Assembly (NCBI RefSeq): GCF_030408555.1 | Contig: NZ_CP047048.1 | Span: 1,674,001-1,738,000 of the forward strand | Length of the DNA stretch: 64,000 bases | Direction: 5' to 3' | Source of the DNA: Corynebacterium aurimucosum | GTDB taxonomy: Bacteria > Actinomycetota > Actinomycetes > Mycobacteriales > Mycobacteriaceae | Shown here: positions 1 to 64,000 of the stretch, in pieces | Layout: each line of letters opens with the position of its first letter | Position numbering within the stretch: the stretch's first letter is position 1 | Notes under the pieces: generated by a model | The model's database searches: none | What the model saw: only the letters and a program-made list of their open reading frames with translations | What the model was told of the DNA's origin: nothing | Program-made: the position numbers and the translations under genes

Positions 1-71
1 TTCATCAACGAACATCCAGTCAGACCACCTATGACCAAGCCGGAGAGAAGCGCCATTGCACCCCCGCGCAC
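1..71 (-). CDS. Lipoprotein, N-terminal fragment running off the window edge
   Basis: Only the first ~23 codons lie in the window. Read on the minus strand from a GTG at 71 (or ATG at 56), the frame gives a short positively charged start, a hydrophobic stretch and a lipobox-like LTGC whose Cys is codon 20. This is the shape of a lipoprotein signal peptide cleaved by signal peptidase II. The gene would be divergent from bioY. Its function cannot be judged because the mature part is outside the window. Confidence 0.5.
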   Translation of the reverse strand, partial: MRGGAMALLSGLVIGGLTGCSLM

Positions 72-133
72 GCTTAGGTGCATCACATCGTTAAGCCGTG
101 CTTGTCCCTGCCTATCTGCCATGCCCCGAGGGT

Positions 134-147
134 ACCCCGTTCGGGGT
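134..147. other. Short perfect inverted repeat upstream of bioY
   Basis: ACCCCG-TT-CGGGGT is a 6-bp perfect stem with a 2-nt centre, between the divergent lipoprotein and bioY. No T-run follows on either strand, so it is not a convincing terminator. It could be an operator or just chance in GC-rich DNA. Confidence 0.3.
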
Positions 148-172
148 GATCGTGGGATCCAAAGCCCATGCT

Positions 173-185
173 TGAACGGTGTTCA
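173..185 (+). promoter_or_regulatory. BioQ-type operator upstream of bioYMN
   Basis: TGAAC-GGT-GTTCA is a perfect 5+3+5 palindrome. It closely matches the TGAAC-N3-GTTAC type motif known for the TetR-family biotin repressor BioQ in corynebacteria. It sits just upstream of the candidate -35 of bioY, so repression of biotin uptake when biotin is plentiful is the natural reading. Confidence 0.75.
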
Positions 186-196
186 AAAGGGCTCAT

Positions 197-226
197 TTGC
201 TGCACCGTTACCCCGCTGGATAAACT
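197..226 (+). promoter_or_regulatory. Candidate bioY promoter (leaderless)
   Basis: A -35-like TTGCTG (197-202) and a -10-like TAAACT (221-226) are separated by 18 bp. The -10 ends 7 nt before the ATG at 234, so transcription would begin at or next to the start codon. No clear ribosome binding site is present, which agrees with a leaderless mRNA. Confidence 0.6.
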
Positions 227-233
227 TTGGCCC

Positions 234-806
234 ATGAAAAAGAATTCCGTCGCGGCTGACATCGCGTACGTCGCGGTCTTCACCGCGCTCATCATAGTCT
301 TTGCTTTCGTCTCCATCCCCACCCCCACCGCGGGTGTGCCCATCGTTCTCCAAAATGCCGTTATCATCCTGGCCGGCCTGGTTCTCGGCGGCCGGCGCGG
401 CCTCTTCGTGGGCCTGCTTTTCATAGCTCTCGGCCTCGTTGGTCTTCCCATCCTGGCTGGCGGGCGCAGCGCGTTAAGTGCTATCGCCGGCCCCACGGTG
501 GGCTACCTCGTTGGATATGTGGTCGCTCCGGCCATCACCGGTCTTATCGCCTACCGGGCGCCGCGCGGCAAGGGAGGCATGACCGCCATCCTCGCCATTG
601 CTGCTCTTGTTGGCTTAGCTGTGCAATATTTCTGTGGAAGCCTGGGCCTAATGTTCCGCTCTGACATGTCCTTCGGGGCTGCCATCATTGCCCAAGGCCC
701 ATTCATCATCCCCGATCTCATCAAGGTCGCCGTCATGGTCATTATCGCGGTCGGTGTCCATGCAGCATTCCCCGATCTGATGGGTCGACGCGCCCAAGCG
801 AAGTAG
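234..806 (+). CDS. bioY: Biotin transporter substrate-binding subunit BioY
   Basis: S component of an ECF-type biotin transporter; it binds biotin in the membrane and works with BioM and BioN. The 190-residue product is almost wholly hydrophobic with about six membrane segments and the conserved glycine-rich GGRRG region of BioY. An upstream in-frame ATG at 168 exists, but it would place the BioQ palindrome inside the coding region. The ATG at 234, with a -10 box 7 nt upstream, fits the family N-terminus better. bioM follows after 5 bp, making a bioYMN operon. Confidence 0.9.
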   Translation: MKKNSVAADIAYVAVFTALIIVFAFVSIPTPTAGVPIVLQNAVIILAGLVLGGRRGLFVGLLFIALGLVGLPILAGGRSALSAIAGPTVGYLVGYVVAPAITGLIAYRAPRGKGGMTAILAIAALVGLAVQYFCGSLGLMFRSDMSFGAAIIAQGPFIIPDLIKVAVMVIIAVGVHAAFPDLMGRRAQAK

Positions 807-811
807 CTCCC

Positions 812-1504
812 GTGCCGCAGATCGATTTCCGCAATGTTTCCGTCGCCTTCGACGAAACCCCCGTACTCAAAGACATTTCACTTTGCTTGAGCGAACAGCG
901 CATCGGCATTATCGGTGCCAATGGTGGCGGCAAGTCCACGCTCGTTCGGCTCATCAACGGACTCGGTGACCCCACCAGCGGTCAGGTAGTGGTGGACAAC
1001 CTGGACGTCGCCAAGCACGGCAAGGAAATCCGACGCCGCGTGGGTTTCGTCTTTTCTGATGCCGAGAACCAGATCGTCATGCCGCAGGTACGCGATGACG
1101 TGGAGTTCTCCCTGCGTCGTCTCAAGTTGTCGCGTGAAGAACGTACCAAGCGTGTCGACGCCGCCCTCGAACGCTTCGGCCTAGGCCCCTTGGCAGAGCA
1201 GTCTCCGCACACGCTCTCAGGTGGGCAGAAACAGCTCCTTGCACTGGCCTCAGTACTGGTCATCGAACCGACCATCATCATCGCTGACGAGCCAACCACC
1301 CTGCTCGACCTGCGCAACCGCGACCGCATTCGCCGCGAGTTCGCACGTCTGGAACAACAGCTCATCGTCGTCACTCACGATCTAGACTTCCTCTCCGATT
1401 TCGATCGCGTTCTGTGCATAGACAACCACAGCGTCGTTGCCGATGGAGCACCCGAGGAGGTCATCCCCTTCTACACGAACCTTATGGAATCCCGCCCGCT
1501 CTAA
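812..1504 (+). CDS. bioM: Biotin ECF transporter ATPase BioM
   Basis: ATP-binding subunit of the energy-coupling module that drives BioY. The 230-residue protein has a Walker A (GANGGGKST, near residue 35), the ABC signature LSGGQKQ, a Walker B followed by ADEPT, and an H-loop (VVTHDLDFL). It starts with GTG only 5 bp after the bioY stop, so it is probably translated by coupling. The CbiO/EcfA family also serves cobalt and other vitamins, but the bioY and bioN neighbours decide the substrate. Confidence 0.9.
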   Translation: MPQIDFRNVSVAFDETPVLKDISLCLSEQRIGIIGANGGGKSTLVRLINGLGDPTSGQVVVDNLDVAKHGKEIRRRVGFVFSDAENQIVMPQVRDDVEFSLRRLKLSREERTKRVDAALERFGLGPLAEQSPHTLSGGQKQLLALASVLVIEPTIIIADEPTTLLDLRNRDRIRREFARLEQQLIVVTHDLDFLSDFDRVLCIDNHSVVADGAPEEVIPFYTNLMESRPL

Positions 1505-1507
1505 CTC

Positions 1508-2122
1508 ATGCCCAAGAACATCCCACTCGGCTTCTATGTCGACGCCGATACCATCATTCACCGCATCCCCGCCGCGGTGAAGTTCCTACTACTCATTGCC
1601 TTCATTCTCGTAACATCGCTGGCGGTGCACACGATCCCTTGGGCGGCGGTGAGCCTGGCTCTCCCCCTTAGCCTCTTCCCTATTGCCCGAGTTCCTTTCC
1701 GCGTTGCGTTTGGCCAACTCGCACCGCCGCTCTACCTTCTCCTCGCGCTCGCCGCGTTCCAGTGGTGGCAGAAAGACCTGACGGCGGCTGCCATCATGTT
1801 CCTCACCATCTACGCCGCCATTAGCGCGGCGGTGCTGCTAACACTCACCACAAAGGTCTCGGAGATGATGGACTCCCTGGATCGCGCCCTGGCCCCTCTG
1901 GGGCGCCTCGGGGTCCCCGTTGAGAACATCACGCTAGCGATGTCCCTGACCATTCGTTTACTTCCCCTGATGCTAGGGACGGTCGTCGAGGTGCTGGACG
2001 CACGAAAAGCCCGGGGTGCCACGGCATCACTAACCGCCTTTGGCACCCCGGTTATCATTCGCTCGATCCGTCGCGCACGCGCCATGGGCGAGGCCCTGCA
2101 AGCGCGCGGCGTCGGAGACTAA
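1508..2122 (+). CDS. bioN: Biotin ECF transporter transmembrane subunit BioN
   Basis: T component (EcfT/CbiQ family) that couples the ATPase to BioY. The 204-residue product has about five membrane helices and, in its C-terminal half, the two short Ala-Arg-Gly type coupling motifs (ARKARG and LQARG) that contact the ATPase. It lies 3 bp after bioM and ends the operon. Its stop is 3 bp from the stop of convergent pspA, with no visible terminator between them. Confidence 0.88.
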   Translation: MPKNIPLGFYVDADTIIHRIPAAVKFLLLIAFILVTSLAVHTIPWAAVSLALPLSLFPIARVPFRVAFGQLAPPLYLLLALAAFQWWQKDLTAAAIMFLTIYAAISAAVLLTLTTKVSEMMDSLDRALAPLGRLGVPVENITLAMSLTIRLLPLMLGTVVEVLDARKARGATASLTAFGTPVIIRSIRRARAMGEALQARGVGD

Positions 2123-2125
2123 ACT

Positions 2126-2962
2126 TTATTCACCGCGCAGCTCACGCAGGCGAGCCTGGACGGCATCATCCTGCACGTTCGGCTGAGCCTTAGCTTCAGC
2201 CGAACCGATTGCCTGCTGGGAGTTGCCCTCTACAGCCTTCGGATTGTTCATCTCGGCGCGAATCTGCTCAAGACGGGAGTGGCCAGCCAGCTGCACACCG
2301 GCCTGCTCAATCTCATGCATTCGGTTCGACACAGAGTTCTCCGCGAGCTCCGCCTGACCCAAAGCCTTGGAGTAGCGGCGCTCAATCTTATCGCGCACGG
2401 CATCTAGGGAAGGCGTGTTGCCATTCGCGGTAAGCTCGTTCATCGAGTTAAGGGAGTCGGAGACCTTCTCCTGCATCTTGGCCTGCTCGAGCTGGGACAG
2501 CAACTTCGAGCGCTCGTTAACCTTCTCACGCAAAGCCATGCCATTGCGCTCGACGGCCTTCTTAGCCTGCTCCGCCTGCTGCAGTGCCTGATCATGCAGC
2601 TTCTTGGTGTCTTCAACAGACTCCTCCGCGGTTACCAGCTGGGCGGCAAAGGCTTCCGCTGCGTTCTCATACTCGGTAGCCTTCTGCACGTCACCCTCAG
2701 CACGGGCCTTGTCCGCCAAGCTGAGAGCGTTGCGGGTGTTTTGCTGCAGCTTTTCAATCTCACTAAGACGACGGTTGAGCTGCATCTCCAGCTGACGCTG
2801 ATTACCAATCACCGCAGCGGCCTGCTGGGATAGCTCCTGGTGCTGGCGCTGCGCGTCCTCGATCGCCTGCTCGATCTGCACCTTCGGATCAGCGTTCTCT
2901 TCGATCTTCGAGTCAAAGAGAGCCATCAAGTACTTCCAGGCCTTTACGAATGGATTCGCCAT
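2126..2962 (-). CDS. pspA: PspA/IM30 family envelope-stress protein
   Basis: Phage-shock protein A homologue of 278 residues. Such proteins assemble on the inner face of the membrane and protect it when it is damaged. The sequence begins with an amphipathic membrane-contact segment ([13 protein letters not shown]) followed by long charged coiled-coil helices rich in Glu, Gln, Lys and Ala, then a polar tail extension. It lies directly downstream of a ClgR-like regulator gene, the arrangement in which ClgR controls the PspA system in mycobacteria. The 105-bp gap upstream could hold its own promoter. Confidence 0.88.
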
Positions 2963-3030
2963 AACAGAAGGTGCCTTTCTCAGCAGTTCGTTGTGTGGAT
3001 AAATGGGTAATCAGAGTATTCTCTGCCTGC

Positions 3031-3040
3031 CTAATATTAG
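3031..3040. promoter_or_regulatory. Palindrome in the clgR-pspA gap, possible operator
   Basis: CTAATATTAG is a perfect 10-bp palindrome between clgR and pspA, about 70 bp upstream of the pspA start. The flanking CGC recalls half of a ClgR-type site, but the second half is not intact. It could be a regulator site for pspA or part of its -10 region. Confidence 0.3.
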
Positions 3041-3067
3041 CGAAGCAAGGAGAGCTACGCCGCAGTT

Positions 3068-3415
3068 CTATAACTCGGATGCAGCTGGCGCAGTGGATGC
3101 AAGTTCCTCATCCATCGACGGCAACGCCATGTAGCCGGCCGCCTCAATGAGGACATCGGAGACGCTGACATCAAGTGCATAGCAGACAGAGGCCAGCAGC
3201 TCGGAGGAAACCTCCTTGCGGCCACGCTCCAGCTCCGAAAGATATCCCGGGGAAACGCGCGCCACACCGGCGAGCTCGCGGAGGGTCACGCCTTTATCCG
3301 CGCGGAAGGCGCGAAGCGTTAATCCGAGGGCCTCGCGCAGCAGCGGCTCAGGAGTCCGCGTCGACCGCGCCGGGGACTGGGTGGGTTTATCGAGTAGTGC
3401 AACTGAAGTGTCCAT
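3068..3415 (-). CDS. clgR: ClgR-like XRE-family transcriptional regulator
   Basis: Helix-turn-helix protein resembling ClgR, the activator of clpP, clpC and other protease or stress genes in actinobacteria. The core carries the family pattern [29 protein letters not shown], an XRE-type HTH, followed by a short dimerisation and C-terminal region. The ATG at 3415 gives 115 residues, close to the usual length. An upstream TTG at 3460, abutting the cinA stop, would add 15 residues and cannot be excluded. It is the third gene of the run pgsA-cinA-clgR-pspA. Confidence 0.85.
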
Positions 3416-3460
3416 CACCCCATACAACGGCTCAGCAGTCGTACTTGTTCCCACAATCAA

Positions 3461-3946
3461 CTAATTTTCTTCAAGAGTTGATAGGAGAAGACTCAATGCC
3501 GCCTCAACGGCAGCGAAACGAATCGCGTTGCGCCCCTCAGCAGGAAGCTCATAAAGGACGCCGCGCTTGGCGACGCCCCCGCCACCCCTCCCGCATAACC
3601 CCACGTACACCGTGCCCGCGGGTTTGCCTTCCTGGAGGTCCGGCCCGGCTACACCAGTCAGCCCTACCCCCCAATCTGCACGCGTTTCAACGACCGCCGC
3701 CTCAGCCATCTGCGCAGCAGTCGCAGCAGACACCACGCCTTGCTCCTCAAGTTCTTCCACGGTGGTGTTGAGAAAATGAGCCTTGACCTCTGTCGCATAC
3801 GTCACCAGCCCACCCCGCAGCACCGCCGAGGCTCCCGGGATGCACGCCACAGTCGCAGCGGCTAGACCAGCAGTAAGGGACTCACAGAACGCCACAGTTT
3901 CACCGCGTTCGCTGAGCGTGGATACTAGTTGCGCCTCGATGCTCAT
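3461..3946 (-). CDS. cinA: CinA C-terminal family protein (nicotinamide-nucleotide amidase, PncC type)
   Basis: Single-domain CinA_C protein of 161 residues. The family member PncC deamidates nicotinamide mononucleotide to nicotinate mononucleotide in NAD recycling. Visible family signatures are CESLTAG near residue 20, the GLTGVAGP turn near residue 98, and the Gly-Thr-Val-Tyr strand. It lacks the N-terminal molybdopterin-binding-like domain of longer CinA proteins. The start codon overlaps the pgsA stop by 4 bp (ATGA). Confidence 0.87.
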   Translation of the reverse strand: MSIEAQLVSTLSERGETVAFCESLTAGLAAATVACIPGASAVLRGGLVTYATEVKAHFLNTTVEELEEQGVVSAATAAQMAEAAVVETRADWGVGLTGVAGPDLQEGKPAGTVYVGLCGRGGGGVAKRGVLYELPAEGRNAIRFAAVEAALSLLLSTLEEN

Positions 3947-4524
3947 TGGTTCTCCCTACGGCCATCAATGAGGTACTGGATGCCGGTCAGGACGGTAACG
4001 AAGGCGGCGGCCAACATAACGAGGAGGCTCGGAAGGTCCATCCACCCTGGCAGCGGACAAAGATACAACGCCACCGCCACAGTCTGCAGAGCCGTCTTGA
4101 GCTTTCCGCCTTGGGAAGCCGGCACCACCTTCCCTTGACGCAGCAAGAAGAAGCGCCAAATCGTAATGCCGAATTCGCGAAACAGAATCAGCACGGTGAT
4201 CCACACCGGCAAAGCCCCAGTGATATTGAGGCACACGAGGGCCGCGGTCATCAGGGCTTTATCCGCGATCGGGTCCGCAATCTTGCCAAAGTTAGTGATG
4301 AGTCCCCGCGCGCGTGCAATATCGCCATCCAACTTATCCGTGAGCATCAAGAGCGCGAAGCAGAGGAAAGCCCACCATTCATGGCCGGCGAGCACCAGCC
4401 AGGCAAACAGGGGGATAAAGAGGATGCGCAAACTGGTCAGGATGTTGGGCAGGTTCCAATTGGAGACCTCGGGGTTAACATCCGTAGTTTGAGATTGCTT
4501 GTGCGCAGCCTGAGAATCATTCAC
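3943..4524 (-). CDS. pgsA: CDP-diacylglycerol-glycerol-3-phosphate 3-phosphatidyltransferase
   Basis: Makes phosphatidylglycerophosphate, the precursor of phosphatidylglycerol. The 193-residue membrane protein has the CDP-alcohol phosphotransferase signature, seen as DKLDGDIARARG, then FGKIADPIADK, with its Asp residues in place. The ORF can begin at an ATG at 4533, but that ATG overlaps a TAGGAT box (4532-4537) which lies exactly 7 nt before the GTG at 4524. A leaderless GTG start is therefore preferred. It is divergent from the YciI-like gene. Confidence 0.87.
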   Translation of the reverse strand: MNDSQAAHKQSQTTDVNPEVSNWNLPNILTSLRILFIPLFAWLVLAGHEWWAFLCFALLMLTDKLDGDIARARGLITNFGKIADPIADKALMTAALVCLNITGALPVWITVLILFREFGITIWRFFLLRQGKVVPASQGGKLKTALQTVAVALYLCPLPGWMDLPSLLVMLAAAFVTVLTGIQYLIDGRRENQ

Positions 4525-4580
4525 GCTCTTCATCCTACCGTGGCCTGCCTGCCCCTCGGGCGAGCACTACCATGGTCGGT

Positions 4581-4871
4581 ATGAAGTATTTCGCAGTTTC
4601 CTATGAATACAATCCATCTAACCCGGTTATTGCTGAGGTTCGCCCGAAGCACCGCGAATTCATCGGCGCACTCCACGACAAGGGCCAGATCTGTGGCTCT
4701 GGCCCTTACACCGATTCCAAGGGCGGGGCGCTCATCGTCCTGCAATTTGAGGATGAGTCCGTAAAGGTGGCCGATGTCATCGCCCTCATGGACCAGGATC
4801 CCTTCTACACCGAAGGCGCTGTTACTGGGCGCGCTTTCCGCGAGTGGAATCCCGTTATTAATTCCTTCTAA
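4581..4871 (+). CDS. YciI-like (DGPF/YCII) family protein
   Basis: Small 96-residue ferredoxin-fold protein of the YciI family, whose exact reactions are mostly unknown. Visible features are the YFAVSYEY first strand, HREFIGALHDKG after it, a Gly-Pro-Tyr segment and the terminal EWNPV. The ATG at 4581 is preferred over one at 4572, because TACCAT (4568-4573) sits exactly 7 nt before it. It stands alone between divergent pgsA and convergent terC. Confidence 0.8.
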   Translation: MKYFAVSYEYNPSNPVIAEVRPKHREFIGALHDKGQICGSGPYTDSKGGALIVLQFEDESVKVADVIALMDQDPFYTEGAVTGRAFREWNPVINSF

Positions 4872-4888
4872 ATCCCCGCGGCCCGAGT

Positions 4889-6007
4889 TTAAGGCAGCTC
4901 GGACTTGGGAAGTTCGTCCGCCTTGCCGACGAGCTCGCCCTCCTTGTTGCGTACGATCTTGTTGCCAAAATCGTCCCAATCATAGTGGTTGTGAGAAACC
5001 ACCACGCCACCCTGGGCTTGGTCGCGTTTGTCCTTCCACACTGACAGCAACACCGTAACCAGGAGGACGCCGACGATGACCAGTAGCGACACAAGGGTCG
5101 TAATCTCCGGTACTGCGCTGACATTCTCACCTCCATTGATGAAGGGCAAGTTGTTCTCGTGCAGAGCGTGGAAGAGCAGCTTGACACCAATGAACAGCAA
5201 GATAATACCCAGGCCATAAGGCAGGTAGACCAGGCGGTCCAACAGGCCATCAATGAGGAAGAACATTTGGCGCAGCCCCATGAGAGCGAAGGCATTGGTG
5301 GTGAAGACGAGGAAAGGCTCCGAGGTAATGCCGTAGATAGCTGGGATGGAGTCGAAGGCAAACATGACGTCGATCAGCCCGATAGCCGCCAAAGCAACGA
5401 AAAGCGGCGTCAGGGCGAATTTGCCCTTCTTCTCACCGGATTCCTCACGGTGGGTGAGCTTGTCACCGTGGTAGCGCGGGGTCACATGGATCACTTTGCG
5501 CAGCCACTTGACTACCAGCATGTCGTTGGGGTCGGTCTCGGGCGTCCCGTTGATCTCATCGATGAGCAGCTTGACTGCGGTGTAAATAAGGAAGATGGCA
5601 AACAGGTAGAAGACATCCGACCATGCCGCAATAATGGCCGCGCCCATCAAGATGAAGACAAGGCGGAAAACCAGCGCTAGGACGATACCGATGAGCAGGA
5701 CCTTCTGCTGATACCTGCGGGGAATCTTGAAGGAGCCCATGATGAGCGAGAACACGAACAGGTTATCCACGCTCAACGCCTGTTCCGTCACCCAACCGGT
5801 GTAGAACTGTGCCGCATGTTCACTGTCCCACAGCACCCATACAACTCCGCCAAAGACAACGGCGACGGCCATGTAGAACAGTGTCCACCCACCGGATTCC
5901 TTGATGCTGGGCTCGTGGGGTGAGCGGACGTGGCTATAGAAATCGAAAACAAAAAAGCCCAAGATCACCGCGATGGTGATGGCCCAGACCCATAGTGGCA
6001 CATGCAT
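4889..6007 (-). CDS. terC: TerC/Alx-type membrane protein, probable manganese exporter
   Basis: Integral membrane protein of 372 residues with about nine helices and the family's intramembrane acidic residues, for example the ALSVDNLFVF segment near residue 79 and the FAFDSIPAI segment near residue 220. These are the likely ion-coordinating sites. TerC relatives such as Alx and MeeF export Mn2+ or load it onto secreted enzymes. The polar C-terminal tail (about 50 residues) is longer than in minimal TerC. The gene is preceded by a manganese riboswitch with its SD in the expression platform (6008-6170), which strongly supports a manganese role rather than tellurite resistance. Confidence 0.9.
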   Translation of the reverse strand: MHVPLWVWAITIAVILGFFVFDFYSHVRSPHEPSIKESGGWTLFYMAVAVVFGGVVWVLWDSEHAAQFYTGWVTEQALSVDNLFVFSLIMGSFKIPRRYQQKVLLIGIVLALVFRLVFILMGAAIIAAWSDVFYLFAIFLIYTAVKLLIDEINGTPETDPNDMLVVKWLRKVIHVTPRYHGDKLTHREESGEKKGKFALTPLFVALAAIGLIDVMFAFDSIPAIYGITSEPFLVFTTNAFALMGLRQMFFLIDGLLDRLVYLPYGLGIILLFIGVKLLFHALHENNLPFINGGENVSAVPEITTLVSLLVIVGVLLVTVLLSVWKDKRDQAQGGVVVSHNHYDWDDFGNKIVRNKEGELVGKADELPKSELP

Positions 6008-6170
6008 AATGAGTTATCCCTCCGGTCGACACGACAATAAAGACCGGAGGTCTCCCCCGCTAGCAGGCTCTATGCACAGTCCCGCTAGCCGGCGCGACCG
6101 GGAACTGTACCGCAGTTGCCGTGTTGACGATCGACGCCGTGGATTGGGGTACTCCCCTCCAAGACTCGTC
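6008..6170 (-). promoter_or_regulatory. yybP-ykoY (manganese) riboswitch controlling terC
   Basis: The minus-strand leader has the family's conserved blocks in order: GGGGAGTA (6150-6157), GTCAACA (6122-6128) and GGGAGACC (6049-6056). A GGAGG segment just before the first block can pair with CCTCC just after the last, giving the closing helix P1. CCTCCGGTC (6042-6050) can instead pair with GACCGGAGG (6019-6027), which holds the ribosome binding site GGAGGG (6018-6023) of terC. Mn2+ binding would favour P1 and free the ribosome site, so terC would be switched on in translation. The pairing is my reading by eye. Confidence 0.85.
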
Positions 6171-6172
6171 CT

Positions 6173-6178
6173 ATCCTA
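6173..6178 (-). promoter_or_regulatory. Candidate -10 box of the terC riboswitch transcript
   Basis: TAGGAT on the minus strand lies a few bases upstream of the start of the predicted aptamer and just inside the gap after ftsK. The matching -35 would lie in the last codons of ftsK and is weak. Confidence 0.45.
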
Positions 6179-6186
6179 CACGGAGC

Positions 6187-9100
6187 TTAGAACGCACCTG
6201 TGGAGGGGTTAGCGGAGATTTCTACGGTGCGGGTATCGGCTTCAGCGTCATCTACCCCGCCGGCATCTTCAGCGTCTTGGACCTCCTTCGGGGCCTCTGC
6301 TGGGTCAGCGCCCTTGATCATCCAGATGATGGTGTCGAGCTCCTCCGGCTTGACCAATACCTCACGCGCCTTGGAGCCTTCGGAAGGCCCAACCACACCG
6401 CGCGACTCCATGAGGTCCATGAGTCGACCGGCCTTGGCAAAGCCGATGCGCAGCTTGCGCTGGAGCATCGACGTGGAGCCCAGCTGGGAGGTGACCACAA
6501 GGTCGACGGCCTCCAAGAGGTCGTCCATATCCTTGCCGATCTCTTCGTCGATCTCCTTCTTCGCCTCCGAGGCCTTATCGTCCGTCACACCTTCCGTGTA
6601 GTTCGGCGAGCCTTGTGCCTTCGCGGCGTCGACAACCGCCTGCACCTCCTCGTCGGAGACGAACGCACCCTGCATACGCACGGGGCGGCCGCCCTGCGGG
6701 ATGAAGAGGCCATCGCCCATACCGATGAGCTTCTCGGCTCCACCCTGATCCAGAATCACTCGAGAGTCCGTAAGCGAGGACGTCGCAAAAGCCAGACGAG
6801 AAGGAACGTTGGTCTTAATAAGACCGGTCACCACGTCCACGGACGGGCGCTGCGTTGCGAGCACAAGGTGAATGCCGGCTGCGCGCGCCTTCTGGGTGAT
6901 GCGGACGATGGAATCCTCGATTTCCTTCGGGGCTGTCATCATGAGGTCTGCGAGCTCGTCCACGACACACACGATGTACGGGTACGGGCGCATCTCTCGC
7001 TGGGAGCCGGCAGGAGCCTGGTATTCGCCACTGCGGACCTTCCGGTTGAAGTCCTCGATCTTGCGCACGCGGGCAGCCTGCATATCCATGTAGCGCTGCT
7101 CCATCTCCTCCACCAGCCACTGCAGGGCCGCCGCAGCCTTCTTCGGCTGCGTGATGATGGGAGTGATGAGATGCGGGATACCTTCGTACGGCGTGAGCTC
7201 CACCATCTTCGGGTCGACGAGAATGAGGCGGACGTCTTCCGGAGTCGCGCGGGTCAACAACGAAACCAGCATGGAGTTCACGAACGCCGATTTACCCGAA
7301 CCGGTAGCACCGGCCACGAGAAGGTGCGGCATCTTCTTCACGGAGAAGGAGGTGTACTCGCCTTCGATATCCTTGCCCAAGCCAATCAGCATGGGGTCAT
7401 GGTCGGCGCGCAGTGCCGGGGAATCCAAGACATCGCGCAGACGCACCATCTCTCGGTCCGCATTGGGCACCTCAATGCCAACTGCGGACTTGCCCGGAAT
7501 CGGGGTGAGCAGGCGCAGGTTATCCGTCGCGACGGCGTAGGCCAGGTTGGACTGCAGGTTTGTAATCTTCGAGACCTTGACGCCAGGGCCCAGCTCGATC
7601 TCATAGCGCGTGACTGTCGGACCACGACTAAAACCGGTGACCTGGGCATCGACCTTGAATTCTTCGAAGACCTCGGTGATGGCCTCGATGATGCGATCGT
7701 TAGCCTCCGTGCGTGCCTTCGCAGGTTTGCCGGCGGTGAGCAGGTCCGTCGTCGGCACATCGTAGCCGCCGCCCAGGGCAGTGTCTTCCGCACCACTCGG
7801 AGCTGCGGGTGTTTCTTCGGCTACGCTCTGGGCTTCATCCTCAATCTTGGCACCCGTTCGCGCATCACGTCCGGATCGTTCCTGGAACATGCGCACTGCC
7901 TCGGAATGAGCGGCGGAGACCACGTCCTCTCCCGCTGAGCCAGCCGACGCTGCGCTTGCCGACGCCTCGGCAGCCGCCGCTCCCAGTGCTGCACCGGCGG
8001 CACCGCCGACGTCCACGCGGGGACGCTTTTTCGGTGCTGGTTTGGATACTGACTGCGGTGCCGCCTTCTGCTCCGACTGCGGAGCAGGCTCCGGTTCCGG
8101 CACGACAGGGATCTCATCTGTGTCATCGACTCGGCTATCAAGGCTTGGGCGGCCGTGCTGTACCGGCTCCTGGGATACTGGCTGTGCCGCGGAGTCAAAG
8201 GAAACCGTGGCATTCTCATCCGGCATCTGCCTCGGGGGCTGCTTCGGTGTCAGCTTCGGGCGCGGGCGCGGAGTATACGCCGGGCGTGCGGGACGCTCGC
8301 GCCCTTCGGCGATGGCGTCGATGTCCTCGCTGGCGTAGCCGTAATCGTCCGCGGGAGCGTCGTCAAGCAGCTCCTCATCTGAGCGGTTCTTCCGATCGCG
8401 GAGTCCGCCGAGGAGCGCGGAGAACTGGGCGGCCACGAAGTCATATGCCTCGCGCAGGGTGATGCCAGTGATATTGAGCGCTCCGTACACGATGAGCAGG
8501 AAAAGCAGTGGCACCGCCACATAGCTGGAGAAGGCCGCTACCAATAGCTCGCCTACTAGATACCCGATGCCACCACCGGCCTCTCCGGCGGCATTGTCCT
8601 TCCAGGTCAGCTTCGGGAGCCCAGCGAAAATATGGATGAGGCTGAGCATGCACACCACGATGAGGGCGGTGCCACCCACGACGCGCGGCTTGAAATGGCC
8701 CGCAGGACCGGACAGGTCCATCATGAGCGCGATGGCAACCGCAATCAATGCCACGGGAAGGACATAGGCGCCTGCACCAATGACGTAGCGAACAGCATTG
8801 GTGAGGTATTCACCGATAATGCCGGCGACTTGGAACCACGTTGCACAGGCAAGGATGATGGCCACACCAATCAGCACGAGCGCAACCGCATCTGGATTAG
8901 AGACACGAATGCTCTTCTCCATGCGAGTAGGGCGCTCCATAACGGTCGTCGGCATATCACCGTCGACGTCATGGGCCCGGGTCACCTTGCTCTTCGACGA
9001 AGCAGCGCCCTCTGCCCTCTTGCTAGTTTTTTTATTCTTCGCGCGTCCAGAAATTTTCCCTGGCTCCCTCAACTCGTCGTAATCATCAATTGCCCCCTCA

Positions 9101-9405
9101 TCGTGGGGCGCATCATAAGCAGAATCGTAGAGATCCTCGTCCCGGCTTCCCGCTTCAGCTGGCTTAAGCCCAGCGAGGCCATGCCCGACTCCCCGCGCCA
9201 TGCTTCCCATGCCCTTGGCGGTGGCGCCAAAAACGCTGCCGAGTCCGCGGCCAACGGCACGAAAGGCGCTGCCGGTCCTCTCCTCGGAGGTCTCGGCAGC
9301 GCGGGTTGCAGACGTCAGCGAGTAGCTTGTGCGGCCCGACGGCCGCGCCCGATTTACGGTGCGACCTCGACCGGAGGCGCGAGACGGAGCGTTCTTGACA
9401 GACAT
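6187..9405 (-). CDS. ftsK: DNA translocase FtsK
   Basis: Septum-located DNA pump that clears chromosomes from the division site and helps resolve dimers. The 1072-residue product has an N-terminal membrane domain with four to five helices (roughly residues 170-330), and a long linker rich in Pro, Ala, Glu and Gln. The motor domain follows, with Walker A GATGSGKS (about residues 699-706) and Walker B ILVDPK, and a C-terminal winged-helix gamma domain ending in RGVVGPSEG. An upstream in-frame start at 9450 exists. TAGAGT (9413-9418) is 7 nt before the ATG at 9405, so the latter is chosen. Confidence 0.93.
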
Positions 9406-9482
9406 GCCTGCCACTCTAATAGCAAACGCACCATTAACCACATGCGCCACACGCGCATGCTAAAGAATTTTCGCAGTTCAGC

Positions 9483-10112
9483 CTACAGGCTTGACCTAAC
9501 GATGGCGGAGGTATCGCCCTCGATCTCAACCCGCGCGGCCTCGCGGCCGAAAGCCCACAAAAGCAATTCGGCCACGGTGCCACGCACCCGCACCACTGCA
9601 TCGCCTTGCTCCGAAACGTGCCGCTTATCCGCGGCCACGATCGGTGGAAAGCCCTGTGGTTCCAGCACGACAGGACGGCGAGAACGTGATAACAGCCGTG
9701 TGCCTAGTAGTTTCAACGGCGCAAGAAGCTCGGCGTGTGCGGCTCGTGACAAATCCCGCGGTTCAGTGTGACCATTGGCGCGGCGAAGATCCTCATGATG
9801 CACAAAGTGCTCCGCAGCATTGAACACCGAGTCCGCATAGCGCAAAGGATTCAGTCTGCCCGCTCCCCTACCCCAGGAATCAACAAGCTCCTCATATGCC
9901 TTCTGCGCACGAATCTTCCTAGCGATGTCATCAGCATGAGAAGACAGTGCCGGGATAAAAGCCCCGATCGCAGCATCAGGGCGGTTCTCACGAACCCACA
10001 AATGCGTTATGAGGTCATGGGCCGACCAGCCCTCGCACAACGTCGGTGCGTCGGGACCAAGTTCATGAAATAACGCCACCATTTTGGCGCGCTCGCTTGA
10101 GGAAAACGACAT
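9483..10112 (-). CDS. TIGR03085-type, DinB-fold mycothiol-related protein
   Basis: Protein of 209 residues resembling the actinobacterial TIGR03085 family, related to mycothiol-dependent maleylpyruvate isomerase and DinB-like folds. The family's GWSAHDLITHLWVRE segment (residues 29-43) and the central AEHFVHHEDLRRA segment supply the His and Glu residues expected of a metal site. The substrate is unknown. The start at 10112 has TATGCT (10120-10125) exactly 7 nt upstream. Its promoter overlaps the hairpin that follows the RNase J gene. Confidence 0.75.
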   Translation of the reverse strand: MSFSSSERAKMVALFHELGPDAPTLCEGWSAHDLITHLWVRENRPDAAIGAFIPALSSHADDIARKIRAQKAYEELVDSWGRGAGRLNPLRYADSVFNAAEHFVHHEDLRRANGHTEPRDLSRAAHAELLAPLKLLGTRLLSRSRRPVVLEPQGFPPIVAADKRHVSEQGDAVVRVRGTVAELLLWAFGREAARVEIEGDTSAIVRSSL

Positions 10113-10153
10113 GCGCCCCAGCATACCCACCAAAGACGGGAACGCTGGGGCGC
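10113..10153 (-). terminator. Hairpin after the RNase J gene, overlapping the next promoter
   Basis: GCGCCCCAGC (10113-10122) pairs perfectly with GCTGGGGCGC (10144-10153). It follows the RNase J stop on the minus strand, but there is no strong T-run. One arm contains part of the -10 box of the TIGR03085-type gene. Confidence 0.5.
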
Positions 10154-10167
10154 TGTTGGCCTAAAGC

Positions 10168-12237
10168 CTAGAGCGATTCACGGGAAGCGTGAACTTCGTC
10201 GTCGTCAGGCAGCAAGATATCCGAGTTCGTCGGCACAATGGTCGGCAGAATCACCGGCTCGCGCTTGTACTTGGAATCCATGAGCTTCGACACCTTGCGG
10301 CGCAGCTTCTGCACCATGCGGTAGGTGTCGTTCTCACCCTCCGCTGCGAGGTCATTCATGGTGTTCTCCACCATCTCAGCCACCTCGGGCACGATTCCGC
10401 GGTCATCGTCGGAGAAGCCCGTTGTGGACACCGTCGGGTGCTCGAGCAGGCGCGAGGTGCGGTTATCAATGACGCAGGTGATGGAAACAACGCCGCCAGC
10501 ACCCAGGTTGGTGCGGTCCGCCAGGGTATCGGCGTCGACATCACCCATCGACACACCATCGACGTAGAGGTTGCCCACCGGGATCTGGCCGACAACTTCA
10601 GCGCGGCCGTTGCGCAGATCGACGACAACACCGTTCTGAGCCAAGACCACGCGGTCGCGGGCCACACCGGTGGAAATAGCCAGCTCCTTGTTCGCGCGGA
10701 GGTGGCGCCACTCGCCGTGCACCGGCATCGCGTTCTTCGGGCGGGCAGCGTTGTAAAGGAAGAGCAGCTCGCCCCCGTAGCCGTGGCCGGAGGCGTGAAC
10801 CTTAGCTTCCTTGTTGGTGATGACTTCAGCACCAATCTGAGAGAGCATGTTGATAACGCCAAACACGGCTTCCTCGTTACCCGGAATCAGGGAGGAGGAG
10901 AAGATGATGAGGTCACCATCGCGGACCGTGATCTGGCGGTGCTCGCGGCGGGCCATGCGGGACAGCGCCGCCATCGGCTCGCCCTGGGTACCGGTGGTAA
11001 TGAGCAGCACCTTGTGCGGAGCCATCTTGGCTGCTTCATCGATCGGGATAATGGTGCCGCGCGGCACCTTGAGGAAGCCCATCTTCTCCGCAATTTCCAT
11101 GTTGCGCATCATGGAGCGACCGTTGAAGGCAACCTTGCGGCCGGCGGCGACGGCGGCGTCGATAGCCGCCTGCACGCGGTAAACGTTGGAGGCGAAGGAG
11201 GCGATGATCACACGTTGCTTGGCCCCAGACACCAGGCGTTTAAACGTTGCCGGAATGTCGCCCTCAGAGGCAGACACACCCGGAATGTTGGCGTTGGTGG
11301 AGTCACACAGCATGAGGTCCACGCCCTCATCGCCGTAACGCGACAGGGCCGGCAGATCCGTCGGACGATTATCCAGTGGGGTCTGGTCCAGCTTGATATC
11401 ACCGGTGTGGATGATGTTGCCGGCCGGGGTACCCAGCATGACGCCAAGCGCATCCGGGACGGAGTGGTTCACTGCCCAGAAACGGCAGCGGAACGGACCG
11501 TAGTTCACATCGGACTTCTCGTTGACCTCTACGAACTTCGGCTTCTGGCGGTGCTCCTTACACTTGGCCGCGATCAGCGCAATGGTGAAGCGCGAAGCCA
11601 CGATCGGGATATCCGGGCGCAGCTTCAGCAGCCACGGAATCGCACCGATGTGGTCCTCGTGTGCGTGGGTGACGACGAGCGCCTTGACCTTGTGAATCTT
11701 CTTCTCAATCGGGCCAAAGTCCGGGAGAATCAGGTCCACGCCCGGCTCACCGGAGGACGGGAAGAGCACACCACAGTCGATGATGAGCATTTCGTCCTGG
11801 TACTCGAAGACGGTCATGTTTCGACCGATCTCAGAAATACCGCCCAGAGCATAAATACGCAGCGAATCCTTCTGCTGCTTCGGCGGCTCTGGCAGACGCT
11901 TAGTCAAGTCCGCGCCCTGCATGGACTTGGGCACATTGCGGCGACCGCGGTTGTTGTTGCGGTTACGGTTGTTACGACCACCGTTGTTGCTATTGCCGTT
12001 GTTGTGGTTGTTGTTGCCGCCGCGGCCGCGACCACGGCCGCCACGGGAACCACGAGAACGGGAACGACGGTTGCCGTCGTCAGAGTTTCCAGACTCCTTA
12101 GAGGTGGCGCCGGAAGCAGCCGATTCGTTCGGCGCTTGGAAAACCGGCGAAGCCGCCTCATTCGAGGCGGTCTCAGTCTCCGAAGGCGGACCCGCCTTAC
12201 GGGTTACCTTGCGGGAGCGATTACGGGATTCAGTCAT
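10168..12237 (-). CDS. rnj: Ribonuclease J
   Basis: Metallo-beta-lactamase/beta-CASP ribonuclease with endo- and 5'-3' exonuclease activity in RNA decay. The 689-residue protein has the zinc motif THAHEDHIGA near residue 188, the GDIKLD aspartate region, a beta-CASP domain, and late ASGHG and VHGEWRHL histidines. The first ~110 residues are an unusual low-complexity tail rich in Arg, Gly and Asn, probably an RNA-contacting disordered segment. It follows dapA by 2 bp, a coupling also seen in related genomes. Confidence 0.92.
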   Translation of the reverse strand: MTESRNRSRKVTRKAGPPSETETASNEAASPVFQAPNESAASGATSKESGNSDDGNRRSRSRGSRGGRGRGRGGNNNHNNGNSNNGGRNNRNRNNNRGRRNVPKSMQGADLTKRLPEPPKQQKDSLRIYALGGISEIGRNMTVFEYQDEMLIIDCGVLFPSSGEPGVDLILPDFGPIEKKIHKVKALVVTHAHEDHIGAIPWLLKLRPDIPIVASRFTIALIAAKCKEHRQKPKFVEVNEKSDVNYGPFRCRFWAVNHSVPDALGVMLGTPAGNIIHTGDIKLDQTPLDNRPTDLPALSRYGDEGVDLMLCDSTNANIPGVSASEGDIPATFKRLVSGAKQRVIIASFASNVYRVQAAIDAAVAAGRKVAFNGRSMMRNMEIAEKMGFLKVPRGTIIPIDEAAKMAPHKVLLITTGTQGEPMAALSRMARREHRQITVRDGDLIIFSSSLIPGNEEAVFGVINMLSQIGAEVITNKEAKVHASGHGYGGELLFLYNAARPKNAMPVHGEWRHLRANKELAISTGVARDRVVLAQNGVVVDLRNGRAEVVGQIPVGNLYVDGVSMGDVDADTLADRTNLGAGGVVSITCVIDNRTSRLLEHPTVSTTGFSDDDRGIVPEVAEMVENTMNDLAAEGENDTYRMVQKLRRKVSKLMDSKYKREPVILPTIVPTNSDILLPDDDEVHASRESL

Positions 12238-12239
12238 TC

Positions 12240-13208
<969 letters not shown>

Positions 13209-13220
13209 CTACTGAGTGCT

Positions 13221-13969
13221 TTAAGCGTAGGGACTCGAGGCCATTTCGGTACCGTCAGCCAGGGTGGTGATATGGAAGTCGTCGAAAAGCACCGGCGATT
13301 GCTCCCGCAAGAGCTTTAAACACGTGACGGCGAGCTGGCGCATCTCTGTATCGGCCTGTTCAGTCGCCCGCGCGCCAATAAAGTGACGCCACGCGCGATA
13401 GTTTCCCGTCACGACGATGCGGGATTCCGTGAGATTGGGTAATACCGCACGCGCTGCTTGTCGAGCCTGTTTCTTGCGCAGCAATGCATTTGGCTCCTCT
13501 TCCAGCTTGGACTCGAGAGCGTCAAGGAGCTCCTCGTAGACAAACCTCGCTTCGTCGGCCGCCTGCAAGGTCAACCGCGTTAGCTGTTCATCCTCCGCAA
13601 TGAATTTGGGCAGAACTACCTCGGCTTCCTCGGAATGCACAAAGCGCTGCGAGAGCTGCGAGAAGGAGAAATGACGGTGGCGAACCAGCTCATGCGACGC
13701 CGACCGCGACAGTCCCCGTATATAGAGCGTCGCCGTGGCATGCTCCAGCAATGCATCGTGGCCTACCTCCAGAATGTGGTGCAGATAGGCCTGATTTGAG
13801 GCGGTACGGGGATTCGGCTTGTCGAAGGACTCATAACAGGCGCGCCCGGCAAATTCGACTAGAGCCTCGCTTTCCGACGCCCCCTCATCAACCTCCCAGT
13901 CCACTCCTCGCGGCGCATGGAAAGCGGTTGCCGCAATGAGCTGGACATCAAGCTCAGAGACTTTTGCCA

Positions 13970-13970
<1 letters not shown>
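13221..13970 (-). CDS. thyX: FAD-dependent thymidylate synthase ThyX
   Basis: Methylates dUMP using FAD, NADPH and methylene-tetrahydrofolate. The diagnostic ThyX motif RHRxxSxxxxSxR is present as RHRHFSFSQLSQR at residues 97-109 of 249. The start codon overlaps the dapB stop by one base (TAATG), so the two are likely translated together. Confidence 0.95.
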
Positions 13971-15019
<1,049 letters not shown>

Positions 15020-16105
15020 ATGACCACTACTGCTACACGCCCGCCTACCTTTTTCTTTTCCACCACCAACCCTAATAATCCACATGCGATGGCCCGTGCT
15101 CAAGCCCGAAGAGCCACCTATAAAACCTGGGTCGGGGCCATGCCCAGCCTCGACGCCGATATCAACACCACCGCACTATCCCTAGTGGCTGCCTGGTCAC
15201 TGCCAGAAGGCCACATCAAATCAGGCCTGCGTGCTATCCACCGGCTAGAAAGTCTGCCGAAAGTCAAAGCCATACAAGACACCCACTGCCTGCTGGATAT
15301 TGAATCCCTCATTGCTATCGATCAACCCATGTCAGCACTGACAGCCTTGAGCGGTGAAACCCTAGAGTTCATCGACACCCTCCTGGCTGACTTCTTTACC
15401 CCTTCTAAACCGAATCAGGCTTTTCCTACACGTAGCCAAATCAGGCGCAAAGTCCGCGATATATGTAAAACACTGGATGATTCCATTGCCTATCGGGATA
15501 CCCGCCCTAAAGATACCTACCGGTTTTCCTCTAACGGCACCTCAGCGTGGTTGGAACTGCAGGTTGAAGAAGACACCGGCATGAAACTTGATGCCTTCAT
15601 CCACCAGACCGCAACCAAGGAAGACATCACTGTCCCTGAGGCAGTCATCAAACTGCTTTCCGGTGAAATACAGCCACCAGCTACGGTGGTGCTCCACACC
15701 TACCAGGCCTGCGATATTGAGGATGCACCGACCTTTATTGAAGGCTTCGGCTGGCGGGCTAAACCCATGCCACATGACAAGACGCGGGATTTAACCGAAG
15801 AGATAAAAGAGGCCGATGGCTACCAGCCAGGAATCATCATGCGCAAACTTGTCGAAGGCCGCGACGGTACCTGCCGGGTCGGCGGCTGTGGCGAGCCTGC
15901 TTTTCTCAGCCAGTTGGATCACCGACACAACTGGGCCGAAGGCGGACCAACCCACCCGAAGAACCTAGCGTGTTTATGCCAAAGCCATCACAACATGAAA
16001 ACCGATGGCACCCTCAAATACCTGCTCGACCCCTACAGCGGGGATGTCATCTGGCTATATGAAGACGGCACCTGGACTATTACCGAAGCCGACGGGCCCC
16101 GCTAG
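15020..16105 (+). pseudogene. HNH endonuclease of the DUF222 type, C-terminal frameshift
   Basis: Resembles the repeated corynebacterial HNH proteins with an N-terminal DUF222-like region and a C-terminal HNH zinc-finger nuclease. Seen near the end are CRVGGCGEPAF, the LDHRHNWAEGG core and the late HNMKTDG. Translation stops at 16105. The downstream bases 16102-16299 continue the protein in another frame with a Gln/Ala-rich coiled tail ending DDIPF. A one-base loss in the C-run at 16097-16100 explains this. The HNH core is intact, so the shorter 361-residue product may still be active. The start at 15020 has GGGGGAG upstream. Confidence 0.75.
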
Positions 16106-16299
16106 CACCAAAACAGAAACGCTGGGCACAAACAGTCGCCCAACACATCACCGCCACCAGAAAACGCATCCGCGAGGAAGCCCAACATTTAAAACAAGAA
16201 CTCGACGACTACGCACAACAACAAGCCCAAGCCCAAGCCCAAGCCGAGGACGCGGACAACACCGACACAGATGCCAGCACCGACGACATCCCCTTCTAA
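16102..16299 (+). pseudogene. Out-of-frame C-terminal tail of the HNH protein
   Basis: These 65 codons lie in the frame shifted by one base from the HNH ORF. They encode a charged, Gln/Ala-rich helical tail with an acidic end, and a stop follows at 16297. Tails of this type are common at the end of corynebacterial HNH proteins. They have no start signal of their own. Confidence 0.65.
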
Positions 16300-16411
16300 A
16301 CCCCGCCGTCGAATAAAACGACGACACCAATCCAGCAGAGAGTGAGGTTACCCTCGTTTAGTGGACACCCTATTTGTACGGATCTTGTGTCCGTAAGAGA
16401 GGATGTTCATT

Positions 16412-16720
16412 GTGAGTCAACAGCGCAAGAAGTACACGCCGGAGTACCGGCGTGAGGCCGCGAACCTGGTAATCGAGTCAGAGCGCCCAATTGCCCATGT
16501 GGCTAAGGAAATCGGTGTTTCCGCCGGGCTTTTAGGCCGGTGGGTCAAACTCGAGCGTGAACGCCGAGGAGCCTCGGATGGGATGAGTGAGGCTGATCTT
16601 CGTGCTGAGAATGCTCGTCTGCGCCGTGAGTTGGCGGAAGCCAAGATGGATAACGAGTTTTTGTCAAAAGCGACAGCCTTCTTCGCTTTGAGGCAACGCG
16701 AGCAGAAAAGTTCGAACTAA
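16412..16720 (+). CDS. IS3-family transposase OrfA
   Basis: Small DNA-binding subunit of the transposase. The 102-residue product has an HTH_Tnp_1-type helix-turn-helix (YTPEYRREAANLV to AKEIGVSAGLLGRWV) followed by a leucine-rich coiled coil (ADLRAENARLRRELAEAK) used for multimer formation. The GTG at 16412 has AGAGAGG at a proper distance. The ATG at 16403 directly abuts that site and is less likely. The stop overlaps the OrfB ATG (TAATG). A short A-run (AAAAG, 16706-16711 region) near the end could serve as the slip site for an OrfAB fusion. Confidence 0.87.
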   Translation: MSQQRKKYTPEYRREAANLVIESERPIAHVAKEIGVSAGLLGRWVKLERERRGASDGMSEADLRAENARLRRELAEAKMDNEFLSKATAFFALRQREQKSSN

Positions 16721-17619
16721 TGCAGCAGGAGAAGGCGAACTACAGCATCAAGCGCATGGCACGACTATTAAAAGTATCTCGGTCTGGATACTACAAATGG
16801 GCCCATGTGCAGCAGAAACGACTATCCGGAAAGGATGATCGGGCAGCATTTTACGATGATGTTGACCGTAAGATTCATCAGATTTGGAAAGACTCCGATG
16901 AGGTTTATGGTGCTCCGCGGATCACCGCAGAGCTTGCCGAGCGCTACCACATTTCGCTTAACCGTAAGACTGTGGCGAAGCGGATGCGCATGATGGGCAT
17001 TGAAGGGATTTCACCGCGTGCCTTTGTCCCGGTGACTACAATCCAAGCCAAGCGTAAGTCGAGTCTTCCTGACCTGGTCAAGCGCATGTTTGATACTGGT
17101 GAGCTCAACCGAGTGTGGATGTCAGATATTACCTACCTTCGCACCGGTGAGGGCTGGTTGTACTTGTGCGCGGTCCGCGATGGTCATTCCCGCAGAGTGC
17201 TGGGCTGGGCTATGGATAGCGTGCAAGACACACACCTGGTCGAACGGGCCCTGCGGATGGCGCATACACTGCGCGGTGATGTTCCTGATGGGCTGGTGTT
17301 TCACGCTGACCGCGGAACGCAATTTACCAGTGAGAAGCTCTGGGAGGTCTGCAGCAGACTGGGCATTGCTCAGTCTGTGGGGCGTACTGGTGTGTGCTTC
17401 GATAACGCGATGGCTGAGTCGTTCTGGTCGACGCTAAAGACTGAATTCTACGACCGTAAGCGATGGCCTACCCGTGATGCTGCACGCAAGGCCGTTGCCT
17501 ACTGGATTGAAGTCGTCTACAACCGTCGGCGCCGGCACTCTGCACTCGGAATGGTCAGCCCCGTCGACTTCGAGAACCACACCGGCGCAATCAACAGCAG
17601 AAAAGAAATAGCTGCCTAA
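16720..17619 (+). CDS. IS3-family transposase OrfB (DDE integrase)
   Basis: Catalytic subunit of 299 residues with an HTH_21-like N-terminus and an rve integrase core. The DDE residues are in WMSDITYL, FHADRGTQF and AMAESFWSTLK, followed by the usual YNRRRRHSALG. The frame stays open upstream of the ATG with family-like residues (EKFEL). This suggests the real transposase is an OrfAB protein made by -1 frameshifting. No internal stop is seen, so it is likely functional. Confidence 0.92.
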   Translation: MQQEKANYSIKRMARLLKVSRSGYYKWAHVQQKRLSGKDDRAAFYDDVDRKIHQIWKDSDEVYGAPRITAELAERYHISLNRKTVAKRMRMMGIEGISPRAFVPVTTIQAKRKSSLPDLVKRMFDTGELNRVWMSDITYLRTGEGWLYLCAVRDGHSRRVLGWAMDSVQDTHLVERALRMAHTLRGDVPDGLVFHADRGTQFTSEKLWEVCSRLGIAQSVGRTGVCFDNAMAESFWSTLKTEFYDRKRWPTRDAARKAVAYWIEVVYNRRRRHSALGMVSPVDFENHTGAINSRKEIAA

Positions 17620-17665
17620 CCACTAGGTAGCTCCACTACGTGTCCACGATTTGCGGGCAACCCCA

Positions 17666-17805
17666 AGAGGAAAGAACCCAAGAAACCAGGAACACAACCA
17701 CCGTCGTCACAGACGACGACTGCACTGCCGAAGCCCAGTCAGGCTCGCCCCAACTGTTGCCATTGGAACCGGCTGGACTTAGTCATGCCGGTTAGGATGG
17801 AGTGA
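17666..17805. other. Gap between the IS element and the glyoxalase-like gene
   Basis: It contains a small hairpin (GTCGTC-ACA-GACGAC), possibly the terminator of the HNH gene separated from it by the IS insertion. TAGGAT (17793-17798) lies 7 nt before the ATG at 17806. The short coding-like stretch has no recognisable product. Confidence 0.4.
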
Positions 17806-18197
17806 ATGCAGATCTACATTGCCTCAGTCCCCGTCGATGATGTTGCCCTCGCTCACGACTTCTATGTCAATACGCTCGGCTTTCGAGTCAAGGACGATGT
17901 AACCCACGGAGACTTTCGGTGGCTCACGGTCACCAATGCGGAAGGCCAAGGGGATATGGAGCTCCTGCTCGAGCCCAAGGCCCATTCCGCGGCCAAGGAC
18001 TACGCAGCAGCACTCAAGGCTGACGGTGTCCCCGTCACCCAGTTCCTATCCGCAGACGTGGAGCGAGAATATAGCGAGCTCACTGAAAAGTGGGAGTGCA
18101 TTTCACTATGGTGCCGACCGACGTCGGCCCCTCCATCATCGCCGTCTTCGATGACACCGTAGGCAACCTCATCCAACTGGTACAGCTCAAGAAATAG
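17806..18197 (+). pseudogene. Glyoxalase/VOC family protein, frameshifted
   Basis: The first 95 codons encode a glyoxalase/bleomycin-resistance (VOC) half: ASVPVDDVALAHDFYVNTLGF, then a central MELLLEP with its metal-site Glu. At about 18091 the frame breaks and the ORF ends at 18162 in unrelated residues. The expected C-terminus (GVHFTMVPTDVGP, VFDDTVGNLIQL) continues from 18093 in another frame to a TAG at 18195. One missing base or two extra bases near 18088-18092 explains it. A leaderless -10 (TAGGAT) is intact, so the damage looks recent, or it is a sequencing error. Confidence 0.85.
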
Positions 18198-18207
18198 AGA
18201 ATAAAGA

Positions 18208-18867
18208 ATGTCACACTTACCTTCTTCCGTCGCTATCATCGCAGCCGTTAGCGCCCTATGCGTAATGCCTCTAACTGCATGCGCGGAGCGTGGGTCAGAC
18301 ACGACTCCGGCACCGCAGTTCAGTGCAATTCCGTCTAGCTCCGCTGCTATCGATGGGCCGGAGCCGCCGTCCAGTGACACGCAGAATGCTCTCTCACAAC
18401 AGGATGCCAATGTTGCTGCCTTTGCGGGTATGGGGACGGCTGCGATTGATGACAAACACCACATGCCAGATCGGTTGGGCGGCCTCATTCCGACGGGCGT
18501 GCGCGTAGGTGCTCACGACGGTTTCACGCGGGTGGTGGTTGACCTCGAGGGAGAAGGTGAGCCCGGCTGGTTCACCGCCTATACCGACGATCCTCGTCAG
18601 CAGGCATCAGGTCATCCAGTCGAAGTAAAGGGAAGCACTTTTCTCAATCTGGGGGTCGAAGGAACTCCGTGGCCTTCCACACCCGATCTCGAAGAAAGGT
18701 ATATGAAGCCAGGAACTACTCCCGGTACTGGTGTGGTGAGCGAAGTCGTATACACGACCTCATTCGAGGCACAAACCCAATTGATCATTGGACTACAGAA
18801 GAAGACACCGTACTCAGTGACTTTCCTGGAGGACCCTAAACGCCTAGTTCTCGACTTCCAGGTTTGA
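18208..18867 (+). CDS. AMIN-like domain lipoprotein
   Basis: Secreted lipoprotein of 219 residues. The N-terminus is a lipoprotein signal with lipobox LTAC (Cys at residue 25), followed by a low-complexity Ser/Pro/Thr linker. The C-terminal half, from about residue 95, resembles the actinobacterial AMIN-like domain: GVRVGAHDGFTRVVVDLEG, then the terminal strand RLVLDFQV. Such domains are thought to bind cell-wall glycans; that role is inferred. It follows the broken glyoxalase gene by 10 bp and may be co-transcribed with it. Confidence 0.75.
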   Translation: MSHLPSSVAIIAAVSALCVMPLTACAERGSDTTPAPQFSAIPSSSAAIDGPEPPSSDTQNALSQQDANVAAFAGMGTAAIDDKHHMPDRLGGLIPTGVRVGAHDGFTRVVVDLEGEGEPGWFTAYTDDPRQQASGHPVEVKGSTFLNLGVEGTPWPSTPDLEERYMKPGTTPGTGVVSEVVYTTSFEAQTQLIIGLQKKTPYSVTFLEDPKRLVLDFQV

Positions 18868-18883
18868 CGTGTGGTGAAACGAT

Positions 18884-18925
18884 AAGGGCCCTGTCCCCAG
18901 CTAATTTCTGGGTTACAGGGCCCTT
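18884..18925. terminator. Hairpin between convergent AMIN-like gene and pnp
   Basis: AAGGGCCCTGT (18884-18894) pairs with ACAGGGCCCTT (18915-18925), and an inner CCCAG/CTGGG extends the stem. It lies between two convergent genes and could stop transcription from both sides, though T-runs are weak. Confidence 0.65.
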
Positions 18926-18963
18926 GATCTAGGAGGTCCTAGTGGTCCTAGCTAGTCCGAGGA

Positions 18964-21234
18964 TTAGTCCTCCTCAACCGGAACCAGGGAGATTTTGCCG
19001 CGATTATCAATGTCGGCAATTTCGACCTGAATCTTATCGCCAACATTGACGACGTCCTCGACCTTCTCAATGCGCTCGTCGCCACCGAGCTTCGAGATGT
19101 GTACGAGGCCGTCACGACCCGGAGTCAGGGAAACGAAGGCACCAAAAGCCACGGTCTTCACCACGGTGCCAAGGAAACGCTCACCCACCTTCGGCAGCTG
19201 CGGGTTAGCGATGCTATTCACGCGGTCGATCGCAGCGTCAGCTGCTTCACCGGTAGCGGCAGAGATATACACAGTGCCGTCTTCCTCGATGGAGACATCG
19301 GCGCCAGTTTCCTCAGTAATGGCGTTGATAGTCTTGCCCTTCGGGCCAATGAGCTCACCAATCTTGTTCACCGGGATAGTCACCGAGGTAATGCGCGGAG
19401 CCAGGCCAGACATCTCGTCTGGACCCTCGATGACCTCAGACATCGTGTCGAGGATGGCGGCACGGGCGTCGCGGGCCTGTTCGAGGGCGTCGGCAAGCAC
19501 GTGCGAAGGAATGCCATCCAGCTTGGTATCCAGCTGCAGGGCGGTGATGAACTCGGATGTACCGGCAACCTTGAAGTCCATATCGCCGAAGGCATCCTCA
19601 GCGCCGAGAATATCGGTCAGCGCCACGAACTTTTCCTTGCCGTTGACTTCGCCCGAGACCAAACCCATGGCGATACCCGCCACCGGAGCCTTCAGCGGAA
19701 CGCCCGCGTTGTAGAGGGACAGGGTGGACGCACAGACGGAGCCCATGGAGGTAGAACCGTTGGAACCAAGGGCCTCAGACACCTGGCGAATGGCGTAGGG
19801 GAAGTCCTCACGGGACGGGATCACCGGCAGCAACGCGCGCTCAGCCAGCGCACCGTGACCAATCTCGCGGCGCTTCGGGGAACCTACGCGGCCGGTCTCG
19901 CCGGTGGAGTACGGCGGGAAGTTGTAGTGGTGCATGTAGCGCTTGGACTCCACTGGGGTCAAAGAATCGATCTGCTGCTCCATCTTCAGCATGTCCAGGG
20001 TGGTCACACCCAGGATCTGGGTCTCGCCACGCTCGAAGAGAGAGGAGCCGTGTGCACGCGGGATCAGATCAACCTCCACGCCGAGGTCACGGATATCGGT
20101 CACACCACGGCCATCGATCCGGAAGCCCTCGGTGAGGATCTTGGTGCGCACGATGTCCTTCATCACGGCGTTGAAGGCGTTGCGGATCTGTTTGGATGCA
20201 TCGGTCTCGTCGAGGTCATCAAAGTCTTCGATGAGCTTAGCCTCGACCTGCTCCATGTACTCATTAGTGGCGTCGTCGCGGTCCTGCTTACCCGGGATGG
20301 TAAGCAGCTTCTCCAGCTTCTTGGAGGCTGCCTTTTCGACGGCCGCGTAAACATCATCACCGTAGGGCGGGAAGAGCGGAAACTCCTGCGTCTCCTTCGC
20401 TGCACGCTCCGCCAGACCTGCTTGCGCTTCACACAGGGACTTGATGAAAGGCTTCGCAGCCTCCAAGCCCTCAGCCACGGTGGACTCCTGCGGAGCCGGT
20501 GCACCTTCCTTGATACGCTCGGCTACGTTCACACCAGCGCCGGCCTCGACCATCATGATGGCTACGTCGTCCTTGCGGCCCTTCTTCACGATGCGGCCGG
20601 CAACGACCATCTCGAAGAGAGCACGCTCGTGCTGCTCGTTATTCGGGAAGGCCACCCACTGGCCCTTCGGGTACTTATCATCAGCAATCAGTGCCATGCG
20701 CACGCCGCCCACCGGGCCGGATACCGGCAGGCCAGAGAGCTGGGTGGAGGCGGAAGCGCCGTTGATGGCAACGACATCGTAGTACTCCTCCGGGTCCATG
20801 GAGAGGACCGTGACAACGACCTGAACCTCGTTGCGCAAGCCCTTCACGAAGGTTGGGCGCAGCGGGCGGTCGATGAGGCGGCAGGCCAGGATAGCTTCGG
20901 TGGAAGGGCGCCCCTCGCGGCGGAAGAAGGAACCCGGGATTTTACCCGCGGCATACATGCGCTCCTCGACGTCCACGGTCAGCGGGAAGAAGTCGAAGCC
21001 TTCGCGCGGCTGGTTAGAAGCGGTGGTCGTGGACAGCAGCATGGTGTCCTCGTCCAGGTAAGTGGTCACGGAGCCACCGGCCTGGCGAGCCAGCTGGCCC
21101 GTCTCAAAACGGATGGTGCGAGTGCCGAAATCGCCGTTGTCCAGGGTGGCGATGGCCTCGGTGATGCCGTAATCGTCGTCGATAAGAAACTCGACGGAAT
21201 TGTTCGGTTGCTTTTTAGCGTTCTTAGCGCTCAT
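18964..21234 (-). CDS. pnp: Polyribonucleotide nucleotidyltransferase (PNPase)
   Basis: Phosphorolytic 3'-5' exoribonuclease, called gpsI in corynebacteria. The 756-residue product has two RNase PH-like domains (family segments such as [20 protein letters not shown] and [12 protein letters not shown]). A KH domain ([17 protein letters not shown]) and an S1 domain ([14 protein letters not shown]) follow at the end. The ATG at 21234 has AAGGAGAG at a good distance. A TTG at 21303 would add 23 residues without family support. A terminator separates it from rpsO upstream. Confidence 0.95.
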
Positions 21235-21312
21235 GGATATAACTCTCCTTGGAGCTGTCATGGCGATCTTCGGTGCCGCCTCTTCTTCGATGTTTTCTGA
21301 CAACGTCCAAGG

Positions 21313-21318
21313 ATTTTA
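21313..21318 (-). promoter_or_regulatory. Candidate -10 box for pnp
   Basis: TAAAAT on the minus strand lies just after the rpsO terminator and about 79 bp upstream of the pnp ATG. It would give a leader of roughly 70 nt. The -35 is weak, so this is tentative. Confidence 0.4.
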
Positions 21319-21332
21319 GCAGATGAGACAAG

Positions 21333-21359
21333 AAAACCCCCGCACACAAGGTGCGGGGG
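21333..21359 (-). terminator. Intrinsic terminator of rpsO
   Basis: CCCCCGCAC (21337-21345) and GTGCGGGGG (21351-21359) form a perfect 9-bp stem with a 5-nt loop. On the minus strand it is followed by TTTTCTT. It sits 15 bp after the rpsO stop and before pnp. Confidence 0.88.
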
Positions 21360-21374
21360 CCAAAAGTTAAGCGC

Positions 21375-21644
21375 TTAGCGGCGCAGACCCAGGCGAGAAA
21401 TCAGGTCGCGGTAACGGTCAACGTCGTTAGCGGCCAGGTACTTCAGCAGGCCACGACGGCGACCAACCATGAGCAACAGACCACGGCGGGAGTGGTGATC
21501 GTGCTTGTGATCCTTGAGGTGCTCGGTCAGGTTGTTGATGCGGGAAGTCAGCAGCGCAACCTGTGCCTCCGGGGAACCGGTATCGGTCTCGTGCAGGCCG
21601 TACTCCTTGAGGATTTCAGCCTTCTTCTCGGTGCTCAAAGCCAT
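21375..21644 (-). CDS. rpsO: 30S ribosomal protein S15
   Basis: Primary 16S rRNA-binding protein of the small subunit. The 89-residue product has the full family pattern: [16 protein letters not shown], the [19 protein letters not shown] helix pair and the terminal [12 protein letters not shown]. The ATG has AGGAG upstream. A structured leader and a good promoter precede it, and a terminator follows. rpsO-pnp adjacency is conserved in bacteria. Confidence 0.97.
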
Positions 21645-21667
21645 GGAAAATCTCCTATTGTATTTCA

Positions 21668-21717
21668 GTCCACATGAAATGTTGCGCCATGAGGCGCTGC
21701 CCGTGACTACTGTGGAC
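21668..21717 (-). promoter_or_regulatory. Structured 5' leader of rpsO, possible S15 autoregulation site
   Basis: GTCCACA (21668-21674) pairs with TGTGGAC (21711-21717). Inside it GCGCC (21684-21688) pairs with GGCGC (21693-21697) around a 4-nt loop. The structure ends about 24 nt before the rpsO ATG. S15 represses its own translation through leader structures in several bacterial groups, so such a role is plausible here but not shown. Confidence 0.5.
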
Positions 21718-21722
21718 CGCAG

Positions 21723-22640
21723 TCAGCAAGCCGAAGTAGAAGTATAGAGGCTGCCGAGCTTCGACATCAAATCATCAACAAAGCGCGCGTCATCTACCGC
21801 AACGGCCACACGGGTGGTGGGGTTATCCAAGCGTTCCGGGTCACCGATTGTGCGGCCAGTATCCTCACACCGCAGATTGAGGTCGAGGCAGGTGACCAGC
21901 GAGGGATCGGCAGCCACAGCTACCGCTAAAGGGTCGTGGAGCCCGCAACCGCCAAGGTGCGGAGAGGTCGTCTTGTAGGCGCGAATGTAGTAGTCCACGA
22001 TGTCTGCGTAGATACGACCAGTGGGTGTACCGCGCCATTGTTTCGTGTGCTCCCTGGTGAGCAACGTGCGCAGCGTGACATCGAGCCCCACCATCGTGAG
22101 GTCCTGAGCATGGCGGAATACATAGTCCGTGGCTTGGGGATCTTGGAAAACGTTGGCCTCGGCATAAGGAGTGACGTTCCCGGGTACGGTCAGCGCCCCA
22201 CCCATCATCACGATGCGGGCGTTGCGGGCAAAGTCCGGGTCTTTGCGCATGGCGGCTGCAATGCTTGTCGACGGCCCCGTCGGCACGATAACCAGATCCT
22301 CGCCATGCTCACGGACCGAACGGATAAGAAAGCCCACTGCGTCCTCGTATGCCTTGCGGCGCGGCGGAGGCAGAAGTACTTCCCCAAGGCCATTGCGGCC
22401 ATGGATGAAAGCAGAAATGGGAGCAACGCTAAAGCCCGGCCGCGTCGGACCGATGAAGACGGGGACATCCTCGGCGTCGAGAAGCTCGAGCAACGCCAGC
22501 GAGTTACGCACGCCCAACGCCACCGGAACGTTTCCATAGGTACCCGTAACCCCGATCAGCTCGAGATCGGGGTGCGCTAAGGCATAGGCGAGCGCAAGGG
22601 CGTCATCAATTCCGGTATCAAGGTCGAGGATGATCTTCAT
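21723..22640 (-). CDS. iunH: Inosine-uridine preferring nucleoside hydrolase
   Basis: Cleaves ribonucleosides into base and ribose for salvage. The 305-residue protein shows the family's N-terminal calcium-site motif DLDTGIDDALA (residues 5-15), then VTGTYGN, MMGGAL and the late HDPLAVA. Its start lies directly next to the ribF stop, so the two are probably one transcript with coupled translation. Confidence 0.9.
   Translation of the reverse strand: MKIILDLDTGIDDALALAYALAHPDLELIGVTGTYGNVPVALGVRNSLALLELLDAEDVPVFIGPTRPGFSVAPISAFIHGRNGLGEVLLPPPRRKAYEDAVGFLIRSVREHGEDLVIVPTGPSTSIAAAMRKDPDFARNARIVMMGGALTVPGNVTPYAEANVFQDPQATDYVFRHAQDLTMVGLDVTLRTLLTREHTKQWRGTPTGRIYADIVDYYIRAYKTTSPHLGGCGLHDPLAVAVAADPSLVTCLDLNLRCEDTGRTIGDPERLDNPTTRVAVAVDDARFVDDLMSKLGSLYTSTSAC
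21741..21770 (-). promoter_or_regulatory. Promoter of rpsO inside the 3' end of iunH
   Basis: On the minus strand, -35-like TTGATG (21765-21770) and -10 TATACT (21741-21746) are separated by 18 bp, a good match to the housekeeping promoter pattern. It would start the rpsO mRNA at about 21734 and include the hairpin leader. Confidence 0.65.
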
Positions 22641-24552
<1,912 letters not shown>

Positions 24553-24561
24553 CTGCCTGAT

Positions 24562-25236
24562 TTAGCGGTCAAAGTTGAGCGCAGGGACAGCGGTGGCGAC
24601 GATGACATAGCCATCTCGGATGATCCAGTGCCCAGTGATGAAAGGCACTGGGGTCGGCCGCGCCAAGAGGTAGGACACCAGAGTGCCATCGAGGCGTAAA
24701 TCGATTTCGGCTTGGTCAAAATCCAGCCAGCGCCGGGTCATGGGGAACCACGTCTTGTAGGTGGCCTCCTTGGCGCAGAACAACAGGCGGTCCGGACAGG
24801 AAATACCCGCCGCTTGCAACTGAGCCAACTGCGGCATCTCCCCCGGCCGAGCGATCATCGTCAGCACGTGTTCCGGCAGGGGCTCCGCTGGTTCGGCGTC
24901 GAGCCCCATGGAGCGCACGTGCGTGGCAGGAGCTGCCACGGCTGCGCGCAAACCTTCGGTGTGCGTCATCGATCCGGTATAGCCCTCCGGCCACAGCGGC
25001 ATGCCGCGCTCGCCGCGCAGAATCGGCTCGTCTCCCATGTAGTTGAGCTCCTTCAAGGCCTGGTGGGCGCACCAGCGCGCATCCCCAAACTCGGATTTGC
25101 GCACGTCCACGGCTTGGGAGACCACGGAGCGCTCTTCCGGGGAGAGATGATGATAATTGAGAAGATTGGTCATCGACTCATCCGTGCGCACATAGCAAAA
25201 ACGAGCTGATTCCGGGAAGAGAGAAGGTTCAAGCAT
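24562..25236 (-). CDS. 4'-phosphopantetheinyl transferase, PptT type
   Basis: Transfers phosphopantetheine from CoA to carrier proteins. In this group it would activate the fatty acid synthase and the mycolate polyketide synthase. The 224-residue protein has the Sfp/PptT motifs MGLDAEPAEP (metal-binding Asp/Glu) and FCAKEATYKTWFP (Lys-Glu-Ala). The N-terminal LSPEERSVVSQAV and GERGMPLWPEGYTGSMTHT segments also fit the family. The ATG at 25236 overlaps the phosphoesterase gene by 8 bp; an ORF extension to 25317 is antisense noise. A pptT-phosphoesterase pair is conserved in actinobacteria. Confidence 0.88.
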   Translation of the reverse strand: MLEPSLFPESARFCYVRTDESMTNLLNYHHLSPEERSVVSQAVDVRKSEFGDARWCAHQALKELNYMGDEPILRGERGMPLWPEGYTGSMTHTEGLRAAVAAPATHVRSMGLDAEPAEPLPEHVLTMIARPGEMPQLAQLQAAGISCPDRLLFCAKEATYKTWFPMTRRWLDFDQAEIDLRLDGTLVSYLLARPTPVPFITGHWIIRDGYVIVATAVPALNFDR

Positions 25237-26050
25237 GCTCGGCCCTCCCTGTCTTCTCGTCGATGGTAAGCACTGGGTACGGCCACGGCTGAAGACCACC
25301 GTGCGCCTGCCACTCACGCGGATAGCCCAGGGACACCTCGATGTGGTCTACCCCATCGATGTTGGCGCGATTAGGCATGTGGAGGTGACCATAGATCACA
25401 GCCTTAGCGTTATAGCGCCGCGGCCAGGAGCGCGTGTGGCGGGTGCCGCACCACAAGGCCACTTCGGGCCAACGCAAGTAGAGAGTCGGCTCCTGTACCA
25501 GCGGCCAGTGGTTGATAAGAACCGTTTCGCCCTCGACCCGTGACAGCCGCTTGATCGAATAAGCCAGGCGGTCCCAGCACCACGCGCGCACATCGACGAA
25601 GGGGGCGATGGCAAATTCATCGGTCATGACGATCTGCTTCTCCTTCGCACTCGCAAGCGCTTGTTCCACCGTGGTGCCTGGTGGACGGAAGCTGTAATCG
25701 TAGAGCGTAAACAGCGGGACCACGGTGACGCCTCCGAATACCGGAAACGGATCCTCTGGGGTAATCACGCCGATTTCCCGGCAGCCTTCAACGAGGCGAT
25801 CGTATTTCGAGCGTCCCTGGTAAACGTCCTGTGACCGAGAAAAAAGCTCATGGTTGCCAGGTGCCCAAATGACCGTAGCGTAGCGGTTCTTTAGGCGCGC
25901 CAGGGTGTTAATCACCAGATCAATGCGTTCGGCGACGTCTCCCGCAACAATCAACCAATCGTTGGGATTCGGCGGGACAAGTTCATCAATGCGGTCCCCG
26001 TTCACGCGTACCGCTGCATGGAGATCAGAGACGGCCCACAGAGTGGTCAT
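25229..26050 (-). CDS. Calcineurin-like metallophosphoesterase
   Basis: Phosphoesterase of 273 residues. The metal-binding blocks are in order: VSDLHAAV (D-x-H, residue 8 on), VAGDVAE, APGNHELF, a late NHWP, and YGHLHMP. In mycobacteria the gene next to pptT encodes a hydrolase that removes phosphopantetheine from carrier proteins. By position this could be the same enzyme, but that is inference. A good GGAGG ribosome site precedes the ATG. Confidence 0.85.
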   Translation of the reverse strand: MTTLWAVSDLHAAVRVNGDRIDELVPPNPNDWLIVAGDVAERIDLVINTLARLKNRYATVIWAPGNHELFSRSQDVYQGRSKYDRLVEGCREIGVITPEDPFPVFGGVTVVPLFTLYDYSFRPPGTTVEQALASAKEKQIVMTDEFAIAPFVDVRAWCWDRLAYSIKRLSRVEGETVLINHWPLVQEPTLYLRWPEVALWCGTRHTRSWPRRYNAKAVIYGHLHMPNRANIDGVDHIEVSLGYPREWQAHGGLQPWPYPVLTIDEKTGRAEHA

Positions 26051-26094
26051 AGCGCCTCCTTCGCACGAACAGTCCTTCTACTTGTACCACAGGC

Positions 26095-27393
26095 TTAGAC
26101 CCGTGCCCACCGCATGGAGTAAAAGCGCCCAACCACGCCCACCATGCGGATGAGGATGAATGCGGCAATACCGCCCCACACCCCGGTCAGGCCGGTGCCG
26201 AAAACAAAGGCCAACCAGACCCCGGGCAGGAAGCCGAGAAGCACTGACGCGAGGGTCAGCGTGCGGAGAAAGGCTGCGTCCCCAGCACCCAGAAGGACGC
26301 CGTCCAAAGCGAAGACAACGCCGCCGATAATGACGAGGAAAGTCATAACCCACCAGGGGCCGGAGATGACCTCTAGGACCTCCGGACTCGTGGTGAATAT
26401 CCGTGGGATAAAGGCGGAGCCAAGGCCCAATACCGCTGCCAGTGCGAGGGAGAAGGACGTCGAGTAGAGCGTCACCTTGGTTCCTACCGTGCGGGCATAG
26501 CGCGCTGATCCCGCTCCCAATGCCGCGCCGGTCAAGGCTTGGGCAGCGATCGCGAGGGAATCCAGAACGAGGGATAGGAAGTTCCACATCTGCATCATGA
26601 TTTGATGCGCAGCGAGCTGCGCAGTGCCGATACGTGAGGCCACGGCCGCCGCTGACAGAAACGCCACTTGGAAGCTCAGCGAACGCACGATGAGGTCACG
26701 CCCCAGCACGAGCTGCCGACGAACCACGCTCCAGCGAATCTCCCACGAGCCGGTATGCTCGCGGCGCAGCTCCGCCACGAAGAACGCCGCGATGATCCCC
26801 ATGCCCAGCACCGTGGCCAGAGCGGAGCCCGGTAGACCCCAGAAGTGCACGAAAATAGGCACCGCGATGGCGCCGGGAACCATACCTGCAAGGGTGAAGT
26901 AAAGGGGCTTGCGGGTGTTGTGAACACCGCGCATCCAGCCGTTGCCGGCCATGTTGATGAGGGTAAAAGGAATAGCGACGGCGGCAATCCGCAACCACTG
27001 TGCAGTCCCTCGCGCAGTATCCGGGTTACCTGTCAACCAGGTGGCAAAGACGCCGGCAAAGAGCCACATGATGACGGCGAGCACCATTCCAACACCCACG
27101 GCAACCCACGTTGCCTGGACGCCCTCGGCGACGGCCTCCTCGCGCTTCCCCGCGCCGAACAGCCGTGACGCACGCGCGGTCGTGCCATAAGACAGAAAGG
27201 TTAATTGGGTGGTAACCACCGAATGGAGTGTGGCCGCTGCGCCAAGCGAGGCCAGATCCTCCGCCCCTAAACGGCCTACGACCGCGGTATCCAGCAATAA
27301 ATACAGCGGCATGGCCGCCAGAACGCCCAGAGCCGGGACGGCGAGGCGGAAGACCTCAGCGGCAGAAACCTTCACTGGTTGCTCGGAAGCCAT
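26095..27393 (-). CDS. MATE family multidrug/metabolite efflux protein (DinF-like)
   Basis: Membrane exporter of 432 residues with about twelve helices arranged as two MATE halves, driven by Na+ or H+. N-terminal features such as LYLLLDTAVVGRLGAEDLASLG are typical of the DinF branch. The start codon directly follows the stop of the DHH gene (TAGATG), so it is co-transcribed with rbfA and the DHH protein. The substrate is unknown. Confidence 0.87.
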   Translation of the reverse strand: MASEQPVKVSAAEVFRLAVPALGVLAAMPLYLLLDTAVVGRLGAEDLASLGAAATLHSVVTTQLTFLSYGTTARASRLFGAGKREEAVAEGVQATWVAVGVGMVLAVIMWLFAGVFATWLTGNPDTARGTAQWLRIAAVAIPFTLINMAGNGWMRGVHNTRKPLYFTLAGMVPGAIAVPIFVHFWGLPGSALATVLGMGIIAAFFVAELRREHTGSWEIRWSVVRRQLVLGRDLIVRSLSFQVAFLSAAAVASRIGTAQLAAHQIMMQMWNFLSLVLDSLAIAAQALTGAALGAGSARYARTVGTKVTLYSTSFSLALAAVLGLGSAFIPRIFTTSPEVLEVISGPWWVMTFLVIIGGVVFALDGVLLGAGDAAFLRTLTLASVLLGFLPGVWLAFVFGTGLTGVWGGIAAFILIRMVGVVGRFYSMRWARV

Positions 27394-28356
27394 CTAGGAC
27401 AACGCACCTACCAGCTGTGCTATAACCTCTTCGGGCCTTCCGTGCGCGGTATAACCTGCGGCTGGAATATGCCCGCCGCCGCCGAAGGTGAGGGCCACTT
27501 CCGCACAGTTGACGGCGGAGGAACGCAAGGACACCGCCCACATTTCGGGCGCCTGTTCCTTGAAGACCACTCCGATGTCAGTGCCTTTCAAGGCCCGGAC
27601 ATAATCGACGAAAGATTCAATCGCGGAATCGGCGTGGGAGCTGACCTCCTCATGCGGGACGAAGAGAACAGCGAGGCGGTGCTCCCCTGCTTCCTCAATC
27701 CTGAGGCCTGAGAGCACGCGTCCAATCATCTGCAGGTCATCGGCCGTGCTGGAATCCATGAGTTCCAACGCAATCTGCTTGGTGTCGAGACCATAGAGCA
27801 TCAGGCGCGCAGCGATATCATGCATGGCTGGGCGCCCCCACCGGAAATTACCGGTATCGGTGACTAGGCCCGCGTACAGGCAATGCGCGATGACGCGATC
27901 GATCTGGATGGACAGCCTGTCCAGAATGTCCAGCAGCACCACCGTGGTGGACTCACATACCGGATCCACCACATTGATGGCTCCAAAACCATCGTTGGAG
28001 GCGTGGTGGTCGATGCACAGGACGCGGCCCACGGCGGCCATGTCTTCGATCTCCCGGGCCACCGAACCCGTCCGATCGATCGAGCCGCAGTCCACAGTGA
28101 CATAGAGGTCATATCCCTGTGGAAGCTCATCCACCAACTCAATCTCATCCACCGTGGGGATGGAAAACAGGTTGGCTGAAATGTCACGGCGCTGGCCAAT
28201 CACGGTGCGGGTCTGTTTCCCGCGCTGGCGGAGCGCCAGGGTAAGGGCGGCTGCCGAGCCAACCGCGTCGGCGTCTGGGCGCAAGTGCGTGATGATGCAA
28301 ATACTGCTGGCTTGCACCAGCGCATCCACTGCGGCTTCGTAGTTGGTTCGCGACAC
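27394..28356 (-). CDS. DHH/DHHA1 phosphoesterase, NrnA type
   Basis: Likely 3'-5' oligoribonuclease and 3'-phosphoadenosine 5'-phosphate phosphatase, clearing short RNAs. The 320-residue protein has THLRPDADAVGSA, the VTVDCGS strand, the DHH motif DHHASNDGFG and the C-terminal GGGGHIPAAG of the DHHA1 domain. It starts with GTG right after the rbfA stop (TAAGTG), a conserved rbfA-nrnA pairing. Confidence 0.9.
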   Translation of the reverse strand: MSRTNYEAAVDALVQASSICIITHLRPDADAVGSAAALTLALRQRGKQTRTVIGQRRDISANLFSIPTVDEIELVDELPQGYDLYVTVDCGSIDRTGSVAREIEDMAAVGRVLCIDHHASNDGFGAINVVDPVCESTTVVLLDILDRLSIQIDRVIAHCLYAGLVTDTGNFRWGRPAMHDIAARLMLYGLDTKQIALELMDSSTADDLQMIGRVLSGLRIEEAGEHRLAVLFVPHEEVSSHADSAIESFVDYVRALKGTDIGVVFKEQAPEMWAVSLRSSAVNCAEVALTFGGGGHIPAAGYTAHGRPEEVIAQLVGALS

Positions 28357-28800
28357 TTAGTCCTCTTCCTCATCCGAGGTCTTGTACGGGTTCGCGTCGC
28401 CTGCGGGCCGTGCACCTTCCTTCAGCTTCGCTAACTCCGCATCGCGTGCACGGGCGCGGGCGAGCAGCTCCTCCATGTGCGCGGAAGCCTCGGGGACGGT
28501 ATCAAGCTCAAAAGACAGCGTCGGTGTAAAGCGAACGGAGAGCTCATCACCCACAATCTTGCGCAATTGCCCCTTGGCCCTGGTGAGGGCTTCGGCCGCT
28601 TGATCATAATCTGGCTCGGTCTCGATATCCGTACCACGCACCGTGTAGAACACGGTGGCATCGTGGAGATCACCCGTGACCCGGGCATCCGTGATTGTCA
28701 CCAGCTCAAGGCGGCGATCCTTGATTTGGCGCTCAATTGCGCTGGCAACGATTGTCTGAATGCGCTTTGCCATGCGTGCGGCGCGTGCGTGATCAACCAT
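28357..28800 (-). CDS. rbfA: 30S ribosome-binding factor A
   Basis: Late assembly factor of the 30S subunit. The 147-residue KH-like protein begins [20 protein letters not shown] and has the family's [14 protein letters not shown] strand and [12 protein letters not shown] segment. The acidic C-terminal tail ends DEEED. AAGGAG precedes the ATG. A hairpin lies between infB and this gene, so it may depend on read-through or on its own promoter. Confidence 0.92.
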
Positions 28801-28876
28801 AGTGAAGCTCCTTTACGTACGGTTACTGGCAACTAGTCTAGGATACCGATTCTGCACCTTTCGGCTGAAATGAGGA

Positions 28877-28908
28877 AAGCCCAGCCAGAATCTTTCCTGG
28901 CTGGGCTT
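28877..28908 (-). terminator. Hairpin terminator after infB
   Basis: AAGCCCAGCCAG (28877-28888) and CTGGCTGGGCTT (28897-28908) form a perfect 12-bp stem with an 8-nt loop, 22 bp after the infB stop. On the minus strand it is followed by a short T/C-rich stretch. It may only partly stop transcription, since rbfA follows. Confidence 0.7.
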
Positions 28909-28930
28909 CACTACCTGAGGTTTCCTGCGC

Positions 28931-31666
28931 TTAGTCGCGCGGGACCTCGACCTCTTCGTAGGCCTGGATGATATCGCCTACCTGAATATCCGGGTAGGAC
29001 AGAACCATACCGCACTCGTAGCCGGCGTTGATCTCGTTTGCGTCATCCTTCTCGTGACGCAGGGACTCGATCTTGGCATCGGAGGTAATGACGTTTCCGT
29101 CGCGGACCAGGCGCACCTTGCCATTGCGCTTGACCTTGCCCTCCGTGACCATACAACCGGCGATGGTGCCAACGGCGGAGGACTTGAACAGCGCGCGGAT
29201 TTCTGCCGCACCGGTGTCTCGCTCCTCGTAGATGGGCTTGAGCATGCCCTTCAGAGCTGCCTCAACCTCTTCGATGGCGCGGTAGATCACCGTGTAGTAG
29301 CGGATATCGACGCCCTCAGCGTTGGCTTCCTCGGTGGCCTTGCCCTCAGCGCGGACGTTGAAAGCGATGATGATGGCGTCCGACGCCGCAGCCAGGGAGA
29401 CGTTGGTCTGCGTCACCGCACCCACACCACGGTCGATGATGTTGAGCTGTACCTCGTCGTCGATCTCAATGTCCAACAGGGCATCTTCGAGGGCTTCCAC
29501 GGAACCTGCGTTGTCGCCCTTGAGGATGAGGTTGAGCGTCGAGGTTTCCTTGAGCACTGCATCCAGGTCCTCGAGGGAGACGCGCTTGCGAGCCTTCGCC
29601 TGCAGAGCAGAACGCTTGCGGGCATCGCGCTGTGCAGCAATCTGGCGTGCCACGCGGTCATCCTCAACAACTAGGAGGTTGTCGCCGGCGCCTGGCACAC
29701 CATTGAGACCCTGCACCTGGACCGGGCGGGACGGGCCGGCCTCTTCCACATCGTGACCGAATTCATCGAGCATGCGGCGCACACGTCCGTGTGCATCACC
29801 AACCACGATGGAATCACCAATGCGCAGCGTACCGCGCTGGATGATGACCGTAGCCACCGGACCGCGGCCGCGGTCGAGGTGGGCCTCGATGGCAGAGCCC
29901 TGTGCATCCATGTCCGGGTTAGCGGTGAGCTCCAAGGCAGCGTCCGCCGTCAGGATGACGGCTTCAAGCAGATCATCAATGTTGATGTTGTTCTTCGCGG
30001 AGATATCCACGAACATCGTGTCGCCACCGTACTCTTCCGGAACCAGTCCGTATTCAGTGAGCTGACCACGGATCTTGTCCGGGGAAGCCTCCGGCTTATC
30101 AATCTTGTTGACTGCGACAACCACAGGGATGTCTGCTGCCTTCGCGTGGTTGATTGCCTCGATGGTCTGCGGCATCACGCCGTCATCGGCGGCAACGACC
30201 AGGATGGCCAAGTCGGTGGACTTAGCACCGCGGGCACGCATGGCGGTGAAGGCCTCGTGACCCGGGGTATCCAGGAAGGTGATGGTGCGAGGACCATCCT
30301 CCAGGTCCACCGTGGTTTGGTAAGCGCCGATGCCCTGGGTAATGCCACCGGCCTCGCCGGCACCCTCGTTGGTCTTACGAATGGTGTCCAGAAGGCGAGT
30401 CTTACCGTGGTCGACGTGACCCATCACAGTAACCACTGGCGGGCGCTTCTCAAGTGCCTCTTCGCCACCCTCGTCCTCGCCGAACTGCAGGTCGAAGGAC
30501 TCGAGCAGTTCGCGGTCCTCATCCTCTGGGGAGACGACCTGGACCTCGTAATTAATCTCCGAACCCAGCAGCTGCAGGGTGTCTTCGGAGACAGAAGCCG
30601 TAGCAGTCACCATCTCACCGAGGTTGAACAGCGCCTGCACCAATGCTGCAGGATCTGCACCAATCTTCTCAGCGAAGTCAGCCAGGGAAGCACCGCGACG
30701 CAGGCGCACGACCTTACCGCCGCCGTCAGGCAGACGTACGCCGCCTACCTCATGCTTCTGCTGCTCTTCAAACTCATGGCGCTTCTGACGCTTCGACTTC
30801 TTACCGCGACGCGGCGCACCACCCGGACGGCCGAATGCACCAGCGGTGCCACCGCGACGACCGCCGCGTCCACGGAAACCACCGTGGCCAGGACCACCGC
30901 GGCCGGGGCCGCCACCGCGGCCGCCGCGACCACGACCACCGCCGCCACTACCAGCGGCCTTCGACGGCATGCTGGCCGGGTTCGGGTGCGAAGGCATCAT
31001 TGCCGGCGAAGGACGACGTCCACCGCTACGGTTGCCATCGCCCTGCGGGCGTGCGCCGCCCTTGCCGCCACGGTTATCACCGGGCTTGCCAGCGGAGCGC
31101 TGTCCCTTGGTGCCGCCTGGGCGAGGTCCGGGGCTCGGACGATCGCTGGAGCTACCCGTGGAGAACGGGTTATTAGCCACGCGGCGGGTGCCACCAGGCT
31201 TCGGCATGCTGCGCGGAGTGACAGCGCGCTCGCCACCCTTCTCGGTGTTCTTGCGCTGTGCTCCAGGCTTCGGTGCGGGACCCGGCTTCGGAGCGGCACC
31301 CGGCTTCGGTGCACCGCCCGGCTTGGGGGCGGCACCCGGCTTGGGGGCGGCACCCGGCTTGGGGGCGGCACCCGGCTTGGGGGCAGCGCTTGGCTTCGGG
31401 CCTGGCTTTGCCGCGGCGGCAGGCTTCTTTTCTGCCGGTTTCTTGGCAGCAGAAGCTGGGGTGGCTGCTGGCGCGTTCTTCTCCGCTGCCTTGTCCTCGC
31501 CACCCTTAGCTTCGTAGTGAGCGCGCATCTTCTTGATCACCGGGGGTTCGATGGTCGAGGATGCGGTCTTGACGAACTCGCCTTGTTCCTTCAGCGTGGC
31601 GAGTAGTTCCTTGCTGGTTACGCCGAGCTGCTTTGCCAACTCGTGTACACGTAGCTTTCCGGGCAC
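28931..31666 (-). CDS. infB: Translation initiation factor IF-2
   Basis: GTPase that brings initiator tRNA to the ribosome. The 911-residue protein has an N-terminal IF2N helix domain ([19 protein letters not shown]) and a long linker of Ala-Pro-Lys-Pro-Gly repeats followed by an Arg/Gly-rich tract. The G domain starts near residue 413 (GHVDHGKT, then [12 protein letters not shown]), and domains II-IV follow. It starts with GTG behind GAGGAG. The operon is rimP-nusA-ylxR-infB. Confidence 0.96.
31273..31400 (-). repeat. infB: Tandem repeat in infB encoding Ala-Pro-Lys-Pro-Gly units
   Basis: A unit of about 21-24 bp (core CGGCACCCGGCTTGGGGG on the plus strand) is repeated, with three copies nearly identical. 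It encodes successive AAPKPG-type units in the IF-2 linker. Near-identity at DNA level suggests recent expansion by slippage. Confidence 0.8.
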
Positions 31667-31775
31667 TTGTCTCCTCTTTAATCTTTCTAGGAGCCAAGGC
31701 CGCGGAATACGGCCTGACCCCTAGTTAATGGCTATGGACTTTCATCGCTGATGCTGCTTCATGGTTGTGCGCTCA

Positions 31776-32111
31776 TCAGTGTTCGGTCTTCCTTTTTAAC
31801 TCTGGGTCGCACGGGCTGTTGCCCGCCGACTGCACCTGCTGCGTGGCAGCGAGGTACTCACGTACGTGACCTGTGTCCACGTCTGTGGACAATCGGAGCG
31901 CGCGCCTGAAGGCACGGGTCCGCTCCGCCAGCTCTACTGCTTCCAGATTAGGCCTTATCCACGCTCCCCTTCCGGGAAGGCGTCGGCCGGGATCCGGAAC
32001 AACACGGCATCCTGTGGGATCACCCTTATCGGCGACAACCCTCAGCAGTTCCGTGTCGGGATGCTTTTGACGCGTAGCGATACAGGTGCGGAGACGCTGT
32101 CCTCGAGACAT
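31776..32111 (-). CDS. ylxR: YlxR family (DUF448) RNA-binding-like protein
   Basis: Small basic protein of 111 residues encoded between nusA and infB, as in most bacteria. Family marks are RTCIATRQK near the start and the LPGRGAWIRP loop. YlxR has been linked to RNase P and to transcription regulation in firmicutes; its role here is unknown. About 110-120 bp of noncoding sequence lies on each side, with no clear terminator. Confidence 0.88.
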   Translation of the reverse strand: MSRGQRLRTCIATRQKHPDTELLRVVADKGDPTGCRVVPDPGRRLPGRGAWIRPNLEAVELAERTRAFRRALRLSTDVDTGHVREYLAATQQVQSAGNSPCDPELKRKTEH

Positions 32112-32231
32112 CCAACTCCTTAGGTCATATCGCTATTGCTGCTACGCCACAGCATTCCTGCATGTGGGCCGTTGTCTAGTCTACGCGAAAATAGGCCAAA
32201 CCTTTAATTCCACCGCAGGCTGCTCGGAAAG

Positions 32232-33248
32232 CTAGTCCCGAGCGGCGTCGGAGTGAATATCAATCTTCCATCCGGTCAGGCGTGCTGCGAGGCGTGCGTT
32301 CTGGCCTTCCTTGCCGATAGCGAGCGAAAGCTGGTAATCCGGCACGGTTACCTTGGCCACCTGCGCTTCCTCGTCGAGGATTTCTACGCGCACGACCTTC
32401 GACGGGGCGAGAGCATTGCCCACGTAAACGGCTGGGTCTTCGTTGAAGTCGATGATGTCAATCTTCTCACCCCCGAGTTCACGCATAACGTTGCTGACGC
32501 GAGAGCCCTTCGGGCCGATACACGCACCCTTGGCGTTGAGGCCCTTGGCGTGGCCGCGAACGGAGATCTTGGAGCGGTGGCCAGCCTCTCGGGCAATAGC
32601 GATAATCTCGACCGCACCGTCGGCAACCTCCGGGACCTCCAGCTCAAAGAGACCGCGAACCAGCTCGGGGTGAGTACGCGACAGCGTGATCTGCACCTTA
32701 GCGCCGTTGCGGTTCACGCCCACGACATAGGCCTTGACGCGGTCACCGTGCTCGAGCTTCTCCCCTGGCAGCTGCTCAGCAGGCAACAGGAAAGCATCCT
32801 GGGAATCGTGTTCGGTGCCCAACTGCACCACAACGACGCCGCGCTTGTTGGCGTGGATATCGCGCTGGACGACGCCCGACACTACCGTTCCGGTCAGCTC
32901 AGAATAGGAATCATAGGTTCGCTCAGCCTCGTTCTCGCGCAACTTGCGCAGAATGGCATCGCGGACCGCCTGCGCGCCGATGCGCCCAAAGTTGTCCGGG
33001 GTGTCGTCGTATTCGCTGATGACCTCTCCGGTCTCCGGATCACTTTCGGTCACGATGACAGTGACGGCGCCGCTGTCGGCGTCGATGTCTACGCGCGACT
33101 TCGTACCTTCCGCCTTTGTCTCAGCGGATTCTGCACGGTGGTCCAGGTAGGAATACAAAAGGGCACCCGCGATAGCTTCGAGCAGGTCCTTCACAGGGAC
33201 GCCGCGCTCGCGCTGAATCGTGCGGAGTGCCTCTAGGTCAATATTCAC
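32232..33248 (-). CDS. nusA: Transcription termination/antitermination factor NusA
   Basis: RNA polymerase-bound factor for pausing, termination and rRNA antitermination. The 338-residue protein has the NusA N-terminal domain (MNIDLEALRTIQRERGV), an S1 domain and two KH domains (GACIGPKGSRVSNVM; LAIGKEGQNARLAARLTGW). It lacks the C-terminal repeats of enterobacterial NusA, as is normal for actinobacteria. The start is GTG, 3 bp after the rimP stop. Confidence 0.95.
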   Translation of the reverse strand: MNIDLEALRTIQRERGVPVKDLLEAIAGALLYSYLDHRAESAETKAEGTKSRVDIDADSGAVTVIVTESDPETGEVISEYDDTPDNFGRIGAQAVRDAILRKLRENEAERTYDSYSELTGTVVSGVVQRDIHANKRGVVVVQLGTEHDSQDAFLLPAEQLPGEKLEHGDRVKAYVVGVNRNGAKVQITLSRTHPELVRGLFELEVPEVADGAVEIIAIAREAGHRSKISVRGHAKGLNAKGACIGPKGSRVSNVMRELGGEKIDIIDFNEDPAVYVGNALAPSKVVRVEILDEEAQVAKVTVPDYQLSLAIGKEGQNARLAARLTGWKIDIHSDAARD

Positions 33249-33251
33249 TTG

Positions 33252-33818
33252 TTAGTCCTCTCGGGTTGCCGAGTTCTGCTCGGCGAAGTCGAACGTCTGC
33301 ATAGCCGCCTCCAGCTCCATGGCTGAAGGCTGAGCAAATTCAATTTCTACCACTGCACGGCTCAAGTTTTCCAATCGCTCGATCTGGTAACGCACCTCCT
33401 TCTTCACCGTCGTGATAAGCGCCACGGATTCTTCGTCCTCAGACAGGGCGCCGATGCGCGCGACGCGAGTGGTTCCAGGTTCCTCGACAAGCGCATATCC
33501 GACCAGCCTTCCTTGGTTGCGGCGCCAATGGCGCGGGGCGCTCAGCGGGAAGTCCACACCTGGCGTCGACACCTCCAAGGTGTAGCCCGCGCCAAAGTTG
33601 AGGGTGCCCGCTTCCTCTTGGGCATCGAAAAGCTCGGAAATCTCCTGCGATAGTTCTTCTATGAGATCGGAGCTCGGGCGCTCATCGCCATCGATGCGAA
33701 TGATGACCTGAGATTTCTTACCAGCTCGCGTGGTCTTCACGTCTTCGATATCGAGGCCGCGTGCTACGGCGACGGGCTGCAGAATTTCGGTTAGTTGCGC
33801 GGGTGTTGGGAATGCCAT
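33252..33818 (-). CDS. rimP: Ribosome maturation factor RimP
   Basis: Helps assemble the 30S head. The 188-residue protein carries the family's LDIEDVKTTRAGKKSQVIIRID and YTLEVSTPGVDFPL segments and a C-terminal SH3-like domain. TAGTCT (33826-33831) ends 7 nt before the ATG, so this first gene of the nusA operon appears leaderless. It is divergent from a lipoprotein gene with only 37 bp between the start codons. Confidence 0.93.
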   Translation of the reverse strand: MAFPTPAQLTEILQPVAVARGLDIEDVKTTRAGKKSQVIIRIDGDERPSSDLIEELSQEISELFDAQEEAGTLNFGAGYTLEVSTPGVDFPLSAPRHWRRNQGRLVGYALVEEPGTTRVARIGALSEDEESVALITTVKKEVRYQIERLENLSRAVVEIEFAQPSAMELEAAMQTFDFAEQNSATRED

Positions 33819-33858
33819 GCGCTCTAGACTAGGTCACCCGGGTAGGGTCTATCGCGTG
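33816..33858. promoter_or_regulatory. Overlapping divergent promoters of rimP and the lipoprotein gene
   Basis: -10 boxes TAGTCT (33826-33831, minus) and TAGGGT (33843-33848, plus) are 11 bp apart and each ends 7 nt before its start codon. Each -35 must lie within the other gene's first codons, so the two RNA polymerases would exclude each other. Confidence 0.6.
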
Positions 33859-34695
33859 AACCGCCGAGTAGTTGTCCCCACCCTGCTTGTGTGCGCTGCC
33901 CCCTGGATGGGCGGCTGCCAAGCCACCGACGCGATCGTGGATTATTTTGGCCCCCACGCGGACCCCTCCCTCACCTCGCTTGCTCAAACCGCCAGTGCGG
34001 ATGCTCTCGCCTTGGAAGAACTTGATGCGGATGCCGCTGCCTTGCGCGCAGAGCAAGCTGAGCAGCTCTATGAAGAAATCGAGCGACTATGCGGACGCGA
34101 TGAGGAAGGAGAGACTCCACGCTCCTGTGCGGTCGACCGTGACGTTGCCCCGCGGGATTCCGCGGACGTCTCCGCCGTGTTTGACGCCGCCTCCTCATTC
34201 TCCGAAGAGAACATCAGCAACGTTCCTGAAGAATCCCGCGCCCTTGTTCTGACACAAGCCATTGCGCTTAACGCGTGGAAGAACGAGGAGCTGGCAGACG
34301 CTCCCGAACTCACAGAACAGGACCGTGAACTCGGAGTCGAGCTCCTAAAATGGGAATACCAGCAGGTCTATGCCCTCGATTTCGCGCGCTCCTATGTGTC
34401 CCCCGACCAAGAAGATCATGTCGATGAGCTTCTGCGCATTCACGAGGACAGAATCCTGCAACTTCAGCTGCAACTGGAAAAGCTCGGTCCCGTGCCGCAG
34501 CCCGCGCCCGCATACGATTCACCGGCAGGTAGCCTGCCAAAGGACGCCGACTCAGCGCGCGCATTCATCGACGAGGTCGCACACAACGACACGCTGAAGT
34601 GGACCAATGCGGCCATCACGGCGGCCCCGGCAACCCCGTGGCAGCATTGGCTTATCACGGTTGCGGCGCAATCGCACCGCTTTCATGCTGCCTAG
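33856..34695 (+). CDS. Putative lipoprotein of unknown function
   Basis: 279-residue product with a lipoprotein signal ending in the lipobox MGGC (Cys at residue 21). The rest is mostly acidic and helical, with Cys79 and Cys91 that could form a disulfide in the exported protein. A C-terminal region after residue 215 may be a small helical domain of DUF4439 type, but I am not sure. The GTG at 33856 is set by TAGGGT 7 nt upstream. Its stop codon shares the palindrome CTAG with the stop of convergent proS. Confidence 0.7.
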
Positions 34696-36461
34696 CCGCG
34701 GATGAGTTCCGTGAGGGTCTCCACGATCTGATCGGCGGGAACTTCACGAGTCTCGCCGCCGCGGATGCGCAGCTCAATGATGCCATCAGCGAAAGCGCGG
34801 CCCAGGATGGCGATGAACGGCATACCCAAAAGCTCAGCATCCTTGAACTTCACGCCCGGGGAGACCTTGGGGCGGTCGTCGTAAAGCACCTCGATGCCTG
34901 CGCGATCCAGATCCTCCACCAGCTTCTGACCTGCCTCCAGGGCAGCGGCGTCCTTGTTCGCTACGGCCACGTGCACCTGGTACGGGGCCACGGCCACCGG
35001 CCAGTTGAGGCCCTTCTCATCGTGGCGCTGTTCTGCCAGCACGGCGAGCATGCGCGTAACACCAATGCCGTAGGACCCCATGGTCGGCACGGCGCGCTTG
35101 CCGTTCTCATCCAGAATCTGAACGTCGAACGCCTCGGTGTACTTGCGGCCCAGCTGGAAAATGTGGCCAAGCTCAATGCCGCGCTCCAGAGTCAGAGTGC
35201 CCTGACCATTCGGTGCCGGGTCCCCTTCCTTAACCTCGGCGGCCTCGATGAACTCATCCACAGTGAAGTCACGGCCGGCCACCAGTCCGATGACGTGGCG
35301 CTGCGGGGCATCGGCGCCGGTAATCCAGGAGGTACCAGAAACCACGCGCGGGTCAGCATAAACCTTCACGTCGTGGGCATTCAGGACACGCGGTCCGACA
35401 TAACCCTTGACCAGGAAGGAGTTCTTCTTGAAGTCCCCCTCACCGGCGAGCTCAAACTCAGCCGGTTCAAGAGACGCCTCCAGGCGCTTTTCATCCAACT
35501 CGCGGTCACCCGGAATGAGAACGGCGGCCAGCTCCCATTCCTTCTCTTCTTCCGTGGCTGCGGGGGCGGCCACCTTGATCATCATGCACTTGAGGGTGTC
35601 CGCGGCGGTGACTTCGCGGCCGTCGACAGTAATGCCGGCACCCTTAGCCCACTCCACCAGAGACTCAATGGTCTCGGATTTCGGAGTCTCATGCTCCTGT
35701 GCCTCCGGCAGGCCGTCGAAGGGGATTTCCTCCGGAGCCTGAGTGACCACGGCCTCCACGTTGGCAGCGTAATCGCCCTCGGTGGCGCGCACGAAGGTAT
35801 CTTCGCCTACCTCAGACACGGCAAGGAATTCCTCAGAGGCCGAACCGCCCATCGCACCAGAAGTGGCCTTGCAGATCGCGTAATCGATCTCCAGGCGGTC
35901 AAAGATGTTCTGGTAGGCCTTGCGGTGGCGGGCATAGGACTCATCGAGCCCCTCATCCGTCATGTCGAAGGAATAGGAATCCTTCATGGTGAACTCGCGG
36001 CCGCGCAGCACGCCCGCACGCGGGCGCTCCTCATCGCGGTACTTCGTCTGGATCTGGTACAGCGTGACCGGGAAATCCTTGTACGAGGAGTACATATCCT
36101 TCACCGCAGTGGTGAACATCTCCTCGTGGGTCGGGCCCAGCAACATGTCCGCACCCTTGCGGTCCTTCAGACGGAACAGATTATCGCCGTATTCCGTCCA
36201 GCGGTTCGACTCCTCATAAGGCTCGCGCGGCAGCAGCGCCGGGAAGAGCATCTCCTGGCCGCCGATGGCGTTCATCTCCTGACGGATAACGTCTTCAATC
36301 TTGCGCATGGCACGCAGCCCCAGTGGCAGCCAGGTGTACACACCCGGCGCGACACGGCGCACATAACCTGCGCGAACGAGAAGCTTGTGGCTGGGGACTT
36401 CGGCATCAGCCGGATCCTCACGAAGAGTGCGGAGGAAAAGCTCAGAAAGACGTGTAATCAT
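34692..36461 (-). CDS. proS: Prolyl-tRNA synthetase
   Basis: Class II enzyme of 589 residues that charges tRNA-Pro. Motif 1 and 2 regions are visible ([37 protein letters not shown]) and motif 3 is near [10 protein letters not shown]. Between them sits the bacterial editing insertion that clears Ala-tRNA-Pro, followed by the anticodon-binding domain. TAGACT (36470-36475) is 8 nt before the ATG. It is divergent from yaaA, with about 30 bp between starts. Confidence 0.95.
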
Positions 36462-36493
36462 GGTTGCTCAGTCTACATCGCTAGCATGTAGCC
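36462..36493. promoter_or_regulatory. Divergent proS/yaaA promoter region
   Basis: The 32-bp gap carries TAGACT (36470-36475, minus) 8 nt from the proS start and TAGCAT (36482-36487, plus) 6 nt from the yaaA start. Both genes would make leaderless or nearly leaderless mRNAs. Confidence 0.5.
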
Positions 36494-37216
36494 ATGCTGA
36501 TCATCCTCCCTCCTTCTGAGACCAAAGCACACGGCGGCAGCGGCGCGGCCCTGAACTGGGACGAGCTTTCCTTTCCCGCGCTGAACCCGATCCGCCGAGA
36601 AATTGCTGCAGAGTTGTCGTCCCTCGACGTCGATGAAGCGCTGGAGGTGCTCAAGCTCTCTGAGAAGTTGCGTGGGGAAGCCGAGTCCAACCGCGAGTTG
36701 GCTTCCTCCCCCACCATGCCCGCGCTGGAGCGTTTCACCGGCGTGCTCTACGACGCCCTCGACGCCCCCACCCTCCCTCCAGAAGCACGGAAGTACCTAG
36801 CCGTGGGCGATGCGCTCTTCGGGTTGCTGCGCGCCGATGACCTCATCCCGCACTACCGGCTCTCCGGTAGTACGAAACTGGGCGGGCGGACGCTGAAGTC
36901 TCAGTGGGGTACGGCGATCACGGATGAGCTACGCGCGCTTGTCGACGCTGGCGAGTTCCTCATCGACATGCGCTCGGGCACCTATCAGCAGCTGGGCAAG
37001 CTCAAGGACGCCGCCACCGTGCGCGTGGAGTCAGTGCAAGAGGATGGCTCCCGCAAGGTGGTCTCTCACTTCAACAAGCACTACAAGGGGGAGCTCGCTC
37101 GCGTACTCGCTTTCAAGGGCGAGAGCGTCTCCACCCTCGAGGATGCCGCCCGCGTAGCCCAAGAGTCGGGCATGAGCACCGAACTGCGCGGCACCGAGCT
37201 GGTGCTCGTGGTCTGA
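36494..37216 (+). CDS. yaaA: YaaA family peroxide-stress protein (DUF328)
   Basis: 240-residue member of the YaaA family, which lowers free iron and DNA damage during peroxide stress in E. coli. The start MLIILPPSETKAHGG is the family signature, and a later LSGSTKLGGRTLKSQW and the terminal Phe-Lys-Gly segments fit as well. The same frame continues open past the stop into an AAA ATPase remnant, but this looks like coincidence. Confidence 0.87.
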   Translation: MLIILPPSETKAHGGSGAALNWDELSFPALNPIRREIAAELSSLDVDEALEVLKLSEKLRGEAESNRELASSPTMPALERFTGVLYDALDAPTLPPEARKYLAVGDALFGLLRADDLIPHYRLSGSTKLGGRTLKSQWGTAITDELRALVDAGEFLIDMRSGTYQQLGKLKDAATVRVESVQEDGSRKVVSHFNKHYKGELARVLAFKGESVSTLEDAARVAQESGMSTELRGTELVLVV

Positions 37217-37285
37217 TTTATCTATTTATCAATTTATCTGCCTGCTATATACTTCCAGCAAGACTGGAAACCCTTTTCGCCCAAC

Positions 37286-38020
37286 TTGCGCGAACTCTCC
37301 GCTCATCTCCGAGACAGCGGAATTCTACTTACTATCGACGAGATTCAGGACGCCGATCCTCATGACCTCGAGAGCATAGCAGTCGCATTCCAGCATCTTG
37401 TTCGCGATGAACTCGACGTTTCCATTGTGATGGCAGGGCTTACCGCCGATGTTGACAAGCTTCTGCACCTGTCGGGAACAACGTTTTTGCGCCGTGCCCG
37501 GAGATTTCACCTAGGGCCTGTTAACCCGCAAGCTACGGCCAGCGCTTTCAAAGATACGGCAGCTTTGACTTCGATTGCTTTCAATGACGAAGCCGCCGAC
37601 CGCGCTACTGAAGCGAGCCACGGTTATCCCTTCCTCATCCAGCTCATCGGGTACTTGGCCTGGAACGCTGCATCCCAAGCCAGTGAAACTACCGTTTCCT
37701 CAACAACCGTCGACGCAGTTCTTGGTGAGGCAATCACGGCAATGGGAACCCAAGTGCACGATCCTGCGGTACGTGCACTCAGCCAACGCCAACTTGAGTA
37801 CCTACACGCGCTGGCGGACATAGCAGATGAGGCGGGGACGGCCGCCTCTGGCGCTATCGCTCACGAACTCAAGACAACGACAACATCTCTCAGTGAAGTG
37901 CGCGCGCGTTTGCTGGAGCAGGGGCTTATCGACGCCCCACGGCACGGCGCCGTTGCTCTCGCTCTACCGTACCTCCGCGATTATCTTCACGCCGACGGCG
38001 AACAAACCTACGTGGACTAA
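37286..38020 (+). pseudogene. AAA ATPase remnant lacking the P-loop
   Basis: The 244-codon frame matches the C-terminal two thirds of a common actinobacterial ATP-binding protein. It has a Walker B-like LLTIDEIQDAD, a sensor region (VMAGLTADV), a lid (GYPFLIQLIGYLAW) and a winged-helix end (ALPYLRDYL). The N-terminal part with Walker A is missing. In its place is an AT-rich stretch (37217-37260) directly after yaaA. The only start near the match is a TTG at 37286 without a clear ribosome site. It is best seen as a decayed gene. Confidence 0.75.
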
Positions 38021-38030
38021 CCGTGACTGA

Positions 38031-39344
38031 TTACACCAGCGGGTTATAACGCAAACTATTGCGCTTGAGCTCGCACTCAGTGGCGATAGAGATGCCGGAA
38101 GCAATCTTTCCGCGCTCGCGAAGGCGGAACATGGCGTCCACGACGCGATCACGCAAACCCCACGGATCAATGGTGTTGATGTAGACCTTCGTGCCGCCCT
38201 CAAAGCCAGCCAAGGTCGATACCCTGAGCTTGAGCATGACGCGCCACGGCTGAGGCAGGTCCACGCTGGGCGGACGGTGGTGCCATTCTTCATTGCAGGC
38301 CACGTCCGGCCCCACCGCGGCGTGGGCCGCGTGAATCAGATCCGACATTCCACGTACTTCCTCCGGGTTCTGTTCCCACGGTTCACAGCGCGGTGACTTG
38401 GAGAAGATCTCCAGTGTGGGATAGCGGTGGCCAAATCCGGCGAAGAGCACCGCATAATCATTTTCTGCGATGACGAGGTTGCGTTTTGCCGCATAGCCCA
38501 CAGCCCAGTCGTTGTACATGTTGGGGTGCGCACGCAGAATCGAATTTTCCTGGTAAGCGGCCATGCCCAGGGCGTCAATCGCGACGAGCTGCTTATGCAA
38601 GTGGTCGAAGGACGCGCCCGCCGGTGCCAGCCAGTTCTGAAATACAGCGACATAGGAGGCATAGCGGTTGCGCTGGTAGAGATCGCGCGTCGATTCCGCA
38701 GTGAAGGTTGTGAGCAGGAAGTGCTCATCGGGGCTCAGCGTGCCGGAGGAGGCTAGCTGACTATCATCGACGGCCCCATCCACGAAGTGCCGTGAGGAGA
38801 TAATGACATCATGTCCGCCGCCGAAGAAACCATCGGCGAGAGCGAGCAGAGAATCGTCGTCCAGCGCGGTATCCTTGCCCGCCGCCTTGAGCTTGGTGCG
38901 CACCACGTTAAGTACGTGCAGGCGCCCAGCCTCGTCGCCTTCGTACTTCTCCTTGTGCTGAGCCAGGTCTGGGTCCATGGTGAAGCCATAGTTCTCGTGC
39001 CAATAGTCATAAGACACGATTTCAAAAAGGTTCGGAACGCGGCGAAACAGCGGCTGGGAGTTATCCAGCTCGTGGGGAAAAAGGCCGCGCTGAATCTCCC
39101 CCGAAGCCAAGATGCGGGACTTTTCCGGCGGGGTGTCCAGCATGCGCCCGGAGCAAAAAGCACAGCTGTGCGTCAAGGCATCAGGGCCCAGCGGATGCGG
39201 TTCCTTTGCCGCATGCGCAAGCGGACGGTTGCCGCGTCCTGGCACGGTCCACACCTCTGTTCCGGAGAAAGGGTTAACCTGTTTGACGGTCCCATCCGCC
39301 ATGGTCTGGATAGGTTCGACGCGGCTAAAAAGTGCTTCGCTCAT
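38031..39344 (-). CDS. GalT-like nucleotidyltransferase (DUF4921 family)
   Basis: 437-residue protein of the HIT/GalT superfamily, resembling DUF4921 proteins of actinobacteria. Seen are a CAFC pair near residue 61 that may bind zinc, and the active-site-like FDHLHKQLVA (His-x-His-x-Gln). The substrate is unknown; hexose-1-phosphate uridylyl transfer is only one possibility. TACGCT (39352-39357) is 7 nt before the ATG at 39344. It converges with the AAA remnant and diverges from phzF. Confidence 0.78.
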   Translation of the reverse strand: MSEALFSRVEPIQTMADGTVKQVNPFSGTEVWTVPGRGNRPLAHAAKEPHPLGPDALTHSCAFCSGRMLDTPPEKSRILASGEIQRGLFPHELDNSQPLFRRVPNLFEIVSYDYWHENYGFTMDPDLAQHKEKYEGDEAGRLHVLNVVRTKLKAAGKDTALDDDSLLALADGFFGGGHDVIISSRHFVDGAVDDSQLASSGTLSPDEHFLLTTFTAESTRDLYQRNRYASYVAVFQNWLAPAGASFDHLHKQLVAIDALGMAAYQENSILRAHPNMYNDWAVGYAAKRNLVIAENDYAVLFAGFGHRYPTLEIFSKSPRCEPWEQNPEEVRGMSDLIHAAHAAVGPDVACNEEWHHRPPSVDLPQPWRVMLKLRVSTLAGFEGGTKVYINTIDPWGLRDRVVDAMFRLRERGKIASGISIATECELKRNSLRYNPLV

Positions 39345-39395
39345 GCTGCCCAGCGTAGACCTCCCCACCCGCCGGTGCGACTAGACTTAGGCCTC

Positions 39396-40211
39396 ATGCA
39401 GCACCGATTCTTTGAAGTAGATGTCTTCGCCACTGGGCCGTTTACCGGTAATCCCCTCGCCGTGGTTGCGGATGCCGATGGTTTGAGCACCGAAGAAATG
39501 CAGCGTATCGCACACTGGACCAATTTCTCTGAGACGACCTTCCTGTGCTCACCTACTGATCCTGGCGCGGACTACCGCGTACGAATCTTCACCCCGTACG
39601 AAGAGTTCCCCTTCGCCGGTCACCCCACGCTGGGCAGTGCGCGCGTCGCGGCGGAGCTATTAGGAAAGAGCGGGACCCTGATTCAGGAATGCGGTGTCGG
39701 GTTAGTCACCGTGCGCCAGGAAGAGGGCCGTTTCGCCTTCGCTACCCCACCCTTACTGCGCCACGGGGAGCTCAGTGAGGCCGAGCGCTCCGAAGCAGCC
39801 GCCGTACTCGGAATCGATGAAGAGAGCATCGTTGACTCCGGCTGGGTGGACAACGGGCCTGGCTGGCGCTTGGTCCAGCTCGAATCTGCTGAAACCGTCC
39901 GGAAGCTTCGCCCCACACCCACCCCCGGCGTCAAGGTCGGCGTGGTCGGCCTCACCGGGGATACGGAGGCGGCCTACGAGGTTCGCGCTATCACCGGGCA
40001 ATTCGAGGACCCCGTCACCGGTTCCTTCAATGGCGGAGCCGCCCAGTTCCTCCGTGCCAAGGGCGCCGTTCCTGCCCGCTATACCGCGGCACAAGGCAGC
40101 CAAATAGGACGCGATGGCCGCGTCTTTATCGACGATGACGGGGACGAGCTCTGGGTTGGCGGCAACGTCCACATTCGCGTGCGCGGAACCCTGGGGTCCC
40201 GCGATGACTAA
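39396..40211 (+). CDS. PhzF family isomerase/epimerase
   Basis: 271-residue member of the PhzF family, related to phenazine biosynthesis PhzF and diaminopimelate epimerase folds. It has FEVDVFATGPFTGNPLAVV with the catalytic-type Glu (ETTF near residue 49), FPFAGHPTLGSA and DPVTGSFNGG. There are no phenazine genes nearby, so the substrate is unknown. TAGACT (39382-39387) lies 8 nt upstream of the ATG; the longer ORF is antisense to the GalT-like gene. It overlaps selO by 8 bp. Confidence 0.87.
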   Translation: MQHRFFEVDVFATGPFTGNPLAVVADADGLSTEEMQRIAHWTNFSETTFLCSPTDPGADYRVRIFTPYEEFPFAGHPTLGSARVAAELLGKSGTLIQECGVGLVTVRQEEGRFAFATPPLLRHGELSEAERSEAAAVLGIDEESIVDSGWVDNGPGWRLVQLESAETVRKLRPTPTPGVKVGVVGLTGDTEAAYEVRAITGQFEDPVTGSFNGGAAQFLRAKGAVPARYTAAQGSQIGRDGRVFIDDDGDELWVGGNVHIRVRGTLGSRDD

Positions 40212-41592
40212 AAAGCCCCTGCCTTTTGAGCTGCACAATGATTTTGCCCAACGCCTGCCACAGATGGTCACGGCAAGCCGCGGGGAAGAACAGCCAGCTC
40301 CACGAATCGTGGCGCTCAATGAGCACCTAGCCGCCGAGCTCGGCCTCGACCCAGACTGGCTGCGCAGCGAGGACGGAATAGAGTTCCTCCTTGGCCGTGG
40401 AGCAGTCACTCCGCACGCGATGGCCTACGCGGGCTTTCAGTTCGGGCAGTATAACCCGGCAATGGGTGACGGCCGCGCCCTCCTCTTGGGCGAAGTCACC
40501 GGCCCCACCGCCGCTCACAACCCCACGGGCCTGTGGGATCTGCATGCCAAGGGCACGGGGCTGACTCCCTACTCACGCTATGGCTCTGATGGGCGCGGCA
40601 CGCTGCGCTCAATGCTGCGTGAGTATCTCTTCTCCGAGTCGATGCATGCCCTAGGTGTGCCCACCACTCGGTCGCTGGCGGTGCTCGCCACCGGTCGCCC
40701 CATCCAGCGCCAGATGGTGGAAGAGGCAGGGGTTCTCGTGCGGGTGGCCGCGAGCCACATTCGTGTCGGTTCCTTCCACTTCGCCACGCACTCGCAGGTG
40801 CCTGGGCTACTGCAGCGCCTTGCCGCCTACACCAGTGAACGCCACTACCCCGGCGCCGACTTCCGGGAGCTGTTCACGCGCGTCGTGGAGACACAAGCCG
40901 CGACGGTCGCCGGGTGGATGCAGCTGGGCTTCATTCACGGCGTAATGAACACCGATAACACCACGTTATCGGGCGAAACCATTGACTATGGCCCCTGCGC
41001 GTTCATGGAAAGCTATGACCCCAACACCTGGTTTAGCTCTATCGATACGCAGGGACGCTACCGCTTTGGGCGCCAGCCCGACATGTTGAGCTGGAACCTT
41101 GCGCGATTGGCGGAGTCACTGCTTCCGCTTATCGACGACTCCCCTGACACCGCCCTCACCTGGGCTCAAGAGGCCATTGATACCTTTGGCGAGCGTTATG
41201 AGAGAGCGCGTCACCAGGAAGCACAGCGCTGCCTACAGATGCCCGAAGAGCTTTTCCAGGATTACAACGCTGCCCTCGTGCAGGCCGCCCCGGACCTCAC
41301 ACAAGCCAACCACAGCCTTGTCAGTGCCGCGGCGGGCGAGCCTGCGGCGGCCTATGAACTCCTCAAGGATAGACGTTTCGTTGATGCCTACTGCGCAAGT
41401 GGCCCCGACGCTGTGCTGCTCGAGCGAACCGTGCCGCGCGTGATTCCTCGGCCGCGGCTGGTCGAAAGCGCTCTGGGCGATGCCGAAGAGTTCGCCCGTC
41501 TTCTGCACGCCACCACGCATCCTTTTGATGCTGCGCCGGAGTATGAGCAGCCCGGCGGTACCGAAGGCTATCTCACCTACTGCGGAACCTAA
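40204..41592 (+). CDS. selO: Protein adenylyltransferase SelO (YdiU/UPF0061)
   Basis: Pseudokinase-fold enzyme that AMPylates protein Ser, Thr or Tyr and affects redox balance in other bacteria. The 462-residue protein shows AMAYAGFQFGQYNPAMGDGRA, the KGTGLTPYSR loop, and HGVMNTDNTTLSGETIDYG, where the catalytic-type Asn and Asp lie. The usual C-terminal selenocysteine/Cys site of SelO appears as TYCGT. It starts within the last codons of phzF, so the two are likely translated together. Confidence 0.9.
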   Translation: MTKKPLPFELHNDFAQRLPQMVTASRGEEQPAPRIVALNEHLAAELGLDPDWLRSEDGIEFLLGRGAVTPHAMAYAGFQFGQYNPAMGDGRALLLGEVTGPTAAHNPTGLWDLHAKGTGLTPYSRYGSDGRGTLRSMLREYLFSESMHALGVPTTRSLAVLATGRPIQRQMVEEAGVLVRVAASHIRVGSFHFATHSQVPGLLQRLAAYTSERHYPGADFRELFTRVVETQAATVAGWMQLGFIHGVMNTDNTTLSGETIDYGPCAFMESYDPNTWFSSIDTQGRYRFGRQPDMLSWNLARLAESLLPLIDDSPDTALTWAQEAIDTFGERYERARHQEAQRCLQMPEELFQDYNAALVQAAPDLTQANHSLVSAAAGEPAAAYELLKDRRFVDAYCASGPDAVLLERTVPRVIPRPRLVESALGDAEEFARLLHATTHPFDAAPEYEQPGGTEGYLTYCGT

Positions 41593-41891
41593 GAACCACG
41601 AGCGCAAACAGAAGCAAACACACCACCGCCCCGAGGTCTCCGTAGGAAAGGAAACGGAGTCTCGGGGCGGCGGTGCGTCTCTATCTTTCACTGCCACGCT
41701 CCCGGTCGGTTTCTCAGGCCGACCGCCCCGCGTGGCTGGGGTTCTCTCTATCTCTCTCGCATGCGCTCTCTCAAACGCACACCATCATTATGGGGCGCTG
41801 TCCTTGGTGAAGCGTTCCGGTGCACTGAACGCTTCCTGCCAATTACTGAGAATTACCTGCGAGGGAATCGCCGACGGGGCGAAGAGCGAGA
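41593..41891. other. Intergenic region between convergent selO and mqo
   Basis: It holds a long terminator hairpin (41621-41675), a second hairpin CGGTCGG/CCGACCG (41703-41725) and a CT-rich stretch (about 41740-41770). The rest shows no credible ORF. Both convergent genes probably end here. Confidence 0.6.
41621..41680 (+). terminator. Terminator of the phzF-selO operon
   Basis: CACCACCGCCCCGAG (41621-41635) pairs with CTCGGGGCGGCGGTG (41661-41675) with one mismatch, and an inner CTCCGT/ACGGAG extends the stem. A T/C-rich stretch follows. The strength and position 28 bp after selO make it a likely terminator. Confidence 0.78.
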
Positions 41892-43394
41892 TTACTTGGT
41901 GTCCAGCTGCAGAGTCTTCTGCGTGTACTCCCACATCTCGTTGTAGAGCTTCTTGTCCTTGGACAGCTTAGTTCCGTAGGAAGGAATCATCTCCTGGATC
42001 TTGTCGCCCCACTGAATCATGTTCTCACCGAAGCAGCGCTCCAGTAGCTCAATCATGACGGCTGGGGTGATGGAAGCACCCGGGGAAGCGCCAAGCAGAC
42101 CAGCGATGCTGCCTTCTGGGTTGTTGATGAGGGTGGTGCCGAACTCCAAGGAGCCGAACTGCGGTGCACCCGCTGGCTTAATCACCTGGACACGCTGGCC
42201 GGCGATAACAGTCTCCCAATCAGCCGGGTCAGCGCTCGGGACGTATTCCTTCAGGGTTTCAACGCGCTTATCGAAGTCCTTGAGAACCTCAGTGACCAGG
42301 TACTTGGTCAGACCAAACTCCTGTGCTGCCACGCCCAGGTAAGAGGTGATGTTGTCCGGACGGATGGACTTGAACAGGTCCAGGTAGGAGCCCTTCTTCA
42401 GGAACTTCGGGGACCAGCCGCCGTAGGGACCAAACAGCAGGCCTTCTTCACCGTCGATGACACGGGTGTCCAGGTGCGGCACGGACATCGGCGGAGCGCC
42501 CACAGCAGCCTTGCCATAAACCTTTGCGTGGTGCTGCTTGACCAGCTCCGGGTTCTTGGAGCGCAGCCACAGGCCCGAAACCGGGAAACCGGCGAAACCA
42601 GAAACCTCACGGACACCAGCCTTGCGCAACAGGTCGAGTGCGTAACCGCCGGCACCAACGAAAACAAACTTGGCGTGGACAGCCTGGTAGTCACCGGTGT
42701 GGAGGTTCTTTGCCACCACGCGCCACTTGGAACCTTCACGCTTGATATCAACGACCTCGTGGCCATAACGGATCTCGGTGCCGGCAGCCTTAGCCGCAGT
42801 GAAGAACTGCTTAGCCAGGGCGCCAAAGTTGACGTCGGTGCCCGCATCGGTCCACGAGATGGCAACCTTCTGGGAGTTGAAGTCACGGCCCTGGGACATC
42901 AGGGGCAGCTTCTCCTGGAAGGTGGCGTCATCGTCGCTGAACTGCATGTTCGGGAACATGTGGTTATCCTTCAGCGCGTCGAAGCGGCGCTTCAGGTAAT
43001 CCACCTGGATGGAGCCCTGTGCAAAGGACACATGCGGAACCGGGTTGATGAAGGCCTTCGGGTCCGTCAGGATGCCGTTGTTGAGCTGGTGGGACCAGAA
43101 CTGGCGAGAAACCTGGAACTTCTCATTGATATTCATAGCCTTGGAAACATCAATGCGGCCGTTCTTTTCTGGGGTGTAGTTCAGCTCGCACAGCGCGGAG
43201 TGGCCGGTACCGGCATTGTTCCACGGGGAAGAGGACTCAAGCGCAGGGCCGTCCAAACGCTCGAAGACCATCTGCGTCCAGCTGGGCTCGAGCTCACGCA
43301 GCATGGCGCCGAGGGTGGCGCTCATAATACCTGCACCAATGAGTGCGACCTCAACCTCGTCTACTACTTGTGCTGTCTTCTTATCGGAGGACAC
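41892..43394 (-). CDS. mqo: Malate:quinone oxidoreductase
   Basis: Membrane-associated FAD enzyme that oxidises malate and passes electrons to menaquinone. It is the main malate-oxidising TCA enzyme in corynebacteria. The 500-residue protein has an N-terminal FAD motif (ALIGAGIMSATLGAML), and the family segments NAGTGHSALCELNYTP and GASPGASI. It starts with GTG. An AAAGAGG lies about 14 nt upstream. The usual length and intact motifs argue for a working enzyme. Confidence 0.95.
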   Translation of the reverse strand: MSSDKKTAQVVDEVEVALIGAGIMSATLGAMLRELEPSWTQMVFERLDGPALESSSPWNNAGTGHSALCELNYTPEKNGRIDVSKAMNINEKFQVSRQFWSHQLNNGILTDPKAFINPVPHVSFAQGSIQVDYLKRRFDALKDNHMFPNMQFSDDDATFQEKLPLMSQGRDFNSQKVAISWTDAGTDVNFGALAKQFFTAAKAAGTEIRYGHEVVDIKREGSKWRVVAKNLHTGDYQAVHAKFVFVGAGGYALDLLRKAGVREVSGFAGFPVSGLWLRSKNPELVKQHHAKVYGKAAVGAPPMSVPHLDTRVIDGEEGLLFGPYGGWSPKFLKKGSYLDLFKSIRPDNITSYLGVAAQEFGLTKYLVTEVLKDFDKRVETLKEYVPSADPADWETVIAGQRVQVIKPAGAPQFGSLEFGTTLINNPEGSIAGLLGASPGASITPAVMIELLERCFGENMIQWGDKIQEMIPSYGTKLSKDKKLYNEMWEYTQKTLQLDTK

Positions 43395-43695
43395 TGTACT
43401 TATTACCTCTTTGAGTCGATGTATTCGTTGTGGTCAAGTGCCCTGCGCATGTGGGTACACAGGGCGCGGTGAGAAAGCGCTCGACGATGCTAGGAAGCAA
43501 ACCGGCATACAGACCTCCCCTACGAGAGGTCCGTCAAGCATTAATTCCACTTTACGCCCCTAAATGAGAAATAGGCATTCCTGGGAAAATAAATGCCCGA
43601 ATATGAAACCACTACCCCTTTTGTGGTGCAGGACAACTGTGGCTAGCGCTCCGCCCCGACGGACGCACCTGGCTGTACGGCCTATCATGAGCTCC
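43395..43695. other. Intergenic region between mqo and the hydrolase gene
   Basis: This divergent region should hold the mqo promoter. A small inverted repeat GACCTC/GAGGTC (43512-43531) and an AT-rich stretch (43541-43600) are seen. TATCAT (43683-43688) is the likely -10 of the hydrolase gene. A reading frame from 43564 joins the hydrolase ORF, but its sequence is unlike coding DNA of the family. Confidence 0.5.
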
Positions 43696-44697
43696 ATGAC
43701 ATATGACGAACTCGAATGGTCAACAGATCTCCTCGGGCCCGATTTCCAAGCCGCCACCCTTGAACTCGGCGCCGACCCTGATGGCGAGGGCGATGTGTGC
43801 GCGACGCTCGTGCGCTACTGTCCCGACACGGATGCCCACGATGACCGCCCCGCCTTGGTGTGGGTCCATGGCATGACGGATTACTTCTTCCACGATCACG
43901 TAGCGCGCTATTTCTATGAGCTCGGCTATGCCTTTTATGCTCTCGACTTGCGCAAGTGCGGGCGCTCCCGGAGGGACGGCCAAACCTGGCATTACATCAG
44001 CGATATGAAGTATTACGACACCGACCTCAACGCGGCTCTCGACGCCCTCCCCAACCAGCGTGTCGTCATCATGGGCCACTCCACCGCCGGCACCATCATC
44101 GCACTCTGGCTTGATCGCCTTCGCCGCCAGGACCGCGAACACTTCACCCGCATCTCCGGTGTCGTCTTCAACAGCCCCTGGTTGGCCATGATGGGAACGG
44201 CGGATAAGACTTATGAGGTGCTCAAGCACGTCATCTATGCCGGCGCTGCCATCGCCCCAAAATTCCCGATTCCCGGAGGCGATCTCACTGCCTACGGGGA
44301 ATCTATCCATGCCGAGGAGCAGGGCGACTGGGATTTCGACCGTCGCCTCAAGCCACTGGGCGGGCACCCGAAATACCTGGGCTGGGTAGCAGCGGTCTTC
44401 CATGGCTTCGACGCGATCCATTCCGGCCGCATCAACATGGGACTCCCGCTGCTGACCATGACTTCAGGACGCTCCGAACTCAATCAGCCTTATAGCGAAT
44501 CCTCTAACACCGCCGATGTTGTTGTGGACGTACGCCAGAGCCAGCGATGGGCCAAGGAGCTCAGCGCCCGTTACACGCTCCACGTTGTAAATAATGGGCG
44601 CCACGATCTCTTTCTTTCCCGCCCCGAGCCGCTGCAGGAAGCATTCTCCACCGCCGCGGAATGGTTGCGCGCCGTGGCCCCTCTTGAGACGGATTAG
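43696..44697 (+). CDS. Alpha/beta hydrolase (serine aminopeptidase S33 / lysophospholipase-like)
   Basis: 333-residue hydrolase. The fold marks are WVHGMTDYF (oxyanion region), the nucleophile elbow MGHSTAG (Gly-His-Ser) and a late NGRHDLF that supplies the His. It resembles monoacylglycerol lipase/lysophospholipase members of Hydrolase_4. No signal peptide is seen, so it is probably cytosolic. TATCAT (43683-43688) ends 7 nt before the ATG at 43696; an ATG at 43687 is less likely. mtr follows after 65 bp. Confidence 0.83.
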   Translation: MTYDELEWSTDLLGPDFQAATLELGADPDGEGDVCATLVRYCPDTDAHDDRPALVWVHGMTDYFFHDHVARYFYELGYAFYALDLRKCGRSRRDGQTWHYISDMKYYDTDLNAALDALPNQRVVIMGHSTAGTIIALWLDRLRRQDREHFTRISGVVFNSPWLAMMGTADKTYEVLKHVIYAGAAIAPKFPIPGGDLTAYGESIHAEEQGDWDFDRRLKPLGGHPKYLGWVAAVFHGFDAIHSGRINMGLPLLTMTSGRSELNQPYSESSNTADVVVDVRQSQRWAKELSARYTLHVVNNGRHDLFLSRPEPLQEAFSTAAEWLRAVAPLETD

Positions 44698-44762
44698 ACT
44701 CGCCCACCTCGCGCTTTTCGGCCTGCACGGGTTGCGGCTAGGCAGCCTCTAGAATGGTCGGC

Positions 44763-46139
44763 ATGACTTCCGCACAGCACTTTGACCTCGTCATCATCGG
44801 CACTGGGTCGGGAAATTCAATCCCCTCCCCTGAGTTCGACGATAAATCCATCGCCATCATCGAAAAGGGAACCTTCGGCGGAACCTGTCTCAACGTGGGC
44901 TGCATCCCAACGAAGATGTACGTCTACGCTGCCGACGTGGCACTCGCCGCGCGCGAGGCAACCCGTCTTGGGCTCAGCGCCCACGTGGATGCTGTGGATT
45001 GGGACGGCATTGTCGAGCGCGTATTCCACAACCGCATCGATCAGATCGCCCGCGGCGGCGAAGAGTACCGCCGTGGCGAGGAAACGCCGAATATTACAGT
45101 CTTTGATCAACATGCTCGGTTCATCGGACCGAAAACCCTGCAAGCGGGCGATGACATCATCACCGGTGACAATATTGTTATTGCTACCGGCTCACGCCCT
45201 GTACTGCCCGAACCCTATGCCAGCTCTTCCGTGCCGGTCCACACCAACGAGGACATCATGCGGCTTGAGAAGCAGCCGCGTAGCCTCATCGTGGTCGGTG
45301 GCGGCTACATCGCCATGGAATTTGCCCACGTCTTCGACGGCCTGGGGACGGAAGTGACCGTGGTCAACCGCTCGGAGAAGTTCCTCCGGTTCCTTGACGA
45401 AGACTTAAGCTCCCGGTTCAACGACATCGCACGCGAGCGTTTCGACGTCCGCATTGGCACCGCCACAGCACTAGAGGAAACCGCAGACGGTGTACGCCTA
45501 ACCTTGGATAGCGGTGATGTCGTGGAGGCGGAAGCCATCCTCGTGGCCACCGGCCGCCAGCCCAACGGCGATCAGATGGATCTTTCTACCAGCGGTATTG
45601 AAATGCACGAGGACGGGCGCATCAAGGTCGACGAGTTTGGTCGCACGACCTGCGAGGGCGTGTGGGCGCTCGGCGATGTCTCCTCTCCTTACATGCTCAA
45701 GCACGTAGCCAATGCGGAGCAACGAGCGGTACAGCACAATCTGTTGCATCCTGAAGACCTCCGTCCCATGCCGCACGAGCACATCCCCGCTGCCATTTTC
45801 ACCCACCCGCAAATTGCGACGGTGGGACTTACTGAGGCACAAGCCCGCGAAGAGGGCTATGACGTCACGGTGAAGGTGCAGAACTTTGGCGACGTTGCCT
45901 ATGGATGGGCTATGGAAGACTCAACAGGCATCTGCAAGCTCGTGGCCGATCGTGCCACCGGCAAGCTCCTCGGCGCCCACATCATGGGCCCACAAGCGTC
46001 CACTCTTATACAGCAGTTGATCACTGCCATGGTCTACGACCTTGATATACGCGAGTTCGCTCGCTCGCAATACTGGATCCACCCGGCACTGCCAGAAGTA
46101 GTGGAAAACGCAGTTTTGGGACTAGAGTGGCAGGAGTGA
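44763..46139 (+). CDS. mtr: Mycothione reductase
   Basis: NADPH-flavin disulfide reductase that regenerates mycothiol from its disulfide. The 458-residue protein has an FAD motif IIGTGSGN, the redox-active pair in TCLNVGCIP (Cys42 and Cys47), an NAD(P) motif VVGGGYIAMEF and the C-terminal interface HPALPE with the catalytic His. TAGAAT (44750-44755) ends exactly 7 nt before the ATG at 44763, so this start is preferred over 44754. Mycothiol is specific to actinobacteria. Confidence 0.92.
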   Translation: MTSAQHFDLVIIGTGSGNSIPSPEFDDKSIAIIEKGTFGGTCLNVGCIPTKMYVYAADVALAAREATRLGLSAHVDAVDWDGIVERVFHNRIDQIARGGEEYRRGEETPNITVFDQHARFIGPKTLQAGDDIITGDNIVIATGSRPVLPEPYASSSVPVHTNEDIMRLEKQPRSLIVVGGGYIAMEFAHVFDGLGTEVTVVNRSEKFLRFLDEDLSSRFNDIARERFDVRIGTATALEETADGVRLTLDSGDVVEAEAILVATGRQPNGDQMDLSTSGIEMHEDGRIKVDEFGRTTCEGVWALGDVSSPYMLKHVANAEQRAVQHNLLHPEDLRPMPHEHIPAAIFTHPQIATVGLTEAQAREEGYDVTVKVQNFGDVAYGWAMEDSTGICKLVADRATGKLLGAHIMGPQASTLIQQLITAMVYDLDIREFARSQYWIHPALPEVVENAVLGLEWQE

Positions 46140-46155
46140 AAGTTACATCGGATTG

Positions 46156-46171
46156 AGTGATCTTTTTCACA
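46156..46171. promoter_or_regulatory. GlxR (Crp-type) binding site candidate
   Basis: AGTGATCTTTTTCACA matches the GlxR consensus TGTGANNTANNTCACA at 8 of 10 fixed positions and has both GTGA and TCAC half-sites with the right spacing. It lies about 310 bp upstream of the first small gene and just after mtr, so it could act on the cluster from a distance or be a chance match. Confidence 0.5.
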
Positions 46172-46428
46172 TTGCGATTAAACTAATTTCACCAAAAGCC
46201 CTGAACCGCACTACAAGCACTTTTTAACACCAACAACATCTGTCAGCACCCTTTCAGGATTTCACCCATTTTGGGGGTGATAGCCGTGAGGGCTTAAAAG
46301 AAGACTCAAACTGACGTGCATTTTGCCTGACCGTTGGCTAGGTTAATTACAGACACCGGAACGAGCCGATACTCTCTACCGGCTCAGTGTGTTTTGGGGA
46401 TACCAAAATAATCCCTATCCCTGTAAAT

Positions 46429-46454
46429 CAAAGCCTCCTAATCTGGAGGCTTTG
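46429..46454 (+). promoter_or_regulatory. Strong hairpin in the leader of the first small gene
   Basis: CAAAGCCTCC (46429-46438) and GGAGGCTTTG (46445-46454) form a perfect 10-bp stem with a 6-nt loop, 26 bp before the ATG. Only three T residues sit in the stem end and no T-run follows. It may be a terminator for mtr or a 5' stem stabilising a heavily used mRNA. Confidence 0.6.
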
Positions 46455-46480
46455 CACGTACGACTCTAAGGACTTTTGAT

Positions 46481-46918
46481 ATGCGTATCCGCAATGCAGC
46501 CATCGCCGGCGCTACTGCTCTCGCTGTTGCTTTCGGCGGCTCCACCGTCGCTTTCGCTGAGGACGCCAACGGCTCCGCTCAGGAGAACACCAACTCTTCC
46601 GCTTCCACCGACAACGGCTCCTCCTCCGCTGAGGACAACACCAACTCCGAGGCTTCCCTGTCCTCCAAGATTGGTGACTGGTTCTACGTTAATGAGAACG
46701 ACAACAAGGGCACTGCGGCTGACGGCCGCGCCATCTTCGGCTCCTCCAAGCACGAGAACTGCGATGCTGACGAGACCGAGGAAGAGTGCACCACTCTCGG
46801 CGACCAGCCGGCTTGGGCCAAGGCTTTCTACGGCCTGGGCATCGCTAGCGCCATCGCTTCCGTAGCTGGCTTCATCGGCGTTGTGTACAACTTCTTCGTC
46901 CACGGCCCGTCCTTCTAA
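46481..46918 (+). CDS. Small secreted protein, type A copy 1
   Basis: 145-residue protein of no characterised family that I recognise. A Sec signal peptide ends at about residue 26 (TVAFA-ED). An acidic, Ser/Asn-rich segment follows, then LSSK near residue 61, an IFG motif, a Cys pair (Cys94 and Cys102) that could be a disulfide, PAWAKA, and a C-terminal hydrophobic helix. It could be anchored in the membrane or mycomembrane by this helix. Codons are strongly biased to TCC, AAC, GAG and AAG, which suggests high expression. AAGGA lies 8-10 nt upstream. Confidence 0.82.
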   Translation: MRIRNAAIAGATALAVAFGGSTVAFAEDANGSAQENTNSSASTDNGSSSAEDNTNSEASLSSKIGDWFYVNENDNKGTAADGRAIFGSSKHENCDADETEEECTTLGDQPAWAKAFYGLGIASAIASVAGFIGVVYNFFVHGPSF

Positions 46919-46959
46919 GACGTCTCCCTTACACACTTTTTCCGAAAGGTTTAAATTTC

Positions 46960-47358
46960 ATGCGTAACTTCCGCACCGCTGCCGTTGCCGCTGCAACCGC
47001 CGCTTCCGTTGCTTTCGCCGGCACCTCCGTTGCCTTCGCTGCAGAGGACAACGAGACCGAGAACACCTCCTCTTCCAACCTGTCCTCCGCATACGACAAG
47101 GTCAAGGAAGACGACTCCGACGAGACCCTGTCCTCCAAGTGGGGCACCGCTACCGAGAAGGACAGGAAGGTCACCGGCGAGGACCTCTTCGGCAAGAAGC
47201 GCGCCGAGGATAACCCGCAGTGGGCTGAGATCTGGCGTGGCGGCACCTACGCTGCCCTCGGCACCGCAATTGCAGGCGCCCTGTTCGCTGCCTACAACTT
47301 CGCTGTGTACAACAACATCGTTCCGGCACACGTGCTGGACCCGATTTTCCGCCGCTAA
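46960..47358 (+). CDS. Small secreted protein, type B copy 1
   Basis: 132-residue protein, 41 bp after the type A gene. A signal peptide (MRNFRTAAVAAATAASVAFAG start) ends near residue 27. An acidic Ser/Thr/Glu segment follows, then LSSKWG, DLFG, PQWAEIWRGG and a hydrophobic Ala-rich helix with a short polar end. The plan matches the type A proteins, so the two are probably distant paralogues that may act as partners. The leader ACTTTTT...GAAAGG is nearly the same as that of type B copy 2. No known domain is recognised. Confidence 0.82.
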   Translation: MRNFRTAAVAAATAASVAFAGTSVAFAAEDNETENTSSSNLSSAYDKVKEDDSDETLSSKWGTATEKDRKVTGEDLFGKKRAEDNPQWAEIWRGGTYAALGTAIAGALFAAYNFAVYNNIVPAHVLDPIFRR

Positions 47359-47398
47359 TTAAGTTGCGGGTACGCTGACTGACTCAGCGCACTTCATT

Positions 47399-47434
47399 AG
47401 CGCCCATCCTCGCATCGTGGGGGTGGGCGCTTTT
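47399..47434 (+). terminator. Terminator of the first A-B pair
   Basis: AGCGCCCA (47399-47406) and TGGGCGCT (47424-47431) form an 8-bp stem, followed by TTTT. It lies 40 bp after the first type B gene and ends the first transcription unit. Confidence 0.82.
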
Positions 47435-47662
47435 GCATGCCTAGGCACCGATGAACTGTGGAGATACTCTAACTCTCTTAATAATTGCTGAGTGAATTGC
47501 TACAGTGGTGTGCCCGACAGGGGGATTTGGCGGCCTCAAGTAAACATCTAAGAGTGGTGCCGTTCCAGTGAATCCTGTCAATGTTTACGCTAGAATCGCT
47601 CAAGTGACTTGGGGCACCCTATAGTTACTCCAGTTCCTACGAGGTTTAAAAGGATTCACACT
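47435..47662. other. Promoter region of the second A-B pair
   Basis: About 230 bp without a credible gene. TAGAAT (47591-47596) is the best -10 candidate, with a weak -35, and would give a leader of roughly 60 nt. AAAAGGA lies before the ATG at 47663. The frame open from 47609 is leader, not protein, because the signal peptide starts at 47663. Confidence 0.55.
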
Positions 47663-48016
47663 ATGCGCATTCGCAAGGCCACCATTGCCGGTGTTACCGC
47701 TCTCGCTGTTGCATTCGGCGGCACCACCGTTGCTGCCGCTGCAGAGGGCAGCAGCAACGATTCCACTTCCAACTCTTCCGCATCCGCTGGTGAGCAGCAG
47801 GGCACCCAGAAGGCAGGCGGCTCCTCCGCACTGGGCAAGGCGCTCGAGGCTGAGAAGGAAGCCAACGGTCAGAACATCTTCGGCCAGAACTCTTCTATCT
47901 CCACCGAGCCGAAGTGGGCACAGGCCTTGGCTGGCATCGGCATCGTCGCCACCATCATCACCATCGCCGGTGGTCTGGTTGGCCCGGCACTGAACTACCT
48001 CAAGTTCGGCATGTAG
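47663..48016 (+). CDS. Small secreted protein, type A copy 2
   Basis: 117-residue paralogue of the type A gene at 46481. The signal peptide agrees at 21 of 26 positions (MRIRKATIAGVTALAVAFGG start). Then come a short Ser/Asn-rich stretch, the NIFG motif, EPKWAQAL and a hydrophobic C-terminal helix. The Cys pair and the LSSK motif of copy 1 are missing. AAAAGGA precedes the ATG. It has its own promoter region, and the type B copy 2 gene follows after 48 bp. Confidence 0.82.
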   Translation: MRIRKATIAGVTALAVAFGGTTVAAAAEGSSNDSTSNSSASAGEQQGTQKAGGSSALGKALEAEKEANGQNIFGQNSSISTEPKWAQALAGIGIVATIITIAGGLVGPALNYLKFGM

Positions 48017-48064
48017 TTCTCCCCTTCCCCCTTCTAACCCACTTTTTGAAAGGCTTTTCTCAAG

Positions 48065-48499
48065 ATGCGTAAATTCCGCACCGCCGCCGTTGCTGCTGCA
48101 ACCGCCGTCACCGTCGCCTTCGCTGGCACCACTGTTGCTTCCGCCGCTGAGGCCGTTGAGGGCTCCGGCCTGACCGACGCGCAGGTTCAGGAGGAGCTCA
48201 AGAAGGATGCTACTTCCTCCGAGATGTCTTCCGCACTCTCTTCTGAGGGCGAGGGCTCCCTTTCCTCCAAGCTGGGCGGCGTGACCGACGGCAACATCAC
48301 CGGTAATGGTGCTGACGCCTTCGGCTCCACCAAGAACCCGTCCCAGGTTCCGCAGTGGCTGGACCTCTGGCGTGGTGGCACCATCGCTATGGTTGCCGCT
48401 GCTGCTGTTTCCTCCGCTGTTGCTGCCTACAACTACGCTGTGTACTCCGGCAACATCCCGGACTACGTTGGCCAGGCCATCAAGAACGTCTCTTTCTAG
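48065..48499 (+). CDS. Small secreted protein, type B copy 2
   Basis: 144-residue paralogue of the gene at 46960. The signal peptide agrees at 22 of 27 positions. It keeps SLSSKLG, DAFG, VPQWLDLWRGG and the Ala/Val-rich helix with AAYNYAVY, close to AAYNFAVY in copy 1. The mature acidic segment is longer and different. GAAAGG precedes the ATG. This completes an A-B-A-B array, best explained by duplication of the whole pair. Confidence 0.82.
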   Translation: MRKFRTAAVAAATAVTVAFAGTTVASAAEAVEGSGLTDAQVQEELKKDATSSEMSSALSSEGEGSLSSKLGGVTDGNITGNGADAFGSTKNPSQVPQWLDLWRGGTIAMVAAAAVSSAVAAYNYAVYSGNIPDYVGQAIKNVSF

Positions 48500-48520
48500 T
48501 TCACGCTTTTACTGGCAGTA

Positions 48521-48577
48521 CAAAGCCCTCCGCCCCACCGTGTACCGCACGGGAGGTGGAGGGCTTTGTTTCTTTTT
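48521..48577 (+). terminator. Strong terminator of the second A-B pair
   Basis: CAAAGCCCTCC (48521-48531) pairs perfectly with GGAGGGCTTTG (48558-48568), followed by TTTCTTTTT. It ends the second unit and faces the convergent map gene. Confidence 0.9.
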
Positions 48578-48621
48578 GGCAATGTTTAGGCGCCTAGCGC
48601 TTAAACGCCTGCGCTTAAACG

Positions 48622-49491
48622 CTAGGCCTCATCCGGCAGGGTGAGGATCTCGTTGCCGTCATCGGTGATCACGATGGTGTGCTCGAACTGGGCGGTGAAC
48701 TTTCCATCCGTGTTCTGGACGGTCCAGCCGTTATCCCAAATCTCATAATCCAGCGAGCCCAGGTTAATCATCGGCTCGATGGTCAAGGTCATTCCGGGCT
48801 CGAGGATGTCTCGGTAGGTCATGGAATCGTAGTGCAGCACAACCAACCCGTTGTGGAAAGTAGGGCCTACGCCGTGCCCGGTAAAGTCAGTGACCACGTT
48901 GTAGCCGAAACGGTGAGCATAAGACTCGATGACGCGTCCGATGACGTTAATCTCACGGCCCGGCTTAGCGGCCTTAATGCCGCGCATCATCGCTTCCTTG
49001 GTGCGCTCTACCAGCAACTTGTGTTCCTCGGTGACGTTGCCGGCAAGGAAAGTAGCGTTGGTATCGCCGTGGACACCATTCTTGAACGCAGTGACATCGA
49101 TATTGACAATGTCACCGTCCTCAATCACCGTGGTATCCGGGATGCCGTGGCAGACAATCTCATTGAGGGAAACACAGCAGGATTTCGGGAAACCCAGGTA
49201 TCCCAGCGTCGACGGGTATGCGCCGTGGTCACACATGTACTCGTGCGCAACGCGGTCAATCTCATCCGTGGTCACACCGGGAGCCACAGCCTTTCCCGCC
49301 TCCTGAAGGGCGTTGGCGGCAATCCGGGAGGCCTCACGCATGACCTCAATAACCTCCGGGGTCTGCACGAATGGCTCGCCCTGAGCTTCCTGAACCGTGT
49401 CCTTCCACACGTACTCGGGGCGCTCAATATCCTTCGGTACCTTGCGGATTGGGGTATCTTTTTCTTGTTTCAGCATCGCGCGCTTAGTCAT
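48622..49491 (-). CDS. map: Methionine aminopeptidase type I
   Basis: Removes N-terminal Met from new proteins. The 289-residue enzyme has an N-terminal extension as in actinobacterial MetAP1c-type proteins. The metal-binding residues lie in [34 protein letters not shown] and the last AQFEHT. TACCAT (49500-49505) is 8 nt before the ATG, so a leaderless mRNA is likely. Confidence 0.93.
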
Positions 49492-49560
49492 AACTACTCA
49501 TGGTAGCCCTCTTCCCCAGTACCCGACAAAGAGCACCATGGGCGCGCTTATGAGCGCGCG

Positions 49561-51411
49561 CTACTGCTCTCGTGCGGGAGCAACCTCGCCGTGGCCTTCC
49601 GCGCGGAGGGCGTCCAGACGCTGCAAGAAATTATCGGTGATGTTGACCGAAATCGTCGAGCCACCACCCAAAACGACGAGTGTTGCGAACGCAATGTCAT
49701 CATCCCGGAATCCGGTGAACCAGGCGTGCGAGCCGCCGTTGATTTCCGCCTCACCGGTCTTGCCGTAGACGGTCCCCTGGGCCTGCATTCCTGCGGCGGT
49801 ACCGCTCGCCACTACTTGGCGCATCATGTCACGCACGTGAGCCAGGGTTTCCTCGCTGGGCGCGGAGACCTCCTCGGAAACCTTGGTTTCGCGTGACTCG
49901 ATGAGCGTTGGCGTCGGGGTCTTGCCTGCCGCAACTGTCGAAGAGACAAGGGCCATGCCAAAGGGAGACACAAGGTCCAGGCCCTGACCATAGCCAGCTT
50001 CCGTGCGCTCCAGAGGAGTCTCGCCCTCGGGGACGGAGCCAGTGAGCGTCGAGAGCCCCGGCACCTCATAGTCGATGCCTAAGCCATATTGCTTGCCCAC
50101 ATCGCGCAGCTCTCCCTTCGGCAGGTCCGTCGAGATCTGCGCGAAGGTGGTGTTACAAGATTGCGCGAAAGCTTGGCGCAGCGGCACAGAGCCGAGTGAG
50201 AAGCCATTGTAGTTGGTCACGGTGCGCCCATACAGGTCCATGGTTCCGGGGCACGGCACGATGGAGTCTGGGGACAGGCCTTGCTTGTCGACGCCCGCCG
50301 AAGCCGTAATGATCTTAAACACCGATCCGGGAGGGAACTGTCCTTGGAGGGCAATATCGCCCTTCTTATCCGCTTCTGGAGTTTGGGCCACAGCAAGTAT
50401 CTCGCCCGTCGAGGGGCGCATGGCCACGATCATGGCCTCGTACTCGGGGCGCAGATTGACCGCTTCCTGAGCGGCACGCTGGACGTCATAGTCCAGCGAA
50501 ACTTTGACGGAAGGGGCTGCCTCGGGTTCGTGATACTCGACGTCGGAAAGCGCGGCGCCGTGCTCGTTGACTACCGAGACGGACCAACCATTCTTGCCGT
50601 CTACGTCTTCGGAGACCAGGGAACGCACGCGGGCGAGGATATCCGGGGCCAAACCAGTATCGCGCGTAATGAGCGCCGGTTCCTCGTTAAAGCGAATCCC
50701 CTTCTGGTTCTCCAGGACTGGGCGCAGCCGCGCTGCCTGAGCCTCATTGAGCATGGTGACCGAATAAGCGCCATCGACTTCTTCGAGATTCTTGGCGAGC
50801 TCTCCGGAATCAATGTCGGGGAAGGAATCATCCTCCCGGTACGCCTGGCTCAGCGCGCCGGATACTTTCGCGGCGACGGGGCGGGGATCGTCGACGGCGT
50901 CGGTGTCGACGACGAGCCGGTATTGCAAGCCCGGAGACATGAGTTCCACCCCATCGGAGGAGACCACACCAGCGCGTTTAGGCGCTATCGATCGCAGCTC
51001 AAGGTGCTGGTGCGCACCGAGGTCGGGGTGGATAATGCTGGGCTGCCAGCGCACGGTCCAGTCCTTATCCTTGCGCGTCAAGGCCATGGACGTGTCATAG
51101 CGCAAGGAACGATTGCGCGGCAGGGCCCACGTCACTGAATAGTGCGCAGTCGCCTTGGCTTCCTCCTGTTCAACGTCGGTCAATTCAACGTCGAGCCCCT
51201 CTGCTTGCAGGCCCGCGAAGGTTGCGTCAAGAGTGTTCGTGGCGGTCGTGCCATCATCGACAAGCTGCGCCAAGTCCTTGTTATTGCGGGTTTCCATGTC
51301 TTCCAGGAATTGCTCAGCAACTGGGCGCGCGGACACCGGCTTGGGGGTACATCCCGCCAATGACGACGCCGCGATGCTTGCCGCACCGAGCAGCGCCACG
51401 AACTTCTTCAT
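49561..51411 (-). CDS. Penicillin-binding protein (class B transpeptidase) with lipoprotein-like N-terminus
   Basis: Peptidoglycan transpeptidase of 616 residues. The N-terminus looks like a lipoprotein signal with lipobox LAGC (Cys near residue 21). An NTF2-like MecA_N domain, a PBP dimerisation domain and a transpeptidase domain follow, with SVFK (Ser363), SCN (about 418) and KTG (about 551). In this genus the homologue next to ispG is PBP2b-like. TACGCT (51420-51425) is 8 nt before the ATG at 51411; the ORF extension upstream is not supported. Confidence 0.9.
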   Translation of the reverse strand: MKKFVALLGAASIAASSLAGCTPKPVSARPVAEQFLEDMETRNNKDLAQLVDDGTTATNTLDATFAGLQAEGLDVELTDVEQEEAKATAHYSVTWALPRNRSLRYDTSMALTRKDKDWTVRWQPSIIHPDLGAHQHLELRSIAPKRAGVVSSDGVELMSPGLQYRLVVDTDAVDDPRPVAAKVSGALSQAYREDDSFPDIDSGELAKNLEEVDGAYSVTMLNEAQAARLRPVLENQKGIRFNEEPALITRDTGLAPDILARVRSLVSEDVDGKNGWSVSVVNEHGAALSDVEYHEPEAAPSVKVSLDYDVQRAAQEAVNLRPEYEAMIVAMRPSTGEILAVAQTPEADKKGDIALQGQFPPGSVFKIITASAGVDKQGLSPDSIVPCPGTMDLYGRTVTNYNGFSLGSVPLRQAFAQSCNTTFAQISTDLPKGELRDVGKQYGLGIDYEVPGLSTLTGSVPEGETPLERTEAGYGQGLDLVSPFGMALVSSTVAAGKTPTPTLIESRETKVSEEVSAPSEETLAHVRDMMRQVVASGTAAGMQAQGTVYGKTGEAEINGGSHAWFTGFRDDDIAFATLVVLGGGSTISVNITDNFLQRLDALRAEGHGEVAPAREQ

Positions 51412-51433
51412 GATTGGGCAGCGTAGCAGCCAA

Positions 51434-51453
51434 GGGCGGCCCGACGGCCGCCC
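51434..51453 (-). terminator. Hairpin between ispG and the penicillin-binding protein gene
   Basis: GGGCGGCC (51434-51441) and GGCCGCCC (51446-51453) form a perfect 8-bp stem with a 4-nt loop, 15 bp after the ispG stop. A T-run is lacking, and the next promoter's -10 lies close by. Confidence 0.5.
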
Positions 51454-51468
51454 CACACCGCAGGTGAA

Positions 51469-52632
51469 CTACTTGGTAACGCGAACCTCAGCCTTGGCGC
51501 CTTCCACGGCTTCCAAGCCCTGCTCTTCTGCCAGACGCATTGCCTCTTCGATGAGCGTTTCCACAATCTTGGATTCAGGAACGGTCTTGATGACCTCACC
51601 CTTAACGAAGATCTGGCCTTTGCCGTTACCGGAAGCTACACCGAGGTCCGCATCGCGGGCCTCACCTGGGCCATTCACCACGCAGCCCATGACGGCCACG
51701 CGCAGCGGGAATTCCATACCGTCAAGGCCCTCGGTGACTTCGTTGGCCAGCTTGTACACGTCCACCTGTGCGCGACCACAGGACGGGCAGGAGACAATCT
51801 CCAGCTTGCGCGGGCGCAAGTTGAGGGACTGCAGAATCTGGTCGCCGACCTTGATCTCCTCGACCGGGTCCGCGGACAAGGACACGCGGATGGTGTCACC
51901 GATGCCTTCGGCAAGCAGGGCGCCGAAAGCGACCGAAGACTTGATGGTGCCCTGGAATGCGGGGCCGGCCTCGGTAACACCGAGGTGCAGCGGGTAGTCA
52001 CACTGAGCGGCGAGCTGGCGGTAGGCCTCCACCATGACGACCGGGTCATTGTGCTTCACGGAAATGGCGATATCGCCATAACCGTGCTCCTCAAAGAGGC
52101 CAGCCTCCCACAGTGCGGATTCAACAAGAGCCTCCGGGGTGGCCTTGCCGTACTTCTCCATGATGCGCTTGTCCAGGGAGCCTGCGTTAACGCCAATGCG
52201 AATCGGAATACCAGCATCGCCGGCTGCCTTTGCTACCTCCTTGACGCGGCCATCAAATTCCTTGATGTTGCCCGGGTTGACGCGGACAGCGGCACAGCCG
52301 GCATCGATGGCGGCGAAGATGTACTTGGGCTGGAAGTGAATATCGGCAATCACCGGGATCGGAGACTTCTGCGCAATTGCCGGCAAAGCCTCCGCATCCA
52401 CCGTCTTCGGACAAGCCACGCGAACGATATCGCAGCCACTGGCGGTCAGCTGAGCAATCTGCTGAAGGGTGGCGTTGACGTCATGCGTCTTCGTCGTGGT
52501 CATCGACTGCACGGAGATGGGGTGGTCAGAGCCCACGCCAACCTGGCCTACCATGAGCTGACGCGTCTTGCGGCGCGGCGCCAAGGTGGGAGGTGGGCCG
52601 TCGGGAATACCAAGACCAATAGGGGTCGACAT
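51469..52632 (-). CDS. ispG: (E)-4-hydroxy-3-methylbut-2-enyl-diphosphate synthase (IspG/GcpE)
   Basis: Iron-sulfur enzyme of the MEP isoprenoid pathway. The 387-residue protein shows [16 protein letters not shown] near the start, the VIADIHF strand, and the C-terminal cluster Cys residues in [11 protein letters not shown] and [15 protein letters not shown] precedes the ATG. dxr and the site-2 protease lie just upstream on the same strand, so one operon covers two steps of the same pathway. Confidence 0.95.
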
Positions 52633-52709
52633 GTGTGCTCCTTGCTAATTGGGTTTTAACGCCCCTACTCTAGCACCGCGCACGACAGCGGGAGCAGGCA
52701 GCTAGATCA

Positions 52710-53918
52710 CTAGCCAAACAGCCGAATTGGGTTGACCACGTCCGCAATCATGATGAGCGCACCCACCGCCATCAGAACAAAAGCCAGCGCATAGGTCACC
52801 GGCATGAGCTTGGTGTAATCCGCCGGCCCCTTCGGTTCCTTGCCCATAAGACGGCGCAGGGCATCACGAATCTTCTCGTAGAAAATGACGGCGATGTGAC
52901 CGCCGTCAAAAGGCGGAAGCGGAATGAGGTTGAACAGCGCGAGGAAGAAATTGAGGGTGGCCAGCATCATAAAGAAGGAGGACCACAGACTGCGCTCCAC
53001 CAGCTCGCCGCCCACGCGGGAGGCACCCACCACGGACATGGGCCCGTTGACGTCACGCTCCTGCCCGAAGATAGAAGCCACCACACCCGGAATCTTTGCC
53101 GGGAATTGGGCGATGCCCTGGACGGTGGCGTTCAAGGCATTTCCCGAATAGCGAGCGGTGGCCGGGATAGCGTCGACAAAGGAGTAGGTCTCCCTGATAT
53201 CGATAATCTGGTTGGTCATGCCGATGGCGCCGACCTTCACCAGCTGCCCCTCCGCGTTGAGCCGGGTCACTGTTGCAAGCGTGATATCGAAATCACGCGG
53301 TGCACCATCCCGCTCGACGGTAAGGGTGACGGTGTCACCGGGGTAGTTCATGACGGTATCGCGAAGCTGCGCGAAGGAGTCCATCGTTTCGCCGTTGAGC
53401 GCGACAACGATATCCTCTGGTTCCACACCCGCTTCGCCGGCTGGGCCCAGCCCCTGGCAGGGTTCTAATTTGCCCTCGGCATTCTGATTCGCGGCACAGG
53501 AGATCTCCCCTACACGCGGGCGAACATCCGCGTCTGGGTTGGGCAAGCCCGTGGTCATTGCGATCATCAACAGGATAATGAATCCCAACAGCAGGTTGAC
53601 TGTGATACCACCGGCCAGCACGATGATGCGCTGCCACGCCGGCTTTTTGTACATGGCATAGGGCGCTTCTTCCTCCGTGAGGAACTCATCCTGCGCCGTC
53701 ATGCCCGCGATATCGCAAAAGCCACCTACCGGAAATGCCGCAAGGCCATACTCGGTGTGGCCACGTGTAAAAGAGGCGACGCGCGGCCCAAAACCGATGA
53801 AGTAACGCCGCACCCGCATCCCGAAGGCACGGGCAGTAAACATGTGGCCTGCCTCGTGTAAGGCAACGGTGATGCCGATCCCCACAGCGAAGAGGATAAT
53901 ACCGAGGACATGTGCCAT
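52710..53918 (-). CDS. rip1: Site-2 metalloprotease (Rip1/RseP type)
   Basis: Intramembrane zinc protease that releases membrane-bound anti-sigma factors or other regulators. The 402-residue protein has the HExxH motif as HEAGH at residues 21-25 in the first helix and a PDZ domain in the middle (AGVEPEDIVVALNG). The second zinc-site segment FNLIPLPPFDGGH lies near the C-terminus. It sits between dxr and ispG, as in mycobacteria. Confidence 0.92.
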   Translation of the reverse strand: MAHVLGIILFAVGIGITVALHEAGHMFTARAFGMRVRRYFIGFGPRVASFTRGHTEYGLAAFPVGGFCDIAGMTAQDEFLTEEEAPYAMYKKPAWQRIIVLAGGITVNLLLGFIILLMIAMTTGLPNPDADVRPRVGEISCAANQNAEGKLEPCQGLGPAGEAGVEPEDIVVALNGETMDSFAQLRDTVMNYPGDTVTLTVERDGAPRDFDITLATVTRLNAEGQLVKVGAIGMTNQIIDIRETYSFVDAIPATARYSGNALNATVQGIAQFPAKIPGVVASIFGQERDVNGPMSVVGASRVGGELVERSLWSSFFMMLATLNFFLALFNLIPLPPFDGGHIAVIFYEKIRDALRRLMGKEPKGPADYTKLMPVTYALAFVLMAVGALIMIADVVNPIRLFG

Positions 53919-53933
53919 AAACTACGGGGCTTT

Positions 53934-55100
53934 CTAACGAGCGAGCGAATCCACCATCGCATTAGCGCGACGGCGGGCCTCACCTTCCACGGCGAGGACA
54001 TCATCGACGCTAGAGGGTACACCAGCAAACTCTGAGGCCTGCCCCACGACGTGGCTAACCACGTCCACAATTTCCGGGAAGTGAATACGGCCCGCCAGGA
54101 AAGCAGCTGCTGCCTCCTCGTTCGCGGCGTTATATACGGCAGCGTGGGTGCCTCCGGCAGCGGCCACCTCACGGGCAAGGCGGACGGCCGGGAAGGCTTC
54201 GTCATCGAGCGGCTCGAAGCGCCACTCATGCGCGGTGGAAAAGTCCAGCGCCGGCTGCGCGCCTGGCACGCGGTGCGGCCAGTCCAGTGCCAAGGAGATC
54301 GGGAGCTTCATCGACGGCGGGGAGCATTGTGCAATCGTGCAGCCATCGGTGAAGGTGGCCATGGAATGCACGATGGATTGGGGGTGGACGGTGACGTCAA
54401 TGAGGTCCGGGTGGACGTCGAAAAGCAGCGTCGCCTCGATGAGCTCCAGCCCCTTATTCACCAAAGTCGCCGAATTCAGGGTGTTCATCTGCCCCATCGA
54501 CCACGTCGGGTGCTGTGCTGCCTGCTGTGGGGTGACATCCCACATCTCCTCGCGTCCCCACCCGCGGAAAGGACCACCGGAGGCGGTGAGTACGAGGTGC
54601 TCAAGCTCCACGCCGCTGCCTGCGCGCAGGCACTGCGCCATGGCGGAATGCTCGGAATCCACCGGGATGATCTGGCCCTCCCCCGCCAAGCGGGTCACGA
54701 TGGAACCACCGGCAACGAGGGATTCTTTGTTCGCCAACGCCAATGGTTCGCCCTTCTCCAAGGTGGCGATGGTGGCGGCCAAGCCCATGGAGCCCACAAG
54801 CGCGTTGAGGACCTTATCGGCGTCCACTGCCTTGACCAGCTCCTCGGCAGAGTCTGGACCCGAGAGCACGGTGCCACCGAGGGCGTCGGAAACGGTGCGT
54901 GCCGCATCGGGCTTGGCGACGGCCACGTGGTCAAACGAAAGGTTGAGGGCACGAGCCTGCTCAATGACGAGCTGTGGGTTGGAACCGCCGGCGGCGATAC
55001 CCACGACTGTGAATTTATCGGGATTATCCGCAATAACGTCCAGAGCCTGGGTGCCAATCGAGCCAGTAGAGCCGAGAATAAGAATGCGTTGGGTATTCAC
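53934..55100 (-). CDS. dxr: 1-deoxy-D-xylulose-5-phosphate reductoisomerase
   Basis: Second enzyme of the MEP pathway, using NADPH. The 388-residue protein has [14 protein letters not shown] at the N-terminus, [16 protein letters not shown] with the metal Asp/Glu, and TASGGPFRG. It begins with GTG. TAGGGT (55108-55113) lies exactly 7 nt before it, another leaderless-type start. rip1 follows after 15 bp. Confidence 0.95.
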
Positions 55101-55292
55101 CCTGTCAACCCTAGCTGGTCAACCTAAGCAAGAGTCGTGAGCGCTGCACTAGCGATAGTCGGGGGTGTTTAATCGCGGTTATCGGCAGGATCATTTAAAC
55201 TACTACACAGAATAACTGGCATTTTTCGTGCGCTCGCTCGAATCAATGAGTTCTAAGCAGGGTGAGCTGCATGTACACGCAAAGGAGAGCAA

Positions 55293-55742
55293 GTGTCTTC
55301 CCACAAGCCGGCATCGCAGGTTTTCGACGGCGTATCCACCGATGACGTCCCGTCCGCAGGTTTTGGTTGGTCCCGGATCAGCCGCTCGGGCGTACAGATC
55401 GCTGGTTGGACGTCCGTCGTGTTCCTGCTTGCTTATAACTTTGGTAACCACAAGGGCCACGTGGAGACGATTTGGCTCTTCGCCCTGGCAATCCTGATTG
55501 CCCTTGGTTTGGTCATTTACGCTCTGCAGCCAAAGCTCTCCCAGGTACGCACCCTGACCGCCCGTAACAAGCCGGTAGGCCACGAGGAGCCGGACTGGGC
55601 ATATGAGCAGAAGACTGTTCACAACGTCTACGCCTCCCTGACCGATGATGAGCTGCGCGCCCTCAACATTGAGCCCTCCCGCGTTGCTCACCTCCGCGGT
55701 GTTTCCGAAGGCCGCCACGCTGCCAAGCCGGTGACCAACTAA
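55293..55742 (+). CDS. DUF2631 family membrane protein
   Basis: 149-residue protein of the actinobacterial DUF2631 family, function unknown. Two hydrophobic segments (about residues 35-50 and 60-80) suggest a membrane hairpin, followed by a charged, conserved cytosolic tail with the repeated Arg-His. It begins with GTG behind AAAGGAGAG. A very strong terminator follows, so it is its own unit. Confidence 0.78.
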   Translation: MSSHKPASQVFDGVSTDDVPSAGFGWSRISRSGVQIAGWTSVVFLLAYNFGNHKGHVETIWLFALAILIALGLVIYALQPKLSQVRTLTARNKPVGHEEPDWAYEQKTVHNVYASLTDDELRALNIEPSRVAHLRGVSEGRHAAKPVTN

Positions 55743-55761
55743 AGCTTCTTCGCTTTAAACG

Positions 55762-55815
55762 AAGCTCCCTCTCCTACCAGTTCAAGGTTTGAACTGGTAG
55801 GAGAGGGAGCTTTTT
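55762..55815 (+). terminator. Very long perfect terminator hairpin after the DUF2631 gene
   Basis: Bases 55762-55785 pair perfectly with 55789-55812 (24 bp) around the 3-nt loop GGT, and the stem ends in a run of five T. The convergent ABC gene stops 17 bp further, so it may also serve that side. Confidence 0.92.
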
Positions 55816-55831
55816 CTATCTGTCCTGCCCC

Positions 55832-57421
55832 CTAACTCACATAGCGATTCACCGTGGCATAGATTTCCGGCGTCCGCTCTTGTGCCCTGTTTCCGGCGAA
55901 CCGCCAGACACCGGCGTAGACAAGAGCCGGAACCAGCAGCGAAACTATCATTGCGACAAACAACAGCGACCCACCTCGCTCGTAAGCGAGGACAGAGATC
56001 ACAATGCCGGGAAGCGCGGGCACCCACACCAACAGCATGCCGACAAACGCAGTGAGAAAAGCACCAGCAGAATAGCCAGACTTATCGTTCCACCGGTTCT
56101 GCCCAGGAGCGGACAAGGGATAAGGGTTCAGCACGGTCAGGCCCAAGCCCACCGCCGCCGTAGAGATAAACACACCTACGGCCACAGCTGTGCACAACAA
56201 GCCCAAGGTGAAGTTCTCACTAAAGACAAGAACCACTACGGCAAGCAGAACGAACCCAAGAAAAGGAATAGTCACGTGTGCGAGGTGGCGCGCATGAAGG
56301 ATGGTGCGTGGGGCAACCGGCGCCACCATGTGGACCCAATTCGATGGCCCATCGAAGCCATAATCATTAGCCAAGAGCGAAGAGAGCACGATGGCGCTGA
56401 AACAGAGCATAAAATAGGCGGTGAAATCATCGCCCCGCCACAACTGATAGAGCGTCAGCACACCAAACAGAGGCATCATATACAGCATGCCCGTTTGCCG
56501 CTTATCACGGGTGAGATAACGCAACGCGCGGGTATATTCCATCGCCGCAGGGCTGGAATAAGACCACGCGCCCAGCTCCAACTTGGACACGCCCTTTCCT
56601 GTCACCTCGCTGGCTACGTCACCACCCGCTCCCGGATTGCGCATGAGGCTGGATATCTGGCGCGACCACACCCAGCCCAGCAGGCCAAGGCTGGCCGCCG
56701 CGATCAGTAGTTGGGCTAGGGCGGTGAGGAAGTGGCCGTCGGCAAGCGCGGGCGCCCACCCCACCCCGGCACCCAACGGGGTCCAGGCCATGATGGCGCC
56801 GACCCTATCAAGCGGTGGCAAGGACTCGAGGACGCTCTGCGCTTGCAGCACGCCAAAGACCAGCAGGCCCATCACGACCATCGCCGCGATCTGGGTGCGG
56901 GATTTCTGGGAATCCGCGATGGCAGAAGCCACTTGACCAAGGCATTCGCCGAAGATGATGGTCGTCACGCACGATAAAACCATGCCCACGGCGAAGGGCG
57001 CTGCAGCCCACCCGGGCCCCGTCAGGATGAGGAAAATGCTGCCGATGATCGCATACACCAGGGAAAAGACGACCGACATGATGGCACGGGTGGTCAGCAG
57101 GCCGGCAAAGAACAAGCCCGGAAGGACCTCGCGGGGAGTCAACGGAAGTGCGCCCAGAGTTGTCGGACTCAATTGGTTCTCCCCCGCCGGCATGAAGAGA
57201 GCGAGGAGAACGTAGATGAGCATGCCGCCTGCCACCCCGACGGTCAGCGCTTGGTAACCGTGGCCCGGGGTGGTGATATCGGAATACACCATGAATGCGA
57301 GCGACAAGAGGCCGATTGCCCCGTAAATCAGCATCATGAGCCCCATCATGAGCGTCGCCGGATTGGAGGAAACGCTTCGCCACCACAGAGTGCGATGAAG
57401 GCTGAACAGAGTGGATGTCAT
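55832..57421 (-). CDS. ABC exporter permease
   Basis: Membrane protein of 529 residues with about twelve to fourteen hydrophobic helices, the permease of a two-gene ABC export system. The substrate cannot be told. The ATG overlaps the stop of the upstream ATPase gene by 4 bp (ATGA), so translation is normally coupled. That ATPase has a nonsense codon, which would weaken or abolish the exporter unless another ATPase substitutes. Confidence 0.8.
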   Translation of the reverse strand: MTSTLFSLHRTLWWRSVSSNPATLMMGLMMLIYGAIGLLSLAFMVYSDITTPGHGYQALTVGVAGGMLIYVLLALFMPAGENQLSPTTLGALPLTPREVLPGLFFAGLLTTRAIMSVVFSLVYAIIGSIFLILTGPGWAAAPFAVGMVLSCVTTIIFGECLGQVASAIADSQKSRTQIAAMVVMGLLVFGVLQAQSVLESLPPLDRVGAIMAWTPLGAGVGWAPALADGHFLTALAQLLIAAASLGLLGWVWSRQISSLMRNPGAGGDVASEVTGKGVSKLELGAWSYSSPAAMEYTRALRYLTRDKRQTGMLYMMPLFGVLTLYQLWRGDDFTAYFMLCFSAIVLSSLLANDYGFDGPSNWVHMVAPVAPRTILHARHLAHVTIPFLGFVLLAVVVLVFSENFTLGLLCTAVAVGVFISTAAVGLGLTVLNPYPLSAPGQNRWNDKSGYSAGAFLTAFVGMLLVWVPALPGIVISVLAYERGGSLLFVAMIVSLLVPALVYAGVWRFAGNRAQERTPEIYATVNRYVS

Positions 57422-58233
57422 TCGCGCTCACCTGCCGACGGGGAGCGCAGCCACCCAAACTTCGAGGCATCCAGATCCCGTCCGCCGACGGCAGCGATAA
57501 ATAGATCGCTCAGGCTTTGGCCCTGGCGGACATCGTCAACGTGTCCCGCAGTGATGACTTGGCCGCCGTTGATGATGGCGACGTGATCACACAGCCCCTC
57601 GACGAGCTCCATGACGTGTGAAGACAAAATAACCGTGCCACCACGCGAGGCATAAGCGCGCAGCATCTGCTAGATGAGGCGTCCAGAGACCGGATCCACT
57701 GCTTCCAGCGGCTCATCCAAGATGAGCACCTCTGGGTTGTGCAGGACGGCTCCCGCCAAGAGGATCTTCTTGGTCATGCCGGCGGAATAATCCGCGATGC
57801 GCTTATCGGCGGCATCGGAGAGGGAGAGGGCGTCGAGAAGCTCCTGTGCACGGCGCAGCGACTCGGTGCGCTCCAGTTTGTGCAAAGCACCGAGGTAGTG
57901 CAAATACTCCGCGCCCGTGAGGCGATCAAAGACCGGTGCCCCATCCATGAGCAACCCCATGGCCTGCTTGGCGGGAATGGGCTCATCCCACACATTGTGA
58001 CCAGCGATGAAGCTCTGGCCCGAATCGGGGCGCTGGAGACCACAGGCCATGGTCAGCATCGTGGTCTTGCCCGCACCGTTGGGCCCCACTATCCCGTAGA
58101 TGGATCCGCGTGGAACATCCAGGTTGAGGCTATTGACAGCGATCTGAGAACCAAAGGACTTGCGCAGATCGCGCACAGCCAGAGCTTGGGTGCGCGGATC
58201 AACGGCTAAGTCCTCTCGATAAGGATGAGTCAT
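57418..58233 (-). pseudogene. ABC transporter ATPase with an in-frame nonsense codon
   Basis: The full frame would be 271 residues with Walker A GPNGAGKTT (about residues 50-58), signature YSAGMTKK, Walker B VLILDEP and the H-loop SSHVMEL. A TAG at 57670-57672 (codon 188) sits where a family member would have a residue such as Gln, followed by an in-frame QMLRAYASRGG. A CAG-to-TAG change explains it. The truncated product lacks the H-loop. An ATG at 57666 could restart the tail. TACCGT lies 8 nt before the ATG at 58233. Confidence 0.87.
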
Positions 58234-58310
58234 AAGCATTAACGGTATCAAGAACCATTAATGCTTTGTCCTCCGGCAAAACTATCGTTAGGAAACTGTA
58301 AGCAAAGCCC

Positions 58311-59417
58311 TTAAGCGGTCTCGCGCTCATCAGCGGCAAGCTGGCCACAAGCCGCAGCGATTTCATCCCCCTTGGTATCGCGCACGGTGCACGGCACGCC
58401 TTGCGCGATGACGCGGCGAACGAACTCGTCCTGACGCGCCTTCGGGGCAGCGTCCCACTCCGAGCCTGGTGTGGGGTTGAGCGGAATGACGTTGACGTGG
58501 ACCTTAGAGCCCAGTGCCGCATGCAGCTTCCGCCCCAGCATATCGGCGCGGAAATCCTGATCGTTCTTATCGCGGATCAACGCATACTCAATGGACACGC
58601 GGCGGCCCGACTTATCGGCGTAGTATTTAGCGGCATCGAGCACTTCTTCAACCGGCCAGCGGTTGTTAACCGGCACGAGGGTATCGCGCAGTTCGTCGTC
58701 CGGGGTGTGCAGGGAGACTGCGAGGGTGCAGGATAAATCCTCATCCGCGAGCTTACGGATGGCCGGTGCCAAGCCGACCGTGGACACCGTGACATTGCGC
58801 TGGGAAAGACCGAAACCCGTGAGATCGGAGCCGGTGATCTGGCGCACCGCATGGACCACGCGCTTGTAGTTGGCCAGCGGCTCGCCCATACCCATGAAGA
58901 CAACGTTGCTTAGGCGCCCGCCTTCTTCTTCCATGAGGCGAGCAGCGTGCCTAAACTGCTCCACGATTTCCGCGGTGGACAGGTTGCGATTCAAACCTCC
59001 CTGGCCGGTGGCGCAGAATGGGCAGGCCATGCCGCAGCCAGCCTGGGAGGAGATACACAGGGTGGCGCGACCTGGGTAGCGCATGAGCACGGACTCCAAC
59101 AGGGTGCCATCGTGCAAACGCCACAGGGACTTGGTGGTTTCCCCATCGTCGGTGGAGGTTTGGCGAATGGGCTCCATGAGCGTGGGGAACAAACGCTCCT
59201 GGACCGCCTCGCGGGCGGCGGCCGGGATATCCGTCATCTCGGAAACATCGGCGGTGTGGTGGACGTAGTAGTGCTTGGCCAGCTGCTTTGCCCGGAACTT
59301 GGGCAGGCCAAGTTCCGCGAGCGCCTCAATGCGCTCGGCCTCGGTCAGGTCCGCGAAGTGCTTCGGGGGTAGCCCGCGGCGCGGAGCGGAGAAATTCAGT
59401 TTCAGTGGTTCAGCCAT
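58311..59417 (-). CDS. rlmN: Dual-specificity RNA methyltransferase RlmN
   Basis: Radical-SAM enzyme that methylates A2503 of 23S rRNA and A37 of some tRNAs. The 368-residue protein has the CxxxCxxC cluster motif in [14 protein letters not shown], the GMGEPLANY loop and the family's C-terminal Cys (CTVRDTKG). The ATG at 59417 follows the family; the frame is open to 59489 but without family residues. Confidence 0.93.
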
Positions 59418-59510
59418 GGTAGAGCCCATTTTCCACGTTTTCGGCCACATTATCCAATCTAAGCTCTGCTGGAGTGGCGAAAGTGACATCTCACCCTATT
59501 TAATAGATAC

Positions 59511-59915
59511 ATGACGAATCCAGAAAACTCCCCTGAGGAATTCCGTACCACCACCCCGGCTGAGGAGCCGCTGACTGATTACACCGCGGAAGCCCCCGCC
59601 ACCGAAGGCTCAGTAGAGCCAGTTCCAACCACGCCGGATTATGAGAACAAGAATGAAGGCAAGGTGAAGGGCTCCTTCGCTGCCAGCACGTGGATTGCCC
59701 TGATCGTGGGCTTCCTGCTGCTCATCGTCCTCATCATCTTCATCCTGCAGAACCAACACCAGGTACCGCTGAACTTCCTTAACTGGTCCGTCCAGTTCCC
59801 GGCGGGCGTCACCTACCTCATCTGCGCCATCGCCGGTGCCCTTATCATGGCCCTCGTCGGCGGCTGGCGCATGTTCGAGCTGCGCCGCCAGGTACGCAAG
59901 CAGGCTCGCCGCTAA
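59511..59915 (+). CDS. LapA/DUF1049 family membrane protein
   Basis: 134-residue protein. About 50 acidic, disordered residues are followed by two membrane helices (around residues 58-80 and 95-118) with NFLNWSVQFPAGV between them, and a basic C-terminus. This is the LapA (lipopolysaccharide assembly protein A) domain, common in actinobacteria where its role is unclear. It is divergent from rlmN; TTTAAT (about 59499-59504) near the start suggests a very short leader. Its stop lies 2 bp from the convergent cdsA stop. Confidence 0.8.
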   Translation: MTNPENSPEEFRTTTPAEEPLTDYTAEAPATEGSVEPVPTTPDYENKNEGKVKGSFAASTWIALIVGFLLLIVLIIFILQNQHQVPLNFLNWSVQFPAGVTYLICAIAGALIMALVGGWRMFELRRQVRKQARR

Positions 59916-59917
59916 AC

Positions 59918-60796
59918 CTAAGGTGCAAGGGTGGTGAGGAAACTCATCGCCACCCAGGTCACCATCGCGGAGGGCAGCATGCCGTCCAAACGGTCCATGA
60001 TGCCGCCGTGCCCCGGCAACAAGGCGGACATATCTTTGATTCCCAGTTCGCGCTTGAACTGGGATTCCACTAAGTCACCGAGAGTGGCGCAGAAAACCAG
60101 CCCCAAGCCCATCAGCGCGCCTACCCACGGCTTGTGGTGAAGAAGGAATGCGAAAGAAAGCGCACCGGTCAGGGTGCCGAAGACTACGGAGCCGGCAAAG
60201 CCTTCCCACGATTTTTTAGGGCTCACCGCCGGTGCCATGGGGTGCGAGCCAAACATCACGCCGGCGATGAAACCACCGGTGTCTGAGGCGACCACGCAAA
60301 GCATAAACACGACAATCGACGCCGCCCCCGAGGCGAACGGCGTTTCCACCCGTGAGAGCATCGCGGCAAACGTGCCGAACAAGGGGATCCACGTCAGCAC
60401 GAAGATACCCATCGACATATCGCGAAGATAGTTAATCGGCGGGCGGTGCCTGCCGTTATGGAAGAGGCGCCCAAACATGAGGGCTAGGACCGCGACCACA
60501 TACACCGCAACAAGGCCCGGGGCATTAAGAAACCACGAGACCCAGAGCATTGCCTGGCCGAGAACGATCAGCAGGGTGCGTGGGACATAGTAGGAGTGCT
60601 CCCGCAGCCGAGTCAGCACTTCCCACATGCCCAAGCCCACCGCGGCAGCGACGACGAGGTACCACACAAGAGGCCCAGCCCACACCGCGAAGACGACGAG
60701 CGCGCCTAGGCCGACGCCGACGGCAATTGCCGCGGGCATATCTCGCCCGGCAGAATTCTTGGGTTTGGGCATCCGACTCGAGTGCTCAGTGCTCAC
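59918..60796 (-). CDS. cdsA: Phosphatidate cytidylyltransferase
   Basis: Makes CDP-diacylglycerol for phosphatidylglycerol and phosphatidylinositol. The 292-residue protein has about eight helices and the C-terminal CDS signature, seen as FKRELGIKD and LPGHGGIMDRLDG. It begins with GTG behind GAGGAG. The product feeds pgsA in the same window. frr lies upstream, separated by a terminator-like hairpin. Confidence 0.93.
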   Translation of the reverse strand: MSTEHSSRMPKPKNSAGRDMPAAIAVGVGLGALVVFAVWAGPLVWYLVVAAAVGLGMWEVLTRLREHSYYVPRTLLIVLGQAMLWVSWFLNAPGLVAVYVVAVLALMFGRLFHNGRHRPPINYLRDMSMGIFVLTWIPLFGTFAAMLSRVETPFASGAASIVVFMLCVVASDTGGFIAGVMFGSHPMAPAVSPKKSWEGFAGSVVFGTLTGALSFAFLLHHKPWVGALMGLGLVFCATLGDLVESQFKRELGIKDMSALLPGHGGIMDRLDGMLPSAMVTWVAMSFLTTLAP

Positions 60797-60834
60797 GCAT
60801 GCTCCTCATCTCATCGTGGGTGGTCTGGCTCTAC

Positions 60835-60875
60835 ACAGAAAAGACCGCCGTGCTGGCCGGTGCCTGGCGCGGCGG
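60835..60875 (-). terminator. Terminator of pyrH-frr
   Basis: CCGCCG (60845-60850) and CGGCGG (60870-60875) form the base of a GC-rich hairpin. On the minus strand it is followed by TCTTTTCTG. It lies 28 bp after the frr stop and before cdsA. Confidence 0.65.
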
Positions 60876-60903
60876 CAAATCAAAGCTCTGAAAAGTGCGG
60901 AGG

Positions 60904-61461
60904 TTAGACCTCCATGAGCTCCTCTTCCTTATTGGCGACGAGCTTGTCCACCTGCTCGATATAGCCGGAGGTAATCTTTTCCATCTCCTTCTCGGCAGCG
61001 ATAACCTCGTCCTCGCCGGCGTCACCATCCTTCTGCAGCTTCTTGAGCTGCTCCATCGCACGGCGACGGATATTACGGATAGCAATCTTGCCGTCCTCGC
61101 CCTTGCTCTTGGCCATCTTGACCATGTCGCGGCGGCGTTCCTCAGTGAGCTGCGGGATGGTCACGCGCAGCACCTGTCCGTCATTGGTCGGGTTCACGCC
61201 CAGATCTGAGTTACGGATTGCGTTCTCAATCTCGTTCATCACTGACTGCTCATAAGGCTTGATAAGCAGCATGCGCGGCTCTGGGACCGAGATGGTGGCC
61301 ATCTGGGTAATCGGGGTCGGCACACCGTAGTACTCAGCAACCAGGCCGTTAAACATAGCCGGGTTGGCACGGCCAGTGCGGATGGTAAGCAGCTGCTCGC
61401 GGGTGTGCTCAACCGAAGCGGTCATGTGCTCTTCAGCTTCGAGCTGGATCTCGTCGATCAT
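60904..61461 (-). CDS. frr: Ribosome recycling factor
   Basis: Splits post-termination ribosomes with EF-G. The 185-residue protein has the [13 protein letters not shown] start region, the [13 protein letters not shown] [15 protein letters not shown] and [16 protein letters not shown] helices. The ATG at 61461 has AAGGGAG upstream; the longer frame to 61854 is antisense. It follows pyrH after 70 bp, a universal pairing. Confidence 0.96.
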
Positions 61462-61531
61462 GAGGGTTACAACTCCCTTGAAATAGTCAAAAGTACTGGG
61501 AAAGAATTTAGCAGGTCGCGGCCTATTTGTA

Positions 61532-62269
61532 CTAGGACTGGACCAGCGTGCCGATCTGCTCGCCGTTGACAGCGCGCTTGATATTGCCTTCCGTAAGCAG
61601 GTTGAAGACCAAAATCGGCATATTGTTGTCCATGCACAGGCTAAATGCCGTGGCATCAGCCACCTTGAGGTTCTTCTCAATGACCTCGCGCGGGGTGATT
61701 TCGGAGTACAGCTCCGCGTCCGGGTTGGTGCGCGGGTCGGCGGAGTAGACGCCGTCGACAGCCTTGGCCAGGAAGAGGACCTCCGCACCGATCTCCAGGG
61801 CGCGCTGCGCGGCGGTGGTGTCGGTGGAGAAATACGGCATGCCCATACCGGCACCGAAGATAACTACGCGGCCCTTCTCCAGGTGGCGGTCGGCGCGCAG
61901 CGGCAGGTAAGGCTCCGCAATCTGCGCCATGTTGATGGAAGTCTGCACGCGGCAGTCAATGCCTTGCTGCTTGAGGAAGTCCTGCAGCGCCAGGGAGTTC
62001 ATGACGGTGCCCAGCATGCCCATGTAGTCAGAGCGGGCGCGGTCCATGCCACGCTGCGAAAGCTCGGCACCGCGGAAGAAGTTACCGCCACCGATAACGA
62101 CGGCGATTTCAGTCCCCTGCTTCGCCACCTCGGCGATTTGGCGGGCAACATTTTCTACAACATCAGGATCGATGCCGACCTTTCCACCGCCGAACATCTC
62201 ACCGCCCAGTTTGAGCATGACTCGCTTGTATCCGGTTCGCTTCGGTTCAGGGGTAGTCACGGTCTTCAT
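61532..62269 (-). CDS. pyrH: UMP kinase
   Basis: Phosphorylates UMP to UDP. The 245-residue amino-acid-kinase-fold protein shows [39 protein letters not shown] and the Asp of [12 protein letters not shown]. The ATG at 62269 has GAAGGAG very close upstream. A GTG at 62281 would add four residues and is a fair alternative. A TAAGAT at 62324-62329 (minus) may be its -10. Confidence 0.94.
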
Positions 62270-62281
62270 CGTCTCCTTCAC

Positions 62282-62515
62282 GCATGGCGACGCTTCAGTT
62301 AAGCGCTTGAATAATTCTGTTCCATCTTAACCATAGGAAGGCGCTGTCATATATTCAGCTGCGTGCGGCCCCCACCCTCAGGGGCGGGGACAAAACGGCG
62401 AACTCCCTCCCCCAAGTTTCTTCCACCGAGCACGCAGCCCTGGGGCAGAAAGAGGAGGAGGGAGCACTCGCAGTCACGGGGCTCTAAACCCGGACTGCAC
62501 GAGTCTCAGGAAGAC
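62282..62515. other. Intergenic region between pyrH and tsf
   Basis: Holds the pyrH promoter area (TAAGAT at 62324-62329, minus). A hairpin, CTCGCAGTC with GACTGCACGAG (about 62468-62505), follows tsf without a T-run. A G/C-rich stretch in between shows no credible ORF. Confidence 0.45.
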
Positions 62516-63328
62516 TTAGGCGCCAACCTCGTAGCGGACGAAACCGGTGATGGTGGTGCCGGCCTCGTCTGCGACCTGCTTAACGGTCTTCTTGGAGTCA
62601 GACAGAGAAGCCTGCTCAAGCAGAACCACGGACTTGTAGAAGCCGTTGAGGCGGCCTTCCACGATCTTCGGCAGGGCTGCCTCTGGCTTGCCCTCCTCGC
62701 GGGTGGTGGCCTCAGCGATCTCGCGCTCCTTCTCCACGATCTCAGCCGGAACGTCCTCGCGGGTGAGGTACTCAGCGTTCATGGCTGCAATCTGCAGTGC
62801 GACTGCGTGAGCGCCTTCTGCGTTGCCCTCGTAGGACACCAGGACACCCACTGCCGGCGGCAGGTCAGCGGAACGCTGGTGCAGGTACACAGCTACGTTG
62901 TCACCCTCGATGGTGACAGCGCGACGAGCCTGCAGCTTCTCGCCGGTCTTTGCGGACTCTTCGTCAACGACCTCGGAAACCTTCTTGCCGTCGATCTCCA
63001 GGTTGTTGAGCTCCTCACCGGAGTTGACCTTGGCCTCACCGGCAGCCTCAGCGATCTTGGTAGCGAAGGACTTGAAAGCCTCGTTCTTGGCCACGAAGTC
63101 GGTCTCGCAGTTGATTTCCACCATCGTGTTGCCGGACACGGCGATCAGGCCCTCGGTAGCCTCACGCTCAGCGCGCTTGGACACGTTCTTTGCGCCCTTG
63201 ATGCGCAGGTACTCAACGGCCTTGTCGTAGTCACCCTGGGACTCGTCGAGAGCCTTCTTGCAATCGAGCATGCCGGCGCCGGTGGCCTCACGCAATGCCT
63301 TTACGTCTGCAGCAGTGTAGTTCGCCAT
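62516..63328 (-). CDS. tsf: Elongation factor Ts
   Basis: Nucleotide exchange factor for EF-Tu. The 270-residue protein starts [20 protein letters not shown]. It continues with [24 protein letters not shown] and the core motif ETDFVAKNE. The C-terminal half has the subdomain structure of mycobacterial EF-Ts. AAGGAGG precedes the ATG, and the frame extends upstream to 63430 without family support. It follows rpsB, as in nearly all bacteria. Confidence 0.96.
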
Positions 63329-63514
63329 AGTTGGAGCGATCCTCCTTGGAATTAAACGGTATTCGTTGAAACAGCGTAGCCGAATCACTACCACCACGTC
63401 GCGTTGAGGGGGTGGTAGTTTTTCGCCCACTCCCCCAGCGGAGGGAAACCTCTGCGTGGTGTTTCAACCCTCTAGTGTGTCACGTGCCTTAACGAGCTAA
63501 GAAAAACACGTGAG

Positions 63515-63564
63515 AAAAAGCCCCCATCGCCGCGGACACTGTGGGCCGTGCGGTACGGGGGCTT
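63515..63564 (-). terminator. Terminator between rpsB and tsf
   Basis: AAGCCCCC (about 63518-63525) pairs with GGGGGCTT (63557-63564), with inner GC pairing, and is followed on the minus strand by a run of T. It lies 13 bp after the rpsB stop, so tsf needs read-through or its own promoter. Confidence 0.8.
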
Positions 63565-63576
63565 AAGGTATGCAGA

Positions 63577-64000
63577 TTACTCTGCGGACTTCTCGGCGTC
63601 CTCAGACTTCTCTGCGGAAGCCGGGTCAGACGCAGCGGCAGCCTCAGCAGCGTCGCGGGCGTCCTTCTCAGCGGTGTCGCCGGCAGCTTCCTTGGCCTGA
63701 GCAAGCTGGCGCTCCTCGCGGGCCTTCTTGCCCTCGTCCACAGCGGTGGCGATGATGCCGGAGAGCAGCTTGGTGGCGCGGATAGCGTCGTCGTTGCCCG
63801 GAATCGGGAAGTCAACCTCATCCGGATCACAGTTGGTGTCCAGGATGGCAACGACCGGGATGTTAAGCTTCTGAGCCTCCTTGACCGCGATGTGCTCCTT
63901 GTTGGTGTCAACAATCCACAGTGCGGACGGAGCCTTGGTCATATCGGAGATACCGCCCAGGACGCGCTCCAGCTTGGTGCGCTCACGGGTCAGCATCAGA
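63577..64000 (-). CDS. rpsB: 30S ribosomal protein S2, C-terminal part (runs off the window)
   Basis: The visible 140 codons match the C-terminal half of S2: [14 protein letters not shown], the [33 protein letters not shown] stretch and [11 protein letters not shown] long acidic Ala/Glu/Ser-rich tail ends KSAE; such tails are typical of actinobacterial S2. The start lies beyond 64000. Confidence 0.95.

Follow-up and report, generated by a model that had tools for sequence, protein, structure and literature searches.

Several described systems of the corynebacterial envelope resemble the locus analysed here. PorB and PorC (cg1109/cg1108) form a co-transcribed pair of 126 and 123 amino acids, approximately 30% identical, with putative Sec signals, Ser-rich flexible ends and an envelope location (PMC5310785); for PorB, channel activity in lipid bilayers has been demonstrated. 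PorA and PorH are two small helical partners that are encoded in one operon and proposed to form a hetero-oligomeric pore; PorH requires PorA for its surface assembly, and PorH and ProtX are both reported to be linked to the wall (PMC12632848). The S-layer protein PS2 (CspB) combines a signal peptide with a C-terminal hydrophobic transmembrane helix that anchors it in the mycomembrane (PMC12337289). Cgl2215 is comparable by its description, being a small protein that acts on the envelope and has reported homologues in only a few Corynebacterium species (PMC10441969). The two types of protein that we describe, A and B, recall each of these systems in part.

The genes lie in a window of 64,000 nucleotides of Corynebacterium aurimucosum DNA, by which we mean the whole stretch that was analysed (Table 1). 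A sequence-only reading of this window had picked out four plus-strand reading frames of 145, 132, 117 and 144 codons located 3' of mtr in the order A-B-A-B, and had taken them to encode an abundant, secreted, two-part envelope system; the coordinates and lengths are confirmed.

Table 1. Features of the A-B-A-B locus and its surroundings, and related copies and remnants at other loci (L numbers)
Feature	Position	Strand	Remarks
mqo-like gene	41892-43394	-	upstream of A1; name read from sequence
Hydrolase gene	43564-44697		upstream of A1; name read from sequence
mtr-like reductase gene (mtr)	44754-46139		precedes A-B-A-B; name read from sequence
Hairpin in A1 leader	46430..46453	+	9 bp stem, 27 nt upstream of A1 start
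A1, A type, 145 aa	46481..46918	+	predicted Sec-exported small protein; most hydrophobic 19 residues 118-136; end ...NFFVHGPSF
B1, B type, 132 aa	46960..47358	+	predicted Sec-exported small protein; most hydrophobic 19 residues 98-116; end ...AYNFAVYNNIVPAHVLDPIFRR
Terminator-like hairpin 3' of B1	47399..47431	+	15 bp stem, z -6.1, followed by a short T run only
A2, second A-type copy, 117 aa	47663..48016	+	listed open frame begins further upstream, at 47609
B2, second B-type copy, 144 aa	48065..48499	+	
Terminator-like hairpin 3' of B2	48520..48569	+	z -6.6, followed by a T-rich tract
Methionine aminopeptidase gene (map)	48622-49491		downstream, convergent; name read from sequence
Penicillin-binding protein gene (pbp)	49561-51456		downstream, convergent; name read from sequence
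Unlinked third copy	L168:3456-3779	-	one of three read
Unlinked third copy	L169:2996-3340	-	one of three read
Unlinked third copy	L170:2710-3075	-	one of three read
Short B-like C-terminal piece	L123:2366-2572		alone, between mtr and map
Short B-like C-terminal piece	L124:2341-2526		alone, between mtr and map

The shared features that had been listed for the four proteins held on recomputation. The signal peptides agree at exactly 21 of 26 residues between A1 and A2 and at 22 of 27 between B1 and B2, an xFG motif is found in all four (IFG, LFG, IFG and AFG in A1, B1, A2 and B2), as is PxW (PAW, PQW, PKW and PQW in the same order), and every protein has a C-terminal hydrophobic stretch. LSSK[IWL]G is present in A1, B1 and B2, three of the four, with GSSALG in its place in A2. 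PorA and PorH are shorter chains without signal peptides, and the earlier exclusion of that family agrees with the start of all four window proteins, which resembles a signal peptide and has an AxA-type site, as assigned by eye from the visible n/h/c pattern. The strong hairpins 3' of B1 and of B2 are consistent with the claim that each pair has its own terminator; a simple terminator scan of the window, which was stricter on the T tract and used an ungapped stem, returned none after either gene. Codon bias had been read as a sign of heavy expression, and the preferred-codon fractions of the four genes (0.895-0.929) are indeed the top values of the window, compared with a median of 0.634 over 58 window ORFs, a mechanical list in which an antisense ORF was chosen in the place of A1, so that A1 was scored separately.

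The same architecture is seen in 74 A and B sequences, whose mature chains (cleavage placed by a simple AxA rule) are 83-163 residues long. The part that precedes the helix has medians of approximately 19% Ser+Thr and 18-20% Asp+Glu, and its median net charge is -7 in A and -9 in B. Ser-Ser doublets occur in 72 of the 74 linkers, compared with a mean of 45.7 and a maximum of 55 over 200 shuffles. O-mycoloylated mycomembrane proteins bear a Cmt1-dependent mycoloyl group on Ser or Thr. The known sites may lie preferentially in Ser-rich parts of the chain (PMC11066868), and we list the enrichment on the side of a mycomembrane location. After the most hydrophobic 19-residue window there remain 7-17 residues in A and 3-22 in B, and the Kyte-Doolittle maximum over such a window (median 2.04 in A and 1.85 in B) is moderate and undecisive as to a membrane. 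The single chains were modelled poorly by AF2 (pLDDT 60 and 50, A1 being the worse); at low confidence, each has a 31-residue C-terminal helix, spanning residues 87-117 of B1 and 111-141 of A1. PorB is different, with a compact four-helix domain and a disulfide, whereas A and B have one long helix in these weak models and Cys is absent from 69 of the 74 mature sequences. A1 itself has two Cys inside an acidic insert, CDADETEEEC, that few relatives share and that could possibly form a disulfide loop. PS2, at around 500 amino acids, has a helical core and arm, domains for which A and B are too short; their mature chains are mostly linker and one hydrophobic stretch, and we rejected membership of a PS2-like S-layer.

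No characterised family had been recognised in the sequence-only reading and none was found by searching. In Pfam and NCBIfam, none of the four proteins scored over a model cut-off; all matches in Pfam, NCBIfam and PHROGs were weak, below the cut-off wherever one was shown, and several of them fall on the signal peptide or the hydrophobic helix. We set aside both the strongest family match, DUF4148 (B2 residues 1-46, E 5e-4, 20.9 bits against a cut-off of 27), and the most frequent Pfam match, DUF5676 (a 2TM family of unknown function), which was obtained for 6 of 60 core sequences with a best E of 3e-4 in a scan where member cut-offs were not displayed. These core sequences derive from 70 A and B sequences, which yielded 68 core pieces (B of L091 and A of L103 gave none); 60 of the 68 were used for the core profile, A5, and the eight omitted were mostly near-copies. 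In their alignment a single column, N, is invariant and four more (G, P, W and G) are nearly so; the consensus is G-x-D-x-F-G ... P-x-W-A ... G ... N-F, with one hydrophobic helix between P-x-W-A and N. Searched against PDB sequences, the core profile gives no match at E<=1 and, with no porin model among the Pfam matches of the four proteins at E<=1, membership of the PorB/PorC family was also rejected. The sole PDB match of a full-length profile at E<=1 is PS2 (9hpn, E 0.1) and involves the signal-peptide part only; a match for A1 alone (E 0.64) was discarded, Foldseek with the B1 model found no fold match (best E 5.9), and one sub-threshold match in Rfam was judged to be chance. With phmmer at E<=1e-3, B1 had 295 relatives and A1 had 244. 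Among the best 120 of each, all the named relatives are from Corynebacterium and the annotations are hypothetical, membrane or uncharacterised protein; the nearest named relatives among the listed matches are from C. aurimucosum for A1 (79%) and C. minutissimum for B1 (81%).

Types A and B had been described as sharing one plan but differing in the signal peptide. The shared plan stands, yet the homology of the two extends along most of the chain and takes in the signal peptide (hhalign probability 99.7, 118 columns). We named the types by position in the locus, so their order alone tests nothing; unlike the order, separation on a tree does test the distinction, and there the A and B labels require 2 changes each, compared with approximately 26 after label shuffling. 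This separation, together with the homology, argues for two partners. Homology would also be expected if A and B were merely duplicates of one protein that form homo-oligomers and are held together by a shared promoter. The tree neither shows nor rejects an A clade (2 changes; 25 of 74 inner branches open; p 0.19 in an AU test of A as one clade), unlinked third copies occur (Table 1), and the ends of A and B are more alike in C. glutamicum-like genomes, which counts against our preferred reading as well. However, in relatives nearer to the window A and B differ in both their C-terminal ends and their signal peptides, and their pairing outlasts relocation; we regard simple duplication as improbable.

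The core profile is positive in 121 of 242 Corynebacterium genomes, with two matches in 99 of the 121, one in 5, three in 12 and four in 5 (the genome of the window, G011, G012, G124 and G169). The A-B-A-B array is thus real here but is not the general state: the basic unit is one A-B pair, and the doubled array is a local state for which the proposed duplication as a pair is supported. Ten of the genomes with three matches have a distant extra copy, and in the other two A matches in two pieces. An unlinked shorter relative, of 107-121 amino acids as listed, is seen in C. glutamicum-like genomes and has [IW][FW]GSSK and a hydrophobic stretch. Among 397 genomes sampled across the order there were 6 core matches, all in Corynebacterium (by genus, 1 of 85), and a search of plasmid records with B1 gave no match. 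A full-length profile labelled "A2", positive in 150 of the 242 genomes, was dropped in favour of the core profile since its count came partly from the shared signal peptide.

Pairing of A and B elsewhere, which a two-part system implies, was found in all 35 measured units, on one strand and with a gap of 28-68 nucleotides. The units come from 40 regions hand-picked, and so not at random, from the match lists: 34 have pairs, and the six outside the pair counts have a B remnant only (L123 and L124) or other small secreted proteins (L120, L121, L122 and L125). The count of 35 leaves out the second pair of L086, for which no acceptable start was found. L121, from a genome without the A/B core, encodes three small exported proteins on the same strand, all of which begin like a signal peptide. 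A match to mtr is within the fetched stretch at 26 of the 34 pair loci (19 of 20 plus 7 of 14), while at the remaining 8 the stretch contains no match to mtr, map, hydrolase or pbp and the pair is still intact. That linkage is kept after relocation argues for A-B as a two-part unit.

The pair can also be missing from its usual place. The B-like pieces of L123 and L124 are apparently what is left of a decayed pair. In 10 of 28 core-lacking genomes, mtr and map are convergent with their coding ends 3-163 bases apart; in the other 18 there is no map match within the stretch, and minus-strand spans were read by hand. The 28 include 8 of the FadD32-negative genomes discussed below, as well as G006 and G062, which have weak matches to the full-length profile. 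BLAST of A1, B1, A2 and B2 against the 28 stretches gave no match at E<=1e-6. A crude rule detected no exported frame between mtr and map at the 10 convergent sites, a weak test that lends no support to a substitute exported protein where A-B is missing. From the B remnants and the direct convergence of mtr and map, A and B appear to be gained and lost together.

In genome G117, which we take to be C. glutamicum ATCC 13032, the gene order is hydrolase, mtr, A (115 aa), B (119 aa), map and pbp, as in the window. Combined with the published numbers of the neighbours (mtr as NCgl1928, PMC4935862, and Cgl2003, PMC8637627; mqo as cg2192, PMC7775120; the penicillin-binding protein as Cgl2008, PMC11066868, Table 1), this order makes A very probably cg2195, that is NCgl1929 and about Cgl2004, and B very probably cg2196, about Cgl2005. 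NCgl1929 is reported as the highest transcript in the test group, one of two RNA-seq groups (TPM 27617; PMC7268698); for this probable homologue, the report fits the predicted heavy expression, and we count it in favour of an abundant protein. The 180 bp upstream of cg2195, described as a putative membrane protein, have been employed as a strong promoter; the same source mentions tuf as highest by RNA-seq, perhaps only among the promoters compared, which argues against the claim of a top transcript (PMC6303301). In the main texts of CC-licensed PMC papers, a search for cg2195, cg2196, NCgl1929, NCgl1930, Cgl2004 and Cgl2005 showed no paper on function among those listed, and the two papers found to mention cg2195 or NCgl1929 deal solely with its promoter or with how strongly it is transcribed. 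Of the Cgl20xx numbers, the O-mycoloylome paper has in its main text only the neighbouring Cgl2008; Cgl2004 and Cgl2005 are absent from it, which we count against the mycomembrane reading (PMC11066868). Where "Cgl2005" appears in PMC7775120, PMC5508688 and PMC10441969 it is a strain name and not the B gene, and we took its use beside cspB in PMC12337289 likewise. The small C. glutamicum protein Cgl2215 is a binding partner of MytA and stimulates it (PMC10441969), and A and B might comparably be accessory proteins that bind or tune a mycoloyltransferase or another envelope enzyme. The reported transcript level and the extreme codon bias, however, suggest a structural amount rather than that of a helper, and we consider such a role very improbable.

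The distribution of the core also bears on its location. FadD32 is a marker of mycolate synthesis. It was scored at E<=1e-100, as no match passes the curated cut-off of the family (0 of 242), C. glutamicum control included; at this level, 227 of the 242 Corynebacterium genomes have a strong FadD32-like match and 15 do not. The core is present in 120 of the 227 and absent from 107, and A-B is thus dispensable for a mycomembrane. It is found in 0 of the 13 FadD32-negative genomes that are at least 90% complete, a count that is uncorrected for descent and may represent few clades. The direction of this contrast fits a mycomembrane role and we count it as an argument for one, weakened by the possibly few clades, by the failure at the curated cut-off, by G166, one of the 13, which matches the full-length profile weakly (E 7.5e-4), and by G260, which is 77% complete and is the one of the 15 FadD32-negative genomes with the core.

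When a Sec substrate has a hydrophobic helix further along the chain, its default destination is the plasma membrane, and the helix of A and B could halt there, which argues against the mycomembrane. The signal peptide would then be cleaved, the C-terminal helix would stop with the N-terminus out, and the acidic Ser-rich segment would act as a spacer, tether or regulator in the inner wall zone. The hydrophobic stretches are compatible with one membrane helix, and the published description of cg2195 as a putative membrane protein agrees (PMC6303301). Against such a location, the lack of the core in every one of the 13 FadD32-negative genomes that are near-complete would be unexpected, unless they are few clades, and PS2 shows by analogy that a protein with such a helix at its C-terminus can be anchored in the mycomembrane (PMC12337289). 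We judge a plasma-membrane pair to be rather unlikely, yet a serious rival.

Starting from what is observed here (the order of the genes, the homology and pairing of A and B, their confinement to the genus among the genomes searched, the sequence architecture, the codon bias and the empty sites), we tentatively favour, at not quite an even chance, a Sec-exported A:B oligomer anchored in the envelope by single helices, with the mycomembrane likelier than the plasma membrane. The precedents of PS2, PorB/PorC, PorA/PorH and PorH/ProtX suggest such an oligomer; the poor AF2 single-chain models and the lack of a fold match for B1 speak against it. A two-gene operon, A then B and presumably co-transcribed, would yield two homologous and probably very abundant exported proteins, each mature chain running from a variable, acidic, Ser-rich flexible segment through the G-x-D-x-F-G ... 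P-x-W-A element to the helix and a short tail. The Gly/Ala-rich single membrane helices of A and B would most probably pack into a high-copy hetero-oligomer, in which the helix would be the mycomembrane anchor and the Ser-rich segment would point toward the cell wall or outside. The complex could be a structural element or a small-solute channel, pore and tether being indistinguishable with the present data. The most specific form of this proposal, genus-specific hetero-oligomeric single-helix mycomembrane complexes that act as a channel or an Lpp-like wall link, are encoded in C. glutamicum by the reportedly most transcribed gene and are gained or lost as one unit in the mtr-map interval, we consider unlikely. 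C. glutamicum is an industrial workhorse and a model of the mycolate envelope; should the pair prove to be a main constituent of the mycomembrane, studies of permeability, of attachment to the wall and of surface display would need to consider it, and the approximately equal division of the Corynebacterium genomes searched into those with and without the core offers a natural contrast to exploit.

The hairpin in the A1 leader has a z-score of -3.3 in a 46-nucleotide piece and -5.3 for the 80 nucleotides upstream of the start. A comparable leader z-score is absent in many lineages. In related genomes the hairpin recurs before A, with a conserved GTACGAC just 3' of it. Of the 6 consensus pairs in an alignment of 24 leaders, 3 are changed on both sides at least once, and in some cells the pairing is broken; the covariation signal is modest.
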